NCBI GenBank assembly: GCA_900537185.1
Contig: LS999827.1
Span: 501,001 to 565,000 of the forward strand
DNA: 64,000 nucleotides
Direction: 5' to 3'
DNA from: Cytophagales bacterium Alg240-R148
GTDB lineage: Bacteria; Bacteroidota; Bacteroidia; Cytophagales; Cyclobacteriaceae
Part shown: positions 1 through 64,000 of the stretch, in pieces
How the letters are laid out: each line of letters begins with the position of its first letter
How positions within the stretch are numbered: position 1 is the stretch's first letter
The notes under the pieces: model-generated
What the model was told of the DNA's origin: nothing
Database searches by the model: none
Seen by the model: the letters and a program-made list of their open reading frames with translations, nothing else
Made by a program: the position numbers and the translations under genes

Positions 1-119
1 TGTAAATAATAATATATTAGACGGTGCGTACGTCTTGGAACTGCAAGTACCCAATGTTCAATTGGATGCATTCTGCAGCCGCCCGATACTTTATTCTATA
101 CACAACTAATAAACAGCCC

Positions 120-485
120 ATGTCCGAAGAGGAGAAAAAAGCTTACATGCTCTTAAAAACTGTCATCTTTCAATACCACGGGCTAGACGAGGATGAAATC
201 ATGAATTTGGTTGAAACTGCAACAAAAATCAATGCCCATAGTGAAATGGAATGGGCCAATCGATTTATATCAGAAGATTATTTTACCTCTTTTGAAAGGG
301 CAAGAGAGTACCTGAACGAGGTGATCGGGGATTTATCCAAAGACAAAAGAATCCAATACATTAAAATGGTTTGGGAGGCCAACAACTTAAAAGGGTATGT
401 AACCGAAATGGAAGCCACCGCTATGTTAAAATTCGCAAAAGATTGGAACCTTCAAGAAGAGTTTAGGACTTTGGTTAACAACTAG
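120..485 (+). CDS. TerB-like helical protein
   Basis: A 121-residue, probably cytosolic, all-helical protein with no signal peptide or membrane segment. The C-terminal third (GYVTEMEATAMLKFAKDW) follows the pattern of TerB-like domains, in which a short loop is followed by an acidic residue and a helix; that is the only family resemblance I can see. The frame extends upstream to a GTG at 24, but those 32 residues look unlike a protein start and the ATG at 120, followed by a charged helix (MSEEEKKAY), is preferred. It stands alone on the plus strand, converging with the LytTR regulator with a 3-base gap. TerB-like proteins are linked to tellurite or stress responses in some bacteria; a role here is unknown. 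Confidence 0.6.
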   Translation: MSEEEKKAYMLLKTVIFQYHGLDEDEIMNLVETATKINAHSEMEWANRFISEDYFTSFERAREYLNEVIGDLSKDKRIQYIKMVWEANNLKGYVTEMEATAMLKFAKDWNLQEEFRTLVNN

Positions 486-488
486 CCC

Positions 489-1205
489 TTATAAACTCAT
501 CATATCCTTAAATTTAGCGGCCTGACGCCTGCTCACTTCTACTTTTTCACCCCCTTTTAACTTTACCATCAACCCTCCATTGAACCAGGGCTCGATACTT
601 TCTAGCCAACTTAAATTGATGATGTGTTTTCTGCTTGCTCGAAAAAAGCTTCGGCTGTCCAACTTTTCATCCAAGGCATTAAGCGACTTGTGTATCATTG
701 GTTTGTAGTTGTCAAAATATACTTTAATGTAGTTGCCATCCGATTCAAACAGACGAACATTGGACAACTTTACAAACCAACATTTATCCCCATCCTTCAC
801 AAAAACTTGGTCTTCCAAAGTCAATTCTTTGTTTTCCTTTCCTGGTTTTTTTTCTTTAAATACTTCGGCAGCCTTAACCAAGCTTTCGTTGAGTCGTTCT
901 GGTTGAATGGGCTTCATTAAATAGTCCATCGCATTTACATCAAATGCTTTTAGGGCATATTGGTCAAATGCGGTTGTAAAAATCACCATGGGCACCGAGT
1001 CCAACATTTCCAAAAGCTCAAAGCCCGTTTTACCTGGCATTTGAACATCCAAAAATATTAGGTCTGGCTTTAACTCGTCAATTTTTTCGAATGCATCGTC
1101 CGCATTAACTGCCTCTCCGATGATTTCAACATTTTTATGGTCGGCGAGCAAGTTGGTTAATTCTTTTCTTGCCAGTCGTTCATCATCAATTATTAATGCT
1201 TTCAT
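489..1205 (-). CDS. LytTR-family response regulator
   Basis: A 238-residue two-component response regulator. The N-terminal receiver domain (about residues 1-120) has the acidic pocket D7-D8, the phospho-acceptor D53 in FLDVQMPG, T78 and K99 in LMKP. The C-terminal half (about 135-238) is a LytTR DNA-binding domain with the typical RASRKHIINL stretch. It is the distal gene of a two-gene unit with the sensor kinase, whose 3' end overlaps its start by 20 bases, so the two are almost certainly translationally coupled partners. No target promoter is recognisable. Family assignment is firm; the signal and regulon are not known. Confidence 0.93.
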   Translation of the reverse strand: MKALIIDDERLARKELTNLLADHKNVEIIGEAVNADDAFEKIDELKPDLIFLDVQMPGKTGFELLEMLDSVPMVIFTTAFDQYALKAFDVNAMDYLMKPIQPERLNESLVKAAEVFKEKKPGKENKELTLEDQVFVKDGDKCWFVKLSNVRLFESDGNYIKVYFDNYKPMIHKSLNALDEKLDSRSFFRASRKHIINLSWLESIEPWFNGGLMVKLKGGEKVEVSRRQAAKFKDMMSL

Positions 1206-2247
1206 ATGTTAGTTGTTGTGGTAACCTCAATTTTGTTAATACGACACCTTTTTGCTCGTTGTAAATTTTGAAATCAGCTTTTTCTCCATAAATCATTTCA
1301 AGTCTTCTCTTGGTATTGCTAATACCCATCCCTCCAATACTGGTATTTCTGGACTCAAAAACTTCATAGTTTCCGCTGTTTCTAATTTCAACAATTAAAG
1401 CAGTATTTTCAATATAGGATTTAATATTTATTATTCCACCCTCCTTTAATTGAGAGATACCGTGTTTGATGGCATTCTCGACCAAGGTTTGCAACATCAA
1501 TGGGGGAATATTCATTTGTAATGTTCCTGAACTTATGTCAAAAGAAGTAGACAGTCTTTCTTCGTATCGGATTATTTCCAATGAAAGGTATTCTTTTACC
1601 AAATTTAATTCTTCGCTAAACAAGGTCAATTTCCTTTTGTCCGATGCCAACGAACCTCTTAATATATTGCTCAAATAAGTAATTGCTGTCTTTGATTTAG
1701 TAGGGTCTTCGTCGACCAGCGCTCGAATACTATTAAGAGAATTAAAAATAAAATGTGGGTTGAGTTGAGACTTTAGGTTTTGAAGCTCAATTTCCTTCAT
1801 GGCAGCTTCGTGTTTTAAAGCTAGGTTGTAGCGTTCAAAATAATTGTAGGTAAAATAAAACGCAAACCATAAGAACAAGATCAACGCATTGCCCAAAGTG
1901 TTGGTAGCTATGGCTATAATCTCTTTGGAATTATCTGAAAGAATCCCGAAGGGGATGGTAAAAGCAATTCGAAGGAGGTACACCAATGCCCCTAACACCA
2001 CAACGGAAACTAAAATTCTTGGTAAAAGCTGGGCCAAATTAAGTTGGAGCCATCCCCTTCGTTTCATTAGCCACCTGTAAAGATGGGTAATGACCAAAAA
2101 CACGCCTCCTTCTAGAATAAACGGGATGTATCCCTTCAGCATGATATCATCTGAATCCGTAAAAACAGTTACCCCAATCATTTGAAAGACTACGTAAAAG
2201 GACCAGCCTCCTAGCTGAAAAAGCAGGTATAATTTCTCTTTATTCAT
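1186..2247 (-). CDS. LytS/YehU-type sensor histidine kinase
   Basis: A 353-residue membrane sensor kinase of the His_kinase (PF06580) type. Four hydrophobic segments lie in roughly residues 10-135, with no recognisable extracellular sensor domain, then a coiled linker and the phospho-acceptor motif QLNPHFIFNSLNS with H165. The ATP-binding domain follows, with an N-box (LVENAIKHGI) and a G-box (GGMGISNTKRRL). It precedes and overlaps the LytTR regulator gene by 20 bases and should phosphorylate it. The pair is not next to an obvious target transporter. The upstream 190 bases hold no gene and no promoter I can defend. Confidence 0.92.
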   Translation of the reverse strand: MNKEKLYLLFQLGGWSFYVVFQMIGVTVFTDSDDIMLKGYIPFILEGGVFLVITHLYRWLMKRRGWLQLNLAQLLPRILVSVVVLGALVYLLRIAFTIPFGILSDNSKEIIAIATNTLGNALILFLWFAFYFTYNYFERYNLALKHEAAMKEIELQNLKSQLNPHFIFNSLNSIRALVDEDPTKSKTAITYLSNILRGSLASDKRKLTLFSEELNLVKEYLSLEIIRYEERLSTSFDISSGTLQMNIPPLMLQTLVENAIKHGISQLKEGGIINIKSYIENTALIVEIRNSGNYEVFESRNTSIGGMGISNTKRRLEMIYGEKADFKIYNEQKGVVLTKLRLPQQLTYESINN

Positions 2248-2384
2248 TTGCTACAACATGAATAAGAAAGATAAGAACTGTTGTTAAAAATTAAATGAAC
2301 TTTTATATGTACGGAACATTTAAGGGGTAAGCCTTGTTATTATATTAACAATTTTCATAGTTGATAATTTTCAAGGTTTTGGTT

Positions 2385-2422
2385 GAATGAGGGATGTTTC
2401 TAAACGAGAAGCATCCCTATTC
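2385..2422. repeat. Imperfect inverted repeat downstream of the solute-binding protein gene
   Basis: GAGGGATG at 2389-2396 pairs with GCATCCCT at 2411-2418, and flanking GAAT/ATTC extends the arms. It sits between the stop of the minus-strand solute-binding protein gene and the start of the sensor kinase. On the minus strand it is not followed by a T-run, so it may be a weak terminator or an mRNA stabilising hairpin rather than a classical intrinsic terminator. The rest of the 191-base gap shows nothing definite. Confidence 0.4.
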
Positions 2423-2438
2423 TTTTGATGTGCTTCTA

Positions 2439-3314
2439 TTACAAAGAATTCATAAACTTCACTGCAGTAGACCCCAAATGCTTGGTAACCACTTTTTTAT
2501 ACGCAGTACTTCCAATATAACCTTTCATAAACTTCTCTAAAGACGGGCTCCAGTCGTTGGACTTTGGCATAATAATACCAAACTCCTCTTTGGACATGTC
2601 TCCTCCTGGGTGTCTTTTCAATGGAGACCTTTTTTTCATGGCTTCAAAGTAATACGCCAAATCCTGGTTGGTGAATTTCGTCGGGTCCTTTTCAACAACT
2701 TTCATTGCATCCGAAAACGAATTTACGTATTCAATCTTAAGCGATGGGTAGTATTTCTTTTTAATTGTTTTAAGGTTTTTTTCATTGGTACTGTTTTTAA
2801 CTGTAACGGCTGACATGCCCTTAAAAACAGTAGCAATTTCCTTCATATTGCCTTCTCCCAACGTGCGAACACTTTTATGAGAAATAAGAATGGCCATATT
2901 GGTTATGTAAGGAGGGCTGAAATTATAACTCGCTTTTCTAGCTTCGGTAATGGTCGTATTCGACAATCCAAAAACGCCTCCCTTTGAAACTTTAACATCA
3001 TTCAAAAAACCAGAAAAATTATTAGGGTTTTTACTAATGTACTTAAAATTGATTTTAATGCCTTCATTTTTCTGCATGTACGCAGCATAAGCATTCATAA
3101 TATCCACACAAATTCCTTCGGTTTGCCCAGAAGCTCCTTTGTAAGCAAAACCAGGTGCGTAAGAATAAGTAATGGTGACATTGGCAATCTTTTTTGACTT
3201 CGCATTTGCGTAAGTACTCCCGCTATACTGTGCCCATGACAAAATTGGCAACAAAATAAAAAAAGTACAAATTGCAAATTTAGCCCTGCGAGAGACGTTA
3301 ATTTGATAATTCAT
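2439..3314 (-). CDS. Family 3 periplasmic solute-binding protein (orphan)
   Basis: A 291-residue exported protein. A signal peptide (hydrophobic core at about residues 12-27, cleavage after SWA) precedes a family 3 extracellular solute-binding domain (PF00497-like), seen in the EGICVDIMNAY region and the later YITNMAILIS and FGIIMPKSNDWS stretches. Such proteins usually deliver amino acids to ABC importers, but no permease or ATPase gene is near. Possible alternatives are a periplasmic sensor or a protein feeding a distant transporter. It is a single gene, 86 bases downstream of uvrA on the same strand. Family confidence is good, ligand unknown. Confidence 0.8.
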   Translation of the reverse strand: MNYQINVSRRAKFAICTFFILLPILSWAQYSGSTYANAKSKKIANVTITYSYAPGFAYKGASGQTEGICVDIMNAYAAYMQKNEGIKINFKYISKNPNNFSGFLNDVKVSKGGVFGLSNTTITEARKASYNFSPPYITNMAILISHKSVRTLGEGNMKEIATVFKGMSAVTVKNSTNEKNLKTIKKKYYPSLKIEYVNSFSDAMKVVEKDPTKFTNQDLAYYFEAMKKRSPLKRHPGGDMSKEEFGIIMPKSNDWSPSLEKFMKGYIGSTAYKKVVTKHLGSTAVKFMNSL

Positions 3315-3400
3315 ATTTGGTATACGTTAGGTAAAATATCCGATCAACTCGTAATTACCTGATTTATATACTGTAATCAAACTCAAAAACGCCGCTGGGC

Positions 3401-6241
3401 TTACATGAGTTCTTCTTTGAGGTATTTAGCGGTATAGGTATCTAATGTGCAAATATCTTCCGGAATTCCAGTTCCAACTATGATTCCTCCACTATTTCCG
3501 CCATCTGGCCCTACATCTATAATCCAATCAGCCACTTTTATTACATCAAGATTGTGTTCTATTATTAGAACAGTATTGCCTTTATCCACCAATTTATGCA
3601 ATACATCCAACAATAAGTTGATATCTTGAAAATGCAACCCTGTAGTAGGTTCGTCCAATATGTAAAAAGTTTTACCCGTATCTTTTTTACTCAGTTCACT
3701 GGCCAGTTTCACCCGTTGGGCTTCCCCTCCAGATAATGTTGTGGCATGCTGCCCTAGGGTAATATAACCCAAGCCTACATCCAATAAGGTTTTAATTTTC
3801 CTGAAAATTTTAGGCTGGTTTTCGAAAAAGCCCACCGCTTCTTCTACGTTCATATCCAACACATCCGATATAGATTTTCCTTTGAATCTTACTTCTAAGG
3901 TTTCTCTATTGTACCGCTTGCCTTTGCACGTTTCACAGGGTACATGGATATTGGGCAGAAAGTCCATTTCAATTAGTTTTAGACCGGCTCCTTCACATGT
4001 CTCGCACCTACCACCTTTTACATTAAATGAAAAACGGCCGGGTTTGTATCCCCTTATTTTAGACTCTGGCAATTGAGAAAACAAGGCTCGGATATCACCA
4101 AAAACACTGGTATAGGTAGCTGGATTGGACCTTGGAGTTCTTCCAATAGGCGATTGATCTACTTCAATGACTTTGTCCACATGTTCCAAGCCTTCTGCCT
4201 TGGCATAGGCCAATGGCTCCTTTTTTGACCTGTAAAAATGTTGGTTCAATATGGGAAACAGGGTTTCATGTATCAGGGTGGATTTACCACTGCCTGAAAC
4301 CCCAGTAACCAAGGTCATCGTACCTAACGGTACTTTTAAGTCTACGTTTTTAAGATTGTTTCCGCTTGCCTGGAACACTTGGATGTTGTGGCCGTTGCCT
4401 TTTCTACGAACTTTAGGAATTTGAATCTTATTAATTCCGTTTAAAAATGCCGCCGTAGTAGTCTCGTTCTTTATAAATTCTTTTGGGTGAGAGGCTGCTA
4501 CAATTTGACCACCATGCCTTCCGGCCCCCGGCCCAATGTCCAGTATAAAATCAGATTGCAACATCATATCTTTGTCGTGTTCGACCACCATAACAGAGTT
4601 GCCAATATCGCGCAGATCTTTGAGCGCCTGTATTAATTTCACATTGTCTCTTTGATGCAATCCAATACTGGGTTCATCTAAGATGTACAACACACCTACC
4701 AACTGGGTGCCAATCTGTGTAGCCAAGCGAATTCTTTGAGATTCCCCACCCGACAACGTTTTAATTGGTCGGTTCAAATGAAGGTAATCCAACCCTACAT
4801 CAAGCAAAAATTTAATTCTTTTCCTTATTTCTTTTAGAATTTCCGGCGCAATCTTAAGCTGTCGTTCGGTTAAGTTATCTTCAATGTTTTCAAACCATTT
4901 GCCCAACTCTTTAATGTCAAAATCGGCCAATTCAGAAATATTCTTTTTGTTAATTTTATAGTGCAGCGCTTCCTTTTTCAGCCGGCCTCCACTACAGCTT
5001 GGGCATGTGGAAGAAATAGTGAAATCTTTGAGCCATTGCTGAATTTTGTCTGAGCCCGAATCTTTCTGTCTTTCTAAAAAAGTTACAACGCCTTCAAATT
5101 TGGTCTGCCATTCTGTACCCGGATATTTCTTAGACTCTACGGCAACTTCGTCCTCCCCTCCGTACAGCAAGGTTTCAACCACCTCCTCTGGCAATTTTTT
5201 AATTGGGGTGGTGAGGCTAAGCTTTTGTTTTTTTAGTATGGCATCAATCTTTTTGAAAATCCATATATCCCTGTATTCTCCTAATGGCGCTATTCCGCCC
5301 CTGCTGATGCTGAGCGCATCATTGGGTATCACCGATTCACGGGTTATTTCTTCAATTACGCCCATGCCATTGCATTTTGGACAAGCGCCGTAAGGCGAAT
5401 TAAAAGAAAAGGTATTTGGCGCAGGCTCATCATAAGAAAGGCCAGTTTCAGGATCCATTAAATATTTAGAAAAGTGTTGGGCCTTATTGTTTTGATCCAA
5501 AATCAAAATAACTCCCTTGCCTTCTTTCATTGCCGTTTTCACGGACTGTCCAATTCTGTAGTGTTCCTCGGCATTTACCACCACCCGATCTACAACAATT
5601 TCTATGTCGTGGTTTTTGTACCGATCCAATTGCATTTTTGGCTCGATGTCCAGTATGGTCCCATCCACCCTTACTTTTGTATAACCCAACTTGGCAATTT
5701 GCACAAACAACTCTCTATAATGTCCTTTTCTTCCTTTCACAACTGGAGCCAAAATCTGCATCTTTTCACCGGCATTGGATTCAATAATTTGGTCCACGAT
5801 CTGATCTTCAGATTGTTTCACCATTTTATTGCCAGACAGATAAGAGTAGGCCTCACCGGTTCGCGCATACAACAATCTTAAAAAATCATAAATTTCAGTT
5901 ACTGTACCAACAGTGGAGCGTGGGTTGCGGGAGGTAGTTTTTTGTTCAATTGAAATTACCGGACTCAAGCCATTGATTTTATCGACATCTGGTCTTTCCA
6001 TATCCCCCAGAAAATTTCGAGCATAGGCCGAAAAGCTTTCCATATACCGTCTTTGCCCTTCGGCGTAGATGGTATCAAAGGCCAACGAGGACTTTCCACT
6101 ACCACTTATACCTGTAACCACCACCAATTGATTTCTTGGGATTTCTATACTGATGTTTTTTAGGTTGTGTTCTCGAGCCCCAATTATTTCAATACTGTCG
6201 TGCCCAACAACATCAATAATATCGTTATTTGTGTCCGCCAT
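3401..6241 (-). CDS. uvrA: Excinuclease ABC subunit UvrA
   Basis: A 946-residue UvrA, the DNA damage recognition ATPase of nucleotide excision repair, which loads UvrB at lesions. Two ABC modules are present: Walker A GISGSGKS at 44-51 and GVSGSGKS in the second half, with two signature motifs (LSGGESQRIRLA and LSGGEAQRVKLA) and two DEPS/DEPT Walker B regions. Zinc-binding CxxC pairs are seen in the first module (CPKCNGMG and CPSCSGG) and the second (CETCEGAG and CETCKGK). Length is normal for the family. It is the last gene of a minus-strand operon, 7 bases after the HAD phosphatase gene; uvrB and uvrC are not in the window. Confidence 0.98.
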   Translation of the reverse strand: MADTNNDIIDVVGHDSIEIIGAREHNLKNISIEIPRNQLVVVTGISGSGKSSLAFDTIYAEGQRRYMESFSAYARNFLGDMERPDVDKINGLSPVISIEQKTTSRNPRSTVGTVTEIYDFLRLLYARTGEAYSYLSGNKMVKQSEDQIVDQIIESNAGEKMQILAPVVKGRKGHYRELFVQIAKLGYTKVRVDGTILDIEPKMQLDRYKNHDIEIVVDRVVVNAEEHYRIGQSVKTAMKEGKGVILILDQNNKAQHFSKYLMDPETGLSYDEPAPNTFSFNSPYGACPKCNGMGVIEEITRESVIPNDALSISRGGIAPLGEYRDIWIFKKIDAILKKQKLSLTTPIKKLPEEVVETLLYGGEDEVAVESKKYPGTEWQTKFEGVVTFLERQKDSGSDKIQQWLKDFTISSTCPSCSGGRLKKEALHYKINKKNISELADFDIKELGKWFENIEDNLTERQLKIAPEILKEIRKRIKFLLDVGLDYLHLNRPIKTLSGGESQRIRLATQIGTQLVGVLYILDEPSIGLHQRDNVKLIQALKDLRDIGNSVMVVEHDKDMMLQSDFILDIGPGAGRHGGQIVAASHPKEFIKNETTTAAFLNGINKIQIPKVRRKGNGHNIQVFQASGNNLKNVDLKVPLGTMTLVTGVSGSGKSTLIHETLFPILNQHFYRSKKEPLAYAKAEGLEHVDKVIEVDQSPIGRTPRSNPATYTSVFGDIRALFSQLPESKIRGYKPGRFSFNVKGGRCETCEGAGLKLIEMDFLPNIHVPCETCKGKRYNRETLEVRFKGKSISDVLDMNVEEAVGFFENQPKIFRKIKTLLDVGLGYITLGQHATTLSGGEAQRVKLASELSKKDTGKTFYILDEPTTGLHFQDINLLLDVLHKLVDKGNTVLIIEHNLDVIKVADWIIDVGPDGGNSGGIIVGTGIPEDICTLDTYTAKYLKEELM

Positions 6242-6248
6242 ATTTAAC

Positions 6249-6908
6249 TTAAAAAGAAAGTTCTTGTAACATCAATTTCAATTCATTTGCATCAGAAGCA
6301 ACCAAGTCTACCCCTACTTCAAGCAATTTATCCGCATGCCCTTCCACTATATGTTTTCCACCTAAAAAACCTATAACATTTAATCCAGCCGCTTTGGCGG
6401 ATGTTGCTCCGGAAATGCTGTCTTCAACCGTCCAACTTTTTTCTGGTACAGCCCTGAGTTCTTGCATGGCATTTAGGTATACATCCGGTGCAGGTTTGGG
6501 GAAATCTACCAAAGACGCTGAAAACAAGGGCCCTTTGATGTGTTGGTTTAATTTACTTATCTGCAACGCACTGTCTATTTGTTCTGGATCACTGTTGGAT
6601 ACTACTGCAGCAATGGAGCCAAATCGCTCTACCACACCTTCCATTCCGGCAACTGCTTTTAGTTCCTTTTTAAAAGCAGCCTCCACTCTATCGCTTAAAA
6701 TCCCTAGGTAATTGGAAGGCAACTCTACCTCATTTTTTGCTTCCATCTCTTTTAAAATACCACTAAAAGTTCTTCCCGTGCAATTGTTTAGATAGTATTC
6801 TAGGGTGATGGGATTGCCTATTTCTCCAACAAACTCCACCATTTTATGTGCTGCTATTATTTCACTGTCCACCAATACTCCATCACAATCAAAAAGAAGC
6901 TGTTTCAT
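6249..6908 (-). CDS. HAD-superfamily phosphatase (beta-phosphoglucomutase-like)
   Basis: A 219-residue haloacid dehalogenase-type hydrolase. Motif I is FDCDGVLVDSE with nucleophile D7 and acid/base D9; motif II is VVSNSD (serine), and motif IV-like VEDSISG follows a conserved KPAPDVYLNAM segment. The helical cap between motifs I and II places it in subfamily I with phosphoglycolate phosphatase and beta-phosphoglucomutase relatives. Substrate cannot be read from the sequence. The ATG overlaps the stop of the transglycosylase gene by 4 bases and uvrA follows 7 bases later, so it is an internal operon gene. Confidence 0.9.
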   Translation of the reverse strand: MKQLLFDCDGVLVDSEIIAAHKMVEFVGEIGNPITLEYYLNNCTGRTFSGILKEMEAKNEVELPSNYLGILSDRVEAAFKKELKAVAGMEGVVERFGSIAAVVSNSDPEQIDSALQISKLNQHIKGPLFSASLVDFPKPAPDVYLNAMQELRAVPEKSWTVEDSISGATSAKAAGLNVIGFLGGKHIVEGHADKLLEVGVDLVASDANELKLMLQELSF

Positions 6909-7858
6909 ATGCCTTCCGATTTTTTCTGCAAAGGTATTGCAATTTGGTAGGAGTCTCCATTTTTTATTGACAATTTATTTTTTCTTAGCCAAGGATTATA
7001 TCTTTTTAACAGCTTGATGTTGATGCCCTGCTCTTGAGCAAAAGAAGTTAAATCAGCAATACTACTTTTGACTTCTACGTACCGCAGTGTCTCTTCTTGG
7101 TACAAATGGGTGGTATCAATCTCAAAGCCGTAGTCCGTGGGGTTAGAGAATATTTCTTTAAGCGCTATAATTCGAAATAAATAACGCGCTGTTTCGCTTG
7201 GTAAGTGTAGGTCGTAATACGAACTTTCATTTTGAGCATTCATTGTTCTTTGAATGCCCGACATGCCCCGGTTGTATGAAGCGGCCACACTAGTCCAGTT
7301 TCCAAACTTCTTGTATGCTCTATTCAAATACTTGCAAGCCGCTCGAGTGGATTTAATAGGATCATACCTTTCGTCCACCTCACTGCTCACTTTCAAACCA
7401 AAATCCTTACTTGCTGGTTTCATAAATTGCCAGAATCCAGTAGCTCCCGCAGGAGAAACAACGTTCTGCAACCCACCTTCTATCACTGCTAGGTATTTAA
7501 AATCGTCCGGCACATTATTTTCTTTTAATATTTTCTCAATTTGAGGGAACCAGCGATTGGCTCTTTTCATTAAGAAAATAGTGTTGTTGTGCCAGTAAGT
7601 ATTGATGTGCAGTTCTCTGTCCAATCTCTCTCTTACGTCTGGCACTTCCATAGGAACTTTCTCTCCTGCAAAGTTTACATTTTCTGGAAGCGGCAAGGAT
7701 TTAGCATTAAAAAAGCCTGTCCCCTGCTCTGGTTCATAATTAAAATTTCCCTGTGCTTCTATGGCAGCAGCGGTCTCTATTTTTTTTGGTATAGAGAGCA
7801 ACGCATAACCAGCCAACGCAAGTGCTAATACGGCCAATACTGTATTTAATATTTTCAT
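6905..7858 (-). CDS. Membrane-anchored lytic transglycosylase (SLT/MltD-like)
   Basis: A 317-residue peptidoglycan-cleaving enzyme. A hydrophobic N-terminal segment (residues 5-24) acts as anchor or signal. The lysozyme-like catalytic domain (about 105-230) has the probable catalytic E127 in AVIEGGLQN, followed by GATGFWQFM and the ASYNRG motif, all standard for family 1 transglycosylases such as MltD. The C-terminal 60 residues resemble a single divergent LysM-like or carbohydrate-binding tail (INIKLLKRYNPWLRKN). It lies in the operon after the LOG gene (14-base gap) and overlaps the HAD gene by 4 bases. The role is probably cell-wall turnover in the periplasm. Confidence 0.9.
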   Translation of the reverse strand: MKILNTVLAVLALALAGYALLSIPKKIETAAAIEAQGNFNYEPEQGTGFFNAKSLPLPENVNFAGEKVPMEVPDVRERLDRELHINTYWHNNTIFLMKRANRWFPQIEKILKENNVPDDFKYLAVIEGGLQNVVSPAGATGFWQFMKPASKDFGLKVSSEVDERYDPIKSTRAACKYLNRAYKKFGNWTSVAASYNRGMSGIQRTMNAQNESSYYDLHLPSETARYLFRIIALKEIFSNPTDYGFEIDTTHLYQEETLRYVEVKSSIADLTSFAQEQGINIKLLKRYNPWLRKNKLSIKNGDSYQIAIPLQKKSEGI

Positions 7859-7872
7859 TGATGCGATTAAAA

Positions 7873-8610
7873 TTAAAAATTGGGAGACAATAAGTATTTG
7901 GCATAGAAATCATCAATGACTTTTACCGCTTCGGTTTCATTTTCTACAATCGTAAATAAATCCAAGTCTTCGGCACTGATGTTTTTCTCGCTTTCTAACA
8001 AAGAAGATTTAATCCAGTCGATGAGGCCTTCCCAAAACGAGCGGCCCACCAATACAATTGGAAAACGCCCAATTTTTTTTGTTTGAATTAACGTGAGCGA
8101 TTCGAACAATTCGTCCAATGTTCCAAAACCACCTGGCATTACAATATACCCTTGAGAATACCGCATGAACATCACTTTGCGCACAAAGAAATAATCAAAA
8201 GTGATTAATTTATCCGGATCTATATACAAGTTACCATCCTGTTCAAAGGGCAGAAAAATATTGAGCCCTACGGATTTTCCACCTTCGCTTCTGGCACCTT
8301 TGTTACCTGCCTCCATAATTCCTGGACCACCACCCGTTATAACTCCGTACCCATGGCGTACCAATTTAGCGGCTATCAATTCTGCTGTTTTATAATAAGG
8401 ATGGTCTTCTGTGGTTCTGGCCGAACCAAATATGGATACACAAGGTCCTATTTTAGCTAGTTTTTCAAACCCTTCAACAAATTCTGACATGACTTTAAAT
8501 ATCACCCACGAATCCGTACTTTTAATCTCGTGCCAATCTTTATCCTTAAACGCTTTTCTAATCTTTTGTTCTTCCTTTTTGGACAATTGTCCATTATCCT
8601 GATTTTCCAT
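7873..8610 (-). CDS. LOG-family (TIGR00730) nucleotide-processing protein
   Basis: A 245-residue Rossmann-fold protein of the family once annotated as lysine decarboxylase. Diagnostic motifs are GGGPGIMEA (93-101) and PGGFGTLDE (159-167), which form the active site of phosphoribohydrolases that release cytokinin-type bases from nucleoside monophosphates. Bacterial members act on AMP-like substrates or remain untested. It is cytosolic, with no signal peptide. It sits 13 bases after the epimerase gene and 14 bases before the transglycosylase gene in one operon. Family membership is certain; the physiological substrate is not. Confidence 0.9.
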   Translation of the reverse strand: MENQDNGQLSKKEEQKIRKAFKDKDWHEIKSTDSWVIFKVMSEFVEGFEKLAKIGPCVSIFGSARTTEDHPYYKTAELIAAKLVRHGYGVITGGGPGIMEAGNKGARSEGGKSVGLNIFLPFEQDGNLYIDPDKLITFDYFFVRKVMFMRYSQGYIVMPGGFGTLDELFESLTLIQTKKIGRFPIVLVGRSFWEGLIDWIKSSLLESEKNISAEDLDLFTIVENETEAVKVIDDFYAKYLLSPNF

Positions 8611-8623
8611 AGCTAAAAATATT

Positions 8624-9541
8624 TTAGTGTCTGTTTCTTAAATTATTGAAGGCATCCTCTATGGAGGGATATTTATATTCAAAGCCAGTAGATTGTATTT
8701 TTTCCGCTGAAATCCTGCTTCCCCCAATGACCATGGACGCCATTTCTCCTAATGTGAGCTTTAACAATATTGCTGGAATTCCCGGAAGAAAGCAAGGTTT
8801 ATTTAAACTTTTAGCCAATTTTTTAGTAAACTCTTTGTTCGTTACTGGTTCAGGGCCTACCGCATTAAATGTCCCCTCAATTGCTTTATTATCAGCCGCA
8901 TACAAAATCATCCGACAAAGGTCTTCGACATGAATCCAGCTCATATATTGGTCTCCACTGCCAATGGGTGCTCCGGCGCCCATCACAATCGGTTTTTTAA
9001 TTTTTTCGTAAGCACCACCCCTATTGGACAACACAATACCAATGCGCAACTGAACCAACCGGCATAAATCTTCGAACCCTGCTGTGGCATGTTCCCAATT
9101 TTTAGTTACAGTTGCTAGAAAGTCGTCTCCAAACCTTGAACCCTCTTGTTTCCAAACCCCTCCTGTATCATACCCATAATAGCCAATCGCAGAAGCTGCC
9201 ACAACAAATTGTGGTTTGGACTGTGTCGCTTTGAACTTTTCGACCAATAACTCAGTAGACTCTACTCTGCTGCTGCTAATTTCTTTTTTGCGCTGTGCCG
9301 TCCACTTTTTATCGGCCACACCTGCGCCTGCCAAGATTACCAAACCATCCGCCCATTCCAAAGCTTTTTGGTCTACTTTGCCGTTGTTAGGATCCCATAC
9401 AAAGGAAAATGTTTTTGGATCGTTTTTTATACTTCTAGATAAGATGCCAACTTCATGCCCTTCTTTTTTTAAAAGCTTTTGAAGTTCGACTCCTACCAAT
9501 CCTGTTCCTCCAACGAGTAGAATGTTTTTTTTAGTATCCAT
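8624..9541 (-). CDS. TIGR01777-family NAD(P)-dependent epimerase (YfcH-like)
   Basis: A 305-residue extended short-chain dehydrogenase. The dinucleotide-binding GGTGLVG lies at 11-17. The family-specific VVAASAIGYYG stretch holds the SxxxYYG active-site region, and a C-terminal substrate domain ends in IEDAFNNL, as in YfcH/SDR39U1 proteins. The reaction of these proteins is not established. It is the first gene of the minus-strand operon ending in uvrA. The 143 bases upstream are shared with the divergent gene at 9685; I see no convincing -7 box on the minus strand. Confidence 0.9.
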   Translation of the reverse strand: MDTKKNILLVGGTGLVGVELQKLLKKEGHEVGILSRSIKNDPKTFSFVWDPNNGKVDQKALEWADGLVILAGAGVADKKWTAQRKKEISSSRVESTELLVEKFKATQSKPQFVVAASAIGYYGYDTGGVWKQEGSRFGDDFLATVTKNWEHATAGFEDLCRLVQLRIGIVLSNRGGAYEKIKKPIVMGAGAPIGSGDQYMSWIHVEDLCRMILYAADNKAIEGTFNAVGPEPVTNKEFTKKLAKSLNKPCFLPGIPAILLKLTLGEMASMVIGGSRISAEKIQSTGFEYKYPSIEDAFNNLRNRH

Positions 9542-9573
9542 TATATCTAAAATCTTTAGAGATTTGATTTTAA

Positions 9574-9608
9574 TTTGAACAAAATTTACTTCAATAAAAA
9601 TAATTTTG
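9574..9608 (+). promoter_or_regulatory. Putative promoter for the secreted coiled-coil protein
   Basis: A perfect Bacteroidota -7 box (TAATTTTG) at 9601-9608 with TTTG at 9574-9577, a 23-base spacer, slightly longer than usual. Predicted transcription starts near 9614, about 70 bases before the ATG at 9685. Confidence 0.5.
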
Positions 9609-9684
9609 TATAGTTATAACTCAAATTAACCAGCATGGTTTTTGAAAGATAATTTAAAAAGCTAATAATATAAACTGAAGAAAC

Positions 9685-10368
9685 ATGAATAAGGTTTTAT
9701 TCTTGATAGCAATGGTCGGAACAATTTTTTCCGCTGGAGCGCAACCGAAAGAACAAAGTAGGAGAATTGAAGGAGAAGAAGCACATGGTTACACCATTAC
9801 AGCAACAATTTCTGCTTCCAATGCCAGTAAATATTTAAATGAATTTATCAAGCCCTATGGCAAACCAAGAAAAAAAGGGGCTTATAAAATGGTGAAATCT
9901 CCAGTAATTGATTCGGACACCTATACCGACGAACTCTTGTATTTTAAAATAGAAGACAAAGGCAATGCAGTTGCTATGTGGGCGGGCATTACCACCACAT
10001 TGATGGGCAAAGACTCCTCTAAGATGGTTATAAAAAAAATTCATAAATTGATGCTTTCCCTACAAAGTCATTGTGCCAAAAGCGAAGTGCAACGTTTGAT
10101 TCAAGAAAGCGAAACTGCCATTGAATACACGAGCAAAGAGCAGCAAAAATCCTTGCGCGAACAGGGGTCTTTAAAGTCTAAAATTGAAGAAAACAACGCT
10201 GAAATTATCCGCCTCGAAAAACTGTTAGAAACTAAAAAATTCGATCAAAAAGTATTGGATCAAAAGATGGTCAACAGCGCCAATAAGTCGGACAGCCTGT
10301 ATGTAGAAATAGAAAAAATGAAACTTGTGTTGGACAAACACAAGTCAAAACTCAAAAAAATTAATTAA
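9685..10368 (+). CDS. Secreted protein with C-terminal coiled coil, unknown function
   Basis: A 227-residue protein I do not recognise. A signal peptide (residues 1-19, ending SAGAQ) points to export. Residues about 30-125 form a compact alpha/beta region with no known motif (YTITATISASNASKYL, YFKIEDKGNAVAMWAG). Residues about 130-225 are a long, charged, heptad-rich helix predicted to be coiled coil (KEQQKSLREQ through KHKSKLKKIN). It is a single gene with its own promoter and a bidirectional terminator after it, divergent from the epimerase operon. It is probably a periplasmic protein; nothing in the neighbours suggests a pathway. Confidence 0.75.
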   Translation: MNKVLFLIAMVGTIFSAGAQPKEQSRRIEGEEAHGYTITATISASNASKYLNEFIKPYGKPRKKGAYKMVKSPVIDSDTYTDELLYFKIEDKGNAVAMWAGITTTLMGKDSSKMVIKKIHKLMLSLQSHCAKSEVQRLIQESETAIEYTSKEQQKSLREQGSLKSKIEENNAEIIRLEKLLETKKFDQKVLDQKMVNSANKSDSLYVEIEKMKLVLDKHKSKLKKIN

Positions 10369-10370
10369 AA

Positions 10371-10401
10371 AAAAAGGACAGCCATCTAGACTGTCCTTTT
10401 T
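10371..10401. terminator. Bidirectional intrinsic terminator
   Basis: AAGGACAG at 10374-10381 pairs with CTGTCCTT at 10391-10398 around a 9-base loop. A-run and T-run flanks on the two sides serve both the plus-strand gene ending at 10368 and the minus-strand lipoprotein gene ending at 10420. Confidence 0.85.
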
Positions 10402-10419
10402 GTTGTTATTGATTGTTAA

Positions 10420-11628
10420 TTATTTCAATTCTTTTGCAAAGCTTCCTTTCCAAGAGTTGAAGTCAGCACCTGTTGGTTCGCTTCCGATAAGACCACCTGC
10501 CAATGCAGCTGCAGCATCTGCTACTACTGTACCAGGGTCTGTTTCTCCATCGTCCAATCCTACAGTAGTTTGGTCATCACCAACTCCTTCTACAAACAAG
10601 TTAGTGAAAGTTAGGTCACCTGATGCTAAGTTTTGAAGAGTAACTAAGCTTCTTGCATCTACACCATCATCTCCATAATTTTTGATTACAATGTTGTCGT
10701 AAGTTCCTTTAGATCCTTCTCTGATTCTAATTCCATCCGTAAATTCATCATCTCCATTTTTGTTAGTTGTATATCCAATGATAGTAACTCTAGAAATGTT
10801 TGGATTAGAGAATGGCTCAGCAGAGTTGTCTGATTTCAAGTTATCTCCTTCAATTCCTTTGTCTTGTGCATATGTAGCATCATCCAATTGCTCTAGGTAA
10901 AGGTATTCTGCTTTTCCAACCCAACCTTGTGCATAATCAAATTGATCATCCTGGCTACCAGAACTAATTACGTGGCTCACATTTACAGTTCCACCAAAAA
11001 ACTCGATGCCGTCATCAGCACCTTTGTACGCTTGGATGTAATCAATTGTTGTACCGTTTCCAACACCGTAGAAAGTAAACCCATTGTGCTGCTTTTCCTC
11101 ATCAATTTGAGAACCAGTGTATTCCACTCTTACATACTTTAGGGTTCCAGAGTTATCATCTGCAACGTCCCCGCCATATTTTACATCTCCGATTTCGGCA
11201 GTAGCTTCGTCTCCAACATTGATAGGAGCAGCTCCAGCAATGATCAAACCACCCCAAGAAGCAGGAGTTTGGTCAGCAGCAGTAAATACAATTGGATCAG
11301 CATCTGTACCAATCGCTTCGATTGTAGCACCTCTTTCAACTACTACAAACATAGACACAGCAGCACCGCCTTGAGCAGTTACTTTCACACCTGGTTCAAT
11401 TTCTATTGTAGCACCTTCTTTAACTCTTAATGCTGCAGATAAATTAAAAGCAAAACCTTCAGACAAAACCAAAGTGTTGCCTGAAATTACTGTTTCTGGC
11501 AATGTAGCGCCATCTTCCAAAACAATTCTTGAAGGATCATTTGGTTTACCATCGTCATCATCTTTACAAGATGTAAAAAGTACGGCTACAGAAAGTAGCG
11601 CCAATGTTAATTGTTTAATCTTATTCAT
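10420..11628 (-). CDS. Beta-helix-like outer-membrane lipoprotein paired with a TonB receptor
   Basis: A 402-residue lipoprotein. The lipobox LFTSC puts the lipidated cysteine at position 21, and the following acidic run (KDDDD) is typical of surface-exposed lipoproteins in this phylum. The rest is rich in G, D, N and beta-branched residues, with right-handed beta-helix-like rungs (GATIEIEPGVKVTAQGGA, WGGLIIAGAAPIN, GTLKYVRVEYTG, DDGIEFFGGTVN). It lies downstream of a TonB-dependent receptor on the same strand, with a terminator between them, and no SusD homologue is present. It may be the receptor's surface ligand-capture partner; this is inferred from pairing only, and the ligand is unknown. 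Confidence 0.8.
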   Translation of the reverse strand: MNKIKQLTLALLSVAVLFTSCKDDDDGKPNDPSRIVLEDGATLPETVISGNTLVLSEGFAFNLSAALRVKEGATIEIEPGVKVTAQGGAAVSMFVVVERGATIEAIGTDADPIVFTAADQTPASWGGLIIAGAAPINVGDEATAEIGDVKYGGDVADDNSGTLKYVRVEYTGSQIDEEKQHNGFTFYGVGNGTTIDYIQAYKGADDGIEFFGGTVNVSHVISSGSQDDQFDYAQGWVGKAEYLYLEQLDDATYAQDKGIEGDNLKSDNSAEPFSNPNISRVTIIGYTTNKNGDDEFTDGIRIREGSKGTYDNIVIKNYGDDGVDARSLVTLQNLASGDLTFTNLFVEGVGDDQTTVGLDDGETDPGTVVADAAAALAGGLIGSEPTGADFNSWKGSFAKELK

Positions 11629-11744
11629 TTTATTTGTTGTTTTCTTTTTGATGATACAAAGTAAAGGAACAGCTATGACAGAGGGGTTAAGTACACATTA
11701 CCAAAGCATTAACAATAGCGGTTTGCTGTTTAGAAATGGTTAAC

Positions 11745-11781
11745 AAAAAAAAAGCCGCCCTTTATGAAAAAGGCGGCTTTT
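11745..11781 (-). terminator. Intrinsic terminator after the TonB-dependent receptor gene
   Basis: AAAGCCGCC at 11751-11759 pairs with GGCGGCTTT at 11772-11780; read on the minus strand the stem is followed by a run of nine T. It lies 43 bases beyond the receptor stop and separates, at least partly, transcription of the lipoprotein gene. Confidence 0.85.
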
Positions 11782-11823
11782 ATAGGTAGTCCCCTGAGTA
11801 CCAGGGGTAATGTTTAATTCACA

Positions 11824-14604
11824 TTAGAATAAGTCATAAGAAAGTGATACTCCCAAATTTACTCCAGTTTTATACTGCACTGTAGTAACCGAATTGGCCG
11901 CAGTTTCACTCGTGCCGATCGACCTTACTCTTTCAGGGTTCAATAAGTTCCTTGCAGACAATTTAATGCCAAAACCAGAATTCCATTTATTAGAAAAAAC
12001 AAAATCCAAAGTGTTGTAAGACAGTTCCATTTCATCACCAATATTTTGTGAACCAGCCGAATAAATTCTGTCTCCGAATGTATTAAAAGACAGGACAACA
12101 CTCGACTCCGAAGACTGCTCTCCAAATGGCCTATCGTATCCAAGTGAAACGTTCACAATGTAAGGGGAAGCACCTTGAAGTTGGCGATTGGTATTGGTAA
12201 CATTAATTTTCACACCTTCTGTATCTACATTAGAATACATATAACTCAAATTACCATCCAGAGTCAAACCTTCAATAAATTTAGATCCTCCATGGAATAT
12301 ATCGGAAAATCTTTTTCTGAACTCCACTTCTGCCCCTACTACCGGTGCATTTTTCATATTGTCAAATGTAATAAAGTTAGGCCCCTGTACTTGTTCCATT
12401 GGACTGTCAATGTACTTGTAATAAGCCCCAACAGAAAATAACCCTCCAGTTTCATTGAACAATTCGTATTTCAAATCAACATTGTAGACTTCTGAGTTTT
12501 CCAATTCGGGATTACCCACTGTCGATTGTAAATTTTCGTTCACAAATCCGATTGGAATCAATTCTCTAAAGTTTGGACGGATCAATGTTTTTGAAACTCC
12601 AAATCTTACAATTTTATTTTGTTTGGCTGCATATTTGATACTAACCGCAGGTAATAAATCTACTTCATTTACAATGAATTTTTCATAGTCAGACCCTATG
12701 GAAGAACCTTCTCTTTTAAAATTCACTTCTTGATAAGTATCTTCTACTCTTACTCCTGGTATAATTTGGAGTTTGTCATTTAGTTTTAAATCCAAATAGG
12801 CATACCCAGCGTTGATGGTTCTATTCGCATTAGAGAATTTAGATCCGTCAATCACTATGGTATAGTCGTAAAGCCCATCTACATAGTTTTGGTCAGTGAA
12901 TGTCGCATTTAGATTGTTCAAGTCAATTGTTTTGTTCACCAACGAACCATAAAGGTTGTATTGGTAGGTTCTGAAATTGATGTCCCTTTTCTTGTCTCTC
13001 CTCTGCACCCCAAATACCAATTTATGTCGGACCTCATCCTCTTCTTTTAAAAGGTTACCAAATTTCAAACCTCCTTCAGCAAAGAAATAGGTTTCATCTT
13101 CATCTGTATCTTGGTAGTACCTTTGGTTCACACCACCCGCCGAACTACTCATAGAACCTTGGTCTGTTTCCCCTTTGGATACTCTAAAAGAAAGATCTCT
13201 TCTGTCGGGTTCCACTGTGGTCCCGTTTGCGAAACTCATACCGTATTTCACATCTAATTTTTCAGTTAACTCGTGTCTGGCTAAAAACTGGATGTTGTTG
13301 AGTTGTTGTTGTTCGTATCTAGACCTGGTTTTTCGGTTTTCGAAGTTTTCTGGATCATCAATCTCATCCGTAATACCTTGACTGGTAATAAAACCATTGT
13401 AACTATTGTTTACAAACAAATAATTTATATTAAAATGGTGCTTGTCTTTTAGTACCAACTCTGTACCCAACAAGGTGGTTAAGTTGGAGCTGTATTGGTC
13501 CCTTTCTCTTTCAAATTTCTTTCTGAGCACATTGGTGCTGGTTGACACATTATTAGGGCCATTGTCGGATCGGTAAGAATTCCTAAACGAACCAGAAGCT
13601 ATAAACCCTAGGCTATTGTTGTTTCCTATATCAAATGTTTTTCCACCCTGAAGCGAAAAACTGTTGTCTATTGGTGCCGTTATTGTTTCACTGTCCAAAC
13701 CTGTATTGAACGGGTCCCTATTGGTTTCTACAAACTCAAACAAGTTGCCTGTTCTTCTCAATTCCGGCTCTTTTCTACCTGAACCATTGAATCCAAAATA
13801 ATGGTTGTCTCCGTCCTTTTGTATTTTGAAATCATTTCCAGTGGTAGCAGTATTGTAATTCATTCCCAATTTAGCTGTGAAAAAAGCATCTTCGTTGGAG
13901 TCTTTTGTAAAGATATCCACTGAAGCACCAGCCATATCACCGAATTGATCTACTCTGTAAATTTTGTTGGCTCCAATGTTTCTAACAATGGAAGTTGGGA
14001 AAATATCTAAGTTGATTAATTTTTTTAGTGGGTCTGGTGACAAAACAGGTACAGAATTCAAATACACGTTGTTGTATCGATCTCCCAGACCTCTTACATA
14101 AATACCTTTGGAAGACATTTTAGAAACACCAGCTAATTTAGAAACCCCTGTTCCCACATCTGAAACGCCTTTGGAAGAAAGCTCCGATGCTCCGATGTTT
14201 TCCACTGCCAAGGAAGAATTTTTTCTATCAATCAACAACATTTCGTTGCTTGTTCTATCTGCCTTTCCAACCACAACAATTTCTTCCAATTGCTGAGCGT
14301 CCGTTTTCATTTTGATATTTAAAGTAACTTCTTCGCCAGCGGTAACTTCTAGAGCTTGTATGATAAATTTTGAATATCCTATATACGTTACGTTGATTTC
14401 GTACGTCCCAGGTTCCGCTGAAAATTCAAAATGCCCAAAAACATCTGTTGCACTACCCGTGGTGGTTCCTGCAATTACCACACTAGCGCCTATAATTTCT
14501 TCGCCTGTTTCTCCGTCTGTAACGGATCCTTTAATAATTCCTTTTTGAGCCCAGCTGCTAAACGATACCAGAATAAAAGCTAGAGCAATAAGTGACTTTT
14601 TCAT
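11824..14604 (-). CDS. TonB-dependent outer-membrane receptor with N-terminal regulatory-like domain
   Basis: A 926-residue outer-membrane receptor. From the chosen start (MKKSLIAL) there is a signal peptide ending FSSWAQ. A carboxypeptidase-regulatory-like beta domain (about 20-105; GSVTDGETGEEIIGASV) is followed by a plug domain containing GIYVRGLGDRYNNVYLN and then a long beta barrel ending in an aromatic residue (SLSYDLF), as outer-membrane proteins do. The frame continues upstream to 14643, but a perfect -7 box at 14626-14633 lies inside that extension, so 14604 is preferred. It pairs with the lipoprotein at 10420. Substrate is unknown; no sugar-degrading or siderophore genes are nearby. 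Confidence 0.93.
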   Translation of the reverse strand: MKKSLIALAFILVSFSSWAQKGIIKGSVTDGETGEEIIGASVVIAGTTTGSATDVFGHFEFSAEPGTYEINVTYIGYSKFIIQALEVTAGEEVTLNIKMKTDAQQLEEIVVVGKADRTSNEMLLIDRKNSSLAVENIGASELSSKGVSDVGTGVSKLAGVSKMSSKGIYVRGLGDRYNNVYLNSVPVLSPDPLKKLINLDIFPTSIVRNIGANKIYRVDQFGDMAGASVDIFTKDSNEDAFFTAKLGMNYNTATTGNDFKIQKDGDNHYFGFNGSGRKEPELRRTGNLFEFVETNRDPFNTGLDSETITAPIDNSFSLQGGKTFDIGNNNSLGFIASGSFRNSYRSDNGPNNVSTSTNVLRKKFERERDQYSSNLTTLLGTELVLKDKHHFNINYLFVNNSYNGFITSQGITDEIDDPENFENRKTRSRYEQQQLNNIQFLARHELTEKLDVKYGMSFANGTTVEPDRRDLSFRVSKGETDQGSMSSSAGGVNQRYYQDTDEDETYFFAEGGLKFGNLLKEEDEVRHKLVFGVQRRDKKRDINFRTYQYNLYGSLVNKTIDLNNLNATFTDQNYVDGLYDYTIVIDGSKFSNANRTINAGYAYLDLKLNDKLQIIPGVRVEDTYQEVNFKREGSSIGSDYEKFIVNEVDLLPAVSIKYAAKQNKIVRFGVSKTLIRPNFRELIPIGFVNENLQSTVGNPELENSEVYNVDLKYELFNETGGLFSVGAYYKYIDSPMEQVQGPNFITFDNMKNAPVVGAEVEFRKRFSDIFHGGSKFIEGLTLDGNLSYMYSNVDTEGVKINVTNTNRQLQGASPYIVNVSLGYDRPFGEQSSESSVVLSFNTFGDRIYSAGSQNIGDEMELSYNTLDFVFSNKWNSGFGIKLSARNLLNPERVRSIGTSETAANSVTTVQYKTGVNLGVSLSYDLF

Positions 14605-14625
14605 ATTGATCATTCTAATTTGATG

Positions 14626-14633
14626 CAAAATTA
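14626..14633 (-). promoter_or_regulatory. Putative -7 box for the TonB-dependent receptor
   Basis: On the minus strand this reads TAATTTTG, a perfect TAnnTTTG match ending 21 bases before the preferred ATG. No good TTG is found at the expected -33 spacing, so the site may need an activator. Confidence 0.5.
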
Positions 14634-14742
14634 GAGTGAGCAAGCCAATGATAAGGAAGGAAAGTGTTTACTAAATCTTTAATATTACTTTAAAAAATCA
14701 CCGCATCTTTAACACTGGGTTAACACGGGTAACCTGCTATTA

Positions 14743-14760
14743 AATCGGTAAATACCGATT
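14743..14760. repeat. Palindrome AATCGGTA-AA-TACCGATT
   Basis: A perfect 8-base inverted repeat with a 2-base centre, about 110 bases upstream of the receptor's -7 box and 60 bases beyond the MoxR stop. It has no T-run on either side, so an operator for the receptor gene is as likely as a weak terminator for the MoxR gene. Confidence 0.5.
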
Positions 14761-14820
14761 ATTCTCCAAAAAGAGAGTTGTTGGCCACATGAACCCTCTG
14801 TTTTATTACCGCAAAGTTAC

Positions 14821-15810
14821 CTATCTATTAATTGGCACTTTGGTTAAAAGTTGGGCGATCATGTCAAGAGTAGAAACATTATCCGCTTCTGCCTCATAAT
14901 TGAGGATAATTCTATGGTTGAGCACGTCATTGGCCACCGCTTTGATGTCTTCGGGCAACACAAATTCTCTTCCTTCAAAGAAAGCAATTGCTTTTGCTGC
15001 TAAATTCAAATTGATACTGGCCCTTGGAGAAACACCAAATTGAATGTAGTGGGCAATTTCATTCAAACCGTACTCTTTAGGCGTTCTGGTCGCAAAAACC
15101 AGCTCAATGATGTATTTCTCTAATGATTCAGAAATTTGCACCTCATTTATTTCTTTTCGTATGGCAAAAACATCCTCTTTGGTCAATACCGTATGCACCG
15201 AATTGTCAAAACTCAGGTTGGACATCCTTCTCATAACTTCCAGTTCGTTTTCTTTGCTGGGGTAATCCACATTTACTTTCATCATAAAGCGGTCTACTTG
15301 TGCTTCGGGTAAAGGGTAGGTGCCTTCTTGGTCTACTGGGTTTTGTGTAGCCATCACCAAAAATGGTCGATCCAAAGCAAAAGTTGTTTCTCCGATGGTC
15401 ACTTGTTTTTCTTGCATAGATTCCAAAAGAGCACTTTGCACTTTTGCAGGAGAACGGTTAATTTCATCTGCCAATACAATATTTGAAAAAATCGGCCCTT
15501 TTTTCACTTCAAAATCCGCTTTCTGCTGGTTGTAAATCATTGTTCCAACCAGGTCAGAAGGCAACAAATCTGGAGTAAACTGTATTCTTTGAAAATCAAG
15601 ATGCAACACTTGTGCAAGCGTACTCACAGTAAGAGTTTTAGCCAAACCTGGAACTCCTTCTAAAAGGATGTGGCCGTTGGTAAACAATCCCACCAGTAAT
15701 CTATTGAGCATGTAGTCTTGTCCTACCACTACTTTTCCTACTTCCGCAATCACCTTTTTAATTTTATCTTGGTGCTCTTTTTTCAAATCTACTGAGTCCG
15801 TCTGCTCCAT
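14821..15810 (-). CDS. MoxR-family AAA+ ATPase
   Basis: A 329-residue cytosolic AAA+ ATPase. Walker A is GVPGLAKT (52-59), Walker B with the following arginine is VLADEINRSPAKVQ, and the sensor region ATQNPVDQEGTYPLPEAQVDRF is diagnostic of the MoxR family. The C-terminal lid region follows (GVSPRASINL). MoxR proteins act as chaperones that mature partner complexes, usually with VWA-domain and DUF58 proteins encoded just downstream. Here the next genes are a TonB receptor and, divergently, a kinase, so it is an orphan in this window. Length and motifs are complete. Confidence 0.93.
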   Translation of the reverse strand: MEQTDSVDLKKEHQDKIKKVIAEVGKVVVGQDYMLNRLLVGLFTNGHILLEGVPGLAKTLTVSTLAQVLHLDFQRIQFTPDLLPSDLVGTMIYNQQKADFEVKKGPIFSNIVLADEINRSPAKVQSALLESMQEKQVTIGETTFALDRPFLVMATQNPVDQEGTYPLPEAQVDRFMMKVNVDYPSKENELEVMRRMSNLSFDNSVHTVLTKEDVFAIRKEINEVQISESLEKYIIELVFATRTPKEYGLNEIAHYIQFGVSPRASINLNLAAKAIAFFEGREFVLPEDIKAVANDVLNHRIILNYEAEADNVSTLDMIAQLLTKVPINR

Positions 15811-15937
15811 TTTATTAATTTCTATTTAATTTGTTCTTATTCAATTAAAAATAAACGCAATTATAGGTATTCTATGCCTCTTTTTTTACAAAGGGTCACA
15901 ATTCTACTATAATTGGCGGGCATTTGGTTTTAAAAAT

Positions 15938-16822
15938 ATGGACAAAAATTTGATTTTCGAAATTGAAAAGCAACTTAAAACAGATTGGGGCTTAAATATA
16001 ACAACTGAAAAAGTGGCTCCTGTTTATGGCGGTTGTATCCATGAGGCTTATTTGTTGCACGATAGGACCAAGAATTACTTTATCAAACTCCAGCAATCTA
16101 GTAGTGATATGCTCTCCAAGGAAGTTCTGGGTTTAAAACGGCTGTACAACAAGTCTGGTTTTAAAATCCCAAAAATATTTGGCCACGGGCAATTCTCTAA
16201 TGATGGCGCTACGGGCAGCTATTTGTGTTTAGAGTACATAGAGCCAGGTGAGAAAAACAAAAACTACTGGGAATTGGCTGGCCAAAGTTTGGCCACTCTA
16301 CATCAAAACCAAGGTGTATTTTTTGGCTTGGACCACAACAATTACATCGGATCCCTTCAGCAAACAAACGCCCAGAAAAAAGATTGGTGTGATTTTTATA
16401 TTCAGGAGCGCATCGAACCGTTGTTGCGCAAGGCTCTAGATTTAGGCCGACTTACGTCTGCAGATGCCAAATCGTTTGAAACCCTCTACCAGCGCTTAAA
16501 TTCCATATTCCCGAAGACTAAACCCAGCTTATTACACGGAGACTTGTGGAGCGGAAACACCTTGGCCAACCGAGTTGGCCAGCCCTATATTTTTGATCCA
16601 GCTGTTTATTATGGACACCCAGAAATGGAATTGGCTTTCACTTATTTATTTGGAGGTTTTGATCCACTATTTTACGACAGCTACGACCATTGCACTCCCT
16701 TGCCACCTGGTTTTAAAAATAGAATGGGCGTATATAATTTATACCCTCTTTTGGTGCACTTACTCCTCTTTGGAAACCAGTACCATACACCAATAAAACA
16801 AACACTCAAACAATTTACCTAG
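15938..16822 (+). CDS. Fructosamine kinase-family protein
   Basis: A 294-residue member of the fructosamine/ketosamine-3-kinase family, which phosphorylates sugar moieties on glycated amines so that they come off the protein. The kinase-like fold shows GGCIHEAYLL near the N terminus, the catalytic loop HGDLWSGN at 200-207 (D202) and the metal-binding FDPAVYYG at 219-226, all diagnostic. Length fits the family. It is a single gene divergent from the MoxR gene, with a 127-base gap that has no clear promoter. It converges on purM with a 4-base overlap of stops. Substrate has not been shown for most bacterial members. Confidence 0.9.
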   Translation: MDKNLIFEIEKQLKTDWGLNITTEKVAPVYGGCIHEAYLLHDRTKNYFIKLQQSSSDMLSKEVLGLKRLYNKSGFKIPKIFGHGQFSNDGATGSYLCLEYIEPGEKNKNYWELAGQSLATLHQNQGVFFGLDHNNYIGSLQQTNAQKKDWCDFYIQERIEPLLRKALDLGRLTSADAKSFETLYQRLNSIFPKTKPSLLHGDLWSGNTLANRVGQPYIFDPAVYYGHPEMELAFTYLFGGFDPLFYDSYDHCTPLPPGFKNRMGVYNLYPLLVHLLLFGNQYHTPIKQTLKQFT

Positions 16823-17982
16823 TACCTAAAAGTGCCATTTTCAGTTTCTAAAGTTAGCTGGGTTGCATCTGCTGCTTCTACCCGACCAACAATTTGTGCT
16901 TCTATATTAAAACTCTTCGAAATTTTAATAATGTCTTCAGCGAATTTTTCGTCTATGTAAATTTCCATGCGGTGTCCCATATTGAACACTTTGTACATTT
17001 CTTTCCAGTCGGTATCGCTTTGCTCTTGAATCAAACGGAACAATGGGGGTATTTCAAAAAGGTTGTCTTTGATGATGTGGAGTTGGTCAACAAAGTGTAA
17101 AACTTTTGTTTGTGCACCACCGCTACAATGTACGATGCCACCGATTTGCTCTCGGTAATTTTTAAGAATTTCAAGCATCACTGGAGCGTAGGTTCTTGTT
17201 GGTGACAAAACCAGTTTACCCGCATTAACTGGAGCACCTTCCACAGGGTCCGTTAATTTACATTTCCCTGAATAGACCAAAGAAGCATCTACCGAAGGGT
17301 CAAAGGATTCGGGGTAGGTTGTTGCGTAATTTCCTCCAAAAACATCGTGCCGGGCAGAAGTTAGCCCATTGCTCCCCATACCTCCGTTGTATTCTGACTC
17401 GTAGGTGGCTTGTCCAAACGAAGAAAGCCCTACTATTACGTGACCTGGTTTAATATTATCGTTAGAAATTACATCTTTTCTTTTCATTCGGGCAGTAACT
17501 GTGCTATCTACCACCACAGTTCTTACGAGGTCGCCCAAATCAGCCGTTTCTCCACCGGTGCTTTTAATATTTACGCCATTGTCTCTTAACATCTGAAGCA
17601 CCTCTTCTGTTCCATTAATCAAAGCAGCTATCACTTCCCCTGGAATAAGGTTTTTATTTCTGCCAATGGTAGACGATAATAAAATATTGTCAACCGCTCC
17701 TACGCACAGCAAATCATCGGTGTTCATGATGATGGCGTCCTGAGCAATCCCTCTCCAAACCGACATATCACCAGTTTCTTTCCAATACAAATAGGCCAAA
17801 GAAGACTTCGTTCCAGCTCCATCTGCATGCATGATGGTACAATATTCAGGATCGTTGGCCAGATAATCTTCGACTATTTTGCAAAATGCCTTAGGATATA
17901 AACCTTTGTCGATATTTTTGATGGCATTGTGCACATCTTCTTTGGAGGCTGACACTCCTCTTTGGCTGTACCGTTCGTTCAT
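16819..17982 (-). CDS. purM: Phosphoribosylformylglycinamidine cyclo-ligase (AIR synthase)
   Basis: A 387-residue PurM that converts FGAM and ATP to AIR in purine synthesis. The N-terminal RGVSASKEDVHNAI, the ATP/Mg region (DGAGTKSSLAYLYW, NTDDLLCVGA), the STGGETADLGD motif and the C-terminal GIVHCSGGAQTK region identify it. At about 390 residues it is longer than the enterobacterial protein, as is usual in Bacteroidota. The frame reaches a TTG at 18000, but that codon is the end of a -7 box, so the ATG at 17982 (MNERYSQRG) is chosen. It is monocistronic, and its 3' end overlaps the convergent kinase gene by 4 bases. Confidence 0.95.
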   Translation of the reverse strand: MNERYSQRGVSASKEDVHNAIKNIDKGLYPKAFCKIVEDYLANDPEYCTIMHADGAGTKSSLAYLYWKETGDMSVWRGIAQDAIIMNTDDLLCVGAVDNILLSSTIGRNKNLIPGEVIAALINGTEEVLQMLRDNGVNIKSTGGETADLGDLVRTVVVDSTVTARMKRKDVISNDNIKPGHVIVGLSSFGQATYESEYNGGMGSNGLTSARHDVFGGNYATTYPESFDPSVDASLVYSGKCKLTDPVEGAPVNAGKLVLSPTRTYAPVMLEILKNYREQIGGIVHCSGGAQTKVLHFVDQLHIIKDNLFEIPPLFRLIQEQSDTDWKEMYKVFNMGHRMEIYIDEKFAEDIIKISKSFNIEAQIVGRVEAADATQLTLETENGTFRY

Positions 17983-17997
17983 AACAGAAAATTTTGA

Positions 17998-18031
17998 CAA
18001 AAATAAATGATTAGTTTGAGAAGCGGGCCAA
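17998..18031 (-). promoter_or_regulatory. Putative purM promoter
   Basis: Minus-strand TATTTTTG (17998-18005) is a perfect -7 box, with TTG at 18029-18031 after a 23-base spacer. Transcription would begin about 10 bases before the ATG at 17982, which supports the shorter start. Confidence 0.55.
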
Positions 18032-18056
18032 GAATATCAAAAAAAGTAACGACAAT

Positions 18057-18084
18057 AAAAAAGGGCCCTTTTATAAAGGCCCTT
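18057..18084 (-). terminator. Intrinsic terminator after the sucAB-lpd operon
   Basis: AAGGGCC at 18061-18067 pairs with GGCCCTT at 18078-18084; on the minus strand the hairpin is followed by a T-rich run. It is located 25 bases beyond the lpd stop. Confidence 0.85.
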
Positions 18085-18108
18085 CCAGTATTCTTTTCTT
18101 AATTACAT

Positions 18109-19509
18109 TTACATGTGAATAGGGCGGTTGTCTGTTGCTGCCAGACAAGCCTCTTTTACTGCTTCCATATAGGTTGGGTGCGCATGAGACATCCTGGACA
18201 CGTCTTCAGCTGAAGCACGGAATTCCATAGCGGTTACAGCTGAGGCAATCATGTCTGCAGCCCTAGCACCAATAATATGGATGCCCAATATTTCATCTGT
18301 GTTTTTGTCTGCCAATACTTTTACTTGGCCATCTATATCCATACTTGCCCTGGCTCTACCCAATCCTCTAAATGGAAAAGAACCAGTTTTATAAGCAACG
18401 CCTGCTTCCTTTAATTGCTCTTCGGTTTTACCAACTCCGGCTACTTCAGGCCAGGTGTACACAACTCCTGGAATTAGGTTGTAGTTGATGTGCGGTTTTT
18501 GTCCAGCCATAAATTCAGCTACCAATACTCCCTCTTCTTCCGCTTTGTGTGCCAACATTGCACCTTTTACAACATCCCCAATCGCAAAAATATTATCAAC
18601 ATTCGTCTGAAGGTGATCGTTTACATCCACTCGGCCTCTTTCGTCAACTTTAACACCTGCATTTTCCAATCCCAATCCATCGGTGTAAGGTCTTCTACCA
18701 ATGGCCACCAAACAATAGTCGCCTTTGATCTCTATTTCGGCTCCTTTTTTATCTTCCGCTTTCACAACAACTTGGGTGCCTTTATTTTCAACAGATGTCA
18801 CCTTTGTTTTGACTTTGATGTCCCATCCCTGTTTTTTTAAAACACGGCCGAGGTCTTTGCCCATGGCACTGTCCATTCCAGGAATAATCCGATCTAAAAA
18901 TTCTACCACAGTAACTTTCGCTCCCAAACGTTGGTAAACAGAACCTAATTCCACACCAATTACACCACCGCCAATTACAATCATGTGTTTCGGCACCTCT
19001 TTCAAATTCAAGGCTTCGGTACTGGTAATGACTCTTTTCTTGTCCAACTTAATAAAGGGCAAAGAACTCGGTTTAGAACCAGTAGCTATAATTACCTTTT
19101 CAGAAGTTATCTGCTTGGATTCCCCTTTCTCATCGGTGATTTTAATCGTATTTTTATCTACAAAAGAGCCCAACCCATGCAACACATCGATTTTATTCTT
19201 TTTCATTAAAAATTCGATTCCATCACAATTTTGTTTCACAACATCCGCTTTTCTATCAATCATTTGTTTGATATCCACTTTCGGCTTGTTGATCTTAATG
19301 CCATGGGTAGCAAAAGTATGCTCCGCATTGTGGAAGTGCTCTGAAGAATCCAAAAGTGCTTTCGAAGGAATACATCCTACGTTGAGACAAGTACCACCCA
19401 GGGTATTGTATTTTTCAATAATAGCTGTTTTGAAACCCAGTTGTGCCGCTCGAATTGCCGCTACATATCCTCCAGGTCCTGATCCAATTACTGTTACGTC
19501 GTATTGCAT
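18109..19509 (-). CDS. lpd: Dihydrolipoamide dehydrogenase (E3)
   Basis: A 466-residue flavoprotein that reoxidises the lipoyl groups of 2-oxoacid dehydrogenase complexes with NAD+. It has an FAD-binding GSGPGGY at 9-15, redox-active cysteines C41 and C46 in GGTCLNVGCIPSK, an NAD-binding GGGVIGVELG, a second FAD motif (FAIGDV) and the C-terminal catalytic SHAHPTYMEAV. It is the third gene of the sucA-sucB-lpd operon, 33 bases after sucB, so it is presumably the E3 of the 2-oxoglutarate complex and may also serve others. Confidence 0.97.
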   Translation of the reverse strand: MQYDVTVIGSGPGGYVAAIRAAQLGFKTAIIEKYNTLGGTCLNVGCIPSKALLDSSEHFHNAEHTFATHGIKINKPKVDIKQMIDRKADVVKQNCDGIEFLMKKNKIDVLHGLGSFVDKNTIKITDEKGESKQITSEKVIIATGSKPSSLPFIKLDKKRVITSTEALNLKEVPKHMIVIGGGVIGVELGSVYQRLGAKVTVVEFLDRIIPGMDSAMGKDLGRVLKKQGWDIKVKTKVTSVENKGTQVVVKAEDKKGAEIEIKGDYCLVAIGRRPYTDGLGLENAGVKVDERGRVDVNDHLQTNVDNIFAIGDVVKGAMLAHKAEEEGVLVAEFMAGQKPHINYNLIPGVVYTWPEVAGVGKTEEQLKEAGVAYKTGSFPFRGLGRARASMDIDGQVKVLADKNTDEILGIHIIGARAADMIASAVTAMEFRASAEDVSRMSHAHPTYMEAVKEACLAATDNRPIHM

Positions 19510-19542
19510 GGTGTCTTATTATCGGTTCTATAAATTGGTTCG

Positions 19543-21072
19543 TTATACGTTGAGCATCAACCTAGTTGGATCCTCTAACAATTCTTTCACTCTCACTAAA
19601 AAGCTAACGGATTCTCTCCCATCAATGATTCTGTGGTCATAAGAAAGTGCCAAGTACATCATAGGCCTTACTACAACAGCGCCATTTTCAACCACTGCTC
19701 GTTGCACAATGTTGTGCATACCCAAAATAGCCGATTGCGGTGCATTAATGATAGGTGTTGACATCATAGAACCAAATATACCCCCATTGGTAAGGGTAAA
19801 AGTTCCTCCCGTCATTTCATCTATGCTCAACTTTCCATCTCTTGCTTTTTTAGCCAACCGCACTACTTCGCTTTCAATACCTTTAAAATCCAACGCTTCC
19901 GCATTTCTTATTACAGGTACTACCAATCCTTTTGGTGCAGAAACTGCAATTGAAATATCACAGAATTCATTGAAGACCATTTCATTTCCATCTATTCTAG
20001 CATTCACTGCAGGCCACTCCTGAAGGGCTATGCAACAAGCGGAAGTAAAAAAGGACATGAAACCAAGACCTACCCCGTGTTTCTCTTTGAACTGTTCTTT
20101 GTATTTTTTTCTGAGGTCCATGATTGGCTGCATGTTAACTTCGTTAAAAGTTGTTAACATGGCCGTCTCGTTCTTGACAGCTACCAATCTTTTGGCCACT
20201 GTTTTCCTCAGACTTGACATTTTCTGGCGCTTTTCATCCCTGCTGATGCCTCCCGAGTATTCTGGGCCAGAAGCTTCTGCTTTTTCCGACTTTGGAGCCG
20301 CTTTGGCTGGTGCCAATTTTTGCGCTTTTTCAGCGTCTTCTTTTGTTATTCTCCCGTCTACTCCTGTACCCTTTACGTCTTTGGGGTCTATCCCCTTTTC
20401 TGCTAAAATTTTGGCTGCTGCTGGAGATGGGTGACCAGAAGCATACGTGGTATCATTGCTCACAGGTGCAGCAGCACTTGCGGCAGGTGCTGCTGTCGCA
20501 GCGGCAGGTGCCCCACCTTCCATTACTTCTATTTTACAAATTTCATCCCCTATTTTCAGAGTGCTTCCTTCTTCCGCTGTAATCTTAAGTATACCACTTT
20601 TTTCTGCAGGTAATTCAAAGGTGGCTTTATCAGAATCAATTTCTGCAATTGTTTCGTCCAACTCGATGTAATCTCCATCTTCTTTTAGCCAGCCTCCAAT
20701 GGAAACTTCCGTTATGGATTCTCCAACGGGTGTTACTACCATTGTAAACACTTCTCCTGTAGCTTTTGGACCTTCTGCCGATGCGGCTGAAGTAGCCGTG
20801 GCCGGTTCAGCAGCCGGAGTAGCTTTTCCAGCGGATGCACTTTCATCAATTTCGCATATTAGAGCACCAATTTCGATGGTATCTCCTTCTTGTGCAACAA
20901 TTTTCAGTTTTCCGGCAACTTCGGCAGGAAGCTCGAAGGTAGCCTTGTCAGAATCCAATTCTGCAATTATTTCGTCTTGTTCTACTATATCCCCATCCTC
21001 TTTTAACCAGCTGGCGATGGTAACTTCAGTGATCGACTCACCAACTTCGGATACATTCATTTTATAGCTCAT
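19543..21072 (-). CDS. sucB: Dihydrolipoyl succinyltransferase (E2o) with two lipoyl domains
   Basis: A 509-residue E2 of the 2-oxoglutarate dehydrogenase complex. Lipoyl domain 1 spans residues 1-76 with lipoyl lysine K43, and lipoyl domain 2 about 107-183 with K149; both lysines sit in [12 protein letters not shown]. Alanine-rich linkers join a peripheral subunit-binding domain (about 213-250, [14 protein letters not shown]). The CoA-acyltransferase domain (from about 280) ends with the catalytic HRIIDG at 480-485. The enterobacterial SucB has a single lipoyl domain, so this one has an extra copy. It lies between sucA (16-base gap) and lpd (33-base gap). Confidence 0.96.
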
Positions 21073-21088
21073 GATAACAATGGGTTAT

Positions 21089-23806
21089 TTATTTTTCAAA
21101 TGCTGATTTAACTACTCTTGCCTGTTCTGCGGCATGTATTTTAGGATATCCAGTTGCAGGAGAAGCAGAAGGCTTTCTTGCAGCAATTTCAATTCCTACT
21201 CTTTTATAATAAGTTCTTAACAAAAATGCCCAGTACCCCATATTTACAGGTTCTTCTTGCGCCCAGACTATTTTCGGTTCTTTGTATTGCGAGATAATCG
21301 CTTCTACCTGTTTTTCAGGGAAAGGGTGGAGTTGCTCAATTCGCACAACCGCCACATCTTTTCGGTTATTTTTTTGTTGTTCTTCTAATAAATCGAAATA
21401 AATTTTCCCGGAACACAAAATAACCCTATTTACTTTTTTCTTATCTGCATAATCGTCTCCTATTACCTCTTGAAACTTTCCATCTGTAAAGTCTTTCAAT
21501 GGCGAAACCACTTTCGGGTGCCGCAGCAAAGACTTTGGTGACATATTGATCAACGGCTTTCTAAATTGCCATGTCAATTGTCTGCGCAAAGCGTGGAAAA
21601 TATTGGCTGGAGTGGTGATATTGGTAATGACCATGTTGTTTTCTGCAGCCAATTGCAAGAAACGCTCCGGCCTGGCATTGGAATGCTCTGGTCCTTGCCC
21701 CTCATAACCATGTGGCAACAACATAACAATACCGTTCATTCGTTGCCATTTGGACTCTGATGGGGCTACAAACTGGTCGATCATTACCTGGGCTCCATTT
21801 GCAAAATCACCAAACTGCGCTTCCCATACAACCAATGCCTTTGGATTGGCCATTGCATAACCAAATTCAAAGCCCAGCACCCCATATTCAGATAGAAATG
21901 AGTTGTAAATTTCGAATTTAGATTGGTCTTCTTGGATGTGGTTCAAACTGTTGTACGGCTGGTTGGTATTCGCATCTCTCAATACTGCGTGGCGATGGGA
22001 GAAAGTACCCCTTTGTACGTCCTGGCCTGTAAAACGAACGGTGTTTCCTTGTGCCAAAACAGAACCATATGCCAGCAATTCGGCAGCACCCCAATTCAAT
22101 TCTTTTGAATCGAAGAACATTTCCTTTCTTTGTTTTAACTGGCGTTCAATTTGTTTGATTGGCTTGAAACCTTCAGGTGTATTTACCAAGGCATGACCAA
22201 TTTTTTCAATCGTTTTAATCCCAATGCTCGTATCTGGCGACACATCAAAATCGTCGGCTTTTGCCCGCCTCAACTCGCGCCAATCCAGTTCCATTTGTTG
22301 GTACAAATATGGCAAAGGTTTTTGTTTGATAAGATTCAAGCGGTCTTGTAATTCATTTCTAAACGACTTATCCATTGATTTAGCCAATTCAGCATCTACA
22401 TCTCCCCTAGATATTAACTTATTGTTATATACTTCTCGAGGGTTCTGGTGCTTGGAAATCAGGCTGTACAACGATGGTTGTGTGAATTTTGGTTCGTCGC
22501 TTTCGTTGTGTCCGTGGCGGCGGTAGCACACCATGTCCACAAAAATATCTTTTTTAAACTTCTGTCTGTATTCGGTAGCCAGTTTAACGCAGAACATTAC
22601 GGCTTCTGGGTCATCCCCATTCACATGTAAAACAGGAGCATCTACTATTTTAGCTACATCCGTACAATAAATACTGGATCTTGCATCATCAAAATCAGTA
22701 GTAAACCCAATTTGGTTGTTGATTACAAAGTGGATGGTTCCACCGGTGTGGTATCCAGCCAAACGCTCCATTTGTGTTACTTCATATACAATGCCTTGCC
22801 CAGCAACTGCTGCATCTCCATGAATTAAAATAGGCAATACCTTATTGGTATCTTCATTGTAGGTACTATCAATTTTTGCTCGAGCAAATCCTTCCACCAC
22901 AGGGTTTACCGCTTCCAAATGGGATGGGTTGGGTGTTAACTTTAAGTCAACCATTTTCCCACTTTCCGTTTCCACTTGAGAAGAATACCCCATATGGTAT
23001 TTAACATCCCCGTCTCCCATTGTAAGGTCTGGCTCTGCATTTCCTTCAAACTCATTGAATATTTGTTCGTAAGTTTTGCCCATGATGTTGACCAAAACAT
23101 TCAAACGCCCTCGGTGCGCCATACCAATGATCACTTCTTCCACGCCAAGTTCAGCTCCTTTGCTAATAATAGCGTCCAAAGCAGGTATGGTCGTCTCTCC
23201 TCCTTCTAAAGAAAATCTTTTTTGCCCCATGTACTTGGTGTGCAAAAAGTTTTCAAATACAACCGCCTCGTTAAGCTTTGTTAGTATTCTTTCCTTTTCC
23301 TTTTTACTTGGATTAAAGGCCAAGGCTTCTTTTTCTGATTTTTGTTTGAACCAATCCAATACTTCTGGTTCTCTAATGTACATGTACTCAAAACCAACGG
23401 TTCCAGAGTAAATGTTCTTCAAGGTTTCCAATATCTTTTTTAAAGAAGCCTTCCCGATGCCCAACTCTTTTGAAGCTTCAAATTCTGTATTTAAATCTTT
23501 ATCATTTAATCCAAAATCTGTCAATTCGAGCCTTGCCTTCCGATCTTTTCTTTTCCGAACTGGATTGGTCACTGCTTCTAGATGGCCTCTGCTTCTGTAA
23601 GCATTGATCAAATTGCGTACTGCCAATTCTTTAGTTGAAATAGCAGTTGAGGCGCCATTCTCTCCAAATTTGGTTATTGAAAACTCAAACCCTTCAAAAA
23701 AACGCTGCCATGAAACATCCACAGAATCGGGATTGGCTTTATATTCATTATAAAGTTCCTCGATGTAATTACCGTGGGCATTAGAGATATATGAAAATTT
23801 ATCCAT
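21089..23806 (-). CDS. sucA: 2-oxoglutarate dehydrogenase E1 component
   Basis: A 905-residue thiamine diphosphate enzyme that decarboxylates 2-oxoglutarate and passes the succinyl group to lipoyl-E2. The N-terminal helix (YIEELYNEYKANPDSV) is the E1o-type E2/E3-anchoring segment. Motifs include GMAHRGRLNVL, the ThDP-binding HGDAAVAGQG, and FVDMVCYRRHGHNESDEP, with a C-terminal transketolase-like domain (EFGYAMANPKALVVWEAQFGDFANGAQ). It is the first gene of the operon. The 197-base gap to rpsP is a divergent promoter region. Confidence 0.97.
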   Translation of the reverse strand: MDKFSYISNAHGNYIEELYNEYKANPDSVDVSWQRFFEGFEFSITKFGENGASTAISTKELAVRNLINAYRSRGHLEAVTNPVRKRKDRKARLELTDFGLNDKDLNTEFEASKELGIGKASLKKILETLKNIYSGTVGFEYMYIREPEVLDWFKQKSEKEALAFNPSKKEKERILTKLNEAVVFENFLHTKYMGQKRFSLEGGETTIPALDAIISKGAELGVEEVIIGMAHRGRLNVLVNIMGKTYEQIFNEFEGNAEPDLTMGDGDVKYHMGYSSQVETESGKMVDLKLTPNPSHLEAVNPVVEGFARAKIDSTYNEDTNKVLPILIHGDAAVAGQGIVYEVTQMERLAGYHTGGTIHFVINNQIGFTTDFDDARSSIYCTDVAKIVDAPVLHVNGDDPEAVMFCVKLATEYRQKFKKDIFVDMVCYRRHGHNESDEPKFTQPSLYSLISKHQNPREVYNNKLISRGDVDAELAKSMDKSFRNELQDRLNLIKQKPLPYLYQQMELDWRELRRAKADDFDVSPDTSIGIKTIEKIGHALVNTPEGFKPIKQIERQLKQRKEMFFDSKELNWGAAELLAYGSVLAQGNTVRFTGQDVQRGTFSHRHAVLRDANTNQPYNSLNHIQEDQSKFEIYNSFLSEYGVLGFEFGYAMANPKALVVWEAQFGDFANGAQVMIDQFVAPSESKWQRMNGIVMLLPHGYEGQGPEHSNARPERFLQLAAENNMVITNITTPANIFHALRRQLTWQFRKPLINMSPKSLLRHPKVVSPLKDFTDGKFQEVIGDDYADKKKVNRVILCSGKIYFDLLEEQQKNNRKDVAVVRIEQLHPFPEKQVEAIISQYKEPKIVWAQEEPVNMGYWAFLLRTYYKRVGIEIAARKPSASPATGYPKIHAAEQARVVKSAFEK

Positions 23807-23825
23807 TTTTGTATTGGTTACACTG

Positions 23826-23833
23826 CAAACATA
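23826..23833 (-). promoter_or_regulatory. Putative -7 box for sucA-sucB-lpd
   Basis: Minus-strand TATGTTTG, a perfect TAnnTTTG match, 19 bases from the sucA ATG. The -33 region has no TTG at the expected spacing; a GC-rich palindrome lies there instead. Confidence 0.5.
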
Positions 23834-23855
23834 GGAAATATAATTTTTCTTTTAA

Positions 23856-23871
23856 AACCGCCTATGCGGTT
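23856..23871. repeat. Inverted repeat AACCGC-CTAT-GCGGTT
   Basis: A perfect 6-base inverted repeat with a 4-base centre, 22 bases upstream of the sucA -7 box, near where the -33 element would fall. It could bind a regulator of the 2-oxoglutarate dehydrogenase operon; position is the only evidence. Confidence 0.4.
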
Positions 23872-23923
23872 AGAGTGTTTTAACTTGATTACCAGTCGGT
23901 TACTAGTAGCGCTAATTGCATTC

Positions 23924-23954
23924 TTGTTTTAAAGTAAAATATATGTTACATTTG
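23924..23954 (+). promoter_or_regulatory. Promoter of the rpsP-rimM-trmD operon
   Basis: TTG at 23924-23926, a 20-base spacer, and TACATTTG at 23947-23954: a full match to the Bacteroidota consensus. Transcription should start near 23960, about 45 bases before the rpsP ATG. Confidence 0.75.
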
Positions 23955-24003
23955 CAAACTTTTAAGAGTAGACGTGATCTACATACTTAAAGCTAATAAA
24001 AAA

Positions 24004-24600
24004 ATGGCAGTAAAAATAAGACTAGCCCGAAGAGGCAGATCAAAAAGAGCAGTTTACGACATAGTTGTTGCAGATGCTCGCGCACCACGAGATGGTAGAT
24101 TTATTGAGAAGTTAGGAAACTACAATCCTAACACGGATCCAGCGACAATCGTATTGAACGATGCGCAAGCGTTGGATTGGGTACTTAAAGGGGCTCAGCC
24201 TACAGATACGGCACGTGCTATATTATCTTACAAAGGCGTGATGTTCAAAAAACACCTTCAAATTGGTGTAAACAAAGGCGCAATAACCCAAGATGCCGCT
24301 GACAAAAAGTTCGAAGCTTGGTTGGCTGAAAAAGACGGTAAGATTCAATCTAAGGTTGAAAAACTAACTTCTGAAACAGCAGCTAAAAACAAAGCTAAAT
24401 TGGAAGCAGAATCTAAGGTGAAGGAAGCTAGAGCAGCTGAATTGAAGAAAAGAGCAGACGAAGTAGAAGCAGCAGCGAAAGCAGAGGCGGAAGCAGAGGC
24501 GGAAGCAGCAGCAGCTCCTAAAGAAGAAGAGGCTCCTAAAGAAGCGGACGCTCCGGAAGCATCTGCAGAAGCAGAAGGTGAAAAGCCAACTGAAGCTTAA
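24004..24600 (+). CDS. rpsP: Ribosomal protein bS16 with acidic C-terminal extension
   Basis: A 198-residue small-subunit protein. The conserved bS16 core fills about residues 1-85 (MAVKIRLARRGRSKRAVYDIVVADAR). It is followed by a helical extension and a low-complexity tail rich in A, E and K (about 110-198). Core-only S16 is about 80 residues; long tails are usual in this phylum. A longer frame starts at a GTG at 23974, but the ATG at 24004 begins the universal MAVKIRL N terminus. It is the first gene of the rpsP-rimM-trmD operon, 12 bases before rimM. Confidence 0.96.
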   Translation: MAVKIRLARRGRSKRAVYDIVVADARAPRDGRFIEKLGNYNPNTDPATIVLNDAQALDWVLKGAQPTDTARAILSYKGVMFKKHLQIGVNKGAITQDAADKKFEAWLAEKDGKIQSKVEKLTSETAAKNKAKLEAESKVKEARAAELKKRADEVEAAAKAEAEAEAEAAAAPKEEEAPKEADAPEASAEAEGEKPTEA

Positions 24601-24612
24601 AAATTATTTATC

Positions 24613-25149
24613 ATGACTATTGGCGAATGTTTCCAACTGGGGTACGTCACCAAAGTTCATGGCCTTAATGGGGAAGTAACAGCATTATTTGATGTGGACA
24701 CCCCTCAAAATTATCAAGAATTGGAATCAGTGTTCGTTGCATACGACGAAAAACTGGTTCCTTTTTTTATTGACTCTTTTGACCTCAAAGGAAACAAGGC
24801 CATTATTGGATTTGAAGACATACAATCGGCCGAAGAAGCAGAACAGTTCAAAGGGAAGAAATTGTTTTTACCTCTGACCATTCTTCCAGAATTGGAAGAC
24901 CATCAGTATTACTACCACGAGTTAATTGGCTATACTGTGGTGGACACGGACAAAACTGAACTGGGCGTGGTAGATCAAATATACAACTTGCCAGGCAACG
25001 ATTTAATCGGCGTTATGCACGAAGGAAGAGAAATTCTCATCCCACTGAAAGACGAATTGATTGTAAAACTGAACAAGGCCAATAAAATCCTAAATATGAG
25101 GATGCCAGAAGGTTTGTTGGACATATACAAAGAAGAAGATGAGAATTGA
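24613..25149 (+). CDS. rimM: Ribosome maturation factor RimM
   Basis: A 178-residue 30S maturation factor that binds ribosomal protein S19 and helps 16S rRNA 3' domain assembly. The N-terminal RimM barrel ([13 protein letters not shown]) and the C-terminal PRC-barrel domain ([11 protein letters not shown] ... [15 protein letters not shown]) are both complete. It overlaps trmD by 11 bases, so the two are coupled. The gene order rpsP-rimM-trmD is conserved across many bacteria. Confidence 0.96.
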
Positions 25150-25816
25150 TATCCTCACTTGTTTGCCAAAACTGCTGGACAGTCCTTTTAGTGACTCCAT
25201 ACTTAAAAGAGCACAAGAAAAAGGGCTTGCAGAAGTTTGTGTACATGACTTGCGGGATTTCAGCAACAACAAACATAAAAAAGTAGATGATTATGCTTTT
25301 GGTGGTGGTGCAGGAATGGTGATGACCATACAGCCCATTGCGGATTGTATTGCACATTTAAAGGAACAAAGGACCTACGATGCCATTTTATACATGACAC
25401 CAGATGGAGAGAAATTTGAACAAAACACAGCCAATGAGCTGAGTCTACTTCAAAACATCATCATTCTTTGTGGGCATTATAAAGGGGTGGACGAACGGAT
25501 AAGAGAGAAATATATTGACCGAGAAATAAGCATAGGAGACTTTGTTTTATCAGGTGGTGAACTTGCTGCTGCAGTTGTCTCAGATGCTATTATTCGCTTG
25601 ATTCCTGGCGTACTTTCCGATGAAACCTCGGCACTTACTGATTCCTTTCAGGATGGGCTTTTGGCTCCGCCAGTATATACTAGGCCAGCCGAATACCAAG
25701 GTATGAAAGTACCAGAGGTCTTGTTGAGTGGTCATGCAAAAAATATTGAAGAATGGCGTTTCCAAGAAGCGGTTCGAAGAACCAAAAAAAGAAGGCCAGA
25801 TTTATTAACTGAATAA
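25139..25816 (+). CDS. trmD: tRNA (guanine-N1)-methyltransferase
   Basis: A 225-residue SPOUT-class methyltransferase that makes m1G37 in tRNAs and so prevents frameshifting. It begins [13 protein letters not shown], has the GGGAGMVM loop and the deep-knot SAM-binding segments ([13 protein letters not shown] and [11 protein letters not shown]). Length is normal. It starts inside the last codons of rimM, and rplS follows 86 bases later from its own promoter rather than directly in the operon. Confidence 0.97.
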
Positions 25817-25855
25817 AAAAATAGAAAGAGTGCTTTATTTTTAATTTATATTATC

Positions 25856-25863
25856 TATATTTG
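25856..25863 (+). promoter_or_regulatory. Putative -7 box for rplS
   Basis: TATATTTG, a perfect match to TAnnTTTG, 39 bases before the rplS ATG. The -33 element is weak (TGCTTT). It suggests rplS can be transcribed apart from trmD. Confidence 0.55.
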
Positions 25864-25902
25864 CACTCCATTTTCGCCAATTAGTAGTTATACAAAAGAA
25901 TC

Positions 25903-26253
25903 ATGAGCGATTTATTAAAAATAGTAGAAGCTGAATACGCTGAAAAAAAAGCCGCTTTTCCTGACTTCAAAGCTGGAGATACAGTGAATGTGCACGTTAA
26001 AATTAAAGAAGGAAACAAGGAAAGAGTTCAGCAATACAAAGGAACTGTTATCCAAAGAAGAAATTCCGGACTTAATGAAACTTTTACCGTTAGAAAAATT
26101 TCTGGTGGTGTTGGTGTTGAGAGAATATTTCCAGTATTGTCTCCAAGCATTGAAAAAGTTGAAGTTTTAAGAAAAGGTAAGGTAAGAAGAGCCAGACTTT
26201 TCTACTTGAGAGGAAGACAGGGTAAAGCTGCTCGTATCAAGGAAAAACTATAA
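25903..26253 (+). CDS. rplS: Ribosomal protein bL19
   Basis: A 116-residue large-subunit protein at the 30S-50S interface. Recognised from [35 protein letters not shown] and [33 protein letters not shown], which cover the whole family. It lies after rpsP-rimM-trmD in the classic order, and ends at a strong terminator. Confidence 0.98.
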
Positions 26254-26275
26254 AACAAAGATATTTTATTACGTG

Positions 26276-26309
26276 AAAGCCAATCCATTTGTGGATTGGC
26301 TTTTTTTTT
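26276..26309 (+). terminator. Intrinsic terminator after rplS
   Basis: A 12-base stem, AAAGCCAATCCA (26276-26287) with TGGATTGGCTTT (26292-26303), a 4-base loop and a run of nine T. It ends the ribosomal protein cluster. Confidence 0.93.
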
Positions 26310-26392
26310 CGAATATCAAGCTATACATTAGCTAATCAATCTGAATATCCGAACGAAAAACTGGCAAATCTGCCGATATTAAAAAATCAAAT

Positions 26393-27232
26393 ATGAGTTG
26401 GTTTAAGCGTAAAGACAAAGGAATTTTAACCCCTACTGAAAATAAAAAAGAAGCCCCGGATGGGCTTTGGTTCAAATCTCCAGAAGGGAAAATAATACAC
26501 ACAAGAGAATTAAAGGCCAATGCCTATGTTGTTCCCGATGAAGACTACCACGTACGAATCGGTTCCGCTGAGTATTTTGAAATACTCTTTGACAACAACA
26601 AATTCACAGAATTGGATGCCAACATGAGCTCCGCCGATCCCTTAAAGTTTGTGGACAGCAAACCTTATCCGGATCGCATAAAAGCCACCCAAAAGAAAGT
26701 AGGGCTCAACGACGCCGTTCGTTCTGCCCACGGTAAAATGAATGGATTGGACATCACCGTAGCGTGTATGGACTTTGCCTTCATTGGAGGTTCAATGGGT
26801 TCTGTTGTTGGAGAAAAAATAGCCCGAGCTATCGACTATTCCCTTCAAAACAACATCCCTTTTATGATGATCTCCAAATCTGGTGGTGCGCGCATGATGG
26901 AAGCCGGACTTTCGCTCATGCAAATGGCCAAAACATCGGCAAAACTGGCATTACTCAGTGAAAAGGGTATCCCTTACATATCTTTGTTGACAGACCCTAC
27001 AACAGGCGGTGTAACCGCTTCCTATGCGATGCTAGGAGACTTCAACATATCCGAACCAGGAGCATTGATTGGGTTTGCCGGACCAAGGATTATTAGAGAA
27101 ACCATTGGCAAAGACCTTCCGAAGGGATTCCAAAGTGCTGAATTTGTTTTGGACCACGGTTTCTTGGATTTTATTGTGGATAGAAGAAATTTAAAATCAA
27201 GATTAACAACATTGTTAACTATGTTGCAGTAA
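26393..27232 (+). CDS. accD: Acetyl-CoA carboxylase carboxyltransferase subunit beta, without zinc finger
   Basis: A 279-residue beta subunit of the carboxyltransferase that makes malonyl-CoA with AccA. The crotonase-like core shows [31 protein letters not shown] and [18 protein letters not shown]. The N terminus ([19 protein letters not shown]) occupies the place of the four-cysteine zinc finger but has no cysteines; the only cysteine in the protein is in VACMDF. The same loss appears to be usual in Bacteroidota AccD. It is a single gene, 139 bases after rplS with a terminator on each side; accA is not in the window. Confidence 0.96.
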
Positions 27233-27255
27233 TCCATTGATTTGTATCTTATTTT

Positions 27256-27290
27256 GAAAGTGATTTCCGCTGGGGATCACTTTCTTTGTT
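27256..27290 (+). terminator. Intrinsic terminator after accD
   Basis: GAAAGTGAT (27256-27264) pairs with ATCACTTTC (27276-27284) over an 11-base loop, then TTTGTT. It ends 12 bases before the radical SAM start codon, so that gene's own promoter must overlap it or lie upstream. Confidence 0.7.
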
Positions 27291-27302
27291 TATATTCACG
27301 CC

Positions 27303-28274
27303 ATGAGACTGGTCAAACACCCTGTTCTATGCAATTATTATGTAACCTACCGTTGCAATGCAACCTGTCACTTCTGTGATATTTGGGAAAAACCTTCTCC
27401 CTACATCCAATTAAAGGATGTTGTTGAAAATTTAAAGCAATTGAAAAGAATTGGAGTCAAAGTTATTGACTTTACAGGTGGGGAGCCATTGTTGCACCGC
27501 GACCTCCACTTATTTCTGGAAGAAGCCAAAAAGTTAAAGTTTCTAACAACCGTCACCACCAATGCGCTTCTTTATCCTAAACACGCAGAATCTTTAAGGG
27601 GGAAAATTGATATGCTGCATTTTTCGCTGGACTACTACACTGCCGAAAAACACAACCAGTCCAGGGGAGTTGACTGTTATGACCACGTTATGAAGTCCAT
27701 AGAGATAGCACTAAGTTTAGGGGAAAAACCAGATATTATCGCTACCGTCCTCGAAGACAATATGGAAGAAATAGAAGCCATATACGAGAACATTTGTCTT
27801 CCCAATCAGCTCATGCTTCTTTTAAATCCTGGCTTTGATTACAACGCCATAACACTCCGAACCAGCACAGATAGTTTTGAAAGAATGACCCAATTGGCCA
27901 AAAAAAAATGGGTATACCTGAACGACGCATTTATTAAACTAAGAAAGGATGGGGGAAACCAGATAGACAATCCTGTTTGCAAAGCGGCTTCTACTACATT
28001 GGTTATTTCCCCTCAAAATGAATTGGTTCTACCCTGTTACCACCTCAACAAGGGTAGCATTCCAATCCAAAACAATCTAGAAACACTATACCAATCGGAT
28101 GAAGTGCAGGAAATGGTGCAGCTAGAGGGCAGGTATGAAGCTTGTCAGGGATGCACCATCAATTGTTATATGCAACCTTCCTTTGCCACCCATCTCAATA
28201 AATATTTTTGGTCCGCTCTGCCAAGTACTATTAAATACAATCGATTAAAAGGAACGTGGAAATCCTTGCTCTAG
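27303..28274 (+). CDS. Radical SAM protein with C-terminal SPASM/twitch-like cysteines
   Basis: A 323-residue radical S-adenosylmethionine enzyme. The iron-sulfur motif is YRCNATCHFC, with C18, C22 and C25, followed by the SAM-binding DFTGGEPLLHRDL. The C-terminal third carries further cysteines (NPVCKAAS, VLPCYHLN, EACQGCTINCYMQPS) that look like a SPASM or twitch auxiliary cluster domain, as found in enzymes acting on peptides or complex substrates. No precursor peptide gene or obvious partner is adjacent. Function is not recognised beyond the superfamily. Confidence 0.88.
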   Translation: MRLVKHPVLCNYYVTYRCNATCHFCDIWEKPSPYIQLKDVVENLKQLKRIGVKVIDFTGGEPLLHRDLHLFLEEAKKLKFLTTVTTNALLYPKHAESLRGKIDMLHFSLDYYTAEKHNQSRGVDCYDHVMKSIEIALSLGEKPDIIATVLEDNMEEIEAIYENICLPNQLMLLLNPGFDYNAITLRTSTDSFERMTQLAKKKWVYLNDAFIKLRKDGGNQIDNPVCKAASTTLVISPQNELVLPCYHLNKGSIPIQNNLETLYQSDEVQEMVQLEGRYEACQGCTINCYMQPSFATHLNKYFWSALPSTIKYNRLKGTWKSLL

Positions 28275-28316
28275 CGCTAAGGAACCCCCTATTTTAAGAA
28301 TTACTCTGGCCTTCTA

Positions 28317-28347
28317 TTGTTTAATGAAACTTTAAGCCATAATTTTG
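28317..28347 (+). promoter_or_regulatory. Promoter for the pseudouridine synthase gene
   Basis: TTG at 28317-28319, a 20-base spacer, and TAATTTTG at 28340-28347: a full consensus match, with the ATG 18 bases after the -7 box. Confidence 0.7.
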
Positions 28348-28364
28348 TTCCATAATTTAGAAAT

Positions 28365-29093
28365 ATGAAAAAGCCGGCTTTTAGCGTAATATATGAAGAC
28401 AACCACTTATTTGCTGTTGACAAGGCATCTGGGGTATTGGTGCAGGGAGATAAAACAGGAGATAAAACGCTAGCCGATTTTGGGAAAGCGCATATTAAAA
28501 AAGTATACAACAAACCTGGCGAAGTTTTTTTAGGCGTTGTACACCGTTTGGATAGGCCTGTAAGTGGCGCTGTGGTAATGGCCAAAACTTCCAAAGCCCT
28601 GGAAAGGATGAACAAACTTTTTAGGGAAAGAAAAATTAAAAAAACCTATTGGGCCATTGTCAAAAGAAGGCCACCAAAAAAATCAGCTACCCTCATTAAT
28701 TGGTTGGTTAAAGATGAAAAAACCAATACAGTTACCGCGTTCAATGAATCGGTAAAGGGAAGCCAGCAAGCAGAGCTTAAGTACAAGGTGATGGGCAAAC
28801 TCAACGACCATTACTTATTAGAAGTAGTACCACTAACGGGACGTCCACATCAAATTAGAGTCCAACTTGCCAATATGGGTTGTCCGATCAAAGGAGATGT
28901 TAAATATGGTTTTCCCAAACCAAACATCGATGCGAGCATCGACTTAAGAGCTAAAACACTGGAATTCATCCACCCAGTAAAAAAAGAACCATTGATCATC
29001 CAGGCGGGTGTACCGAGTACTCCTTTTTGGGAACAATATTTATCTCTAGAAAAAGTACAAATCAAAGATAAGAAGGTAGATTTTTATAAGTAA
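28365..29093 (+). CDS. RluA-family RNA pseudouridine synthase
   Basis: A 242-residue pseudouridine synthase lacking an N-terminal S4 domain. Motif HRLDRPVSG contains catalytic D63 and the C-terminal LTGRPHQIRVQLANMGCPI segment is the family's RNA-binding and uridine-flipping region. Such small RluA relatives modify 23S rRNA or tRNA; which site cannot be read from the sequence. It has its own promoter, and the next gene starts on the last base of its stop codon (TAATG), so the two are co-transcribed. Confidence 0.93.
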   Translation: MKKPAFSVIYEDNHLFAVDKASGVLVQGDKTGDKTLADFGKAHIKKVYNKPGEVFLGVVHRLDRPVSGAVVMAKTSKALERMNKLFRERKIKKTYWAIVKRRPPKKSATLINWLVKDEKTNTVTAFNESVKGSQQAELKYKVMGKLNDHYLLEVVPLTGRPHQIRVQLANMGCPIKGDVKYGFPKPNIDASIDLRAKTLEFIHPVKKEPLIIQAGVPSTPFWEQYLSLEKVQIKDKKVDFYK

Positions 29094-29389
29094 TGAATTT
29101 TTTAGACCGGTTAAAAGCGCGATGGAAATTAAAAAGCATTACCCAAGTTTGGGTGGTCCTGCTTTGTTTCGCCTTAACTGGTTTCAGCATTCTTTTTTTA
29201 AAACACCCTATTCTCAATTTATTTTCCTCTCCCGAAAACCGGGGCATTGGATTTTCAATTGCGTATTACATTTTAATTTTACCCATATACAACCTCGTGT
29301 TGCTGTTTTGGGGTTCCGTTTTTGGCCAATTTAAGTTCTTTTGGGAATTTGAGAAAAAAATGTTTCGCCGAATGATAGGGAAAAAATAA
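29093..29389 (+). CDS. Small two-helix membrane protein (DUF6787-like)
   Basis: A 98-residue membrane protein with two hydrophobic segments (about residues 18-36 and 55-75) and basic, aromatic flanks (FKFFWEFEKKMFRRM). It resembles a small conserved Bacteroidota family that has at times been labelled diacylglyceryl transferase without support; I recall it as DUF6787 and that label is tentative. It shares one base with the pseudouridine synthase stop and is surely in the same transcript. Function unknown. Confidence 0.7.
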   Translation: MNFLDRLKARWKLKSITQVWVVLLCFALTGFSILFLKHPILNLFSSPENRGIGFSIAYYILILPIYNLVLLFWGSVFGQFKFFWEFEKKMFRRMIGKK

Positions 29390-29512
29390 CCTGATTTTAA
29401 ATTATTAAAACAGATAGACCGGTCTTAGACGACCCACCACTTCGTGCCCTTATACCTGTAGGTTTTTAATTGTCGTGTTAAAGCTTATTTTTATGGGTGT
29501 AATTGAAAACAT

Positions 29513-31660
29513 ATGTCTTTATCAACCAAAGTATTAATTGGAGTAGTTGCTGGAATTTTCACTGGACTGTTTTTTGGAGAATACGCCCAGTTCTTATCCA
29601 TACCTGGAGATGTCTTTGTTGGCCTCTTACAAATGACGGTTTTGCCTTATATCATGTTCTCCCTGATTGTGAACATTGGCAGGTTGTCTATGGAAGAAGG
29701 TAAAAAACTAATTAAAAATGGGATTGTTTTCTTATTGCTGCTGCTAGGAGTAGGCTTGGTATACTTGGCCGTACTACCCCTGTCTTTTCCAGAATGGGGG
29801 TCCGGTAGTTTTTACAGCAATGACTTTATTGCCCCGAGCAAGGAGTTGGATATTGTTAAACTGTATGTTCCGGCCAACCTATTCGAATCTCTTGCTGCCA
29901 ATACGGTGCCAGCCGTTGTCTTATTCAGTATTTTCTTAGGCCTTGGCCTTATGAATCTATCCAAAAAGGAAGTGCTGTTAAAACCCTTGGACATACTAAA
30001 CGAAGGGTTGAACCAAGTGAACAAGTTGGTTATAAAACTTACGCCTATTGGCGTGTGGTGCATTGCAGCCGGCGTTACCAGCAGCATGGGTTGGGAAGAA
30101 TTCAGTAGGTTACAAGGGTATATTTTGGTTTATATTTTGGCCATTGTATTGCTTACTTTTGTGGTTTTACCAATGCTCATTTCGCTTTTTACTCCCTATT
30201 CTCCTGCGCGCATATTAAAAATACTAAGGCCTACTTTAATTACCATTTTTGCAACAGGCAAAATTATTGTTGTATACCCACAGCTCATAGAAAACATAAA
30301 AGAAATACTAAAAACCATCAACAAAGACGACGAGGAAAACAAAAAAGCCGTAGATGTACTGATGCCCCTTGCGTACCCCTTCCCCAACTTGGGCACTTTT
30401 ATTATTTTTGTATTTGTTCCATTTGCAGCTTGGTATTCTGGTCAAGAACTGATTGGTGCACAGTACCCTCTATTTCTAAGCTCCACTCTATTAAGTAGTT
30501 TTGTTGCTCCAATCACTGGTTTGCCTTTTACGATGAGCGTAGTAGAGGTGCCAGAAGAAACCTTCCAATTGTTCGTTATTTCTACTGTCATAACCGATAG
30601 GGTTCGGGTGGTGCTAGGTGCCTTTCACTTGGTAGTACTGACGCTGCTCACTACTGCTGCAGCGCACGGCTACTTACAATTTAATTTGTTCAAATTTTTT
30701 AAAAACACGGCCATTGTATTGGTTTTAAGTGCTGCTTCCATTTTCGGAATAAAAAAAGTTTTGGAAATCAGTTTAAGGAATATCCCTACCAACAAAGAAG
30801 TCATTTCTCAATTCGAATTTATCAACGAAGTGCAGCCGTTTGAAATATTGGATCAAGCGGTGCCACATCCTACAAGAAAAAGAAGGGGAGAAAACACCCT
30901 GAGTAGAATCAAAAGAAGTGGAGAGTTGCGCGTAGGGTTTTACGCGGATGAAATCCCTTTTTCATTTTACAACAGCAACGGCGATCTGGTTGGGTTTGGA
31001 ATTGACCTTGCCCATGGTTTGGCCAAAGATTTGAATGTAAAACTGGTGTTGGCTCCAATTGAGCCTGGTACTTTGGTTACAAACATGAAGCAAGATTATT
31101 ATGACATTGTGATGTCGGATATTTTCCTTTCTTCTTTGTTGTCAGAAGAGCTGAGTTTGTCTAAGCCCTATATGGATGTAACTTTGGCCATGTTGGTCAA
31201 AAAAGAACGCAACGAATTCAGAGACTTCAACAGCGTAAGCAAACTCGACACTTTCCATATCGGATTTTTTGAAAGAAAGGAAATCCTAGAAGAATTTTCT
31301 AGTTATTTCCCTCAATCCAAAGGCATTCAACTCAACGAAGTCGCAGACTATTTTGATATGGAAGGTGATTCCATTCAGTTAGATGGTTTGCTCACCAGTG
31401 CTGAAAGAGCCTCTGCTTTAACCCTTCTGCATCCTGAATACCAGGTAGTCAACCCACTCCCACTCCACATGACTGTCCCGTTAATATTTCCAATAAATGG
31501 CCAAGAGGCTTGGAGAGATTATATCAACAGTTGGATTGATATAAGGTCCAAAGATGGACATTTAGACATAATTCGAGACCAATGGATTTTAGGTTATGAA
31601 TACAAAAAAGCAAGCAAATCTTGGAGTATTATGAAAGATGTATTAGGTTGGGTTGATTAA
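29513..31660 (+). CDS. SDF-type symporter domain fused to a family 3 solute-binding domain
   Basis: A 715-residue fusion. Residues about 1-390 resemble the sodium/dicarboxylate symporter fold (PF00375): MTVLPYIMFSLIVNIGRL matches the usual early helix and NTVPAVVLFSIFLGLGL the following one. An extra hydrophobic helix at about 398-416 should turn the C terminus to the periplasm. Residues about 463-700 form a family 3 solute-binding domain (IKRSGELRVGFYADEIPFSFYNSNGDLVGFGIDLAHGLAK). The serine-rich hairpin loop and the NMDGT motif of true symporters are not recognisable (FATGKIIVVYP and PFPNLGTFIIF stand in their places). It may be a substrate-gated carrier or a membrane receptor. The 123 bases upstream contain AGACCGGTCT (29416-29425), a palindrome, but no clear promoter. 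Confidence 0.85.
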   Translation: MSLSTKVLIGVVAGIFTGLFFGEYAQFLSIPGDVFVGLLQMTVLPYIMFSLIVNIGRLSMEEGKKLIKNGIVFLLLLLGVGLVYLAVLPLSFPEWGSGSFYSNDFIAPSKELDIVKLYVPANLFESLAANTVPAVVLFSIFLGLGLMNLSKKEVLLKPLDILNEGLNQVNKLVIKLTPIGVWCIAAGVTSSMGWEEFSRLQGYILVYILAIVLLTFVVLPMLISLFTPYSPARILKILRPTLITIFATGKIIVVYPQLIENIKEILKTINKDDEENKKAVDVLMPLAYPFPNLGTFIIFVFVPFAAWYSGQELIGAQYPLFLSSTLLSSFVAPITGLPFTMSVVEVPEETFQLFVISTVITDRVRVVLGAFHLVVLTLLTTAAAHGYLQFNLFKFFKNTAIVLVLSAASIFGIKKVLEISLRNIPTNKEVISQFEFINEVQPFEILDQAVPHPTRKRRGENTLSRIKRSGELRVGFYADEIPFSFYNSNGDLVGFGIDLAHGLAKDLNVKLVLAPIEPGTLVTNMKQDYYDIVMSDIFLSSLLSEELSLSKPYMDVTLAMLVKKERNEFRDFNSVSKLDTFHIGFFERKEILEEFSSYFPQSKGIQLNEVADYFDMEGDSIQLDGLLTSAERASALTLLHPEYQVVNPLPLHMTVPLIFPINGQEAWRDYINSWIDIRSKDGHLDIIRDQWILGYEYKKASKSWSIMKDVLGWVD

Positions 31661-31680
31661 TAAGACTTTTTTAAAGCTGA

Positions 31681-31717
31681 AGTGTATTTATATACAAACC
31701 CCATATTTAAATACACT
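31681..31717. repeat. Inverted repeat AGTGTATTTA / TAAATACACT
   Basis: Perfect 10-base arms at 31681-31690 and 31708-31717 with a 17-base loop, 21 bases beyond the fusion transporter stop. No T-run follows. It may be a transcript 3' end hairpin or an operator for the next gene. The remaining 90 bases before the next start show no recognisable promoter. Confidence 0.5.
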
Positions 31718-31807
31718 GGAATTGGTCTTGAACAAAACTTTTTCGCAATCGATGCTCGGCGTCGCGGCGTTGTTTAGTTTTTTACCAATCTATAAAACCG
31801 AACTTAA

Positions 31808-33436
31808 ATGATAGCACGTTTTGCGCTGCTGCTATTGCTATTTTCTAGCCGATTGGCACTGGCAAATAGTGGGGTCAATGGCCAAGCAGTAACTACTATT
31901 CTACAATCGCTACATGCCGATGTTATGCATGCCGTTGTTTGGCAAGGGGATCAAACAAAAGCGCACACAACCGACCAATTAATAGAAGTGAGTCAAAAAG
32001 AGCACAACCTAGCTTATCTGGCTCACGGGTATTATGTTAAAGGGCATTTGTACCAATTAGCGCATATTTACGACTCGTCTGTTTACTATACCAACAAAGC
32101 CAAAACCATCGAAAAGAAGATGGAAAAGATGGCCGATCGCAGGGAGTTCTTATTGTTACAAGGGATCTTTTTTGCAAAACTACAAGGCCAAGACAATTTG
32201 AATACTGCCCTTAATTATTTCAATCTCGTTATTGATCTGAGTACCCAATTAAAGGATTATGACAAAATTGTTACTACAAAAAACAAAAAAGCATGGGTCA
32301 AAATGGTAGAAGGGGATTATTTCAATGCTATGAAAATTTATAAAAGCAACCTTGATTTACTTCCGCATTGTACTTCTAAAAGTACAGCATCGGAAGTATT
32401 TATTAACATTGGCCATATTTACAATGCAATGGGTTTGTACAACAAAGGACTTCGCGTACACCAAGCTACTTTAAAACAGGACCTAGAAAATGACTTGCAA
32501 GACTATGTATATGTGCATTTAATTAATATATCAGAAAGTTATGAGGGTCTAAAATTGTATGACAGTGCGTTATATTATTTATCAGAAAGCAAACAGCATT
32601 TAGAATGCACCACCAACACGTATGAAGCAGCGATAAGCCATTTTAACAAAGGAAAAATATTCTATAAGGATGGCCGATTCAGCGCAGCATTGGAACAATT
32701 AAAGCAATGTAAAAAATCACTGGAGCCAAAATATTACCACGAGTACCTTAAAACATTGGTGCTTATTTCTAAAATCCAACTAGAACTCAACCAGCACCAA
32801 GCAGCACAATCCATTGCCCGTGAAATTGTGCAACTAAACACCAAAAGAAGGTATACTAAAACTGCCCTTTTGGACTTATATGAAGGTTTTCGTTTTGCCC
32901 ATGCTTTATTAGGAGACACCACCAAAGCCTACCACTACCAAAGTCAATTCATCCAATTGTACCAAGCACTTTTTAACAATCAAAACAGCTCGAGAATAAT
33001 TGAGTCTGAACTCAATACCCAACTAAAATACAATCAAATTCTCAGCCAACTTCAGGTCACCCGTACAGAAGCAGATTTAAAAACATCCAAGTTCAATACG
33101 ATTATATCGTTGTTCTTAACCTTTCTATTGGCAATAATAGTCACTTTTTTCATTTACCGTTATGTGGTCAAGAAACAGCACAACCGCCAACTTAAGTTGG
33201 AAATAAAAAACAGAACTTCTGAATTAAAAAGAAAGAATAAAATTTTGGAAGAATACTCTTTTATCAATGCCCATAAATTAAGGGCCCCCGTGGCAAGAAT
33301 TCTTGGCTTATGCAACTTGGTTCGGCTATCCGAGGACAACATCGAAACTTACCATCTAATTGATAAAATGGAATCCGAAACCAGCGATTTAGACAACATT
33401 GTAAAATCGATAACCAGTATGTTGGAAAAACAATAA
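31808..33436 (+). CDS. TPR sensor protein ending in a kinase DHp domain, no ATPase domain (copy 1)
   Basis: A 542-residue membrane protein. A signal peptide (residues 1-19) is followed by a periplasmic region of TPR-like helical repeats (about 65-390; for example AYLAHGYYVKGHLYQLAHIYDSS split over two repeats, and FINIGHIYNAMGLYNKGL). Then come a coiled segment, one membrane helix (about 431-452) and a cytoplasmic coiled linker. The C-terminal 60 residues are a dimerisation/phospho-acceptor domain: FINAHKLRAPVARILGL with H489, second helix ending at residue 540. The stop follows at once and no ATP-binding domain is encoded downstream. A tandem paralogue of equal length follows. Whether it is phosphorylated by another kinase is unknown. 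Confidence 0.85.
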   Translation: MIARFALLLLLFSSRLALANSGVNGQAVTTILQSLHADVMHAVVWQGDQTKAHTTDQLIEVSQKEHNLAYLAHGYYVKGHLYQLAHIYDSSVYYTNKAKTIEKKMEKMADRREFLLLQGIFFAKLQGQDNLNTALNYFNLVIDLSTQLKDYDKIVTTKNKKAWVKMVEGDYFNAMKIYKSNLDLLPHCTSKSTASEVFINIGHIYNAMGLYNKGLRVHQATLKQDLENDLQDYVYVHLINISESYEGLKLYDSALYYLSESKQHLECTTNTYEAAISHFNKGKIFYKDGRFSAALEQLKQCKKSLEPKYYHEYLKTLVLISKIQLELNQHQAAQSIAREIVQLNTKRRYTKTALLDLYEGFRFAHALLGDTTKAYHYQSQFIQLYQALFNNQNSSRIIESELNTQLKYNQILSQLQVTRTEADLKTSKFNTIISLFLTFLLAIIVTFFIYRYVVKKQHNRQLKLEIKNRTSELKRKNKILEEYSFINAHKLRAPVARILGLCNLVRLSEDNIETYHLIDKMESETSDLDNIVKSITSMLEKQ

Positions 33437-33456
33437 CTTGCTTATTTGAAGTTATT
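33432..33456 (+). terminator. Possible weak terminator after TPR sensor copy 1
   Basis: AATAACTT (33432-33439) pairs with AAGTTATT (33449-33456) and includes the stop codon. AT-rich and followed by only ATCTCTG, so termination would be weak. Confidence 0.35.
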
Positions 33457-33492
33457 ATCTCTGCCTACTCCCATTGCTCTGTTGGTTGATGT

Positions 33493-33500
33493 TACATTTG
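33493..33500 (+). promoter_or_regulatory. Putative -7 box for TPR sensor copy 2
   Basis: TACATTTG, a perfect -7 match, with TTG at 33474-33476 (16-base spacer, short). It implies a leader of about 165 bases before the ATG at 33674. The rest of this 237-base gap holds no recognisable structure. Confidence 0.4.
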
Positions 33501-33673
33501 TGAACAACAATCAAGAAGCATCTTGCTTCCCAATATAATTATTACAGTTAAAAATTTTATTTCCCCAAGTAAATTGAATAATTCGTAGCGATCATGACAT
33601 TGTATTCGCCAATATTTTCAGATATTGTTATTGTAAAAAAACGGAACTCAACTACACCAATAACACGGAGCAT

Positions 33674-35302
33674 ATGCGCGCATACAGCACACTAATGAGA
33701 TCTTTTGTTTGTTTTGTTGTAATTCTTTGCAGCCTCTCCACCCATGCGCTTCCACAGCAACAAGGCCCTCTTTACCATTTAGCGGTAGACCATTTGCTTT
33801 GGGAAAGGTACCCACAGGCACAAACAGCCATCGGCCAAATAATCCCCAACCCAATGGGCTCTGTTACTATCGATACAGTTACACAGGTGCACGGTTTGTT
33901 TTTGAAAGGGTTTTTATTCCAGCAAACTGGACAACAAGATTCTGCCAAGTTTTATTATCGCGCAAGCCAACTACTGCAAAGTGCTATTGTTGCACCAGCC
34001 CAACTGATTGAATTTTACCATACGCGGGGTCTATTTTATTACAAACTCAAACTCCCAATTGAAGGCGATTCTGCCTTGGCCAATTATAACAAGGGCATCG
34101 CAATGAGCCAGGCAATAGACGACATAGACAATGAAATAATTTTCAACAACCGCAAATCAGTCATAAAAATGCAGCAGGGCGCCTACTACGACGCAATGAA
34201 GCTATTAAAGAATTGTTTGCCCTTATTAAAACAGACAAAAAACATAGAAGTAACCACAACGGTTCTGACGAATATTGGTCATATTTACAATACGCTCGCC
34301 CTTTATAAAAAAGCATTAAACATACATTATAAAACTCTTAAATTTGACCTAAGTACCAATATACCCTCGCATATCATTACGGACTATCTCAACATTAGCG
34401 ACAGCCACGTTGGACTCGGAAATTATGACAGCGCAATGTATTACATTCAATTGGCCTATTCTTATTCAACCAAGTTGGAGCAAACCCATCTGAGAGGGAG
34501 GGTGTTGTTTTTTAAAGGCAAGTTGCACTACGACATAGACCAACTTGACTCTGCTATTTATAATTTAAAAAACAGCAAAAAGTACTACGATGCGTCTAAC
34601 TCCTTCGAGAACTTCAGAACTACTCTATTGCTTTCTCGGTGTTATTACCAACAACAGAATATTAAAAAAGCCAAACAATATGCTCAAGAATCTATTGGAT
34701 TGAACCTCAATAGGAAATATGCAAAAAAATTTGAAATGCAGATGTACAATGGGTACAGTTTTGCCCATGCCTTACTGGGAGATACGTTGCAGGCTTTCCA
34801 AGCCCAATTCAAATACAACCAACTTTATGAAACCTTGTTCAATGCCGAAAATAAATCCAAAGTAATTGAATCTGAGTTAAATGCCGAACTGAAGTTGCTG
34901 CAAGTACAAAAGGAATTGGAGGCCTCCAAGGCCGAAACTATACTGAAAAATGCGCGGATTGAATCGATTTTCATTTGGATCTTGTTGGGAATTTTGTGCC
35001 TTGTTTTGTTGTTCTTTTTGTACCGGTACCGCCTTAAAAAAGGACACAACCAACACCTCCAACAAGAAATTCTTAAACGAACCAAAGAATTGCAGGATAA
35101 AAATACCATTCTAGAAGAATATGCTTTTATCAATGCGCACAAATTAAGGGCGCCAGTGGCGAGAATATTGGGACTGTGCAGTTTGGCCGACCTAACCAAG
35201 GACCCTAAAGAAACTGGAGATTTAATGGATAAAATTCAGGATGAAACCTCTGACTTGGACGGCATAGTGAAATCCATTACCACTACTTTGGAAAAGAATT
35301 GA
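33674..35302 (+). CDS. TPR sensor protein ending in a kinase DHp domain, no ATPase domain (copy 2)
   Basis: A 542-residue paralogue of the preceding gene with identical architecture: signal peptide (about residues 5-25), periplasmic TPR-like repeats (LTNIGHIYNTLALYKKALNIH aligns with copy 1), one membrane helix (IFIWILLGILCLVLLFFLY), coiled linker, and a DHp segment FINAHKLRAPVARILGL with histidine at 489, ending DLDGIVKSITTTLEKN. The C-terminal segment is far better conserved between the copies than the TPR region, which suggests different ligands and a common output. It lacks an ATP-binding domain. Its 3' end overlaps the convergent TetR gene by 20 bases. Confidence 0.85.
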   Translation: MRAYSTLMRSFVCFVVILCSLSTHALPQQQGPLYHLAVDHLLWERYPQAQTAIGQIIPNPMGSVTIDTVTQVHGLFLKGFLFQQTGQQDSAKFYYRASQLLQSAIVAPAQLIEFYHTRGLFYYKLKLPIEGDSALANYNKGIAMSQAIDDIDNEIIFNNRKSVIKMQQGAYYDAMKLLKNCLPLLKQTKNIEVTTTVLTNIGHIYNTLALYKKALNIHYKTLKFDLSTNIPSHIITDYLNISDSHVGLGNYDSAMYYIQLAYSYSTKLEQTHLRGRVLFFKGKLHYDIDQLDSAIYNLKNSKKYYDASNSFENFRTTLLLSRCYYQQQNIKKAKQYAQESIGLNLNRKYAKKFEMQMYNGYSFAHALLGDTLQAFQAQFKYNQLYETLFNAENKSKVIESELNAELKLLQVQKELEASKAETILKNARIESIFIWILLGILCLVLLFFLYRYRLKKGHNQHLQQEILKRTKELQDKNTILEEYAFINAHKLRAPVARILGLCSLADLTKDPKETGDLMDKIQDETSDLDGIVKSITTTLEKN

Positions 35303-35903
35303 ATGCAGCTTGGTACGCCCCTTTACCCTTTTCAGTTAGGTAAGGGTAAATACTTTCAAAAAGGAGGTCAACATAATATTGCACCGGACGTTTTTTAACA
35401 TCGGTTTCGTAGTAGTTGACCCAATAGTCTCCCAGAATATTCATTCTTTCGAACATGCGTGCATATTCTCCAACAAACATTTCTTTTCGCAGGTACCCCA
35501 GCTGCTCTAAGGCCTTAAAAACAGCTAAAAACTGCTCAGTTCTAAGTACCTGTAGCCCTGCGTAATGTTTTTGAATTACAGGGAAATCTTTCATTAACTG
35601 CACAAAATTCTTTAGAATAAACCGGTATTCAAACATCTGTAGTATGCCTGCAGAAGAGGCAACATACAACTTTTCCATTGCTCCAACACTCTGGTCCAGC
35701 TCCCTCATTCTGCCGTCCATCGCTTCAACCAAATCAAAATACAAAGCTTCAATTAACGCATTCTTGGTTTTAAAATGATAGTTCAAATTGCCTTGGCTGA
35801 TCCCCATTTCAGTTGCAATCCCCCTTAAAGTGGTGCCATCAATGCCCTTCTCATTGAATTGTTGCAAGGCAATGGATAAAATGGTTTTTTTTGTATTTTT
35901 CAA
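35283..35903 (-). CDS. TetR-family transcriptional regulator
   Basis: A 206-residue regulator with an N-terminal helix-turn-helix (about residues 20-46: TTLRGIATEMGISQGNLNYHF) and a helical ligand-binding domain. The only usable start is a TTG at 35903; an in-frame stop lies seven codons upstream and no ATG is near. It is divergent from the flavin monooxygenase gene with 60 bases between starts, a region holding two direct repeats that are probable operators. The natural reading is repression of itself and of the monooxygenase, relieved by a small ligand. Confidence 0.9.
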   Translation of the reverse strand: MKNTKKTILSIALQQFNEKGIDGTTLRGIATEMGISQGNLNYHFKTKNALIEALYFDLVEAMDGRMRELDQSVGAMEKLYVASSAGILQMFEYRFILKNFVQLMKDFPVIQKHYAGLQVLRTEQFLAVFKALEQLGYLRKEMFVGEYARMFERMNILGDYWVNYYETDVKKRPVQYYVDLLFESIYPYLTEKGKGAYQAAFNSFPK

Positions 35904-35904
35904 A

Positions 35905-35951
35905 TTAGTATACTTGACCTAAATATATTTTTTAGTAACTTGGACCTAAAA
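35905..35951. promoter_or_regulatory. Two direct operator-like repeats between TetR and monooxygenase genes
   Basis: TTAGTA-N5-GACCTAAA occurs at 35905-35923 and again at 35932-35950, 27 bases apart. Each copy is partly symmetric at its ends (TTAG...CTAA). They fill almost the entire divergent intergenic region and the first ends 2 bases from the TetR start codon, the expected place for autoregulated TetR sites. Confidence 0.6.
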
Positions 35952-35963
35952 TTAACAAATACC

Positions 35964-37100
35964 ATGAAAATTGCCATTATAGGAGGTGGAATAACTGGCC
36001 TTTCCACGGCATTGGCTCTTAACAAAGAGGGCTTTGAATGCCATGTATATGAAAAAAGCAAAGTTTTTGCCAAGGTAGGAGCTGGTATTTGGATCCAACC
36101 GAATGCATTAAAAGTTTTTGAATGGCTGGGCATAAAAACCGAAATACAAGATGCCGGACATACCATACACCAAGCTACGGTAGCCAACCGCGGTTTACAA
36201 CCCTTATCCCAAATAAAAAACTCTGAAATCACCCAAGGCACCAACAACCACATCACCTCCATACACCGACATGCACTGCACCAAGTAATGTTGGCCGCAC
36301 TTCCGGAAGGAACAGTGCACATGGACGCTCCCTATAACGACCATTCTATTGCCAATAATGTAGTTGAAGTGAAAGTTGGCCATACAACCATCTCCTGTGA
36401 CCTCCTCCTTGGTGCAGACGGAATCCACTCGGCCTTGCGCCAACAAATATTCCCTAACAGCCAACTCCGCTACGCAGGCCAAACCTGTTGGAGAGGCATT
36501 GCAGATTTTGCCTTACCACCCAATTTAAGTACCACAGGGCATGAGTTGTGGGGACATAAAATTCGTTTTGGTTTTGCTCCCATCTCGACACATCAGGTAT
36601 ATTGGTTTGCGGTAGCACTTGCTAAAGAAAACGGCACAGACAATGCAACCACCATACAGCAAGAGCTTTTAAATAAATTCGGCCAACATTTTGACAATCC
36701 TGTGCAAAAAATAATAGAAAATACGCCTCAAATTATACGCAATGACATCCACGATTTAAAAAAATTAAAATCGTGGAGCGATGGGCCAGTCTTTTTGCTC
36801 GGTGATGCGGCCCATGCCACCACTCCAAACATGGGGCAAGGGGGCTGCCAAGGCATTGAAGATGCTTATTATTTTGCCAAAGCACTCCGAACATCCAACA
36901 ATTTGCAAACCTTGGGGCAGCGCTTCGAAAAAGTGAGGCGCAAGAAAGTAGATTACATCGTTAACAATTCTTGGAATTTTGGAAAAATGGCCCACCAACC
37001 TATTGGGCAAGCCTTGTTAAAACTGACCATGCGTTTTTTACCGGATAAGTTGGTACAAAAGGAAATGGCAAAAGTTTACGCAGTGGACGGCTTGGACTGA
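35964..37100 (+). CDS. FAD-dependent aromatic-type monooxygenase
   Basis: A 378-residue flavoprotein of the p-hydroxybenzoate hydroxylase fold (PF01494). The Rossmann motif GGGITG is at 7-12, the DG motif LLLGADGIHSALR is in the middle and GDAAHATTPNMGQGGCQGIEDA near the C terminus binds the flavin ribityl chain. The start at 35964 (MKIAIIGG) is chosen over an upstream in-frame codon at 35940 because the fold begins there. Substrate is unknown; relatives hydroxylate aromatics or antibiotics. Regulation by the divergent TetR protein is likely. The 3' end overlaps the acyltransferase gene by 25 bases. Confidence 0.9.
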   Translation: MKIAIIGGGITGLSTALALNKEGFECHVYEKSKVFAKVGAGIWIQPNALKVFEWLGIKTEIQDAGHTIHQATVANRGLQPLSQIKNSEITQGTNNHITSIHRHALHQVMLAALPEGTVHMDAPYNDHSIANNVVEVKVGHTTISCDLLLGADGIHSALRQQIFPNSQLRYAGQTCWRGIADFALPPNLSTTGHELWGHKIRFGFAPISTHQVYWFAVALAKENGTDNATTIQQELLNKFGQHFDNPVQKIIENTPQIIRNDIHDLKKLKSWSDGPVFLLGDAAHATTPNMGQGGCQGIEDAYYFAKALRTSNNLQTLGQRFEKVRRKKVDYIVNNSWNFGKMAHQPIGQALLKLTMRFLPDKLVQKEMAKVYAVDGLD

Positions 37101-37828
37101 CCCAAAGCTTCTCGTATCAAGTGCTCTACTTGTTTAACTGTTAGCGGAATGTTATTCAAGTCTGGTTCGACAGGGTCCAGCGCTTTGTACTCCATTTTAT
37201 GGCCAACGCCCATTGGGTATTTGCCATACTGGTGCAATTGGTTGTTCCCAATAATGGCCAAGGGCCAAATAACCGCATTGGGTGCTTGTTGCAAGAGCGC
37301 TTCTATGCCACCAGTTTTAAAGGGTCGGACCAAGCCATCCCTAGACCTAGTTCCTTCAGGGAAAATGCAAACACCACAATTTTCAGTTTGTATCAATTGG
37401 CCCACCCGTTCAATTTCCCGAATGGCTTGTTGTTTGTCTTTTCGGTCAATTAGTGCGGACTGTGCTCCTCGCAAGTAAATTGAAATACTAGGAATACCTT
37501 TGGCCAATTCCACTTTTGAAACGAACCTAGGGGCTATTTTCTTAAACATCCAAACCACTGCAGGAATATCGTACATACTTTGATGGTTGGAAACAATAAT
37601 CACAGGCCGATCTACTGGTAAATTTTTAGGGGCGCGAAGCCGAACCGTGCTAGCCAACAACCAAATGGTTCTTATCAATAAATAGTTAAGAATTTCTACA
37701 ACAGGCTTTTGCAATTGGAAGCCGCCAAACCTTAATGCCACAACTTGTATCGGGTGAAAAAATGCTAACAACCCACCAAAAAACAGCAGGTGAATTGGGG
37801 TCAATATGTGGGCAATTATTTTCTTCAA
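37076..37828 (-). CDS. 1-acyl-glycerol-3-phosphate acyltransferase (PlsC family)
   Basis: A 250-residue membrane acyltransferase that probably makes phosphatidic acid. Motif I is NHQSMYD with H82 and D87; motif III is FPEGTRSRDG. Hydrophobic segments lie at about 8-30 and 45-62. The start is a TTG at 37828; an in-frame stop lies four codons upstream and no ATG precedes motif I. It is a single gene converging with the monooxygenase gene (25-base overlap). The 175-base gap to the permease gene at 38004 is a divergent promoter region. Confidence 0.92.
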   Translation of the reverse strand: MKKIIAHILTPIHLLFFGGLLAFFHPIQVVALRFGGFQLQKPVVEILNYLLIRTIWLLASTVRLRAPKNLPVDRPVIIVSNHQSMYDIPAVVWMFKKIAPRFVSKVELAKGIPSISIYLRGAQSALIDRKDKQQAIREIERVGQLIQTENCGVCIFPEGTRSRDGLVRPFKTGGIEALLQQAPNAVIWPLAIIGNNQLHQYGKYPMGVGHKMEYKALDPVEPDLNNIPLTVKQVEHLIREALGQSKPSTA

Positions 37829-37907
37829 TTTTATTATTTAGCGACAGCTTAACAAGGGACAGAACAATTTTAACCTTTTAAATGGGCAATTGCAATAACT
37901 TTATTTA

Positions 37908-37936
37908 TTGGGCGAAAGGACTTTCATTTATTTTTG
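37908..37936 (+). promoter_or_regulatory. Putative promoter of the amino-acid permease gene
   Basis: TTG at 37908-37910, an 18-base spacer and TATTTTTG at 37929-37936. The predicted leader is about 60 bases. Confidence 0.55.
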
Positions 37937-38003
37937 ATATTTTAAAGGTTATTAAGCAGAATCCACTTCTATCTCTTCCCATGAACCTAACAACCAACAG
38001 CAT

Positions 38004-39305
38004 ATGACACAGCACCGAAAACGAAATAAAAGCTTGGGTTTAGCAGAACTTATAGCGATAGCACTTGGTGGTATGGTGGGAGGCGGTATTTTCACTGTTT
38101 TGGGGATATCTGTATCCATGATTGGCATGCTAACACCTTTTGCCATCATAATTGGTGGGCTAATTGCAGCCCTTGCTGCCTATTCTTATGTAAAACTAGG
38201 ACTGTACTACAAAGACGAAGGTGCTACTTATTCTTTTTTCAAAAAAACCTATCCAGGATCGAAATTTTCAGCCTCGGCCATTGGCTGGTTTATAATTTTT
38301 GGATACATCAGCACCATGGCCTTGTATGCTTACACCTTTTCCTCTTATGCCATCAGCAGTACTATTTTTGCAGAAAATATTTGGCTAAGAAAAGGGCTTG
38401 CTGTTGGGATTCTAACATTGTTCGCTGGAATCAATATTTGGAGTGTCAATGGAATGGGAAAACTAGAGGACCTGATGGTTTATACAAAGTTGGTGGTTCT
38501 GAGCATTATTTCAATTGTATTAATGACCAATGGCAACAATGATTTCGGGGTTTTTATTAAAAACATAGCTTCAGACGCCGAGCATTCCAACGTTTTTTCT
38601 ATTCTTATTGTTGCTTCCCTTACCTTTGTAGCCTACGAAGGTTTTCAGTTGGTTATCAATGCCGTTAACGAAATGTCCAACCCTGACAAAAACATTCCAA
38701 GAGCCATTTATTCTGCGATCTCATTGGCCATCTTAATTTATGTGGTTATTGCTCTGGGTGCTTTGTTTGCCATCCCTACCGAAGATATAATTAAAAACAA
38801 AGAATATGCTCTGGCCGCTGGTGCTGGAAACATATTGGGTAGTTTGGGCACCAACTTGGTTATTTTGGGTGCGGTACTAGCTTCCAGCAGTGCCATCAGC
38901 GGTACAGTATTTGGATCCTCCAGGCAAATGTCTGTTGTGGCAAAAGATGGATTTTTTCCGAAATTTTTGGCAGTAAGAAAAAACAACAATCCAAACAACG
39001 CCATTATGACCATGACAGCTATGGCCTGTCTGTTGATTCTTGGTGGCGGCTTGGAACTGATATTAGAATTTGGAAGCATTACATTTTTACTAGTTTCCTT
39101 ATTAATGGCCATAGCCAACCATAAAATCAGAAAAAAAACAGGCTCTTCTACTGTGTTGACTCTCCTATCCATTGCAGGGCTCAGCCTTGGTGGGGTTTTA
39201 ATATTGTATTATGAAATGGTCCATGCTTGGGAACAAATGTTAGCCATTCTGGGGCTATACGTCCTGTTGGCTGGAGGTGCTTGGCGTTTTTCGAAAAAAA
39301 AGTAG
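38004..39305 (+). CDS. APC-family amino-acid permease
   Basis: A 433-residue transporter with about twelve hydrophobic helices. The first helix carries GGMVGGGIFTVLGIS, the unwound substrate and sodium/proton site typical of amino acid-polyamine-organocation transporters, and the sixth-helix region FVAYEGFQLVINAVNEM is also typical. It is a single gene with its own promoter, converging with the ABC permease gene (34-base gap). Substrate cannot be deduced. Confidence 0.92.
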   Translation: MTQHRKRNKSLGLAELIAIALGGMVGGGIFTVLGISVSMIGMLTPFAIIIGGLIAALAAYSYVKLGLYYKDEGATYSFFKKTYPGSKFSASAIGWFIIFGYISTMALYAYTFSSYAISSTIFAENIWLRKGLAVGILTLFAGINIWSVNGMGKLEDLMVYTKLVVLSIISIVLMTNGNNDFGVFIKNIASDAEHSNVFSILIVASLTFVAYEGFQLVINAVNEMSNPDKNIPRAIYSAISLAILIYVVIALGALFAIPTEDIIKNKEYALAAGAGNILGSLGTNLVILGAVLASSSAISGTVFGSSRQMSVVAKDGFFPKFLAVRKNNNPNNAIMTMTAMACLLILGGGLELILEFGSITFLLVSLLMAIANHKIRKKTGSSTVLTLLSIAGLSLGGVLILYYEMVHAWEQMLAILGLYVLLAGGAWRFSKKK

Positions 39306-39339
39306 CATGAGTTTTAGGATAGTTTTAGAAATTAAAAAT

Positions 39340-41694
39340 TTACCCATCACATTTTAATTGCTCAAAAATGGCTTTGTTTTTTAACCCAACGGACTGCGTT
39401 AACACTACCAATACAGCCAAAACAAGTACAATAAATGGTGGTATTATAAAAGTTAGCCAGTTAAATGGTGGCATATATGGAAAACCTTCTCTCCAAGATC
39501 GGATAAAGAAATTCGCTATTGGAATTCCAATACATACAGCCAATAGTATCAGAAATAAAAAGTTTTTAAACAACATCAAAACAATAGTGGCCCGGCTCGC
39601 ACCCAATGCCTTTCTAATTGCTATTTCTTTTAGCCGCTGGTTCATGCTGAATCCAATCAACCCAAACAGCCCCAAACTTAACACGACCATTGCCAATACA
39701 GAAAACACCAACAGCAACAATTCTACTCTTTCTTCTGATGCATAGATGCGGGCCATGGATGCATCTAAGAAATAGTGGTTAAATTGTGCCTCTGGAAAGT
39801 AGTTATTAAAAGCCGTTTTTAAACTGGACACCACATGGCTTTGTTCGTTTGGATTGTATTTAACCCACATAAAATAATTTTCTTGTTGTGCCAGGCCTAC
39901 AATTAAAGGGTCTATAGGGACGTGTAACGATCTAAAGTGAAAATCCTTAATCACACCAACCACCTTATAGTTGCGGGCACCATCATAGGTAATAACAGCT
40001 CCTACGGGGTCTTTCAACTGCATTGCCTTTGCAGCTGTTTCATTGATCAATACAGAAAGGCTATCATTAAAATCGGGCTCAAAACTTCTGCCTGCTATTA
40101 CGTCTATGTTAAAAGTACGGTGGTAATTGTACCCAGCATAGTCAATTCTAAATAACACATCAACAGAAGGATCCTTTCCAGGCCAACTCCAAAGTGCATT
40201 TGAAAACTGATAACCATACCATGGGACACTCGCACTGGTGCTTGCTTCCAAAACATTATCGAGCTGCATAACTTCATGCCTTAAACCTTCCGCTTTGCTC
40301 AAGGACATTTCAGCCATTGGAAAATACACTATATTTTCATGGTTGTAGCCCAGGTTTTTGTTCTTTAAATAATCCACCTGAATGTAAACGGCTATAGTCC
40401 CGGTTAATAACATGATGGACATTACAAATTGTACCACTACAAAAATATTCCTTTGAGATTGCCCCCCTTTGTACCCTACAACCTGCCCCTTTAACACTTT
40501 AATCGGGTCAAAAGAGGTTAGATAAAATGCAGGATAAGCACCTGATAATAGCACGGTTATTAATAAAAGTACAGCTGCGGTTCCTATCAACTGAGGATCC
40601 GAAAAATCCAAGACCAAAGGCTGTCTTACAAATTCTTGAAACAAAGGCAGCATCAATTTAGCCAATAATGCCCCAAGCCCAAATGCCAAAGTGACCATTA
40701 ATACCGCTTCCAAAAGGAACTGCATTACCAACTGGTTTTTCGCTGCTCCAACTGATTTTCTAATGCCTACTTCTTTAGAACGCCTTAAAGACAACAGCAT
40801 AGCCAAATTCATGAAGTTGATACTGGCTATGACCAACAAGAATAGCCCTGCTGAAAAGAAAATAATCACATAGGTTTTGTTGCCCACCACCGCATTTTCA
40901 AAATCAATTCCAGAAGAGAAGTGTATAGAAGACAACGGCTGCAACTTTAAGGTTTGTTCTTCTTCTAATGTAGGTTTGTCTCTTGCAAATCCAGCAATTT
41001 TCGACTCAACCTCTTTGTAATCTGCTAAGGCATCCAACTGAATGTAAGTATTGAAGGTGCTATTGCCCCAGGACTCGACGGTATACCCCATTTCTTTTGC
41101 TATGTCCATACTGGACAGGGCTTCAAACTGAAGGTGGGAATGGATTGGTATGTCTTGGATCACTCCAACTACTACAACATCTATAAAATCAAACAAGTTA
41201 AGTGTCGCCCCTAATGGGTCCTGCTCACCAAATATTTCCGTTGCAATTTTTTCTGTTAACACCACAGACTTGGGTGTGCTCAATGCATGCGCTCTATCCC
41301 CTTTTATCCATTCAAAATCAAACATCTTCAAAAAACTAGGATCGACATAACCATTCCTAAATTGATGGGATTCCTTTTCAATAGTCACATTCCACGTACC
41401 TCCAACAAATCTTGAGGCCCGTTGGATTTCTGGGAAATTTGCAACCAAGGACGGAGCCAAAGGCCCATGAGTAATGGCCCAAGTAACTTCTTCTTCGAAC
41501 TGTATGGATTGAACCACCCTGAAAATTTGATCTTTTTTGGAATGAAATTGATCAAAGCTCCTTTCAAAATTAACCCAGACCATTATCAACAAAGCAGTTG
41601 CCATGCCCACTGAAAGCCCCAAAACATTGATGAAAGTGAACAATTTTTGACCGGCAATATTCCGAAGTGCTATTTTAAAATAATTTTTGATCAT
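39340..41694 (-). CDS. MacB/FtsX-type ABC transporter permease
   Basis: A 784-residue permease of the duplicated FtsX type common in Bacteroidota. A first membrane helix (about 20-40) and periplasmic MacB_PCD-like domain are followed by three helices (about 280-425, FMNLAMLLSLRRSKEVGIRKSVGA), then a second helix-periplasmic-helix unit ending GLIGFSMNQRLKEIAIRKALGA and two final helices. Such proteins couple ATP hydrolysis to periplasmic work or lipid and peptide extrusion rather than import. No ATPase gene is adjacent. The LytTR regulator gene lies 92 bases upstream on the same strand, which hints that the pair controls or senses through it. Confidence 0.9.
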   Translation of the reverse strand: MIKNYFKIALRNIAGQKLFTFINVLGLSVGMATALLIMVWVNFERSFDQFHSKKDQIFRVVQSIQFEEEVTWAITHGPLAPSLVANFPEIQRASRFVGGTWNVTIEKESHQFRNGYVDPSFLKMFDFEWIKGDRAHALSTPKSVVLTEKIATEIFGEQDPLGATLNLFDFIDVVVVGVIQDIPIHSHLQFEALSSMDIAKEMGYTVESWGNSTFNTYIQLDALADYKEVESKIAGFARDKPTLEEEQTLKLQPLSSIHFSSGIDFENAVVGNKTYVIIFFSAGLFLLVIASINFMNLAMLLSLRRSKEVGIRKSVGAAKNQLVMQFLLEAVLMVTLAFGLGALLAKLMLPLFQEFVRQPLVLDFSDPQLIGTAAVLLLITVLLSGAYPAFYLTSFDPIKVLKGQVVGYKGGQSQRNIFVVVQFVMSIMLLTGTIAVYIQVDYLKNKNLGYNHENIVYFPMAEMSLSKAEGLRHEVMQLDNVLEASTSASVPWYGYQFSNALWSWPGKDPSVDVLFRIDYAGYNYHRTFNIDVIAGRSFEPDFNDSLSVLINETAAKAMQLKDPVGAVITYDGARNYKVVGVIKDFHFRSLHVPIDPLIVGLAQQENYFMWVKYNPNEQSHVVSSLKTAFNNYFPEAQFNHYFLDASMARIYASEERVELLLLVFSVLAMVVLSLGLFGLIGFSMNQRLKEIAIRKALGASRATIVLMLFKNFLFLILLAVCIGIPIANFFIRSWREGFPYMPPFNWLTFIIPPFIVLVLAVLVVLTQSVGLKNKAIFEQLKCDG

Positions 41695-41786
41695 GGTCCT
41701 GTGCTTTTATTTTGAATCAATTTCCAAACAAACTCCCTTGTATGGAAGCAATTTGCAGCAAAGCGCACCCAATATGCAGTATCTCG

Positions 41787-42554
41787 TTACAGCAGGTTCT
41801 TAATGGCATGATTAAAACTTCTACTCACCTTAATTTCCTGTCCTTCTACTGTTAGTTTGTACTCCCCATTTCCTAGTTTGACGATATCTTGAATCTTTTG
41901 CAGGTGTACAATAGAGGACTTGTGCACCCTAGAAAATTGAGCAACTGGCAACACTTCACTCAACCTTTTAATAGAATCTCTCACCACATGGACATGGCCT
42001 TTGACATGGATTTTTACGTAATAATCATATGCCTGAATCCAAAATATTTCCGAATATTGGAGCAACTTGGTTCGACCATTTATTTTTATTGGCAAACAAT
42101 TTAAGGCCCCTGGAGTAAGCACCGACCCTTGCTGCAAGTGCTCCTTTTGTTGGGTAACTTCCTTGCCAATCGCTGCCATTTGTTGGTCTTTTATTTTTCC
42201 TTTCACTTTGAAAACCATTTCACCAAACCTTTCGTCGGTACAGGGCTTCAGTAAATAATCTAGGGCATTCACTTCAAATGCCTTTAAAGCGTAGGCATCA
42301 TAAGCTGAAACAAATACAACTAGGGGCATTCTGGATGGAACAATGTTCTGTACCACTTCAAAACCCGACAACACCGGCATTTGAACGTCCAAAAACATCA
42401 AATCCACCGCGTTAGAATGGAGGTAGTCCAAGGCTTCTAAACCATTTTTACAACTTGCCTGTAGTTCTAGCGCCGGGTGGTCTGCAACTAACAATGCAAG
42501 CCCTTCCCGAGCGTCTGGCTCGTCATCTACAATTATGGTTTTAATTTTTCTCAT
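41787..42554 (-). CDS. LytTR-family response regulator (second pair)
   Basis: A 255-residue response regulator. The receiver domain has the D10-D11 acidic pair in VDDEPDAREG, phospho-acceptor D56 in MFLDVQMP and the LLKP lysine. A longer than usual linker leads to a LytTR DNA-binding domain (SRVHKSSIVHLQKI ... VSRSFNHAIKNLL). The frame reaches a TTG at 42560, but the ATG at 42554 (MRKIKTIIVDDE) is preferred. Its start overlaps the sensor kinase 3' end by 14 bases. The FtsX-type permease follows 92 bases downstream. Confidence 0.92.
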   Translation of the reverse strand: MRKIKTIIVDDEPDAREGLALLVADHPALELQASCKNGLEALDYLHSNAVDLMFLDVQMPVLSGFEVVQNIVPSRMPLVVFVSAYDAYALKAFEVNALDYLLKPCTDERFGEMVFKVKGKIKDQQMAAIGKEVTQQKEHLQQGSVLTPGALNCLPIKINGRTKLLQYSEIFWIQAYDYYVKIHVKGHVHVVRDSIKRLSEVLPVAQFSRVHKSSIVHLQKIQDIVKLGNGEYKLTVEGQEIKVSRSFNHAIKNLL

Positions 42555-43662
42555 GTTCAAATGGTAGAACCAATTTAATATTTACGGTGCCTTCTAGTTG
42601 GGTGATCAGCAACTGAAATGCATTTTGGTATAACAGCAAGAGTCTACTGGTAACATTATTCATTCCAATGCCCTTGTCATGGGTTAAATCCCAACCCTGT
42701 TCTGGTACTGAGTTGGTGACATTGATTTCAATTTTCTTTTGTTTTTCTTCAATGCTCACCCGGAGCGTTGCCATTCCCAAGCATTTAGAAATTCCGTGCT
42801 TGAAGGCATTTTCTACTATAGGCTGTAGAATAAAAGCAGGTATTTTAGCATGCCCAAGCTGTGGATCTACCGCTATTTCAACTACCAATCGGTCTCTGAA
42901 TCGAATCGATTCAATGGCCAAATAGGACTCCAACATCTGCATTTCTTTGTCTATTGTACTAAAAACCTGTTTGTTCTGCTGCAGTGCAACCCGGAGCATA
43001 TCTCCCAAACCCGCCAACATAGCAATCGCTTTCTTTCCTTCTCCCTTTCTAATCATAGTCGCTATGGAATTAAAGGCGTTAAATAAAAAATGGGGATTCA
43101 ATTGCATTTGCAAAGCATAGAAACGCGCATCACTCAACTTTTTCTCGAGATGCACTTTGTTGCCATAGTCATACTCTAGTTGGTTCTGTCGTTCCAACAA
43201 ATGGTACAGCAACATCCCAACTCCAAAAGCAATGCCCCCAAGTGGCATCAGGTTAATTTGTTGTTGCCAGTTAAGCCAAATAGCATCCATTCCTAAACTG
43301 CCATTGTATACAAACAGTCTGTTGAGCAATACACTTAACACCAACCACAGCCCATACTGTAACACAACGGCAATGCCTGCAATTGAAATATAAAATACAA
43401 CCCTTGTTGGCCATGTTTTGGCCTTACCAACAGAGAAAATAACTGGAGTAACTTGTCCTACGACCCAATAAGACAAAAACAAAGTCAATGGCCAATGTAA
43501 AAATTGTGAAAAAGACCATCCACCCTCTCTAAAAGGTTGGACAAAACTTAAGTACCAGCCTACTAGAATTACAAATAGCCAAAAAATGGCCGAATATATC
43601 CGGAATTTTTTATTCAATTCACCTGTATTATTTAACGCCAAAAGCGCATTCCAATTAAACAT
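42541..43662 (-). CDS. LytS/YehU-type sensor histidine kinase (second pair)
   Basis: A 373-residue membrane kinase with four hydrophobic segments in about the first 155 residues, a coiled linker and the phospho-acceptor motif QLNPHFLFNAFNS (H191 from this start). The ATP-binding domain follows, with PIVENAFKHGI and GIGMNNVTSRL. A longer frame begins at a TTG at 43698; the ATG at 43662 (MFNWNALLAL) is preferred. It overlaps its regulator by 14 bases. The upstream 100 bases contain no clear promoter. Confidence 0.9.
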   Translation of the reverse strand: MFNWNALLALNNTGELNKKFRIYSAIFWLFVILVGWYLSFVQPFREGGWSFSQFLHWPLTLFLSYWVVGQVTPVIFSVGKAKTWPTRVVFYISIAGIAVVLQYGLWLVLSVLLNRLFVYNGSLGMDAIWLNWQQQINLMPLGGIAFGVGMLLYHLLERQNQLEYDYGNKVHLEKKLSDARFYALQMQLNPHFLFNAFNSIATMIRKGEGKKAIAMLAGLGDMLRVALQQNKQVFSTIDKEMQMLESYLAIESIRFRDRLVVEIAVDPQLGHAKIPAFILQPIVENAFKHGISKCLGMATLRVSIEEKQKKIEINVTNSVPEQGWDLTHDKGIGMNNVTSRLLLLYQNAFQLLITQLEGTVNIKLVLPFEHEKN

Positions 43663-43760
43663 ACTTCCATATTGAAGCCCTACCCCGTAAACACCCAAGA
43701 TGGGGCATCAATAAGCCAATTATCTGTAATGTAAAAAAGCATTTCCAAATAAAAAAAGAC

Positions 43761-43797
43761 AAAAAAAAAGCCATCCCTTTACAAGGATGACTTTTTT
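43761..43797 (-). terminator. Intrinsic terminator after atpD-atpC
   Basis: AAAAAG-C-CATCC pairs with GGATG-A-CTTTTT (one mismatch) around a short loop; on the minus strand a run of nine T follows. It lies 20 bases beyond the atpC stop. Confidence 0.8.
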
Positions 43798-43816
43798 CAC
43801 TATTCTTTTAATTTTA

Positions 43817-44062
43817 TTAATCAATAATACTTTCGGCTAAAACAACAATTTTGTTGTTTAATACCTCTACGACTCCACCGTCAATTTCCCATATAATTTT
43901 ACCGTCTTTGTCTACAATGGATAAATCCCCTTTGCCCAATGCACTGATAATTGGTGCGTGATTGTTCAATATTTGAAAAGAACCATCGATTCCAGGAAAA
44001 GTTGCAACTTTAACTTCGCCTTCATATATCTTTTTGTCTGGTGTAACTATTTCCAAATACAT
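43817..44062 (-). CDS. atpC: F1-ATPase epsilon subunit, minimal form
   Basis: An 81-residue epsilon subunit of ATP synthase. Only the N-terminal beta-sandwich is present (YLEIVTPDKKIYEGEVKVATFPGIDGSFQILNNHAP split across two strands). The C-terminal two-helix domain that inhibits hydrolysis in E. coli is absent. Short epsilon subunits of this size are usual in Bacteroidota. It follows atpD by 52 bases in a two-gene operon away from the other ATP synthase genes. Confidence 0.95.
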   Translation of the reverse strand: MYLEIVTPDKKIYEGEVKVATFPGIDGSFQILNNHAPIISALGKGDLSIVDKDGKIIWEIDGGVVEVLNNKIVVLAESIID

Positions 44063-44114
44063 AATGTATAGTTTTCAGGTACAACAGGTGTTTTGCAACA
44101 CCTGTTTGTATGAT

Positions 44115-45662
<1,548 letters not shown>

Positions 45663-45670
45663 TCAGACTG

Positions 45671-45700
45671 CAAAGCTACGCCTAAATTTTTTTAAACCAA
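45671..45700 (-). promoter_or_regulatory. Promoter of atpD-atpC
   Basis: On the minus strand: TTG (45700-45698), a 19-base spacer, then TAGCTTTG (45678-45671). A full consensus match, giving a leader of about 45 bases. Confidence 0.75.
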
Positions 45701-45736
45701 AGATATTAAATGAAATTTGAACTATTGCTGTAATAT

Positions 45737-46951
45737 TTAAGTATTGAGTATTATTCTAAATGTAGTTCCGACCCCTTCTTCCGAAGATTTCACAAATATT
45801 CTACCTTTGTGGTAGATCTCAATTATCCTTCTGGCGAGGGTTAATCCTAGCCCCCAGCCCCGTTCTTTAGTGGTAAAACCTGGATTAAAAACGTTGTTTA
45901 GTTTGGACTTGGCTATTCCTTTTCCAGTGTCCCCAACATCCACAAAAACTCGGTTTTCATTTCCTCTTAATATCCTCAATTGAATTCTTCCGGAACCCCC
46001 CATGGCATCCACTGCATTTTTACACAAATTCTCCAATACCCATTCAAACAATGGCGCATTCATTTGCGCCGTAATATTTTCGTGTATGGCATACACATAA
46101 ATTTCAACTTTAGGAGAAATTCTTGGTCTCAAATAATTAATGGTTCTATTAACTACTTGGTAGACGTTTTCTTCAATGAGGTCCGGTTCCGAACCAATAT
46201 TAGAGAAACGTTCTGTTATCAAAACCAGCTTTTCAACATCCTTGTTTAGTTCCTCTACAATGCTTTTGTCTTGGAAAGCATCATCGGTTTTAATGTATTC
46301 GATCCAAGCCATTAAGGAAGAAATCGGCGTTCCTAATTGGTGGGCGGTTTCTTTTGCCAACCCAACCCACACCCTATTTTGCTCTAAAGTTTTGGAATAA
46401 TTAAATACCAAATAGGCAATCACTCCCAATATAGCCACAATAAACAGTTGGATGATGGGATAAAAAGTCAGCTGCGTTAGTAAAAATGAATTCCGGTAAT
46501 ACACAAAGTAAAAATCATATACTTCATCGTTTTCGTCTTTCAAAGGAAGAATAATTGGCTCATAGGCCTTTTTCATATCTTCAATCTCTCCCTGCAAAAT
46601 CTCTGTTTTTTCCTGAATTGAAAGGTCATCCTCCACCCCCAGGTTTCTGGAGGAAATCACGTTCCCCTCCGTATCGGTTAAAATGACCGGTATTTGGTTG
46701 TTTGGGAATAGGATTTCTTGCGTTATGAACAATAAGTTGTCGTCCATATCATCGTTGTTGGTATACTCAAGTGTTTTAGCGTAAAGCTCCACCAACTTCT
46801 TTTCTCTAGATTTTAGCTGTTGTACCAAATAATTGGTGTAGTACAAAGACGTTACACTAACCACCACAGAGGATATAATAATGGCCCACTTTACTTTGGA
46901 CTTATTTTGAAAAATGTCGTACCGATCCTTTTTTATCCTTTTTTTGGCCAT
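45737..46951 (-). CDS. Orphan sensor histidine kinase
   Basis: A 404-residue membrane kinase. Two hydrophobic helices (about residues 23-45 and 165-187) bracket a periplasmic sensor region. The cytoplasmic part has a phospho-acceptor motif GLAKETAHQLGTPISSL and a complete ATP-binding domain: N-box ENLCKNAVDAMG, DTGKGI, and GFTTKERGWGLGLTLARRI. No response regulator is adjacent. The 120 bases between it and atpD show only the atpD promoter. Confidence 0.92.
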   Translation of the reverse strand: MAKKRIKKDRYDIFQNKSKVKWAIIISSVVVSVTSLYYTNYLVQQLKSREKKLVELYAKTLEYTNNDDMDDNLLFITQEILFPNNQIPVILTDTEGNVISSRNLGVEDDLSIQEKTEILQGEIEDMKKAYEPIILPLKDENDEVYDFYFVYYRNSFLLTQLTFYPIIQLFIVAILGVIAYLVFNYSKTLEQNRVWVGLAKETAHQLGTPISSLMAWIEYIKTDDAFQDKSIVEELNKDVEKLVLITERFSNIGSEPDLIEENVYQVVNRTINYLRPRISPKVEIYVYAIHENITAQMNAPLFEWVLENLCKNAVDAMGGSGRIQLRILRGNENRVFVDVGDTGKGIAKSKLNNVFNPGFTTKERGWGLGLTLARRIIEIYHKGRIFVKSSEEGVGTTFRIILNT

Positions 46952-47000
46952 TGTAACTGATAAAACCTGTGCAAAGCGATAAATTTAAGATTCTACCAAT

Positions 47001-47028
47001 AAAAAAACCGACTGTTGTCGGTTTTTTT
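47001..47028 (-). terminator. Intrinsic terminator after the ABC-2 operon
   Basis: AAAAAAACCGAC (47001-47012) pairs with GTCGGTTTTTTT (47017-47028) around TGTT. It is symmetric, 24 bases beyond the permease stop. Confidence 0.9.
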
Positions 47029-47052
47029 ATTAACTATTTACATTTTTCTGTT

Positions 47053-48369
47053 TTAACCCTTCATGGTCATCCACTTCCAGAGAACTTTGTAGTTTACTTT
47101 AGAACCGTGCATCAAGATGCCTACCCGGTATATTCTACCTGCCATCCAGATGGTGAAGGCAAAACCTCCTACCAAGCACAACATACTCACAATAATTTCC
47201 CATGTTTCTGCATATTCCATTCTTCCCATCATGATGATTGGGGAGAAAAAAGGCACCATGGACAGCCATACACTTGACGCACTATTTGGGTCTTTTTGTA
47301 CCACTACCATCAAAATAAACAAAGCCATAATGATGGGCAACATAATCGGAACCATAAATTGCTGGGCATCTGCCGGGGTGTCCACAGCCGATCCTACAGC
47401 GGCAAATAGCGCGCCGTACAATAAGAACCCTCCAATAAAATAAAATATAAACGATACAATAATTTTTGTAAAAGGGAGCCCTTCAATTTCATCCATAACT
47501 TGGGCCATTTTTTCCTCTTTCGAAGATTCAATTTTTTCCTGGGTCGCATCGTCTAACATTTCTGTTTGGACTTCTGTCATCATTTTTTCTTGTGGCGAAG
47601 TACCTACAAATGCCCTAGCGCCTACCATAACAGCCCCTATTAAAACTACCCAAATCATGATTTGCAAAATTCCAACGGATACAATCCCCAGTACTTTCCC
47701 CATCATCAACTGAAAAGGTTTGACAGTACTCACAATAACTTCCACAATTTTACTGCTTTTCTCTTCAATAACCCCTTGCATCACCTGCCCGCCATAAGCA
47801 AACAAGAAAAAGTAAATTAAAAACCCTGCAACCATGCCTATCCCTGCGGATAAACCTGAGTTGGTTTCTTTTTCTTCTCCTTCCGAAATGTTAATCGTTT
47901 TGATAGATACCGAAGTATTCAAACTGTCCAACTTTTCTTTCGATAAGGACATCGAAATCAGTTTATTGGCCTTGATAACAGACTCAATTCTATTTTCTAA
48001 GCCATTCTTCATAGTCAAAGAAGGGTTGTCCATGGTATACAACACCATTCCCTTTGGCTCAAACATATTGATATCTGGAACATGCAACAATCCAAAATCC
48101 TCGGAACTGTTGAACCTACTTTTGGCTGAATCGAGTGGTCCTTCTACAGCCTCAAAACTGAAGCGTTCGTTGGACTCCAGTTGTATGCTTTTGCTTTCAT
48201 CATAAACTCGAATGACTTTTTGTTCTACGTCATCGTTTAGGGCCAAATATCCAACAAGAAACCCAACGGACGGAAATATCAGCGGAACCAAAAAAGTGAC
48301 CAATAAAAACGACTTTTTTGTTACTCGGCTTAAAAACTCGCGCTGTACTATTAAAAATACCTTATTCAT
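47053..48369 (-). CDS. ABC-2 type transporter permease (NatB-like)
   Basis: A 438-residue permease. An N-terminal helix (FLVTFLVPLIFPSVGFLVGYL) is followed by a periplasmic domain and then about five C-terminal helices, with the family motif GGQVMQGVIEEKSSKIVEVIVSTVKP in two parts. This matches the NatB/YhaP group of exporters. It overlaps the ATPase gene by 8 bases and is followed by a strong terminator. Substrates of the group include sodium ions and drugs; none can be named here. Confidence 0.9.
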   Translation of the reverse strand: MNKVFLIVQREFLSRVTKKSFLLVTFLVPLIFPSVGFLVGYLALNDDVEQKVIRVYDESKSIQLESNERFSFEAVEGPLDSAKSRFNSSEDFGLLHVPDINMFEPKGMVLYTMDNPSLTMKNGLENRIESVIKANKLISMSLSKEKLDSLNTSVSIKTINISEGEEKETNSGLSAGIGMVAGFLIYFFLFAYGGQVMQGVIEEKSSKIVEVIVSTVKPFQLMMGKVLGIVSVGILQIMIWVVLIGAVMVGARAFVGTSPQEKMMTEVQTEMLDDATQEKIESSKEEKMAQVMDEIEGLPFTKIIVSFIFYFIGGFLLYGALFAAVGSAVDTPADAQQFMVPIMLPIIMALFILMVVVQKDPNSASSVWLSMVPFFSPIIMMGRMEYAETWEIIVSMLCLVGGFAFTIWMAGRIYRVGILMHGSKVNYKVLWKWMTMKG

Positions 48370-49276
48370 GGTTTCCTCCTTCTACTTTTTCAATAAAAAT
48401 ATCGTTGATACTCGGTTCTTCTTCTATAAAGCCGTGTATTTCTGTTTTACTAAGTAATTTTTGAATCAATTCATTGGGTGCATGGGCTCCATCCATTTTG
48501 AGCTTTGTCTCATAGTAATCGTCTTCTAAGATCTCTTGACTTTCTATGGTTACTCCGTTTTCTTCCAAACTGAAGCTGCCCTTGTGTTTCAACAAAAACA
48601 CATTCTTTTTAAAAGCGGCTTTTACTTCAGATTTTTTGCCGTCTAGAATTTTTTCAGATTGGTTGATCATGGCCACGTGGTCGCACAGTTGTTCGACAGA
48701 TTCCATTCGGTGGGTGGAAAATATAATCGTGCAGCCCTTGTCTCTGAGTTCTAATATTTCATCCTTAATCAAATTGGCATTGACTGGATCAAAACCGGAA
48801 AATGGCTCATCCAAAATAATCAATTCTGGTTCGTGCAAAACGGTAGACGCAAATTGAACTTTTTGCGCCATCCCCTTGGAAAGGTCTTCCACTTTTTTAC
48901 CCCACCAATCAGATAGTCCTAGTTTCTTAATCCAAAATTTGCTTTTTTCTTTCGCTTCCTTGGTTGGCAAGCCTCTTAATTGAGCCAGGTAGATGAGCTG
49001 TTCCCCAACTTTCATCTTTTTGTACAACCCACGTTCTTCTGGGAGGTACCCAATTAGCCCAATGTGGTTTTGGTTCAAGGCCTCGCCATTGATGGTGATG
49101 CTGCCCTGGTCTGGTTCAATTATTTGATTGATAATTCGAATAAGCGTAGTTTTGCCAGCACCGTTAGGTCCTAACAAACCAAAAATACTCTGGTTCGGAA
49201 TTGAAATACTTACATCATTGAGGGCAGTATGCCCTGCATATGACTTCGAAATGTTTTGTGCTTCAAGAATGTTCAA
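48362..49276 (-). CDS. ABC transporter ATPase (NatA-like)
   Basis: A 304-residue ATPase partner of the ABC-2 permease. Walker A is GPNGAGKTTL, the signature LSKGMAQKVQFA, Walker B LIILDEPFSGFD and the switch histidine FSTHRM. The C-terminal 80 residues are the DUF4162-type domain that follows ATPases of this group. The start appears to be a TTG at 49276: a stop lies five codons upstream in frame and a -7 box at 49300-49307 places transcription start between them. It is the first gene of a two-gene operon. Confidence 0.93.
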   Translation of the reverse strand: MNILEAQNISKSYAGHTALNDVSISIPNQSIFGLLGPNGAGKTTLIRIINQIIEPDQGSITINGEALNQNHIGLIGYLPEERGLYKKMKVGEQLIYLAQLRGLPTKEAKEKSKFWIKKLGLSDWWGKKVEDLSKGMAQKVQFASTVLHEPELIILDEPFSGFDPVNANLIKDEILELRDKGCTIIFSTHRMESVEQLCDHVAMINQSEKILDGKKSEVKAAFKKNVFLLKHKGSFSLEENGVTIESQEILEDDYYETKLKMDGAHAPNELIQKLLSKTEIHGFIEEEPSINDIFIEKVEGGNHE

Positions 49277-49299
49277 ATTGATCGAGGTTTAAATTCAAT

Positions 49300-49307
49300 C
49301 AAATATA
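49300..49307 (-). promoter_or_regulatory. Putative -7 box for the ABC-2 operon
   Basis: Minus-strand TATATTTG, a perfect match. TTG lies at 49325-49323 with a 15-base spacer, shorter than ideal. The leader would be about 18 bases. Confidence 0.5.
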
Positions 49308-49384
49308 ATCATTCGGGATTGGCAACTAATAAATAAATTGAGAATGGTAATGTTGGAAGCTAAACTGTCGTATAAGGTGCTGAA

Positions 49385-50278
49385 CTAATGCTCTTTAATG
49401 ATCATGTTGCCCATGGCCAAATCTACATTAATTACCTGTAGGTTTTTCTTTTCAGGGCTATATTCTTTGTTCACATACACATTGGAGCGCAATTCTCTGT
49501 AACCTTTTGGTAGGTTCGCACTACAAAACATAGAATCTTTTACTTTTATAATTACTGGCACACCGCTTTTTGGCATGGTGATCACCATATTGCCGGCACC
49601 CACTGTAGCATTTATTTCTGATTTCTGCGTTGGGATTTTTTCATAATGGATGACCAAGTCTCCAAAGCCAATTTCTGCGTTCAACTTTTTGGCTTTTGTT
49701 AATTCCATTTTATTCACCTCAACCGACCCTAGGTTAACTTTAATTTTAAAGTCTTCCATTTGGGCAGCATTGCCAATGCCAGAATTGTAATCCAATATTA
49801 CATTGGCACTTCCAGAATTTATCTTTAATGATTCTACGTTGATTCCAGACAAGTCGACAAATGCATCGCTGATATCAAACTTTAAATCCAATCTGTATTT
49901 TAATTCTTGAGACAAATAAACCTTCCAAAGACCATCTGCTTCTTTGTCCGTATTACCTAAAAAACCCATGGAAATGGATTTCCCAAACCCTTTTTCTTCC
50001 TCGCTTTTTATAGCCAAATCTACTTGGCATACCCCAGCTTCCACCTTTTTGGTGTACTGGTGTTTGAATTCATCATCGGCAAGGTTGCTGTAAACATTGA
50101 GTGGCGTCTTTTTATAGGTAGGTTTGAAATAACAAACACCAGTCTGCGCATGGAACTTCACTTCCATCACTTCATAATTTGAAGCACTTTCTATAGAAAA
50201 TTGCTTTTTTATTTGTGCCCAACCACTCTGGGAAACAAGTACAGAAGCAACAAAGACGTACAAGGATAGTATTCGCAT
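49385..50278 (-). CDS. Secreted toast-rack (DUF4097/DUF2154-like) protein
   Basis: A 297-residue exported protein with a signal peptide (about residues 1-21, ending SGWAQ). The body is a repetitive beta structure. Segments such as SLKINSGSANVILDYNSG, DFKIKVNLGSVEVNKM, KLNAEIGFGDLVIHYE and SEINATVGAGNMVITMPKSG recur at about 20-30 residue steps, as in toast-rack domains seen in LiaF-like and DUF4097 proteins. The enzyme-like motifs of any catalytic family are absent. It is a single gene between the ABC-2 operon and dnaJ. Function unknown, envelope location likely. Confidence 0.75.
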   Translation of the reverse strand: MRILSLYVFVASVLVSQSGWAQIKKQFSIESASNYEVMEVKFHAQTGVCYFKPTYKKTPLNVYSNLADDEFKHQYTKKVEAGVCQVDLAIKSEEEKGFGKSISMGFLGNTDKEADGLWKVYLSQELKYRLDLKFDISDAFVDLSGINVESLKINSGSANVILDYNSGIGNAAQMEDFKIKVNLGSVEVNKMELTKAKKLNAEIGFGDLVIHYEKIPTQKSEINATVGAGNMVITMPKSGVPVIIKVKDSMFCSANLPKGYRELRSNVYVNKEYSPEKKNLQVINVDLAMGNMIIKEH

Positions 50279-50335
50279 TCTTATAAAGACGGATTTATAG
50301 GGATTAGGTTACAAAAAAATCGCATTCAGAAGCAA

Positions 50336-50366
50336 CAAAAAAGCCGCATTTATTACATGCGGCTTT
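50336..50366 (-). terminator. Intrinsic terminator after grpE-dnaJ
   Basis: AAAGCCGCAT (50340-50349) pairs with ATGCGGCTTT (50357-50366) over a 7-base loop; on the minus strand six T in all follow the GC stem. It is 21 bases beyond the dnaJ stop. Confidence 0.87.
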
Positions 50367-50386
50367 GGTCGTTATTTTAATCTCTT

Positions 50387-51508
50387 TTATTCAAAGAATT
50401 CTTTCATTTTTTCAAAGAATCCTTTATCTGAACTTCCTGGTTTTGGTGCGAAATTAGGCGATTGTCTTAAGGATTCCAAAGTATCCTTTTCTTCGGATGA
50501 CAAGTTTTTTGGCACCCAAACATTGACGTGAATTAATTGGTCTCCGGAACCATATCCGTTGATATCTTTGATTCCCTTACCTCGCAACCTCAATATTTTT
50601 CCGCTTTGGGTTCCATGATCGATTTTTATTTTCACTTTACCGGTAATGGTCGGCACTTCTACATTGGTACCGAGTGCCGCATCAATAAAACTCACATAAA
50701 GTTCAAAAATCACATTGTTGCCATCTCTCTTCAGGAACTCATTTTCTTTTTCCTCTATCAAGATGAGCAAATCCCCTGGTACTCCTCCACCTGGTGCTTC
50801 GTTGCCCTTGCCGCCCATACTCAGCTGCATACCATCCGCAACACCTGCAGGTATTTTAATTTCTATTACTTCTTCTTTGTTTTTTAAACCAGAACTATCC
50901 ACTCCAGCCGGCTTCTGGTCGATCATCTGACCAGACCCATTACAGCTTGGGCAAGTAGTAGTAGAAACCATTTGCCCCAACATAGTAGAAACTGTTTTCT
51001 GAACTTGGCCTCTCCCCTGACAGGTAGGACAAGTACGGAAAGTTACGCCTTCTGCTACCACCATTCTGTTGACCTTGATCTTTTTCTCAACGCCGTTGGC
51101 TACCTCTTCAAGAGTTAGTTTTAATTTAATACGCAGGTTGGATCCCTTTCTTCTTCTTGCTCTTCCGCCGCCACCGCCGCCAAAAAAGCTATCAAAAGGA
51201 CTGCCACCTCCGCCAAAAACATCGCCGAACTGAGAGAATATGTCTTCCATATTCATACCGCCACCGCCACCGAAACCGCCGCCGTTTGCTCCAGCATGAC
51301 CAAAACGATCGTATTGTTGCTTCTTTTGCTCGTTGCTTAACACTTCATATGCTTCAGCAGCTTCTTTGAAGTTTTCTTCTGCTTCTTTATTTCCTGGGTT
51401 TTTATCAGGATGAAATTTAATCGCAATTTTTCTGTATGCCTTCTTAATCTCATCAGCAGAGGCGGTTTTGCTTACGCCTAAAATTTCGTAATAATCTCTC
51501 TTAGCCAT
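50387..51508 (-). CDS. dnaJ: Chaperone DnaJ with only one zinc centre
   Basis: A 373-residue Hsp40 that delivers substrates to DnaK and stimulates its ATPase. The J domain contains HPD at 33-35 and is followed by a G/F-rich region (about 72-118). The zinc domain has only two CxxCxGxG motifs, C160-C163 and C186-C189. The positions of motif 1 (about 147-154, NRMVVAEG) and motif 4 (about 198-207, [10 protein letters not shown]) have no cysteine. C-terminal substrate-binding and dimerisation domains are complete. It lies 24 bases after grpE in one operon; dnaK is elsewhere. Confidence 0.96.
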
Positions 51509-51532
51509 TTTCTACTTTTTAACTTTTCCGGA

Positions 51533-52114
51533 TTATTGACCGGTCACAACCTTGGCGTACCTGATAACTTTATCGCCCAATAAATACCCTTTTTCAATAA
51601 CGTCCACAATCTTTCCCTTCAATTTTTCTTCTGGAGCAGGGATTTGTGTAATGGCCTCATGGTAGTCTGTATCAAACGTTCCGCCCACCTCGTGGTCCAT
51701 AACTTTAAGCCCTTTGGCTTCCAAGGTGTTTTTAAACTTAGAGGCAACAAGGGCTACTCCTTCTTTGGCAGCATCCAAATCTGGAGCTGTTTCAAAGGCT
51801 TGCAAAGCCCTTTCAAAATCATCTACAACGGGAATCAGCCCTTCCATTAGCCCAGCATTGGCCGTTTGCACCAATTCCATTTTTTCTTTGGCCGTTCTCC
51901 TTCTGAAATTTTCAAATTCAGAATAAAGCCTTAAAAATTTATCCTTTTGCTCTTTTAATTCTGCATTAAGCTTTTCAATTGGATCCAACTCTATTGTTTC
52001 TTGCGCTTCTTCCTCTTGAACAGAATCATTATTTTCATTAGAATCAGTTGACTCAGATTCTTCAGCAGCGTTATGCAATTGCTCTTCCTTTTCTTCTAGA
52101 TTTTCCTTACTCAT
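51533..52114 (-). CDS. grpE: Nucleotide exchange factor GrpE
   Basis: A 193-residue exchange factor for DnaK. An acidic, disordered N terminus (about 1-45) leads to the long dimeric coiled coil (LNAELKEQKDKFLRLYSEFENFRRR in two parts) and a C-terminal beta domain with HEAITQIPAPEEKLKGKIVDVIEKGYLLGDKVIRYAKV-type residues spread over 125-193. It is the first gene of grpE-dnaJ. A perfect 14-base palindrome lies 22 bases upstream of the ATG. Confidence 0.97.
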   Translation of the reverse strand: MSKENLEEKEEQLHNAAEESESTDSNENNDSVQEEEAQETIELDPIEKLNAELKEQKDKFLRLYSEFENFRRRTAKEKMELVQTANAGLMEGLIPVVDDFERALQAFETAPDLDAAKEGVALVASKFKNTLEAKGLKVMDHEVGGTFDTDYHEAITQIPAPEEKLKGKIVDVIEKGYLLGDKVIRYAKVVTGQ

Positions 52115-52135
52115 ATCAATTAAACTTTGCTTTTA

Positions 52136-52149
52136 CCACTTCGAAGTGG
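52136..52149. repeat. Palindrome CCACTTCGAAGTGG upstream of grpE
   Basis: A perfect 14-base palindrome 22 bases before the grpE start codon, in the leader or promoter of grpE-dnaJ. It is not CIRCE (TTAGCACTC-N9-GAGTGCTAA). It may be an operator or a leader hairpin. No good -7 box was found in the surrounding 114-base gap. Confidence 0.5.
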
Positions 52150-52228
52150 ATTAAACATTTAATTCGTGGTATTGCTTATGTCAATTTTATTGCCAATTCT
52201 TCAAATGTGACAATATGACATGTTTGTT

Positions 52229-53221
52229 TTATTCGTTGATCGCTTTCCAGATTTCATCTTTCAACTCCACAAGGCCTTCTTGGACTACAGAGGAAATAAA
52301 CAAATACGGTACATCTTTTGGCAATTCTTGAACCATTTCATCTTTTAGTTCTTGGTCCAACATATCAGATTTTGACACCGCCAACAACCGTCTTTTATCC
52401 AATAATTCTGGGTTGAATTTTTTAAGCTCATTGAGCAAAATATCGTATTCCTTCTGCACGTCGTTTGAATCAGCCGGAATTAAAAACAACAATATAGAGT
52501 TGCGCTCTATGTGTCTTAAAAACCGAGTTCCCAATCCTTTTCCTTCCGCAGCCCCTTCTATAATTCCCGGAATATCCGCCATTACAAAAGACTTGTAATC
52601 TCTGTATTCTACCACTCCTAAGTTAGGCACCAGTGTAGTAAACGCATAGTCTGCAATTTTTGGTTTGGCAGCGGAAATAACTGACAGCAAAGTAGATTTT
52701 CCGGCATTAGGGAAACCTACAAGCCCTACATCCGCCAATAATTTCAACTCCAGCACCACCCATTCTTCAATTCCGTCTTCACCGGGTTGGGCGTGTCGTG
52801 GTGTTTGTTGTACACTGTTTTTAAAATGGTGGTTGCCCAAACCGCCTCTACCACCCTGGGTAAGTACAATTTCCTGACCGTCTTCCGCCACTTCAATCAT
52901 TTTCTCCCCAGTCTCAAAATTTCTTGCAATGGTACCCAATGGAACTTCTAAAATGATATCTTCTCCATCTGCTCCGGATCGGCAGCCTCCTTCTCCTGGC
53001 CCTCCACCAACTGCTATTACATGTTTTCGATATTTTAGGTGCAAAAGTGTCCAAAGCTGGGCATTTCCTCTTAAAATAATATGCCCTCCTCGACCACCAT
53101 CTCCTCCATCTGGTCCTCCTTTTGGAACAAACTTCTCTCTTCTAAAATGTACGGAACCTGCACCACCCTTTCCTGATCTGGAGCAAAACTTTACGTAATC
53201 GATGAAATTAGACCCTGACAT
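52229..53221 (-). CDS. obgE: GTPase ObgE/CgtA
   Basis: A 330-residue essential GTPase of ribosome assembly and stress control. The glycine-rich Obg fold (about 1-158; [27 protein letters not shown] in two parts) precedes a G domain with G1 [11 protein letters not shown]3 [10 protein letters not shown]4 SKSD and G5 SSVV. The variable C-terminal TGS-like domain of some species is absent. It lies downstream of adk on the same strand with a long perfect inverted repeat between them. Confidence 0.97.
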
Positions 53222-53244
53222 AATGTATTCTTTTTATAACCAAA

Positions 53245-53284
53245 ATGTCATACAATTAACCCGTTTGGATTGATTGTATGACAT
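53245..53284. repeat. Perfect 12-base inverted repeat between adk and obgE
   Basis: ATGTCATACAAT (53245-53256) and ATTGTATGACAT (53273-53284) are exact reverse complements with a 16-base loop. On the minus strand the stem is followed by TTTTGG, a weak T-run, so it could partly terminate transcription from adk or adjust obgE expression. Confidence 0.7.
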
Positions 53285-53304
53285 CCTTTATTTTTTATTC
53301 GTAT

Positions 53305-53880
53305 TTAGTTCAGCTTTTCTATAGCGCCACAAATACTTCCAAATATTTCTTCTATGGAACCTACTCCTTTGACAGCTGCTAATTTGTCTTGCTTTTCATA
53401 AAAAGACGCAACTGGCAAGGTTTCCTTATAATAAACTTGTATTCTATTGTCAATTTTAGCGGCATCTTGATCGTCCACTCTTCCTGAAGTTTTACCTCTT
53501 TCCATCAAACGTGTTTTCAACTCCTCATCCGGTACTTCCAATGAAACCATACCCGATATAGGCGTTTTCATATCATTCAACAACACATCCAATGCCTCTG
53601 CTTGCGCCACCGTTCTTGGGAAACCATCAAAAACAATTCCGGCAACTCCCTGGGTAGACTTAATTTTATCTCCAACCATTCCAATTACAACCTCATCCGG
53701 AACAAGATTGCCATTGTCCATGTACTTTTGAGCCAATTGGCCAAGTGCAGTGCCTTCTGATAGGTGTTTTCTAAATAAATCTCCTGTAGAGATGTGGAGC
53801 AAGTTATACTTTTCAATGATTTTAGCACTTTGTGTGCCTTTACCTGCTCCCGGAGGGCCAAATAATACTAAGTTCAACAT
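53305..53880 (-). CDS. adk: Adenylate kinase
   Basis: A 191-residue enzyme interconverting AMP, ADP and ATP. The P-loop is GPPGAGKGTQ near the N terminus. The AMP-binding region includes STGDLFRKH and FDGFPRT. The lid is the short form (RGKTSGRVDDQDAAKIDNR), without the zinc-binding insertion. It lies 21 bases after hpt and ahead of obgE on the minus strand. Confidence 0.97.
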   Translation of the reverse strand: MLNLVLFGPPGAGKGTQSAKIIEKYNLLHISTGDLFRKHLSEGTALGQLAQKYMDNGNLVPDEVVIGMVGDKIKSTQGVAGIVFDGFPRTVAQAEALDVLLNDMKTPISGMVSLEVPDEELKTRLMERGKTSGRVDDQDAAKIDNRIQVYYKETLPVASFYEKQDKLAAVKGVGSIEEIFGSICGAIEKLN

Positions 53881-53901
53881 TATAATGCTGTTTTTTAATT
53901 G

Positions 53902-54426
53902 TTACTTAATTTTATAAATATCCTTAAGGTTTCTGCCCAAACCATCGTAGTCCATTCCAAAACCGACTACAAACTCATCAGGAATTTCAAACCCAACGTA
54001 CTTAAGGTTTAATTTTGTTTTGTGCGCATCGGGCTTTGAAAGCAAGGTTGCAACTTCTAGTGAAGCGGTTCCCAGTTCTTCAAACTCCTTGAGAATATTC
54101 TCGAGGGTCAGCCCTGTATCTACAATATCTTCTACTAAAATGACATCCCGATTGAATACATTTGCATTCAAGCCTATCATTTTCTTAACGTCTCCACTGC
54201 TATTCATGCCCTCATAAGAAGCTACCTTCACAAAAGATATTTCGCAATCGATGGTTATTCGCTTAAATATTTCAGAAGCAAACATAAAAGCACCATTCAA
54301 CAATCCAACAAAAAGTGGCCTCTTCCCTTTGTACTTAGACTCAATTTCCGCTGCAATCTCATCTATCCGAGCCTCTATCTTTTCATTGCTTAAAAAAGCA
54401 CCAAAATCTTTTTCGTGTATCTTCAT
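53902..54426 (-). CDS. hpt: Hypoxanthine phosphoribosyltransferase
   Basis: A 174-residue purine salvage enzyme converting hypoxanthine or guanine and PRPP to nucleotides. The PRPP-binding motif VILVEDIVDTGLTL is clear. FVGLLNGAFMFASEIFKRI holds the pyrophosphate loop and YVGFEIPDEFVVGFGMDYDGLGRNL is the C-terminal base-binding part. It is the first gene of hpt-adk-(obgE) with a -7 box upstream. Confidence 0.95.
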   Translation of the reverse strand: MKIHEKDFGAFLSNEKIEARIDEIAAEIESKYKGKRPLFVGLLNGAFMFASEIFKRITIDCEISFVKVASYEGMNSSGDVKKMIGLNANVFNRDVILVEDIVDTGLTLENILKEFEELGTASLEVATLLSKPDAHKTKLNLKYVGFEIPDEFVVGFGMDYDGLGRNLKDIYKIK

Positions 54427-54453
54427 TTCTCCAACCCCACTTCAACGGGCTCG

Positions 54454-54461
54454 CAAATATA
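54454..54461 (-). promoter_or_regulatory. Putative -7 box for hpt-adk
   Basis: Minus-strand TATATTTG, a perfect match, 27 bases before the hpt ATG. The -33 element is not evident. Confidence 0.5.
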
Positions 54462-54492
54462 GACAATTCCACTATCTTTTGTTTTAAAAAAA

Positions 54493-55407
54493 TTACATTT
54501 CGTCTGACAGCGCACTGTATAGCTTTAATAGCTGTTCTATGTCCGAAATTTTCGCTGTTTCAAAAGGAGTATGCATGTTGTCTATGGCCAATCCTACAAA
54601 GCACCAATCCATAGGAATAGCGCTCAACTGAATGTCTTTACCATCGCTAGCTCCTTCTCCCTCTACCTCCATTTGAACTGGAATATCGCTCCTATTGATA
54701 ACGCCTATCACTTCGTCCAAATAACGCCGTCTGGGTATGTATTGGTCCCGCAGCGACAAAACAGGCCCTCCTCCCATTTTCACGCCATCGGTATGCCAGG
54801 TAACATCGGCGATAATGGCTTTTTCCAGCTGGTATTGGGCATGCAACAATGCACTTAAATACCCGACACTCCCACCACCATGCTCTTCGAAAGTTGTAAA
54901 TACTATGGCGCAATTGGTTAGGGTCGGGCACAATGTCAGCATATTCCAAATACTCAATCGATTGTCCAAATAGGGCGTTCTTATGGCAACAGAGCTTTGG
55001 TTATAATCTTCTGCAAAACACAATGGGGTACCAGGTTCAATGGAACGCTGGAAATCATGAAACACCCTGCCTTCCTCATCCGTTTGGAGGTTGCAAGTTA
55101 TGGCGCCATAGGAATCCTCGCCAGCGATTCGAAACCCAGTTTCTGCCGCTACCCCTCCTACTCCCAACAACTGATTTTGGTAACGAGCGGTAAAACCAAC
55201 GGTATCCAAGTGCGCATAGAAGGCCATGGTGGGTTTTCCAAAAACCAAAATTAAATTATCTTGGATGCCCTCGCTGATCACTTTCGGGCTCTGTTTCCAT
55301 TTGTTTTTATGGTCCGCAACATGCGCCATTAAAAAGGCCTTTATTTTACCTTCATCTCCCGATGTTCCCGGAATTCGCACAAGTTCTTCTAATAACTTAA
55401 AATCCAT
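54493..55407 (-). CDS. M42/M20-type metallopeptidase
   Basis: A 304-residue co-catalytic zinc aminopeptidase-like enzyme. Likely metal ligands and catalytic residues are the histidine in YAHLDTVG, the bridging aspartate in YLDNRLS, the glutamates in FTTFEEHGGG, the aspartate in IIADVTWHTDG and the C-terminal histidine in NMHTPFE. The order fits M42 (PepA/FrvX-like) peptidases, although the protein is shorter than the usual 340-360 residues. It has no signal peptide. It is a single gene divergent from upp, with a TATTTTTG-like box on the minus strand at 55478-55485. Confidence 0.85.
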   Translation of the reverse strand: MDFKLLEELVRIPGTSGDEGKIKAFLMAHVADHKNKWKQSPKVISEGIQDNLILVFGKPTMAFYAHLDTVGFTARYQNQLLGVGGVAAETGFRIAGEDSYGAITCNLQTDEEGRVFHDFQRSIEPGTPLCFAEDYNQSSVAIRTPYLDNRLSIWNMLTLCPTLTNCAIVFTTFEEHGGGSVGYLSALLHAQYQLEKAIIADVTWHTDGVKMGGGPVLSLRDQYIPRRRYLDEVIGVINRSDIPVQMEVEGEGASDGKDIQLSAIPMDWCFVGLAIDNMHTPFETAKISDIEQLLKLYSALSDEM

Positions 55408-55458
55408 TCCGCAAAATAAAGAAGAAAACTTGAGTTTTTGTTACTAAGCCTATCAATA

Positions 55459-55470
55459 CCAATATATTGG
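55459..55470. repeat. Palindrome CCAATATATTGG
   Basis: A perfect 12-base palindrome in the 179-base region between the divergent peptidase and upp genes, close to the minus-strand -7-like box. It is a possible operator; nothing else in this gap is recognisable. Confidence 0.4.
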
Positions 55471-55586
55471 CAAATGGCAAAAATAAGTTTCTGACGGAAA
55501 TCATAATTCAGTTTTTTTTTATATCTTGAAATTTTTAACCCAATTACACCCCTAAACAAGGATCGTTTTCCCAAAAAAACAACTAG

Positions 55587-56228
55587 ATGGTATTTGAGCT
55601 GCGACAAGAAAACACTATAGGAAATCGGTATTTGGCTGAGCTCAGAGACATAGAAATTCAAAAAGATCCACTGCGGTTCCGATTCAATTTAGAACGCCTT
55701 GGAGAGATTCTTGGTTTTGAAATATCCAAGGACCTAGGTTACATTGAACAAACCGCTACAACCCCGCTTGGAAAGTGGACGGCAAAAGTACCAGACAACA
55801 ACAACGTTTTGGTAACAGTTTTAAGAGCAGGTCTACCTTTTTTTAATGGTTTCCAAAGAGTTTTTGATCAAGCGCCTTCTGGTTTTGTTGGAGCACAACG
55901 CGTAGAGTCGGACAACATCGAAATCGATTTGGGTTATTCAGCGGTAGGGAATTTAGAAAACAAAGTTGTAATTCTGGCGGATCCAATGTTAGCAACTGGT
56001 AAGTCTGTAGTGGAAACAATTCGAGCAATTTGCAAGAATGGCAAGCCAAAATTCATCCATATTGCATCCGTTATTGCAACGAAAGAAGGAATAAAAGAAA
56101 TTGAAACTCAAATAAGTACGCCTTTTAAAATTTGGACCTGTTCAATCGATTTGCGCTTAAATGAAAATTCGTATATTGTACCCGGATTAGGGGATGCAGG
56201 AGATTTATGCTATGGTGAAAAACTCTAA
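55587..56228 (+). CDS. upp: Uracil phosphoribosyltransferase
   Basis: A 213-residue pyrimidine salvage enzyme making UMP from uracil and PRPP. The PRPP loop is VVILADPMLATGKSVVETI, the early VLRAGLPFFNGF is conserved and the C-terminal IVPGLGDAGDLCYG binds uracil. Complete and of normal length. The cation antiporter gene begins 6 bases after its stop, so the two are co-transcribed. Confidence 0.96.
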   Translation: MVFELRQENTIGNRYLAELRDIEIQKDPLRFRFNLERLGEILGFEISKDLGYIEQTATTPLGKWTAKVPDNNNVLVTVLRAGLPFFNGFQRVFDQAPSGFVGAQRVESDNIEIDLGYSAVGNLENKVVILADPMLATGKSVVETIRAICKNGKPKFIHIASVIATKEGIKEIETQISTPFKIWTCSIDLRLNENSYIVPGLGDAGDLCYGEKL

Positions 56229-56234
56229 GGTTAT

Positions 56235-57185
56235 ATGCTTGTAAGTATTTTATTATTAATAGTTGGACTTGTTATACTCATTGTTGGTGGGGATTTTTTG
56301 GTTCGTGGTGCTTCGAGTATAGCGCTTAGGGCCCATATTTCACCGTTAGTAGTAGGACTTACAATTGTTGCTTTTGGCACTTCTGCCCCTGAGTTAATAA
56401 TTAGTTTAAAATCAGCTTTACAAGGCAGCCCAGATTTGACCATGGGCAATGTTATTGGCTCCAACATATGCAACCTAGCATTGGTTTTAGGAATTACCGC
56501 CATGATTGGCCCGGTCAAAGTGTCTGCAGACAGTCTAAAAATTGACTGGCCCATGACAATGGGCAGCTCCGTTTTATTGTACATACTCATAAGAGAAGGC
56601 CTAATTTCAAAGTGGGAAGGCCTGCTGTTTATTGGCATCTTAGTGGCTTACACCGTATTCATCGTTAGAAAATCAAGAAAAGAGACCAAAGCCCTTCGGG
56701 CCATAGAAGAAGATTTGGACCTTCCGGACGCCTCCTCTTCCACCATATGGAAAGACATCGGGTTTTTAGTTATTGGAAGTATTGGATTGTATTTCGGTTC
56801 TGAGCTTTTTGTTGGAAACGCCAAGGATTTGGCCATCAACTTAGGTGTTAGCGAAAGAATCATTGGCATCACCGTTTTGGCCTTGGGTACCAGTTTGCCC
56901 GAGTTAGTAACGGCCATTGTTGCAAGTTTAAAAAAAGAAACAGATTTGGCGCTCGGAAATTTAATGGGCTCCAACATTTTTAATATTCTATCCATTTTAG
57001 GTATTACCTCTATCGTTCAAGAAATACAAGTCAGCGACGAAATATTGGACAAAGACATGCTTCCTATGTTGGGCATCACCTTAGTTATCTTGCCAATGAT
57101 GTTGCACCGCAGAACCATTAGCCGGATCGAAGGAGGAATTTTATTGCTCATCTATTTGTATTATACCTATACTGTAGTTGCTTAA
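56235..57185 (+). CDS. Calcium/cation antiporter (CaCA family, YrbG-like)
   Basis: A 316-residue antiporter with ten or so hydrophobic helices and the two inverted alpha-repeats of the sodium/calcium exchanger family: GTSAPELIISLKSALQG with GNVIGSNICNLALVLG, and GTSLPELVTAIVASLKK with GNLMGSNIFNILSILG. The repeat glutamates that bind calcium are present. It lies 6 bases after upp and 6 bases before a small membrane protein gene. Confidence 0.94.
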   Translation: MLVSILLLIVGLVILIVGGDFLVRGASSIALRAHISPLVVGLTIVAFGTSAPELIISLKSALQGSPDLTMGNVIGSNICNLALVLGITAMIGPVKVSADSLKIDWPMTMGSSVLLYILIREGLISKWEGLLFIGILVAYTVFIVRKSRKETKALRAIEEDLDLPDASSSTIWKDIGFLVIGSIGLYFGSELFVGNAKDLAINLGVSERIIGITVLALGTSLPELVTAIVASLKKETDLALGNLMGSNIFNILSILGITSIVQEIQVSDEILDKDMLPMLGITLVILPMMLHRRTISRIEGGILLLIYLYYTYTVVA

Positions 57186-57191
57186 AAAACA

Positions 57192-57650
57192 ATGGTCCCA
57201 GACGATTTAATCACTTTTGTTTCGATATACTTATTATCGATGGTCAAGTTTATATTTGGCCCCACATTAGGCCTAGCGGCCGGTTATCCCTATTTGAAAA
57301 CAGTCCTGATTACAATGCTTGGCATGATGTCCAGCGTGGTATTGTTCTCTTACCTTGGCGACTTTATTCGATTGAGAATATTCAACAGAATTTACAAGCC
57401 CAAAAAGAAAAAAACCTTCAGCAAAAAATCGAGAAGGTTTGTAAGAATATGGCGAAAATACGGAGTGAAAGGGGTGGCATTCTTGAGTCCCATTTTACTA
57501 ACCCCCATTGGAGGCACCGTAATATTAACTACTTTTGGTAGTCCAAGACCTCAAATCATCTACTACATGTTTATCAGTGCTATTTTTTGGTCGTTTATAA
57601 TTACGGGTTTTTTATACTTCGGAAAAGAGATGGTGGTTACTTACGTTTGA
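57192..57650 (+). CDS. Small membrane protein, unknown function
   Basis: A 152-residue protein with about four hydrophobic segments (about 8-28, 33-55, 95-115, 122-145) and a strongly basic cytoplasmic loop (YKPKKKKTFSKKSRRFVRIWRKYG) between the second and third. The motif GVAFLSPILLTPIGGTVIL in the third helix is distinctive, slightly reminiscent of DedA or small-exporter families, but I do not recognise it. It is the last gene of the upp-antiporter transcript and overlaps the convergent serine dehydratase gene by 10 bases. Confidence 0.75.
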   Translation: MVPDDLITFVSIYLLSMVKFIFGPTLGLAAGYPYLKTVLITMLGMMSSVVLFSYLGDFIRLRIFNRIYKPKKKKTFSKKSRRFVRIWRKYGVKGVAFLSPILLTPIGGTVILTTFGSPRPQIIYYMFISAIFWSFIITGFLYFGKEMVVTYV

Positions 57651-58546
57651 TCTTCTTCCTCTAAAAAATCAATATCCTGAATCAAAACGGTTTTGGCAAT
57701 GGCCCGACCAGTAGCAGTGGCTGCTAGACCCCCTTGGGCCGTTTCTTTGTACCTTGTTTCCATACTTTGCCCAACTTCGGCCATGGCCTCGATACATTCA
57801 TCCACTGGGATAACAGCAGAAACATCGGCCAGCGCAATTTGAGCAGATGAATTGGCAATTGCTGCCGCACTGGCATTGCGCACCACGCAAGGAACTTCCA
57901 CCAAACCTGCAACAGGATCACACACCAAACCCAACATACATTGAATGGTAATCGCTACCGCATTGAATACTTGGTCTGTATCCCCTCCTAAACAATATAC
58001 TATCGCGCCTGAAGCCATGGCTGCTGCACTTCCTGTTTCGGCCTGACACCCGCCAACAGCACCCGCCAATGAAGACTTTTTTTCTATTACAAGGGCCACT
58101 CCTGCTGCCAGCAACAAGGCCTCCACTATAACTTTGTCATCCAATTGGTGTTCTTCTTGAAGGGTTACCAAAACTCCTGGTAAAATACCAGAAGCACCTG
58201 CAGTAGGTGCCGCAACAATTCTTCCCATGCAAGAGTTCACTTCTTTTGCACCCAAAGCTCTTGCTATGAGTTTAGTAAACTCTGGAGAAATAACATGTAC
58301 CTTACTTTTTATTACTTTCTTAGCCCCATTGCTGATCATTCCCGACCTAGAACGCATGTCTTCGCTAAGCCCATCCCGTACCGCTTCTTTCATTACCTGG
58401 TAGGCATGCATCATTTTGTCAAAAATAACCAGTCTTTCGGCACCTTTTTGACTCACTTCATATTCTACCACCGCCTCGTAAAGTGGCAGATTCTTGTCTT
58501 CACAATAAGATTTCCAACCTACGAAATCATTAAATAAATACCCCAT
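57641..58546 (-). CDS. sdaAA: L-serine dehydratase, alpha subunit
   Basis: A 301-residue iron-sulfur serine ammonia-lyase alpha chain that converts serine to pyruvate and ammonia with its beta partner. Cysteines that likely hold the cluster are in GGCQAETGSA and GLVCDPVAGLVEVPCVVRN; MGRIVAAPTAGASGILPGVL is also diagnostic. The fused or separate beta domain is missing: nothing in either flank encodes it. Upstream, a -7 box ends 4 bases before the ATG, so the message may be leaderless. Confidence 0.92.
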   Translation of the reverse strand: MGYLFNDFVGWKSYCEDKNLPLYEAVVEYEVSQKGAERLVIFDKMMHAYQVMKEAVRDGLSEDMRSRSGMISNGAKKVIKSKVHVISPEFTKLIARALGAKEVNSCMGRIVAAPTAGASGILPGVLVTLQEEHQLDDKVIVEALLLAAGVALVIEKKSSLAGAVGGCQAETGSAAAMASGAIVYCLGGDTDQVFNAVAITIQCMLGLVCDPVAGLVEVPCVVRNASAAAIANSSAQIALADVSAVIPVDECIEAMAEVGQSMETRYKETAQGGLAATATGRAIAKTVLIQDIDFLEEEDQT

Positions 58547-58550
58547 GGTA

Positions 58551-58558
58551 CAAAGTTA
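58551..58558 (-). promoter_or_regulatory. -7 box directly upstream of the serine dehydratase gene
   Basis: Minus-strand TAACTTTG, a perfect match, followed by only TACC before the ATG. The predicted transcription start falls on or next to the start codon. The -33 region lies in the end of the neighbouring permease gene. Confidence 0.55.
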
Positions 58559-58563
58559 ATTGA

Positions 58564-59376
58564 TTATCCAATTGAAACGATCAGATCGTACAATTTTTTA
58601 ATTGTAACTACGCCAACGAAAACAGAAAATAGGATGGCAATAGATTTAGAGCTCAGCCGCTCACCCAAGCCAACGCCAAAAGGCGCCGCCAACATAACCC
58701 CACACACCAGCGGTAAAACAATGGGCAATACAATTAAACCATAGGTCAGTTGGTATTCAAACAAGGGTTCTGACAAAAAGTTGCTGGTAGTTAAGACAAT
58801 GGCAGTCAAAAAAATCATTGAATAGGTGACAGATTTAGCCTTTTTCATATCCATTTTACACCACAGATGCAAACTTGGGATGGTCAAACTTCCCCCGCCG
58901 AGCCCACTCAATGCAGCAATCAACCCTCCTGAAAATCCCGACAACACTAATTTTAATGGGGTGGCAGACTCCTTTACAGAAGCAGCTGAAGTAGACCTTT
59001 TTAAGGTTCTGTATATAATAAAAAACATAACACTAACGATGAGAAAATTATATAAGACCGGAGAATAGGTAGTACCTTTCACAAAACCCTCCAGCACTAC
59101 CAGAGCAAAGGAGGCACCTGACACACCTACAATAATGGCTTCTTTTTTATAAAACCTTTTATTTTTGATAACGGTTAAGTTGTTCATCAACGAAGCAAAC
59201 AAGGTACCCACCACCGTATTGGCAATGGTCATTGGTATAATTGCAGATTCTGGACAGCCCAGACTTTGTAATACCAACGGAATAATTGCCAACATTAGGA
59301 TGCCTGTTCCAATTCCGGTGACACCAGCCACGAAGCCACCTACTACTCCTGCAACAAACAACATCAAATAAAGCAT
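58564..59376 (-). CDS. TauE/SafE-family membrane permease
   Basis: A 270-residue permease with about eight hydrophobic helices. The first helix GVVGGFVAGVTGIGTGILM and the later GGLIAALSGLGGGSLTIPSL are the duplicated TauE/SafE signature; members export sulfite or organosulfur and sulfoacetate-type anions. The longest frame starts at a TTG at 59382, but that codon is part of a -7 box; the ATG at 59376 is chosen. It is divergent from hemE, 17 bases from the downstream serine dehydratase gene. Substrate unknown. Confidence 0.9.
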   Translation of the reverse strand: MLYLMLFVAGVVGGFVAGVTGIGTGILMLAIIPLVLQSLGCPESAIIPMTIANTVVGTLFASLMNNLTVIKNKRFYKKEAIIVGVSGASFALVVLEGFVKGTTYSPVLYNFLIVSVMFFIIYRTLKRSTSAASVKESATPLKLVLSGFSGGLIAALSGLGGGSLTIPSLHLWCKMDMKKAKSVTYSMIFLTAIVLTTSNFLSEPLFEYQLTYGLIVLPIVLPLVCGVMLAAPFGVGLGERLSSKSIAILFSVFVGVVTIKKLYDLIVSIG

Positions 59377-59379
59377 GTA

Positions 59380-59387
59380 CAAAAATA
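59380..59387 (-). promoter_or_regulatory. -7 box directly upstream of the TauE/SafE gene
   Basis: Minus-strand TATTTTTG followed by TAC and the ATG at 59376. A leaderless transcript is predicted. No TTG is seen at -33. Confidence 0.5.
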
Positions 59388-59439
59388 GGATTATATTAAA
59401 AAAATGATGGGAATCATGCTTTTTAATTTTTTTTAAAAA

Positions 59440-59447
59440 TATCTTTG
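59440..59447 (+). promoter_or_regulatory. -7 box directly upstream of hemE
   Basis: TATCTTTG followed by CAC and the ATG at 59451. A leaderless transcript is predicted. The -33 region is T-rich without a clear TTG. Confidence 0.55.
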
Positions 59448-59450
59448 CAC

Positions 59451-60479
59451 ATGCATTTAAAAAATGACCTACTATTAAGAGCTGCTAAAGGTGAACCTAC
59501 TGAAAGGACGCCGGTATGGCTGATGAGACAAGCTGGAAGAATTCTTAAGGAATACAGAGCTGTTAGAAACGGATTGGGGAGCTTCATTGATCTGGTTAAA
59601 TCACCAGAGCATGCTGCCGAAGTAACCGTGCAACCAGTAGATATTCTAGGAGTAGATGCTGCTATCATTTTTTCTGATATCCTGGTTGTCCCGGAAGCCA
59701 TGGGACTTCCCTATGAAATGGTTGAAAAAAAAGGCCCTATTTTTCCTACGACAATTGACTCTATTAAAGACTTAGACAAAGTGCGGGTTGCGGAGCCTGA
59801 AACTTTGCAATACGTCTATGACGCCATAAAACTAACCAAAAAAGAATTGGACAACCGAGTGCCTTTGATAGGTTTTACGGGCGCTCCTTGGACACTTTTT
59901 GCCTATATGGTAGAAGGAAGTGGCAGCAAAACATTCTCTAAAGCAAGAAGCTTTTTATACAACCAACCAGAATTGTCTGCGCAACTTTTGGATAGGATTA
60001 CCGATACAATTATTGGGTATGTAAAAGCACAAATTGAGGCTGGAACAGACCTTATTCAAATATTTGATTCGTGGGCTGGCATTTTGCCTCCAGAACATTA
60101 CAGAGCTTTTTCGTTGCCCTATATTGAAAGGATATGCGATGCCATTACAGAAGTTCCCGTAACGGTATTTGCGAAAGGGGCTTATTTTGCAAGAGAAGAC
60201 ATAGCCCAACTTAATTGTGAAACCATCGGGTTGGATTGGAATATGGATATCGAAGAATCCAGAAAATTAATTGGTGACCGCAAAACTTTACAAGGAAATC
60301 TAGACCCTTGTGCTCTCTACGGCTCTAACAGCGAAGTAGAACAGGCTACCAAAAGGATGTTGGACCAGTACAAAGGCAGCAGGCACATAGCCAATTTAGG
60401 CCATGGCGTATACCCAGATACCAACCCAGAAAAAGTAAAGGTGTTCATCGATACTGTGAAAGAATACAGTCAAAAATAA
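59451..60479 (+). CDS. hemE: Uroporphyrinogen decarboxylase
   Basis: A 342-residue haem-pathway enzyme that converts uroporphyrinogen III to coproporphyrinogen III. The substrate-binding WLMRQAGR near the N terminus, [14 protein letters not shown] with the conserved aspartate, [16 protein letters not shown] and the C-terminal [15 protein letters not shown] are all present. The frame extends two codons to a TTG in the -7 box; the ATG at 59451 is preferred. It is divergent from the TauE/SafE gene, and the kinase-like gene follows 46 bases after. Confidence 0.97.
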
Positions 60480-60525
60480 AAAAACCTCGGTGGTTGGAGT
60501 CCACCTAGTACAATGGAATTTTCTC

Positions 60526-61260
60526 ATGGCCAAATGCGTTTTATCATTAAAGCCTTTAGCCATGGGAACTCCACTAACCACTTATTTGGGTAAAAGGATC
60601 GATTTACAGCATCCTCAGCCTACCTTTAACCCCGACACCAAACCTGTCTTAACCATTTCTAGATCCTTTGGGTGTCCTGCTCAAGAAATCACAAAAGAAT
60701 TGGTTCGAACTTTAAACTTTTTGCGGAAGTCAGAATACCTCCCCAAATGGGAATGGGTAGGCAAAGAAGTAATAGAAGAAACAGCAAAAACCTTAAATGT
60801 CAACCCACAAATGGTTGAAAAAATTCTTACCCAAAAGGAGTCTTCGGTATTTGATGATATGTTTTTATCTCTTTCCAACAAAGACTATCCGGGCGACTTT
60901 AAAATTAAAAAAACCATTGGAACTGCTCTGTTAAACCATGCCAACCAAGGCCACACGGTGATTTTAGGAAGAGGAGCGGTTGCGTTGTGTCAGGTATTTA
61001 AAAACGCTGCGCACATTCAATTACAAGCCCCATTAGAATGGCGGATAACGCAATTGTCTAACCAATTCAATATCGGCCATGATGAAACGATGCGCAGGAT
61101 TGAAAAAACGGAAAAGGACAGAGACCAACTCCGAAAGTTTTTTGCTGGGGCAAAAAATCCAAACGACCTGTACGACATGAGCCTCAACTGCGCCCGTTTG
61201 AGCCTAGATGAAATTGTAACTGCCATAATAGGGCTCATGCGAACCAAGGGATTGATCTAG
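60526..61260 (+). CDS. Cytidylate kinase-like protein
   Basis: A protein of about 244 residues of the cytidylate-kinase-like family (PF13189). The P-loop-like LTISRSFGCPAQEITKEL and the central ILGRGAVALCQVFKNAAHIQLQAPLEWRI are typical, as is the lid-like RIEKTEKDRDQLRKFF. True CMP kinase activity is not established for this family. The start is uncertain: ATG codons at 60526 and 60562 are both possible, and the longest frame starts at a GTG at 60490. It converges with the aquaporin gene (3-base gap). Confidence 0.8.
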   Translation: MAKCVLSLKPLAMGTPLTTYLGKRIDLQHPQPTFNPDTKPVLTISRSFGCPAQEITKELVRTLNFLRKSEYLPKWEWVGKEVIEETAKTLNVNPQMVEKILTQKESSVFDDMFLSLSNKDYPGDFKIKKTIGTALLNHANQGHTVILGRGAVALCQVFKNAAHIQLQAPLEWRITQLSNQFNIGHDETMRRIEKTEKDRDQLRKFFAGAKNPNDLYDMSLNCARLSLDEIVTAIIGLMRTKGLI

Positions 61261-61263
61261 TAA

Positions 61264-61932
61264 TTACTGATCACAACACTGTGGACCCTTTATCGATTTA
61301 CATGTAACAATGGCAGTTAGCGCGCCCAAAATAGGTGCTGCTACATACAGCCAAAGGCTGGAGAAATTTCCTGAAGCGAGTGCAGGGCCTATGGACCTTG
61401 CAGGATTCATCGATGCCCCACAAACAGGGCCGGCAAACATAGCTTCCAACAGCACAACCCCACCTATCGCGATGCCAGCCATTATACCTTCTTCTTTAGA
61501 TCCGGAAGAAACGTGTAATATTACCATCATCAGCATAAACGTGAGTATAAACTCAAACACAAACGACTGCATATCGGAACCGGCCGGTAAGGTGGCTCCC
61601 AAATTTTGGTTTTCTGGAAATAAAAACTTCAAAACGAAGCTGGCCAGAATTGCACCCGCTAACTGGCTTGTGATATACGGCACCACTTCTTTTGAAGCAA
61701 ATTTTTTGGCTTGCCAAAACGAAAGGGTAACCGCTGGATTTAAATGGGCGCCAGATGTACTTCCGAAGGCGTAAATCATGGCCATAACTATTAGGCCAAA
61801 GGTGGCGGCTATTCCTGGGTGTGTTACTACACCATTGAATTCTTGGTTGACCACGATGGCACCAGTTCCGCAAAAAACCAAACAAAAAGTACCTAAAAAT
61901 TCTGCTAAGTTTCTGGATTTGTTAAAAAGCAT
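61264..61932 (-). CDS. Aquaporin/glycerol facilitator (MIP family)
   Basis: A 222-residue channel with six hydrophobic helices and both NPA half-helix motifs: HLNPAVTLSFW and SMNPARSIGPAL. The arginine after the second NPA belongs to the selectivity filter. The region GPVCGASMNPARS with a cysteine before the filter resembles water-selective AqpZ, but glycerol transport cannot be excluded. The C terminus carries two cysteines (GPQCCDQ). It lies 10 bases after the heptose kinase gene in one operon. Confidence 0.92.
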   Translation of the reverse strand: MLFNKSRNLAEFLGTFCLVFCGTGAIVVNQEFNGVVTHPGIAATFGLIVMAMIYAFGSTSGAHLNPAVTLSFWQAKKFASKEVVPYITSQLAGAILASFVLKFLFPENQNLGATLPAGSDMQSFVFEFILTFMLMMVILHVSSGSKEEGIMAGIAIGGVVLLEAMFAGPVCGASMNPARSIGPALASGNFSSLWLYVAAPILGALTAIVTCKSIKGPQCCDQ

Positions 61933-61942
61933 TATAAATTAT

Positions 61943-62935
61943 TTAAAATATATTGAGCTTGAGCGCTTCTTTTTTTAATACTTCTTTATCTATTGGCACT
62001 ACGCCTACATGTTCGCAAACCAGCCCTCCACCCAAATTGGATAATTCCGCAACAATTTGTAGTGGCATACCCATGGCCACACACAGTCCGGCAATACTAA
62101 TGACGGTATCGCCCGCTCCTGAAACATCTGCTATTTCCCTTAAATGGGCCTTTACCGCATAACTGTTGGCAGTATCTTTTATTACCACACCATATTCACT
62201 CAAAGTGATCAAGGCCGCACCACATTGGAGGCGTTCAATCAATTGGTTGGTGGCTTGTCCTAATTCCTTTTGATTTTCAACATTAAAATCAATTTTAAGC
62301 CCTTCCTTCAATTCCTTCAAGTTGGGCTTGAAAAGGGTGACGCCATGGTAATTTAGAAAATTTCTTTTTTTAGGATCTACTACGGTAGGAATGCTATTTT
62401 TCTTGGCTAAATCAACGGTCTTCTTAATTATAGCTGGTGTTATTGCACCTTTGTCATAGTCTTCGAATATTATTCCGTCACAACTGGGTAAAAGGGCCTC
62501 TATCTTATTGAGCAGAGCAGCTTCTTCCAAATCGGATGCTGCCGCATCGGTTTCTTCATCCACCCGAACAATGTGCTGTTGCGATGCGATAATTCTAGTT
62601 TTAACTGTTGTGGGGCGCTCTGTACTAACAACGATACCACTCGTGTCAATACCTCTTTCCGTCGTTCTTTTGATGAATTTTTCACCGTTGCTGTCCCCAC
62701 CTACCAGGGCACACATAATGGGTTGGGCACCCAATGCTAAAATGTTCAGCGCTACATTGGCCGCTCCTCCCAAGCGAAAATCTTTCTCCTTCGCTCGGAT
62801 GACTGGAACAGGGGCTTCTGGAGAGATCCGGTCGACGCTTCCCCATATGTAAGCGTCCACCATAACATCTCCTATAATTAATATTCTTTTTTGATTGAAG
62901 CCTTCAAACAAAGCTTCAACAGAAGAAACATTCAT
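61943..62935 (-). CDS. rfaE1: D-glycero-beta-D-manno-heptose-7-phosphate kinase
   Basis: A 330-residue ribokinase-family enzyme corresponding to the kinase half of HldE/RfaE, which phosphorylates heptose-7-phosphate for lipopolysaccharide core synthesis. The N-terminal GDVMVDAYIWGSVDRISPEAPVPV and GGAANVALNILALG are diagnostic, and ADVSGAGDTVIS holds the catalytic aspartate. The cytidylyltransferase domain found in the fused enzyme is absent and must be a separate gene. It is in the order aminotransferase - kinase - aquaporin with 10-base gaps. Confidence 0.9.
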   Translation of the reverse strand: MNVSSVEALFEGFNQKRILIIGDVMVDAYIWGSVDRISPEAPVPVIRAKEKDFRLGGAANVALNILALGAQPIMCALVGGDSNGEKFIKRTTERGIDTSGIVVSTERPTTVKTRIIASQQHIVRVDEETDAAASDLEEAALLNKIEALLPSCDGIIFEDYDKGAITPAIIKKTVDLAKKNSIPTVVDPKKRNFLNYHGVTLFKPNLKELKEGLKIDFNVENQKELGQATNQLIERLQCGAALITLSEYGVVIKDTANSYAVKAHLREIADVSGAGDTVISIAGLCVAMGMPLQIVAELSNLGGGLVCEHVGVVPIDKEVLKKEALKLNIF

Positions 62936-62945
62936 ATTTTTTTAA

Positions 62946-64000
62946 TTACTTCAGCAATGCAAGTGTCGCTTTGATTCTAGACAGTGCTTCTTTCAAGTCC
63001 TCTTCGGATGCTGCATACGACAAACGAATGCAACTAGGGTCTCCAAAAGCTTCTCCAGTAACAACAGAGACGTTTGCTTTTTCTAATAAGTACAAACTTA
63101 ACTCACTTGCGTTATTAATGGTAGTACTTCCATCAGATTTTCCAAAATAATTACTTACATCAGGGAAAAAATAAAAAGCACCTTGGGGTTCGTTTACTTT
63201 TATACCAGGGATATCTCGCAACAAACTTAGCACCAAAGCCCTTCTGTTGAAATAAGCCTTGCTCATTTCTTTGGTTGGTTCTAACGGTGAAGTAAGTGCT
63301 GTCAATGCTGCCCGTTGCCCAATAGAACAATTGGCAGAAGTTAATTGTCCTTGCATTTTGGTACAAGCTTTGGCAATCCAAAGCGGGGCGCCGATGTAAC
63401 CTACTCTCCACCCTGTCATAGCAAAACCTTTCGCCATTCCGTTAACGGTAATGGTTCTTTCTTCCATCCCTTTTATGGAACCTATAGAAAAATGTGCCCC
63501 AGTATAGTTAATGTGTTCGTAAATCTCATCTGAGATTACGTAAAGGTCTTTGTGTTTCAATACCACTTCTGCTATTTTCTCCAATTCGTCCTTGGTAAAA
63601 ACAGAACCTGTTGGGTTACAAGGAGAAGAGTAAATAATGGCCTTAGTTTTTGGTGTTATTGCTGCTTCTAATTGTTCTGCAGTAACTTTAAAATCGTGTT
63701 CAATTCCTCCTTTGATTAAAACAGGTGTTCCTTCTGCCAACTGAATGAGCGCAGTATAACTAACCCAGAATGGGGAAAAAACAACCACCTCATCACCAGG
63801 ATTTACCAAAGAATACATCACATTGGCAATAGATTGTTTGGCTCCATTCGATACTACAATTTGGGTAGGAGCGTAATCTAAGTTATTCTCATTTTTGAAT
63901 TTATGGGAAATAGCCTCTCTTAAATCTGCATAACCAGGTACAGGAGGATAGGCAAAATATTTACCTTCTTCTATGGCTTTAATAGCACCATCTTGTATGT
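62946..64000 (-). CDS. Class I PLP-dependent aminotransferase, 5' end beyond the window
   Basis: The visible 351 codons are the main part of an aspartate/aromatic-type aminotransferase; the N-terminal part, perhaps 40-50 residues, lies beyond base 64000. Seen are YPPVPGYADLREAI, the cofactor-binding YSSPCNPTGSVF, SDEIYEHINY and the PLP-lysine segment NGMAKGFAMTGWRVGY. Interruption at the window edge is not a truncation. It is the first visible gene of the aminotransferase-rfaE1-aquaporin operon. Substrate is probably aspartate and 2-oxoglutarate, but related enzymes accept other amino acids. Confidence 0.93.
   Translation of the reverse strand, partial: IQDGAIKAIEEGKYFAYPPVPGYADLREAISHKFKNENNLDYAPTQIVVSNGAKQSIANVMYSLVNPGDEVVVFSPFWVSYTALIQLAEGTPVLIKGGIEHDFKVTAEQLEAAITPKTKAIIYSSPCNPTGSVFTKDELEKIAEVVLKHKDLYVISDEIYEHINYTGAHFSIGSIKGMEERTITVNGMAKGFAMTGWRVGYIGAPLWIAKACTKMQGQLTSANCSIGQRAALTALTSPLEPTKEMSKAYFNRRALVLSLLRDIPGIKVNEPQGAFYFFPDVSNYFGKSDGSTTINNASELSLYLLEKANVSVVTGEAFGDPSCIRLSYAASEEDLKEALSRIKATLALLK

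Follow-up and report, generated by a model that had tools for sequence, protein, structure and literature searches.

Tandem TPR membrane proteins that end in a DHp hairpin: candidate phosphotransfer sensors in Bacteroidota

Background

What can a membrane sensor do when its chain carries the DHp hairpin and the histidine of a histidine kinase and then stops, with no ATPase domain behind it? The question is raised by two adjacent genes in the window that we analyzed, a stretch of 64,000 nucleotides from Cytophagales bacterium Alg240-R148. A first-pass annotation of this DNA had taken the two products for tandem 542-residue paralogues, had argued that their common end point is not a chance truncation, and had offered three roles for them (phosphorelay acceptors, decoys, or adaptors that recruit a separate kinase).

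Results

The gene pair and its parts

Gene A (31808..33436) and gene B (33674..35302) lie in tandem on the + strand, and each encodes a TPR membrane protein of 542 residues with a C-terminal DHp segment (open reading frames and Pfam matches for both, with a sub-threshold HisKA match in A and an AlphaFold2 model of B). Their alignment is gapless from residue 73 to residue 541, with 41% identity, which bears out their description as tandem paralogues. The same parts follow one another in both proteins, all on the + strand: a putative signal peptide, recognized as a hydrophobic N-terminus (residues 1-20 of A, 31808..31867, MIARFALLLLLFSSRLALA; residues 1-26 of B, 33674..33751); a TPR region that is probably periplasmic (residues 68-367 or thereabouts in A, 32009..32908, from Pfam TPR_12 and the gapless alignment to B; a superhelix of residues 68-367 in B, 33875..34774, from Pfam TPR_12 and TPR_8 and AlphaFold2); one membrane helix at approximately residues 431-451, with basic residues behind it (33098..33160 in A, hydropathy maximum 2.74; 34964..35026 in B, hydropathy maximum 3.03); and the DHp hairpin, residues 471-541 (33218..33430 in A, from the family profile and a PDB profile match; 35084..35296 in B, from the same two sources and AlphaFold2). 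The hairpin carries H489 (codon 33272-33274 in A and 35138-35140 in B) within FINAHKLRAPVARILGLC, and the C-terminus lies 53 residues further on in both proteins. Pfam, hydropathy and the model of B thus uphold the architecture proposed at first sight, with the signal peptide as a putative element, and the end segment is indeed better conserved than the sensor (68% identity over the last 84 residues, approximately 35% elsewhere).

The pair leaves no room for a hidden ATPase domain. The stretch between A and B (33437..33673, 237 bases) is too short and, on a three-frame reading, too broken to encode one, and the last codons of B are overlapped by a convergent TetR-type gene. HATPase_c has no Pfam match in A or B and no frame downstream of either, so these are not sensor kinases in the usual sense; nor are they monomeric HPt proteins, because the HPt model matches neither of them at E values up to 1. 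A frameshift or a missed ATPase domain is ruled out by this downstream reading together with the homologues described below.

The Pfam HisKA model (PF00512) recognizes the end segment below its gathering score (18.5 bits for A and 21.5 bits for B, against 26.9), and one paralogue in the source genome passes the cut-off at 29 bits. In one AlphaFold2 monomer model of B (33 homologues; mean pLDDT 83.7), the TPR superhelix of residues 68-367 leads into a single long helix (371-507), which turns tightly into another of residues 511-541. By this model B has a full DHp hairpin, and the chain finishes where the second DHp helix does; model and downstream reading agree here with the original description. 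A profile of the segment matches the DHp domains of solved histidine kinases in the PDB (7n0e, 7z8n and 3a0r), best of all a 60-residue histidine kinase chain of 7n0e, which we take to be the GacS DHp bound to RetS. Because the profile finds solved DHp domains, and because the fold is predicted accordingly, the end segment is not an unrelated coiled coil; predicted hairpin, H489 and PDB match together identify it as a DHp of the HisKA type. The two findings that could have overturned the first-pass annotation (a frameshift hiding an ATPase domain, or an unrelated coiled coil) were thus both looked for and neither was found.

Distribution and age of the family

The motif N[AS]H[KL][LV]R[GAS]P[LV]A was run against 84,980 species genomes, and 80 loci were kept, nearly all in genomes labeled Cytophagales or unclassified Bacteroidota. 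All 80 are DHp-only, with ends 53-82 residues past the histidine. The wider search for Bacteroidota proteins that end in a DHp, which had been suggested as a check, gave tails behind the histidine whose lengths are bimodal (n = 204): 155 are of 100 residues or fewer, 49 are of 180 or more, and none falls between. One of the 49 long-tailed proteins (L198) is a PAS-DHp-REC fusion and not a kinase, leaving 48 complete kinases; among the 155 DHp-only homologues across Bacteroidota, no ATPase domain was found. Chance truncation is ruled out, because these homologues and the 80 motif loci share the same end at the domain boundary; this part of the earlier reading is strongly supported.

On trees of the DHp segment, which are short (77 columns), the DHp-only and complete states change four times over 151 rows (about 42 times with shuffled labels) and again four times over 197 rows (about 48 times with shuffled labels). 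So few changes over 197 sequences indicate that loss of the ATPase domain is old, and on these sequence trees the DHp-only state clearly appears both old and stable. The nearest complete relatives of the segment are Bacteroidota complete kinases with HNLRAPVARILGL, which, unlike the DHp-only proteins, have HATPase_c and an N at H+1.

The family is strongest in the GTDB family to which the source genome belongs. The window type is found at a strict threshold in six of the 296 genomes of our phylum sample, and the profile of the PAS/QSH branch in 51 of the same 296, its weaker matches including complete kinases. A search of 97 other genomes for orthologues of the whole window proteins (E up to 1e-30) gave none, and hence the TPR sensor is narrowly distributed and the DHp end widespread.

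Within the source genome itself (G000; 5.3 Mb in seven contigs) a search with the end segment gave at least 55 matches. When the frames were read, at least about 17 of these proved to be DHp-only, stopping 52-83 residues past the histidine (per-genome counts are lower bounds), and nearly all of the others continue for roughly 200 residues or more, as complete kinases do. The sensors of the DHp-only set are TPR, 7TMR-DISM, GAF, PAS or multi-membrane. Their genes are orphan: the neighborhoods hold no receiver or kinase operon, save for one divergent kinase. Receiver matches number 72 among the 4,600 or so genes that the size of this genome suggests, and 12 of its receivers are single-domain proteins.

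Residues around the histidine

Residue counts were taken from loci found by profile, because the scan motif itself fixes the histidine. In 72 DHp-only proteins selected in this way, the histidine is present in 71, Pro at H+5 and R or K at H+3 in all 72, and G at H+11 in 69. Position H+1 is variable (K in 24, E in 12, L in 10, H in 8, V in 6, and others), compared with D in 26, N in 11 and R in 2 of 39 complete kinases. At H-2 the DHp-only proteins have N (58) or Q (8), and most complete kinases T, A, V or S. At H+4, 67 of the 72 have A, G or S, and the sampled complete kinases mostly lack T or N there too. In tested HisKA proteins, autokinase activity needs an acid at H+1, and phosphatase activity needs T or N at H+4 (PMC3510030). 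By sequence, then, the DHp-only family has mostly given up the autokinase residue at H+1 and is without the phosphatase residue at H+4; since the acid that self-phosphorylation needs is mostly lost, the histidine is presumably kept for something else. A near-invariant histidine beside a variable H+1 is what would be expected of a phosphotransfer histidine fed by a receiver and not by an ATPase domain on the same chain. Four DHp-only proteins lack the histidine (L077, L142, L133 and L170), each sharing its locus with a DHp-only gene that has it, and some members may therefore be structural partners only.

Receiver linkage of relatives

Several relatives are fused to receivers. A search with the end of L198 gave, from other genomes, nine more proteins of the DHp-REC or REC-DHp-REC kind, and in the ten fusions together the histidine is present in 10/10, an ATPase domain in 0/10 and a complete set of receiver residues in 9/10. 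Four more proteins (L131, L174, L200 and L211) are of the REC-DHp or REC-PAS-DHp kind, and at L258 a separate receiver gene follows the DHp-only gene in the same frame across a single stop codon.

Receivers are also encoded next door. Among 22 PAS-type loci that were selected solely on their DHp score, 13 have a receiver gene as their immediate same-strand neighbor; fewer than one would be expected from the 72 receiver matches in the source genome, and the chance is below 1e-10 if the loci are independent, a figure that shared ancestry inflates. Nine PAS-type loci (L329, L330, L331, L333-L337 and L339; assigned with Pfam for L329) have a recurring order, with some genes missing, of one or more complete kinases, a receiver, a REC-PAS-DHp-only gene and a second receiver. 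The kinases have an ASHDLQEPLRM-type H-box and HATPase, the first receiver is usually Rcp1-like, and the second is usually CheY-like. These operons of kinase, receiver, DHp-only histidine and receiver, and likewise the DHp-REC fusions, look like a His-Asp-His-Asp relay.

It is in the PAS/QSH branch that most of the receiver linkage is found. Near the window type, no receiver was found with a strict pattern, and two among 356 neighboring open reading frames with a profile; the linkage seen in relatives was not seen for the window pair, which with nearly all of its closest type consists of orphan genes. L131 is the bridge between the window type and the receiver-linked relatives. It falls in one clade with the window pair (SH-aLRT 76-86), and in its operon a kinase gene overlaps by four bases with the REC-DHp-only gene (NAHKLRSPVATLLGL), which is followed by a gene for a REC-SpoIIE phosphatase.

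Discussion

On balance, we consider it probable that the window pair are membrane sensors with phosphotransfer rather than kinase output, working like Spo0B, ChpT or PhyT. We put phosphotransfer first because of the near-invariant histidine, the variable autokinase residue, the operons of kinase, receiver, DHp-only protein and receiver, and the DHp-REC fusions; of the three roles originally offered, it is the phosphorelay acceptor that these observations favor. The pair is genetically orphan, and so its own phosphotransfer role is something that we infer. Two DHp hairpins would form a four-helix bundle, as a homodimer or as a heterodimer of A and B. Some complete kinase encoded away from the pair would phosphorylate a receiver, for which the 12 single-domain receivers of the source genome are candidates; the histidine of the DHp-only protein would take the phosphate from this receiver and give it to another receiver, or transfer might run back. 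A signal received by the TPRs outside the membrane would pass along membrane helix and coiled coil and open or close this transfer.

Proteins with comparable parts are known. P2CS classes HisKA proteins as phosphotransfer proteins if they have neither HATPase nor receiver (PMC2716373). Archaeal HisKA proteins that lack HATPase are on record, including REC-PAS-HisKA proteins such as AF_1472, and phosphoacceptor, transfer or phosphatase roles were suggested for them, with partners unknown (PMC5847659, PMC1183210). The window pair has the same composition (a sensor, a C-terminal HisKA-like domain with its histidine, and no HATPase), and the archaeal proteins resemble the Bacteroidota family in occurring several to a genome and in REC-containing versions; they differ in number (up to seven per genome, against at least about 17 in our source genome) and in that no relay operons have been reported for them. 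By analogy, PhyT (formerly PhyP) of Sphingomonas is the closest working counterpart of the pair: it is a membrane sensor whose DHp histidine takes phosphate off a single-domain receiver and hands it to an output receiver, and it shares the periplasmic sensor, the phosphotransfer histidine and the loss of kinase function (PMC5898713). PhyT differs in being of the HWE/HisKA_2 type with an HRxxN motif, in keeping a degenerate ATPase domain, and in being a single gene beside its target. Spo0B and ChpT are dimers whose two helical hairpins pack into a four-helix bundle that carries a phosphotransfer histidine, and they have no autokinase activity (PMC3433190). The window pair likewise combines a DHp-type hairpin that carries a histidine with the lack of a functional ATPase domain. 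Spo0B retains a C-terminal ATPase-like domain. ChpT does too, and both are soluble and sensorless (PMC3433190). A degenerate domain of this kind, as in Spo0B, ChpT and PhyT, is absent from A and B, which end at the DHp, and we therefore claim that the pair works like these proteins and not that it is a member of their class.

A less likely reading, although one that deserves attention, is that the DHp-only chain is a regulatory subunit, adjusting the activity of a full-length kinase by pairing with it or docking on it; phosphorylation of the DHp-only histidine in trans, by the ATPase domain of this partner, might also occur. RetS (with GacS) is a kinase-like protein that acts on another kinase, has no kinase output itself and keeps a C-terminal catalytic-type domain. 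RocA (with CovS) also resembles a kinase and acts on another one without kinase output of its own and without needing its own histidine, and unlike the window pair it keeps a C-terminal catalytic-type domain (PMC7028121). We place this reading second because complete kinases are direct neighbors of some window-type genes and no receiver is linked to the window pair. A soluble TPR kinase is encoded right next to TPR DHp-only genes at three loci (L067, L077 and L142, of which two lie by genes for methionine biosynthesis), a 41% identical counterpart of this kinase is encoded elsewhere in the source genome, and a complete kinase lies within two open reading frames in 12 of 92 window-type loci. 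Such neighbors are only about twofold above expectation, however (81 ATPase domains among approximately 4,600 genes), and several of the loci are homologous. The copies without histidine next to copies that have it fit heteromers, and 7n0e holds a DHp-sized kinase chain plus a second, longer one; yet a mere partner needs no near-invariant histidine, that of RocA being dispensable (PMC7028121), and the N or Q at H-2 in 66 of 72 DHp-only proteins, against hydrophobic or small residues in complete kinases, hints at self-pairing. Of the proposed adaptor that recruits a separate kinase, then, what stands is a live second option, to which the few relatives beside soluble complete kinases lend weight.

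The receiver linkage would also fit if the DHp-only proteins bound receivers and, on a signal, turned them off as phosphatases or phosphate sinks, and HisKA-type DHp domains do carry phosphatase activity, a role that has been suggested for the archaeal proteins that lack HATPase (PMC5847659). We regard this as improbable: such activity is independent of phospho-His, yet the histidine has been kept, and instead of the T or N that tested proteins need at H+4 (PMC3510030), 67 of 72 have A, G or S, a weak argument because the sampled complete kinases likewise have A, S or G. For the decoy role first mooted we found no specific support. That these are decaying kinases without function seems hardly credible. 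One protein (L199) does resemble a recent truncation within a clade of complete kinases, but 155 intact frames, a single end point, a conserved H-box and only four changes on the tree refute decay for the family, by its conservation.

Beyond the pair, we tentatively propose, as an idea that falls a little short of probable, that Bacteroidota, and Cytophagales above all, have a many-input phosphorelay layer in which sensing is split from the use of ATP. In each genome, sensors without an ATPase domain, membrane-bound or soluble and numbering up to a dozen or more, would be regulated phosphotransfer gates for a small set of single-domain receivers. We found no description of the Bacteroidota DHp-only family or of its operons in the open-access papers searched, and annotation can easily call these proteins histidine kinases or give them no name; if the proposal is true, this is a widespread sensory class for which those papers gave no description in these bacteria. 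If phosphotransfer gated by a sensor is what these proteins do, then current counts for Bacteroidota are too low for sensors and too high for kinases, and many orphan receivers have a regulator that has gone unrecognized. The family also offers a natural case of a DHp freed from its ATPase domain, in which the roles of the histidine, of H+1 and of H-2 become separable questions.

Candidate partners and variants of the DHp-only proteins

In three genomes, DHp-only genes (encoding a DHp hairpin with no ATPase domain) of the same type as genes A and B of the window are abutted by a gene for a soluble TPR histidine kinase (locus L067, 4401-6158; L077, 3647-5506; L142, 868-2622), and the window's own genome encodes a homologue of this kinase, 41% identical, at C2:117.3-119.1 kb (L053). 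The soluble kinase is a candidate partner of these window-type proteins. Immediately 5' of gene A lies a 715-residue transporter and binding-protein fusion (window 29513-31660, + strand), which has the unusual architecture of an SDF (sodium:dicarboxylate symporter) domain (residues 3-377) and an SBP_bac_3 (extracellular solute-binding, family 3) domain (residues 472-692) in one chain.

The DHp histidine is replaced (by F, N, S or R) in four DHp-only copies (L077, 1962-3644; L142, 3-794; L133, 2448-3359; and the second match of L170, - strand). Each shares its locus with a histidine-bearing DHp-only gene, which suggests heterodimers in which a single subunit is active. The DHp-only protein of L199 (338-1816) is probably a separate truncation of recent date, because it bears the complete-kinase motif HNLRAPVARLLG and branches within a complete-kinase clade.

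Two further arrangements resemble relays. The L131 operon (2082-5899), encoding a GAF kinase, a REC-DHp-only protein and a REC-SpoIIE-type phosphatase, seems to be a relay with a partner-switching phosphatase as its end point, and the REC-DHp-REC chain of L246 (337 residues in the frame with the match, no ATPase domain) looks like a three-step relay within a single chain.
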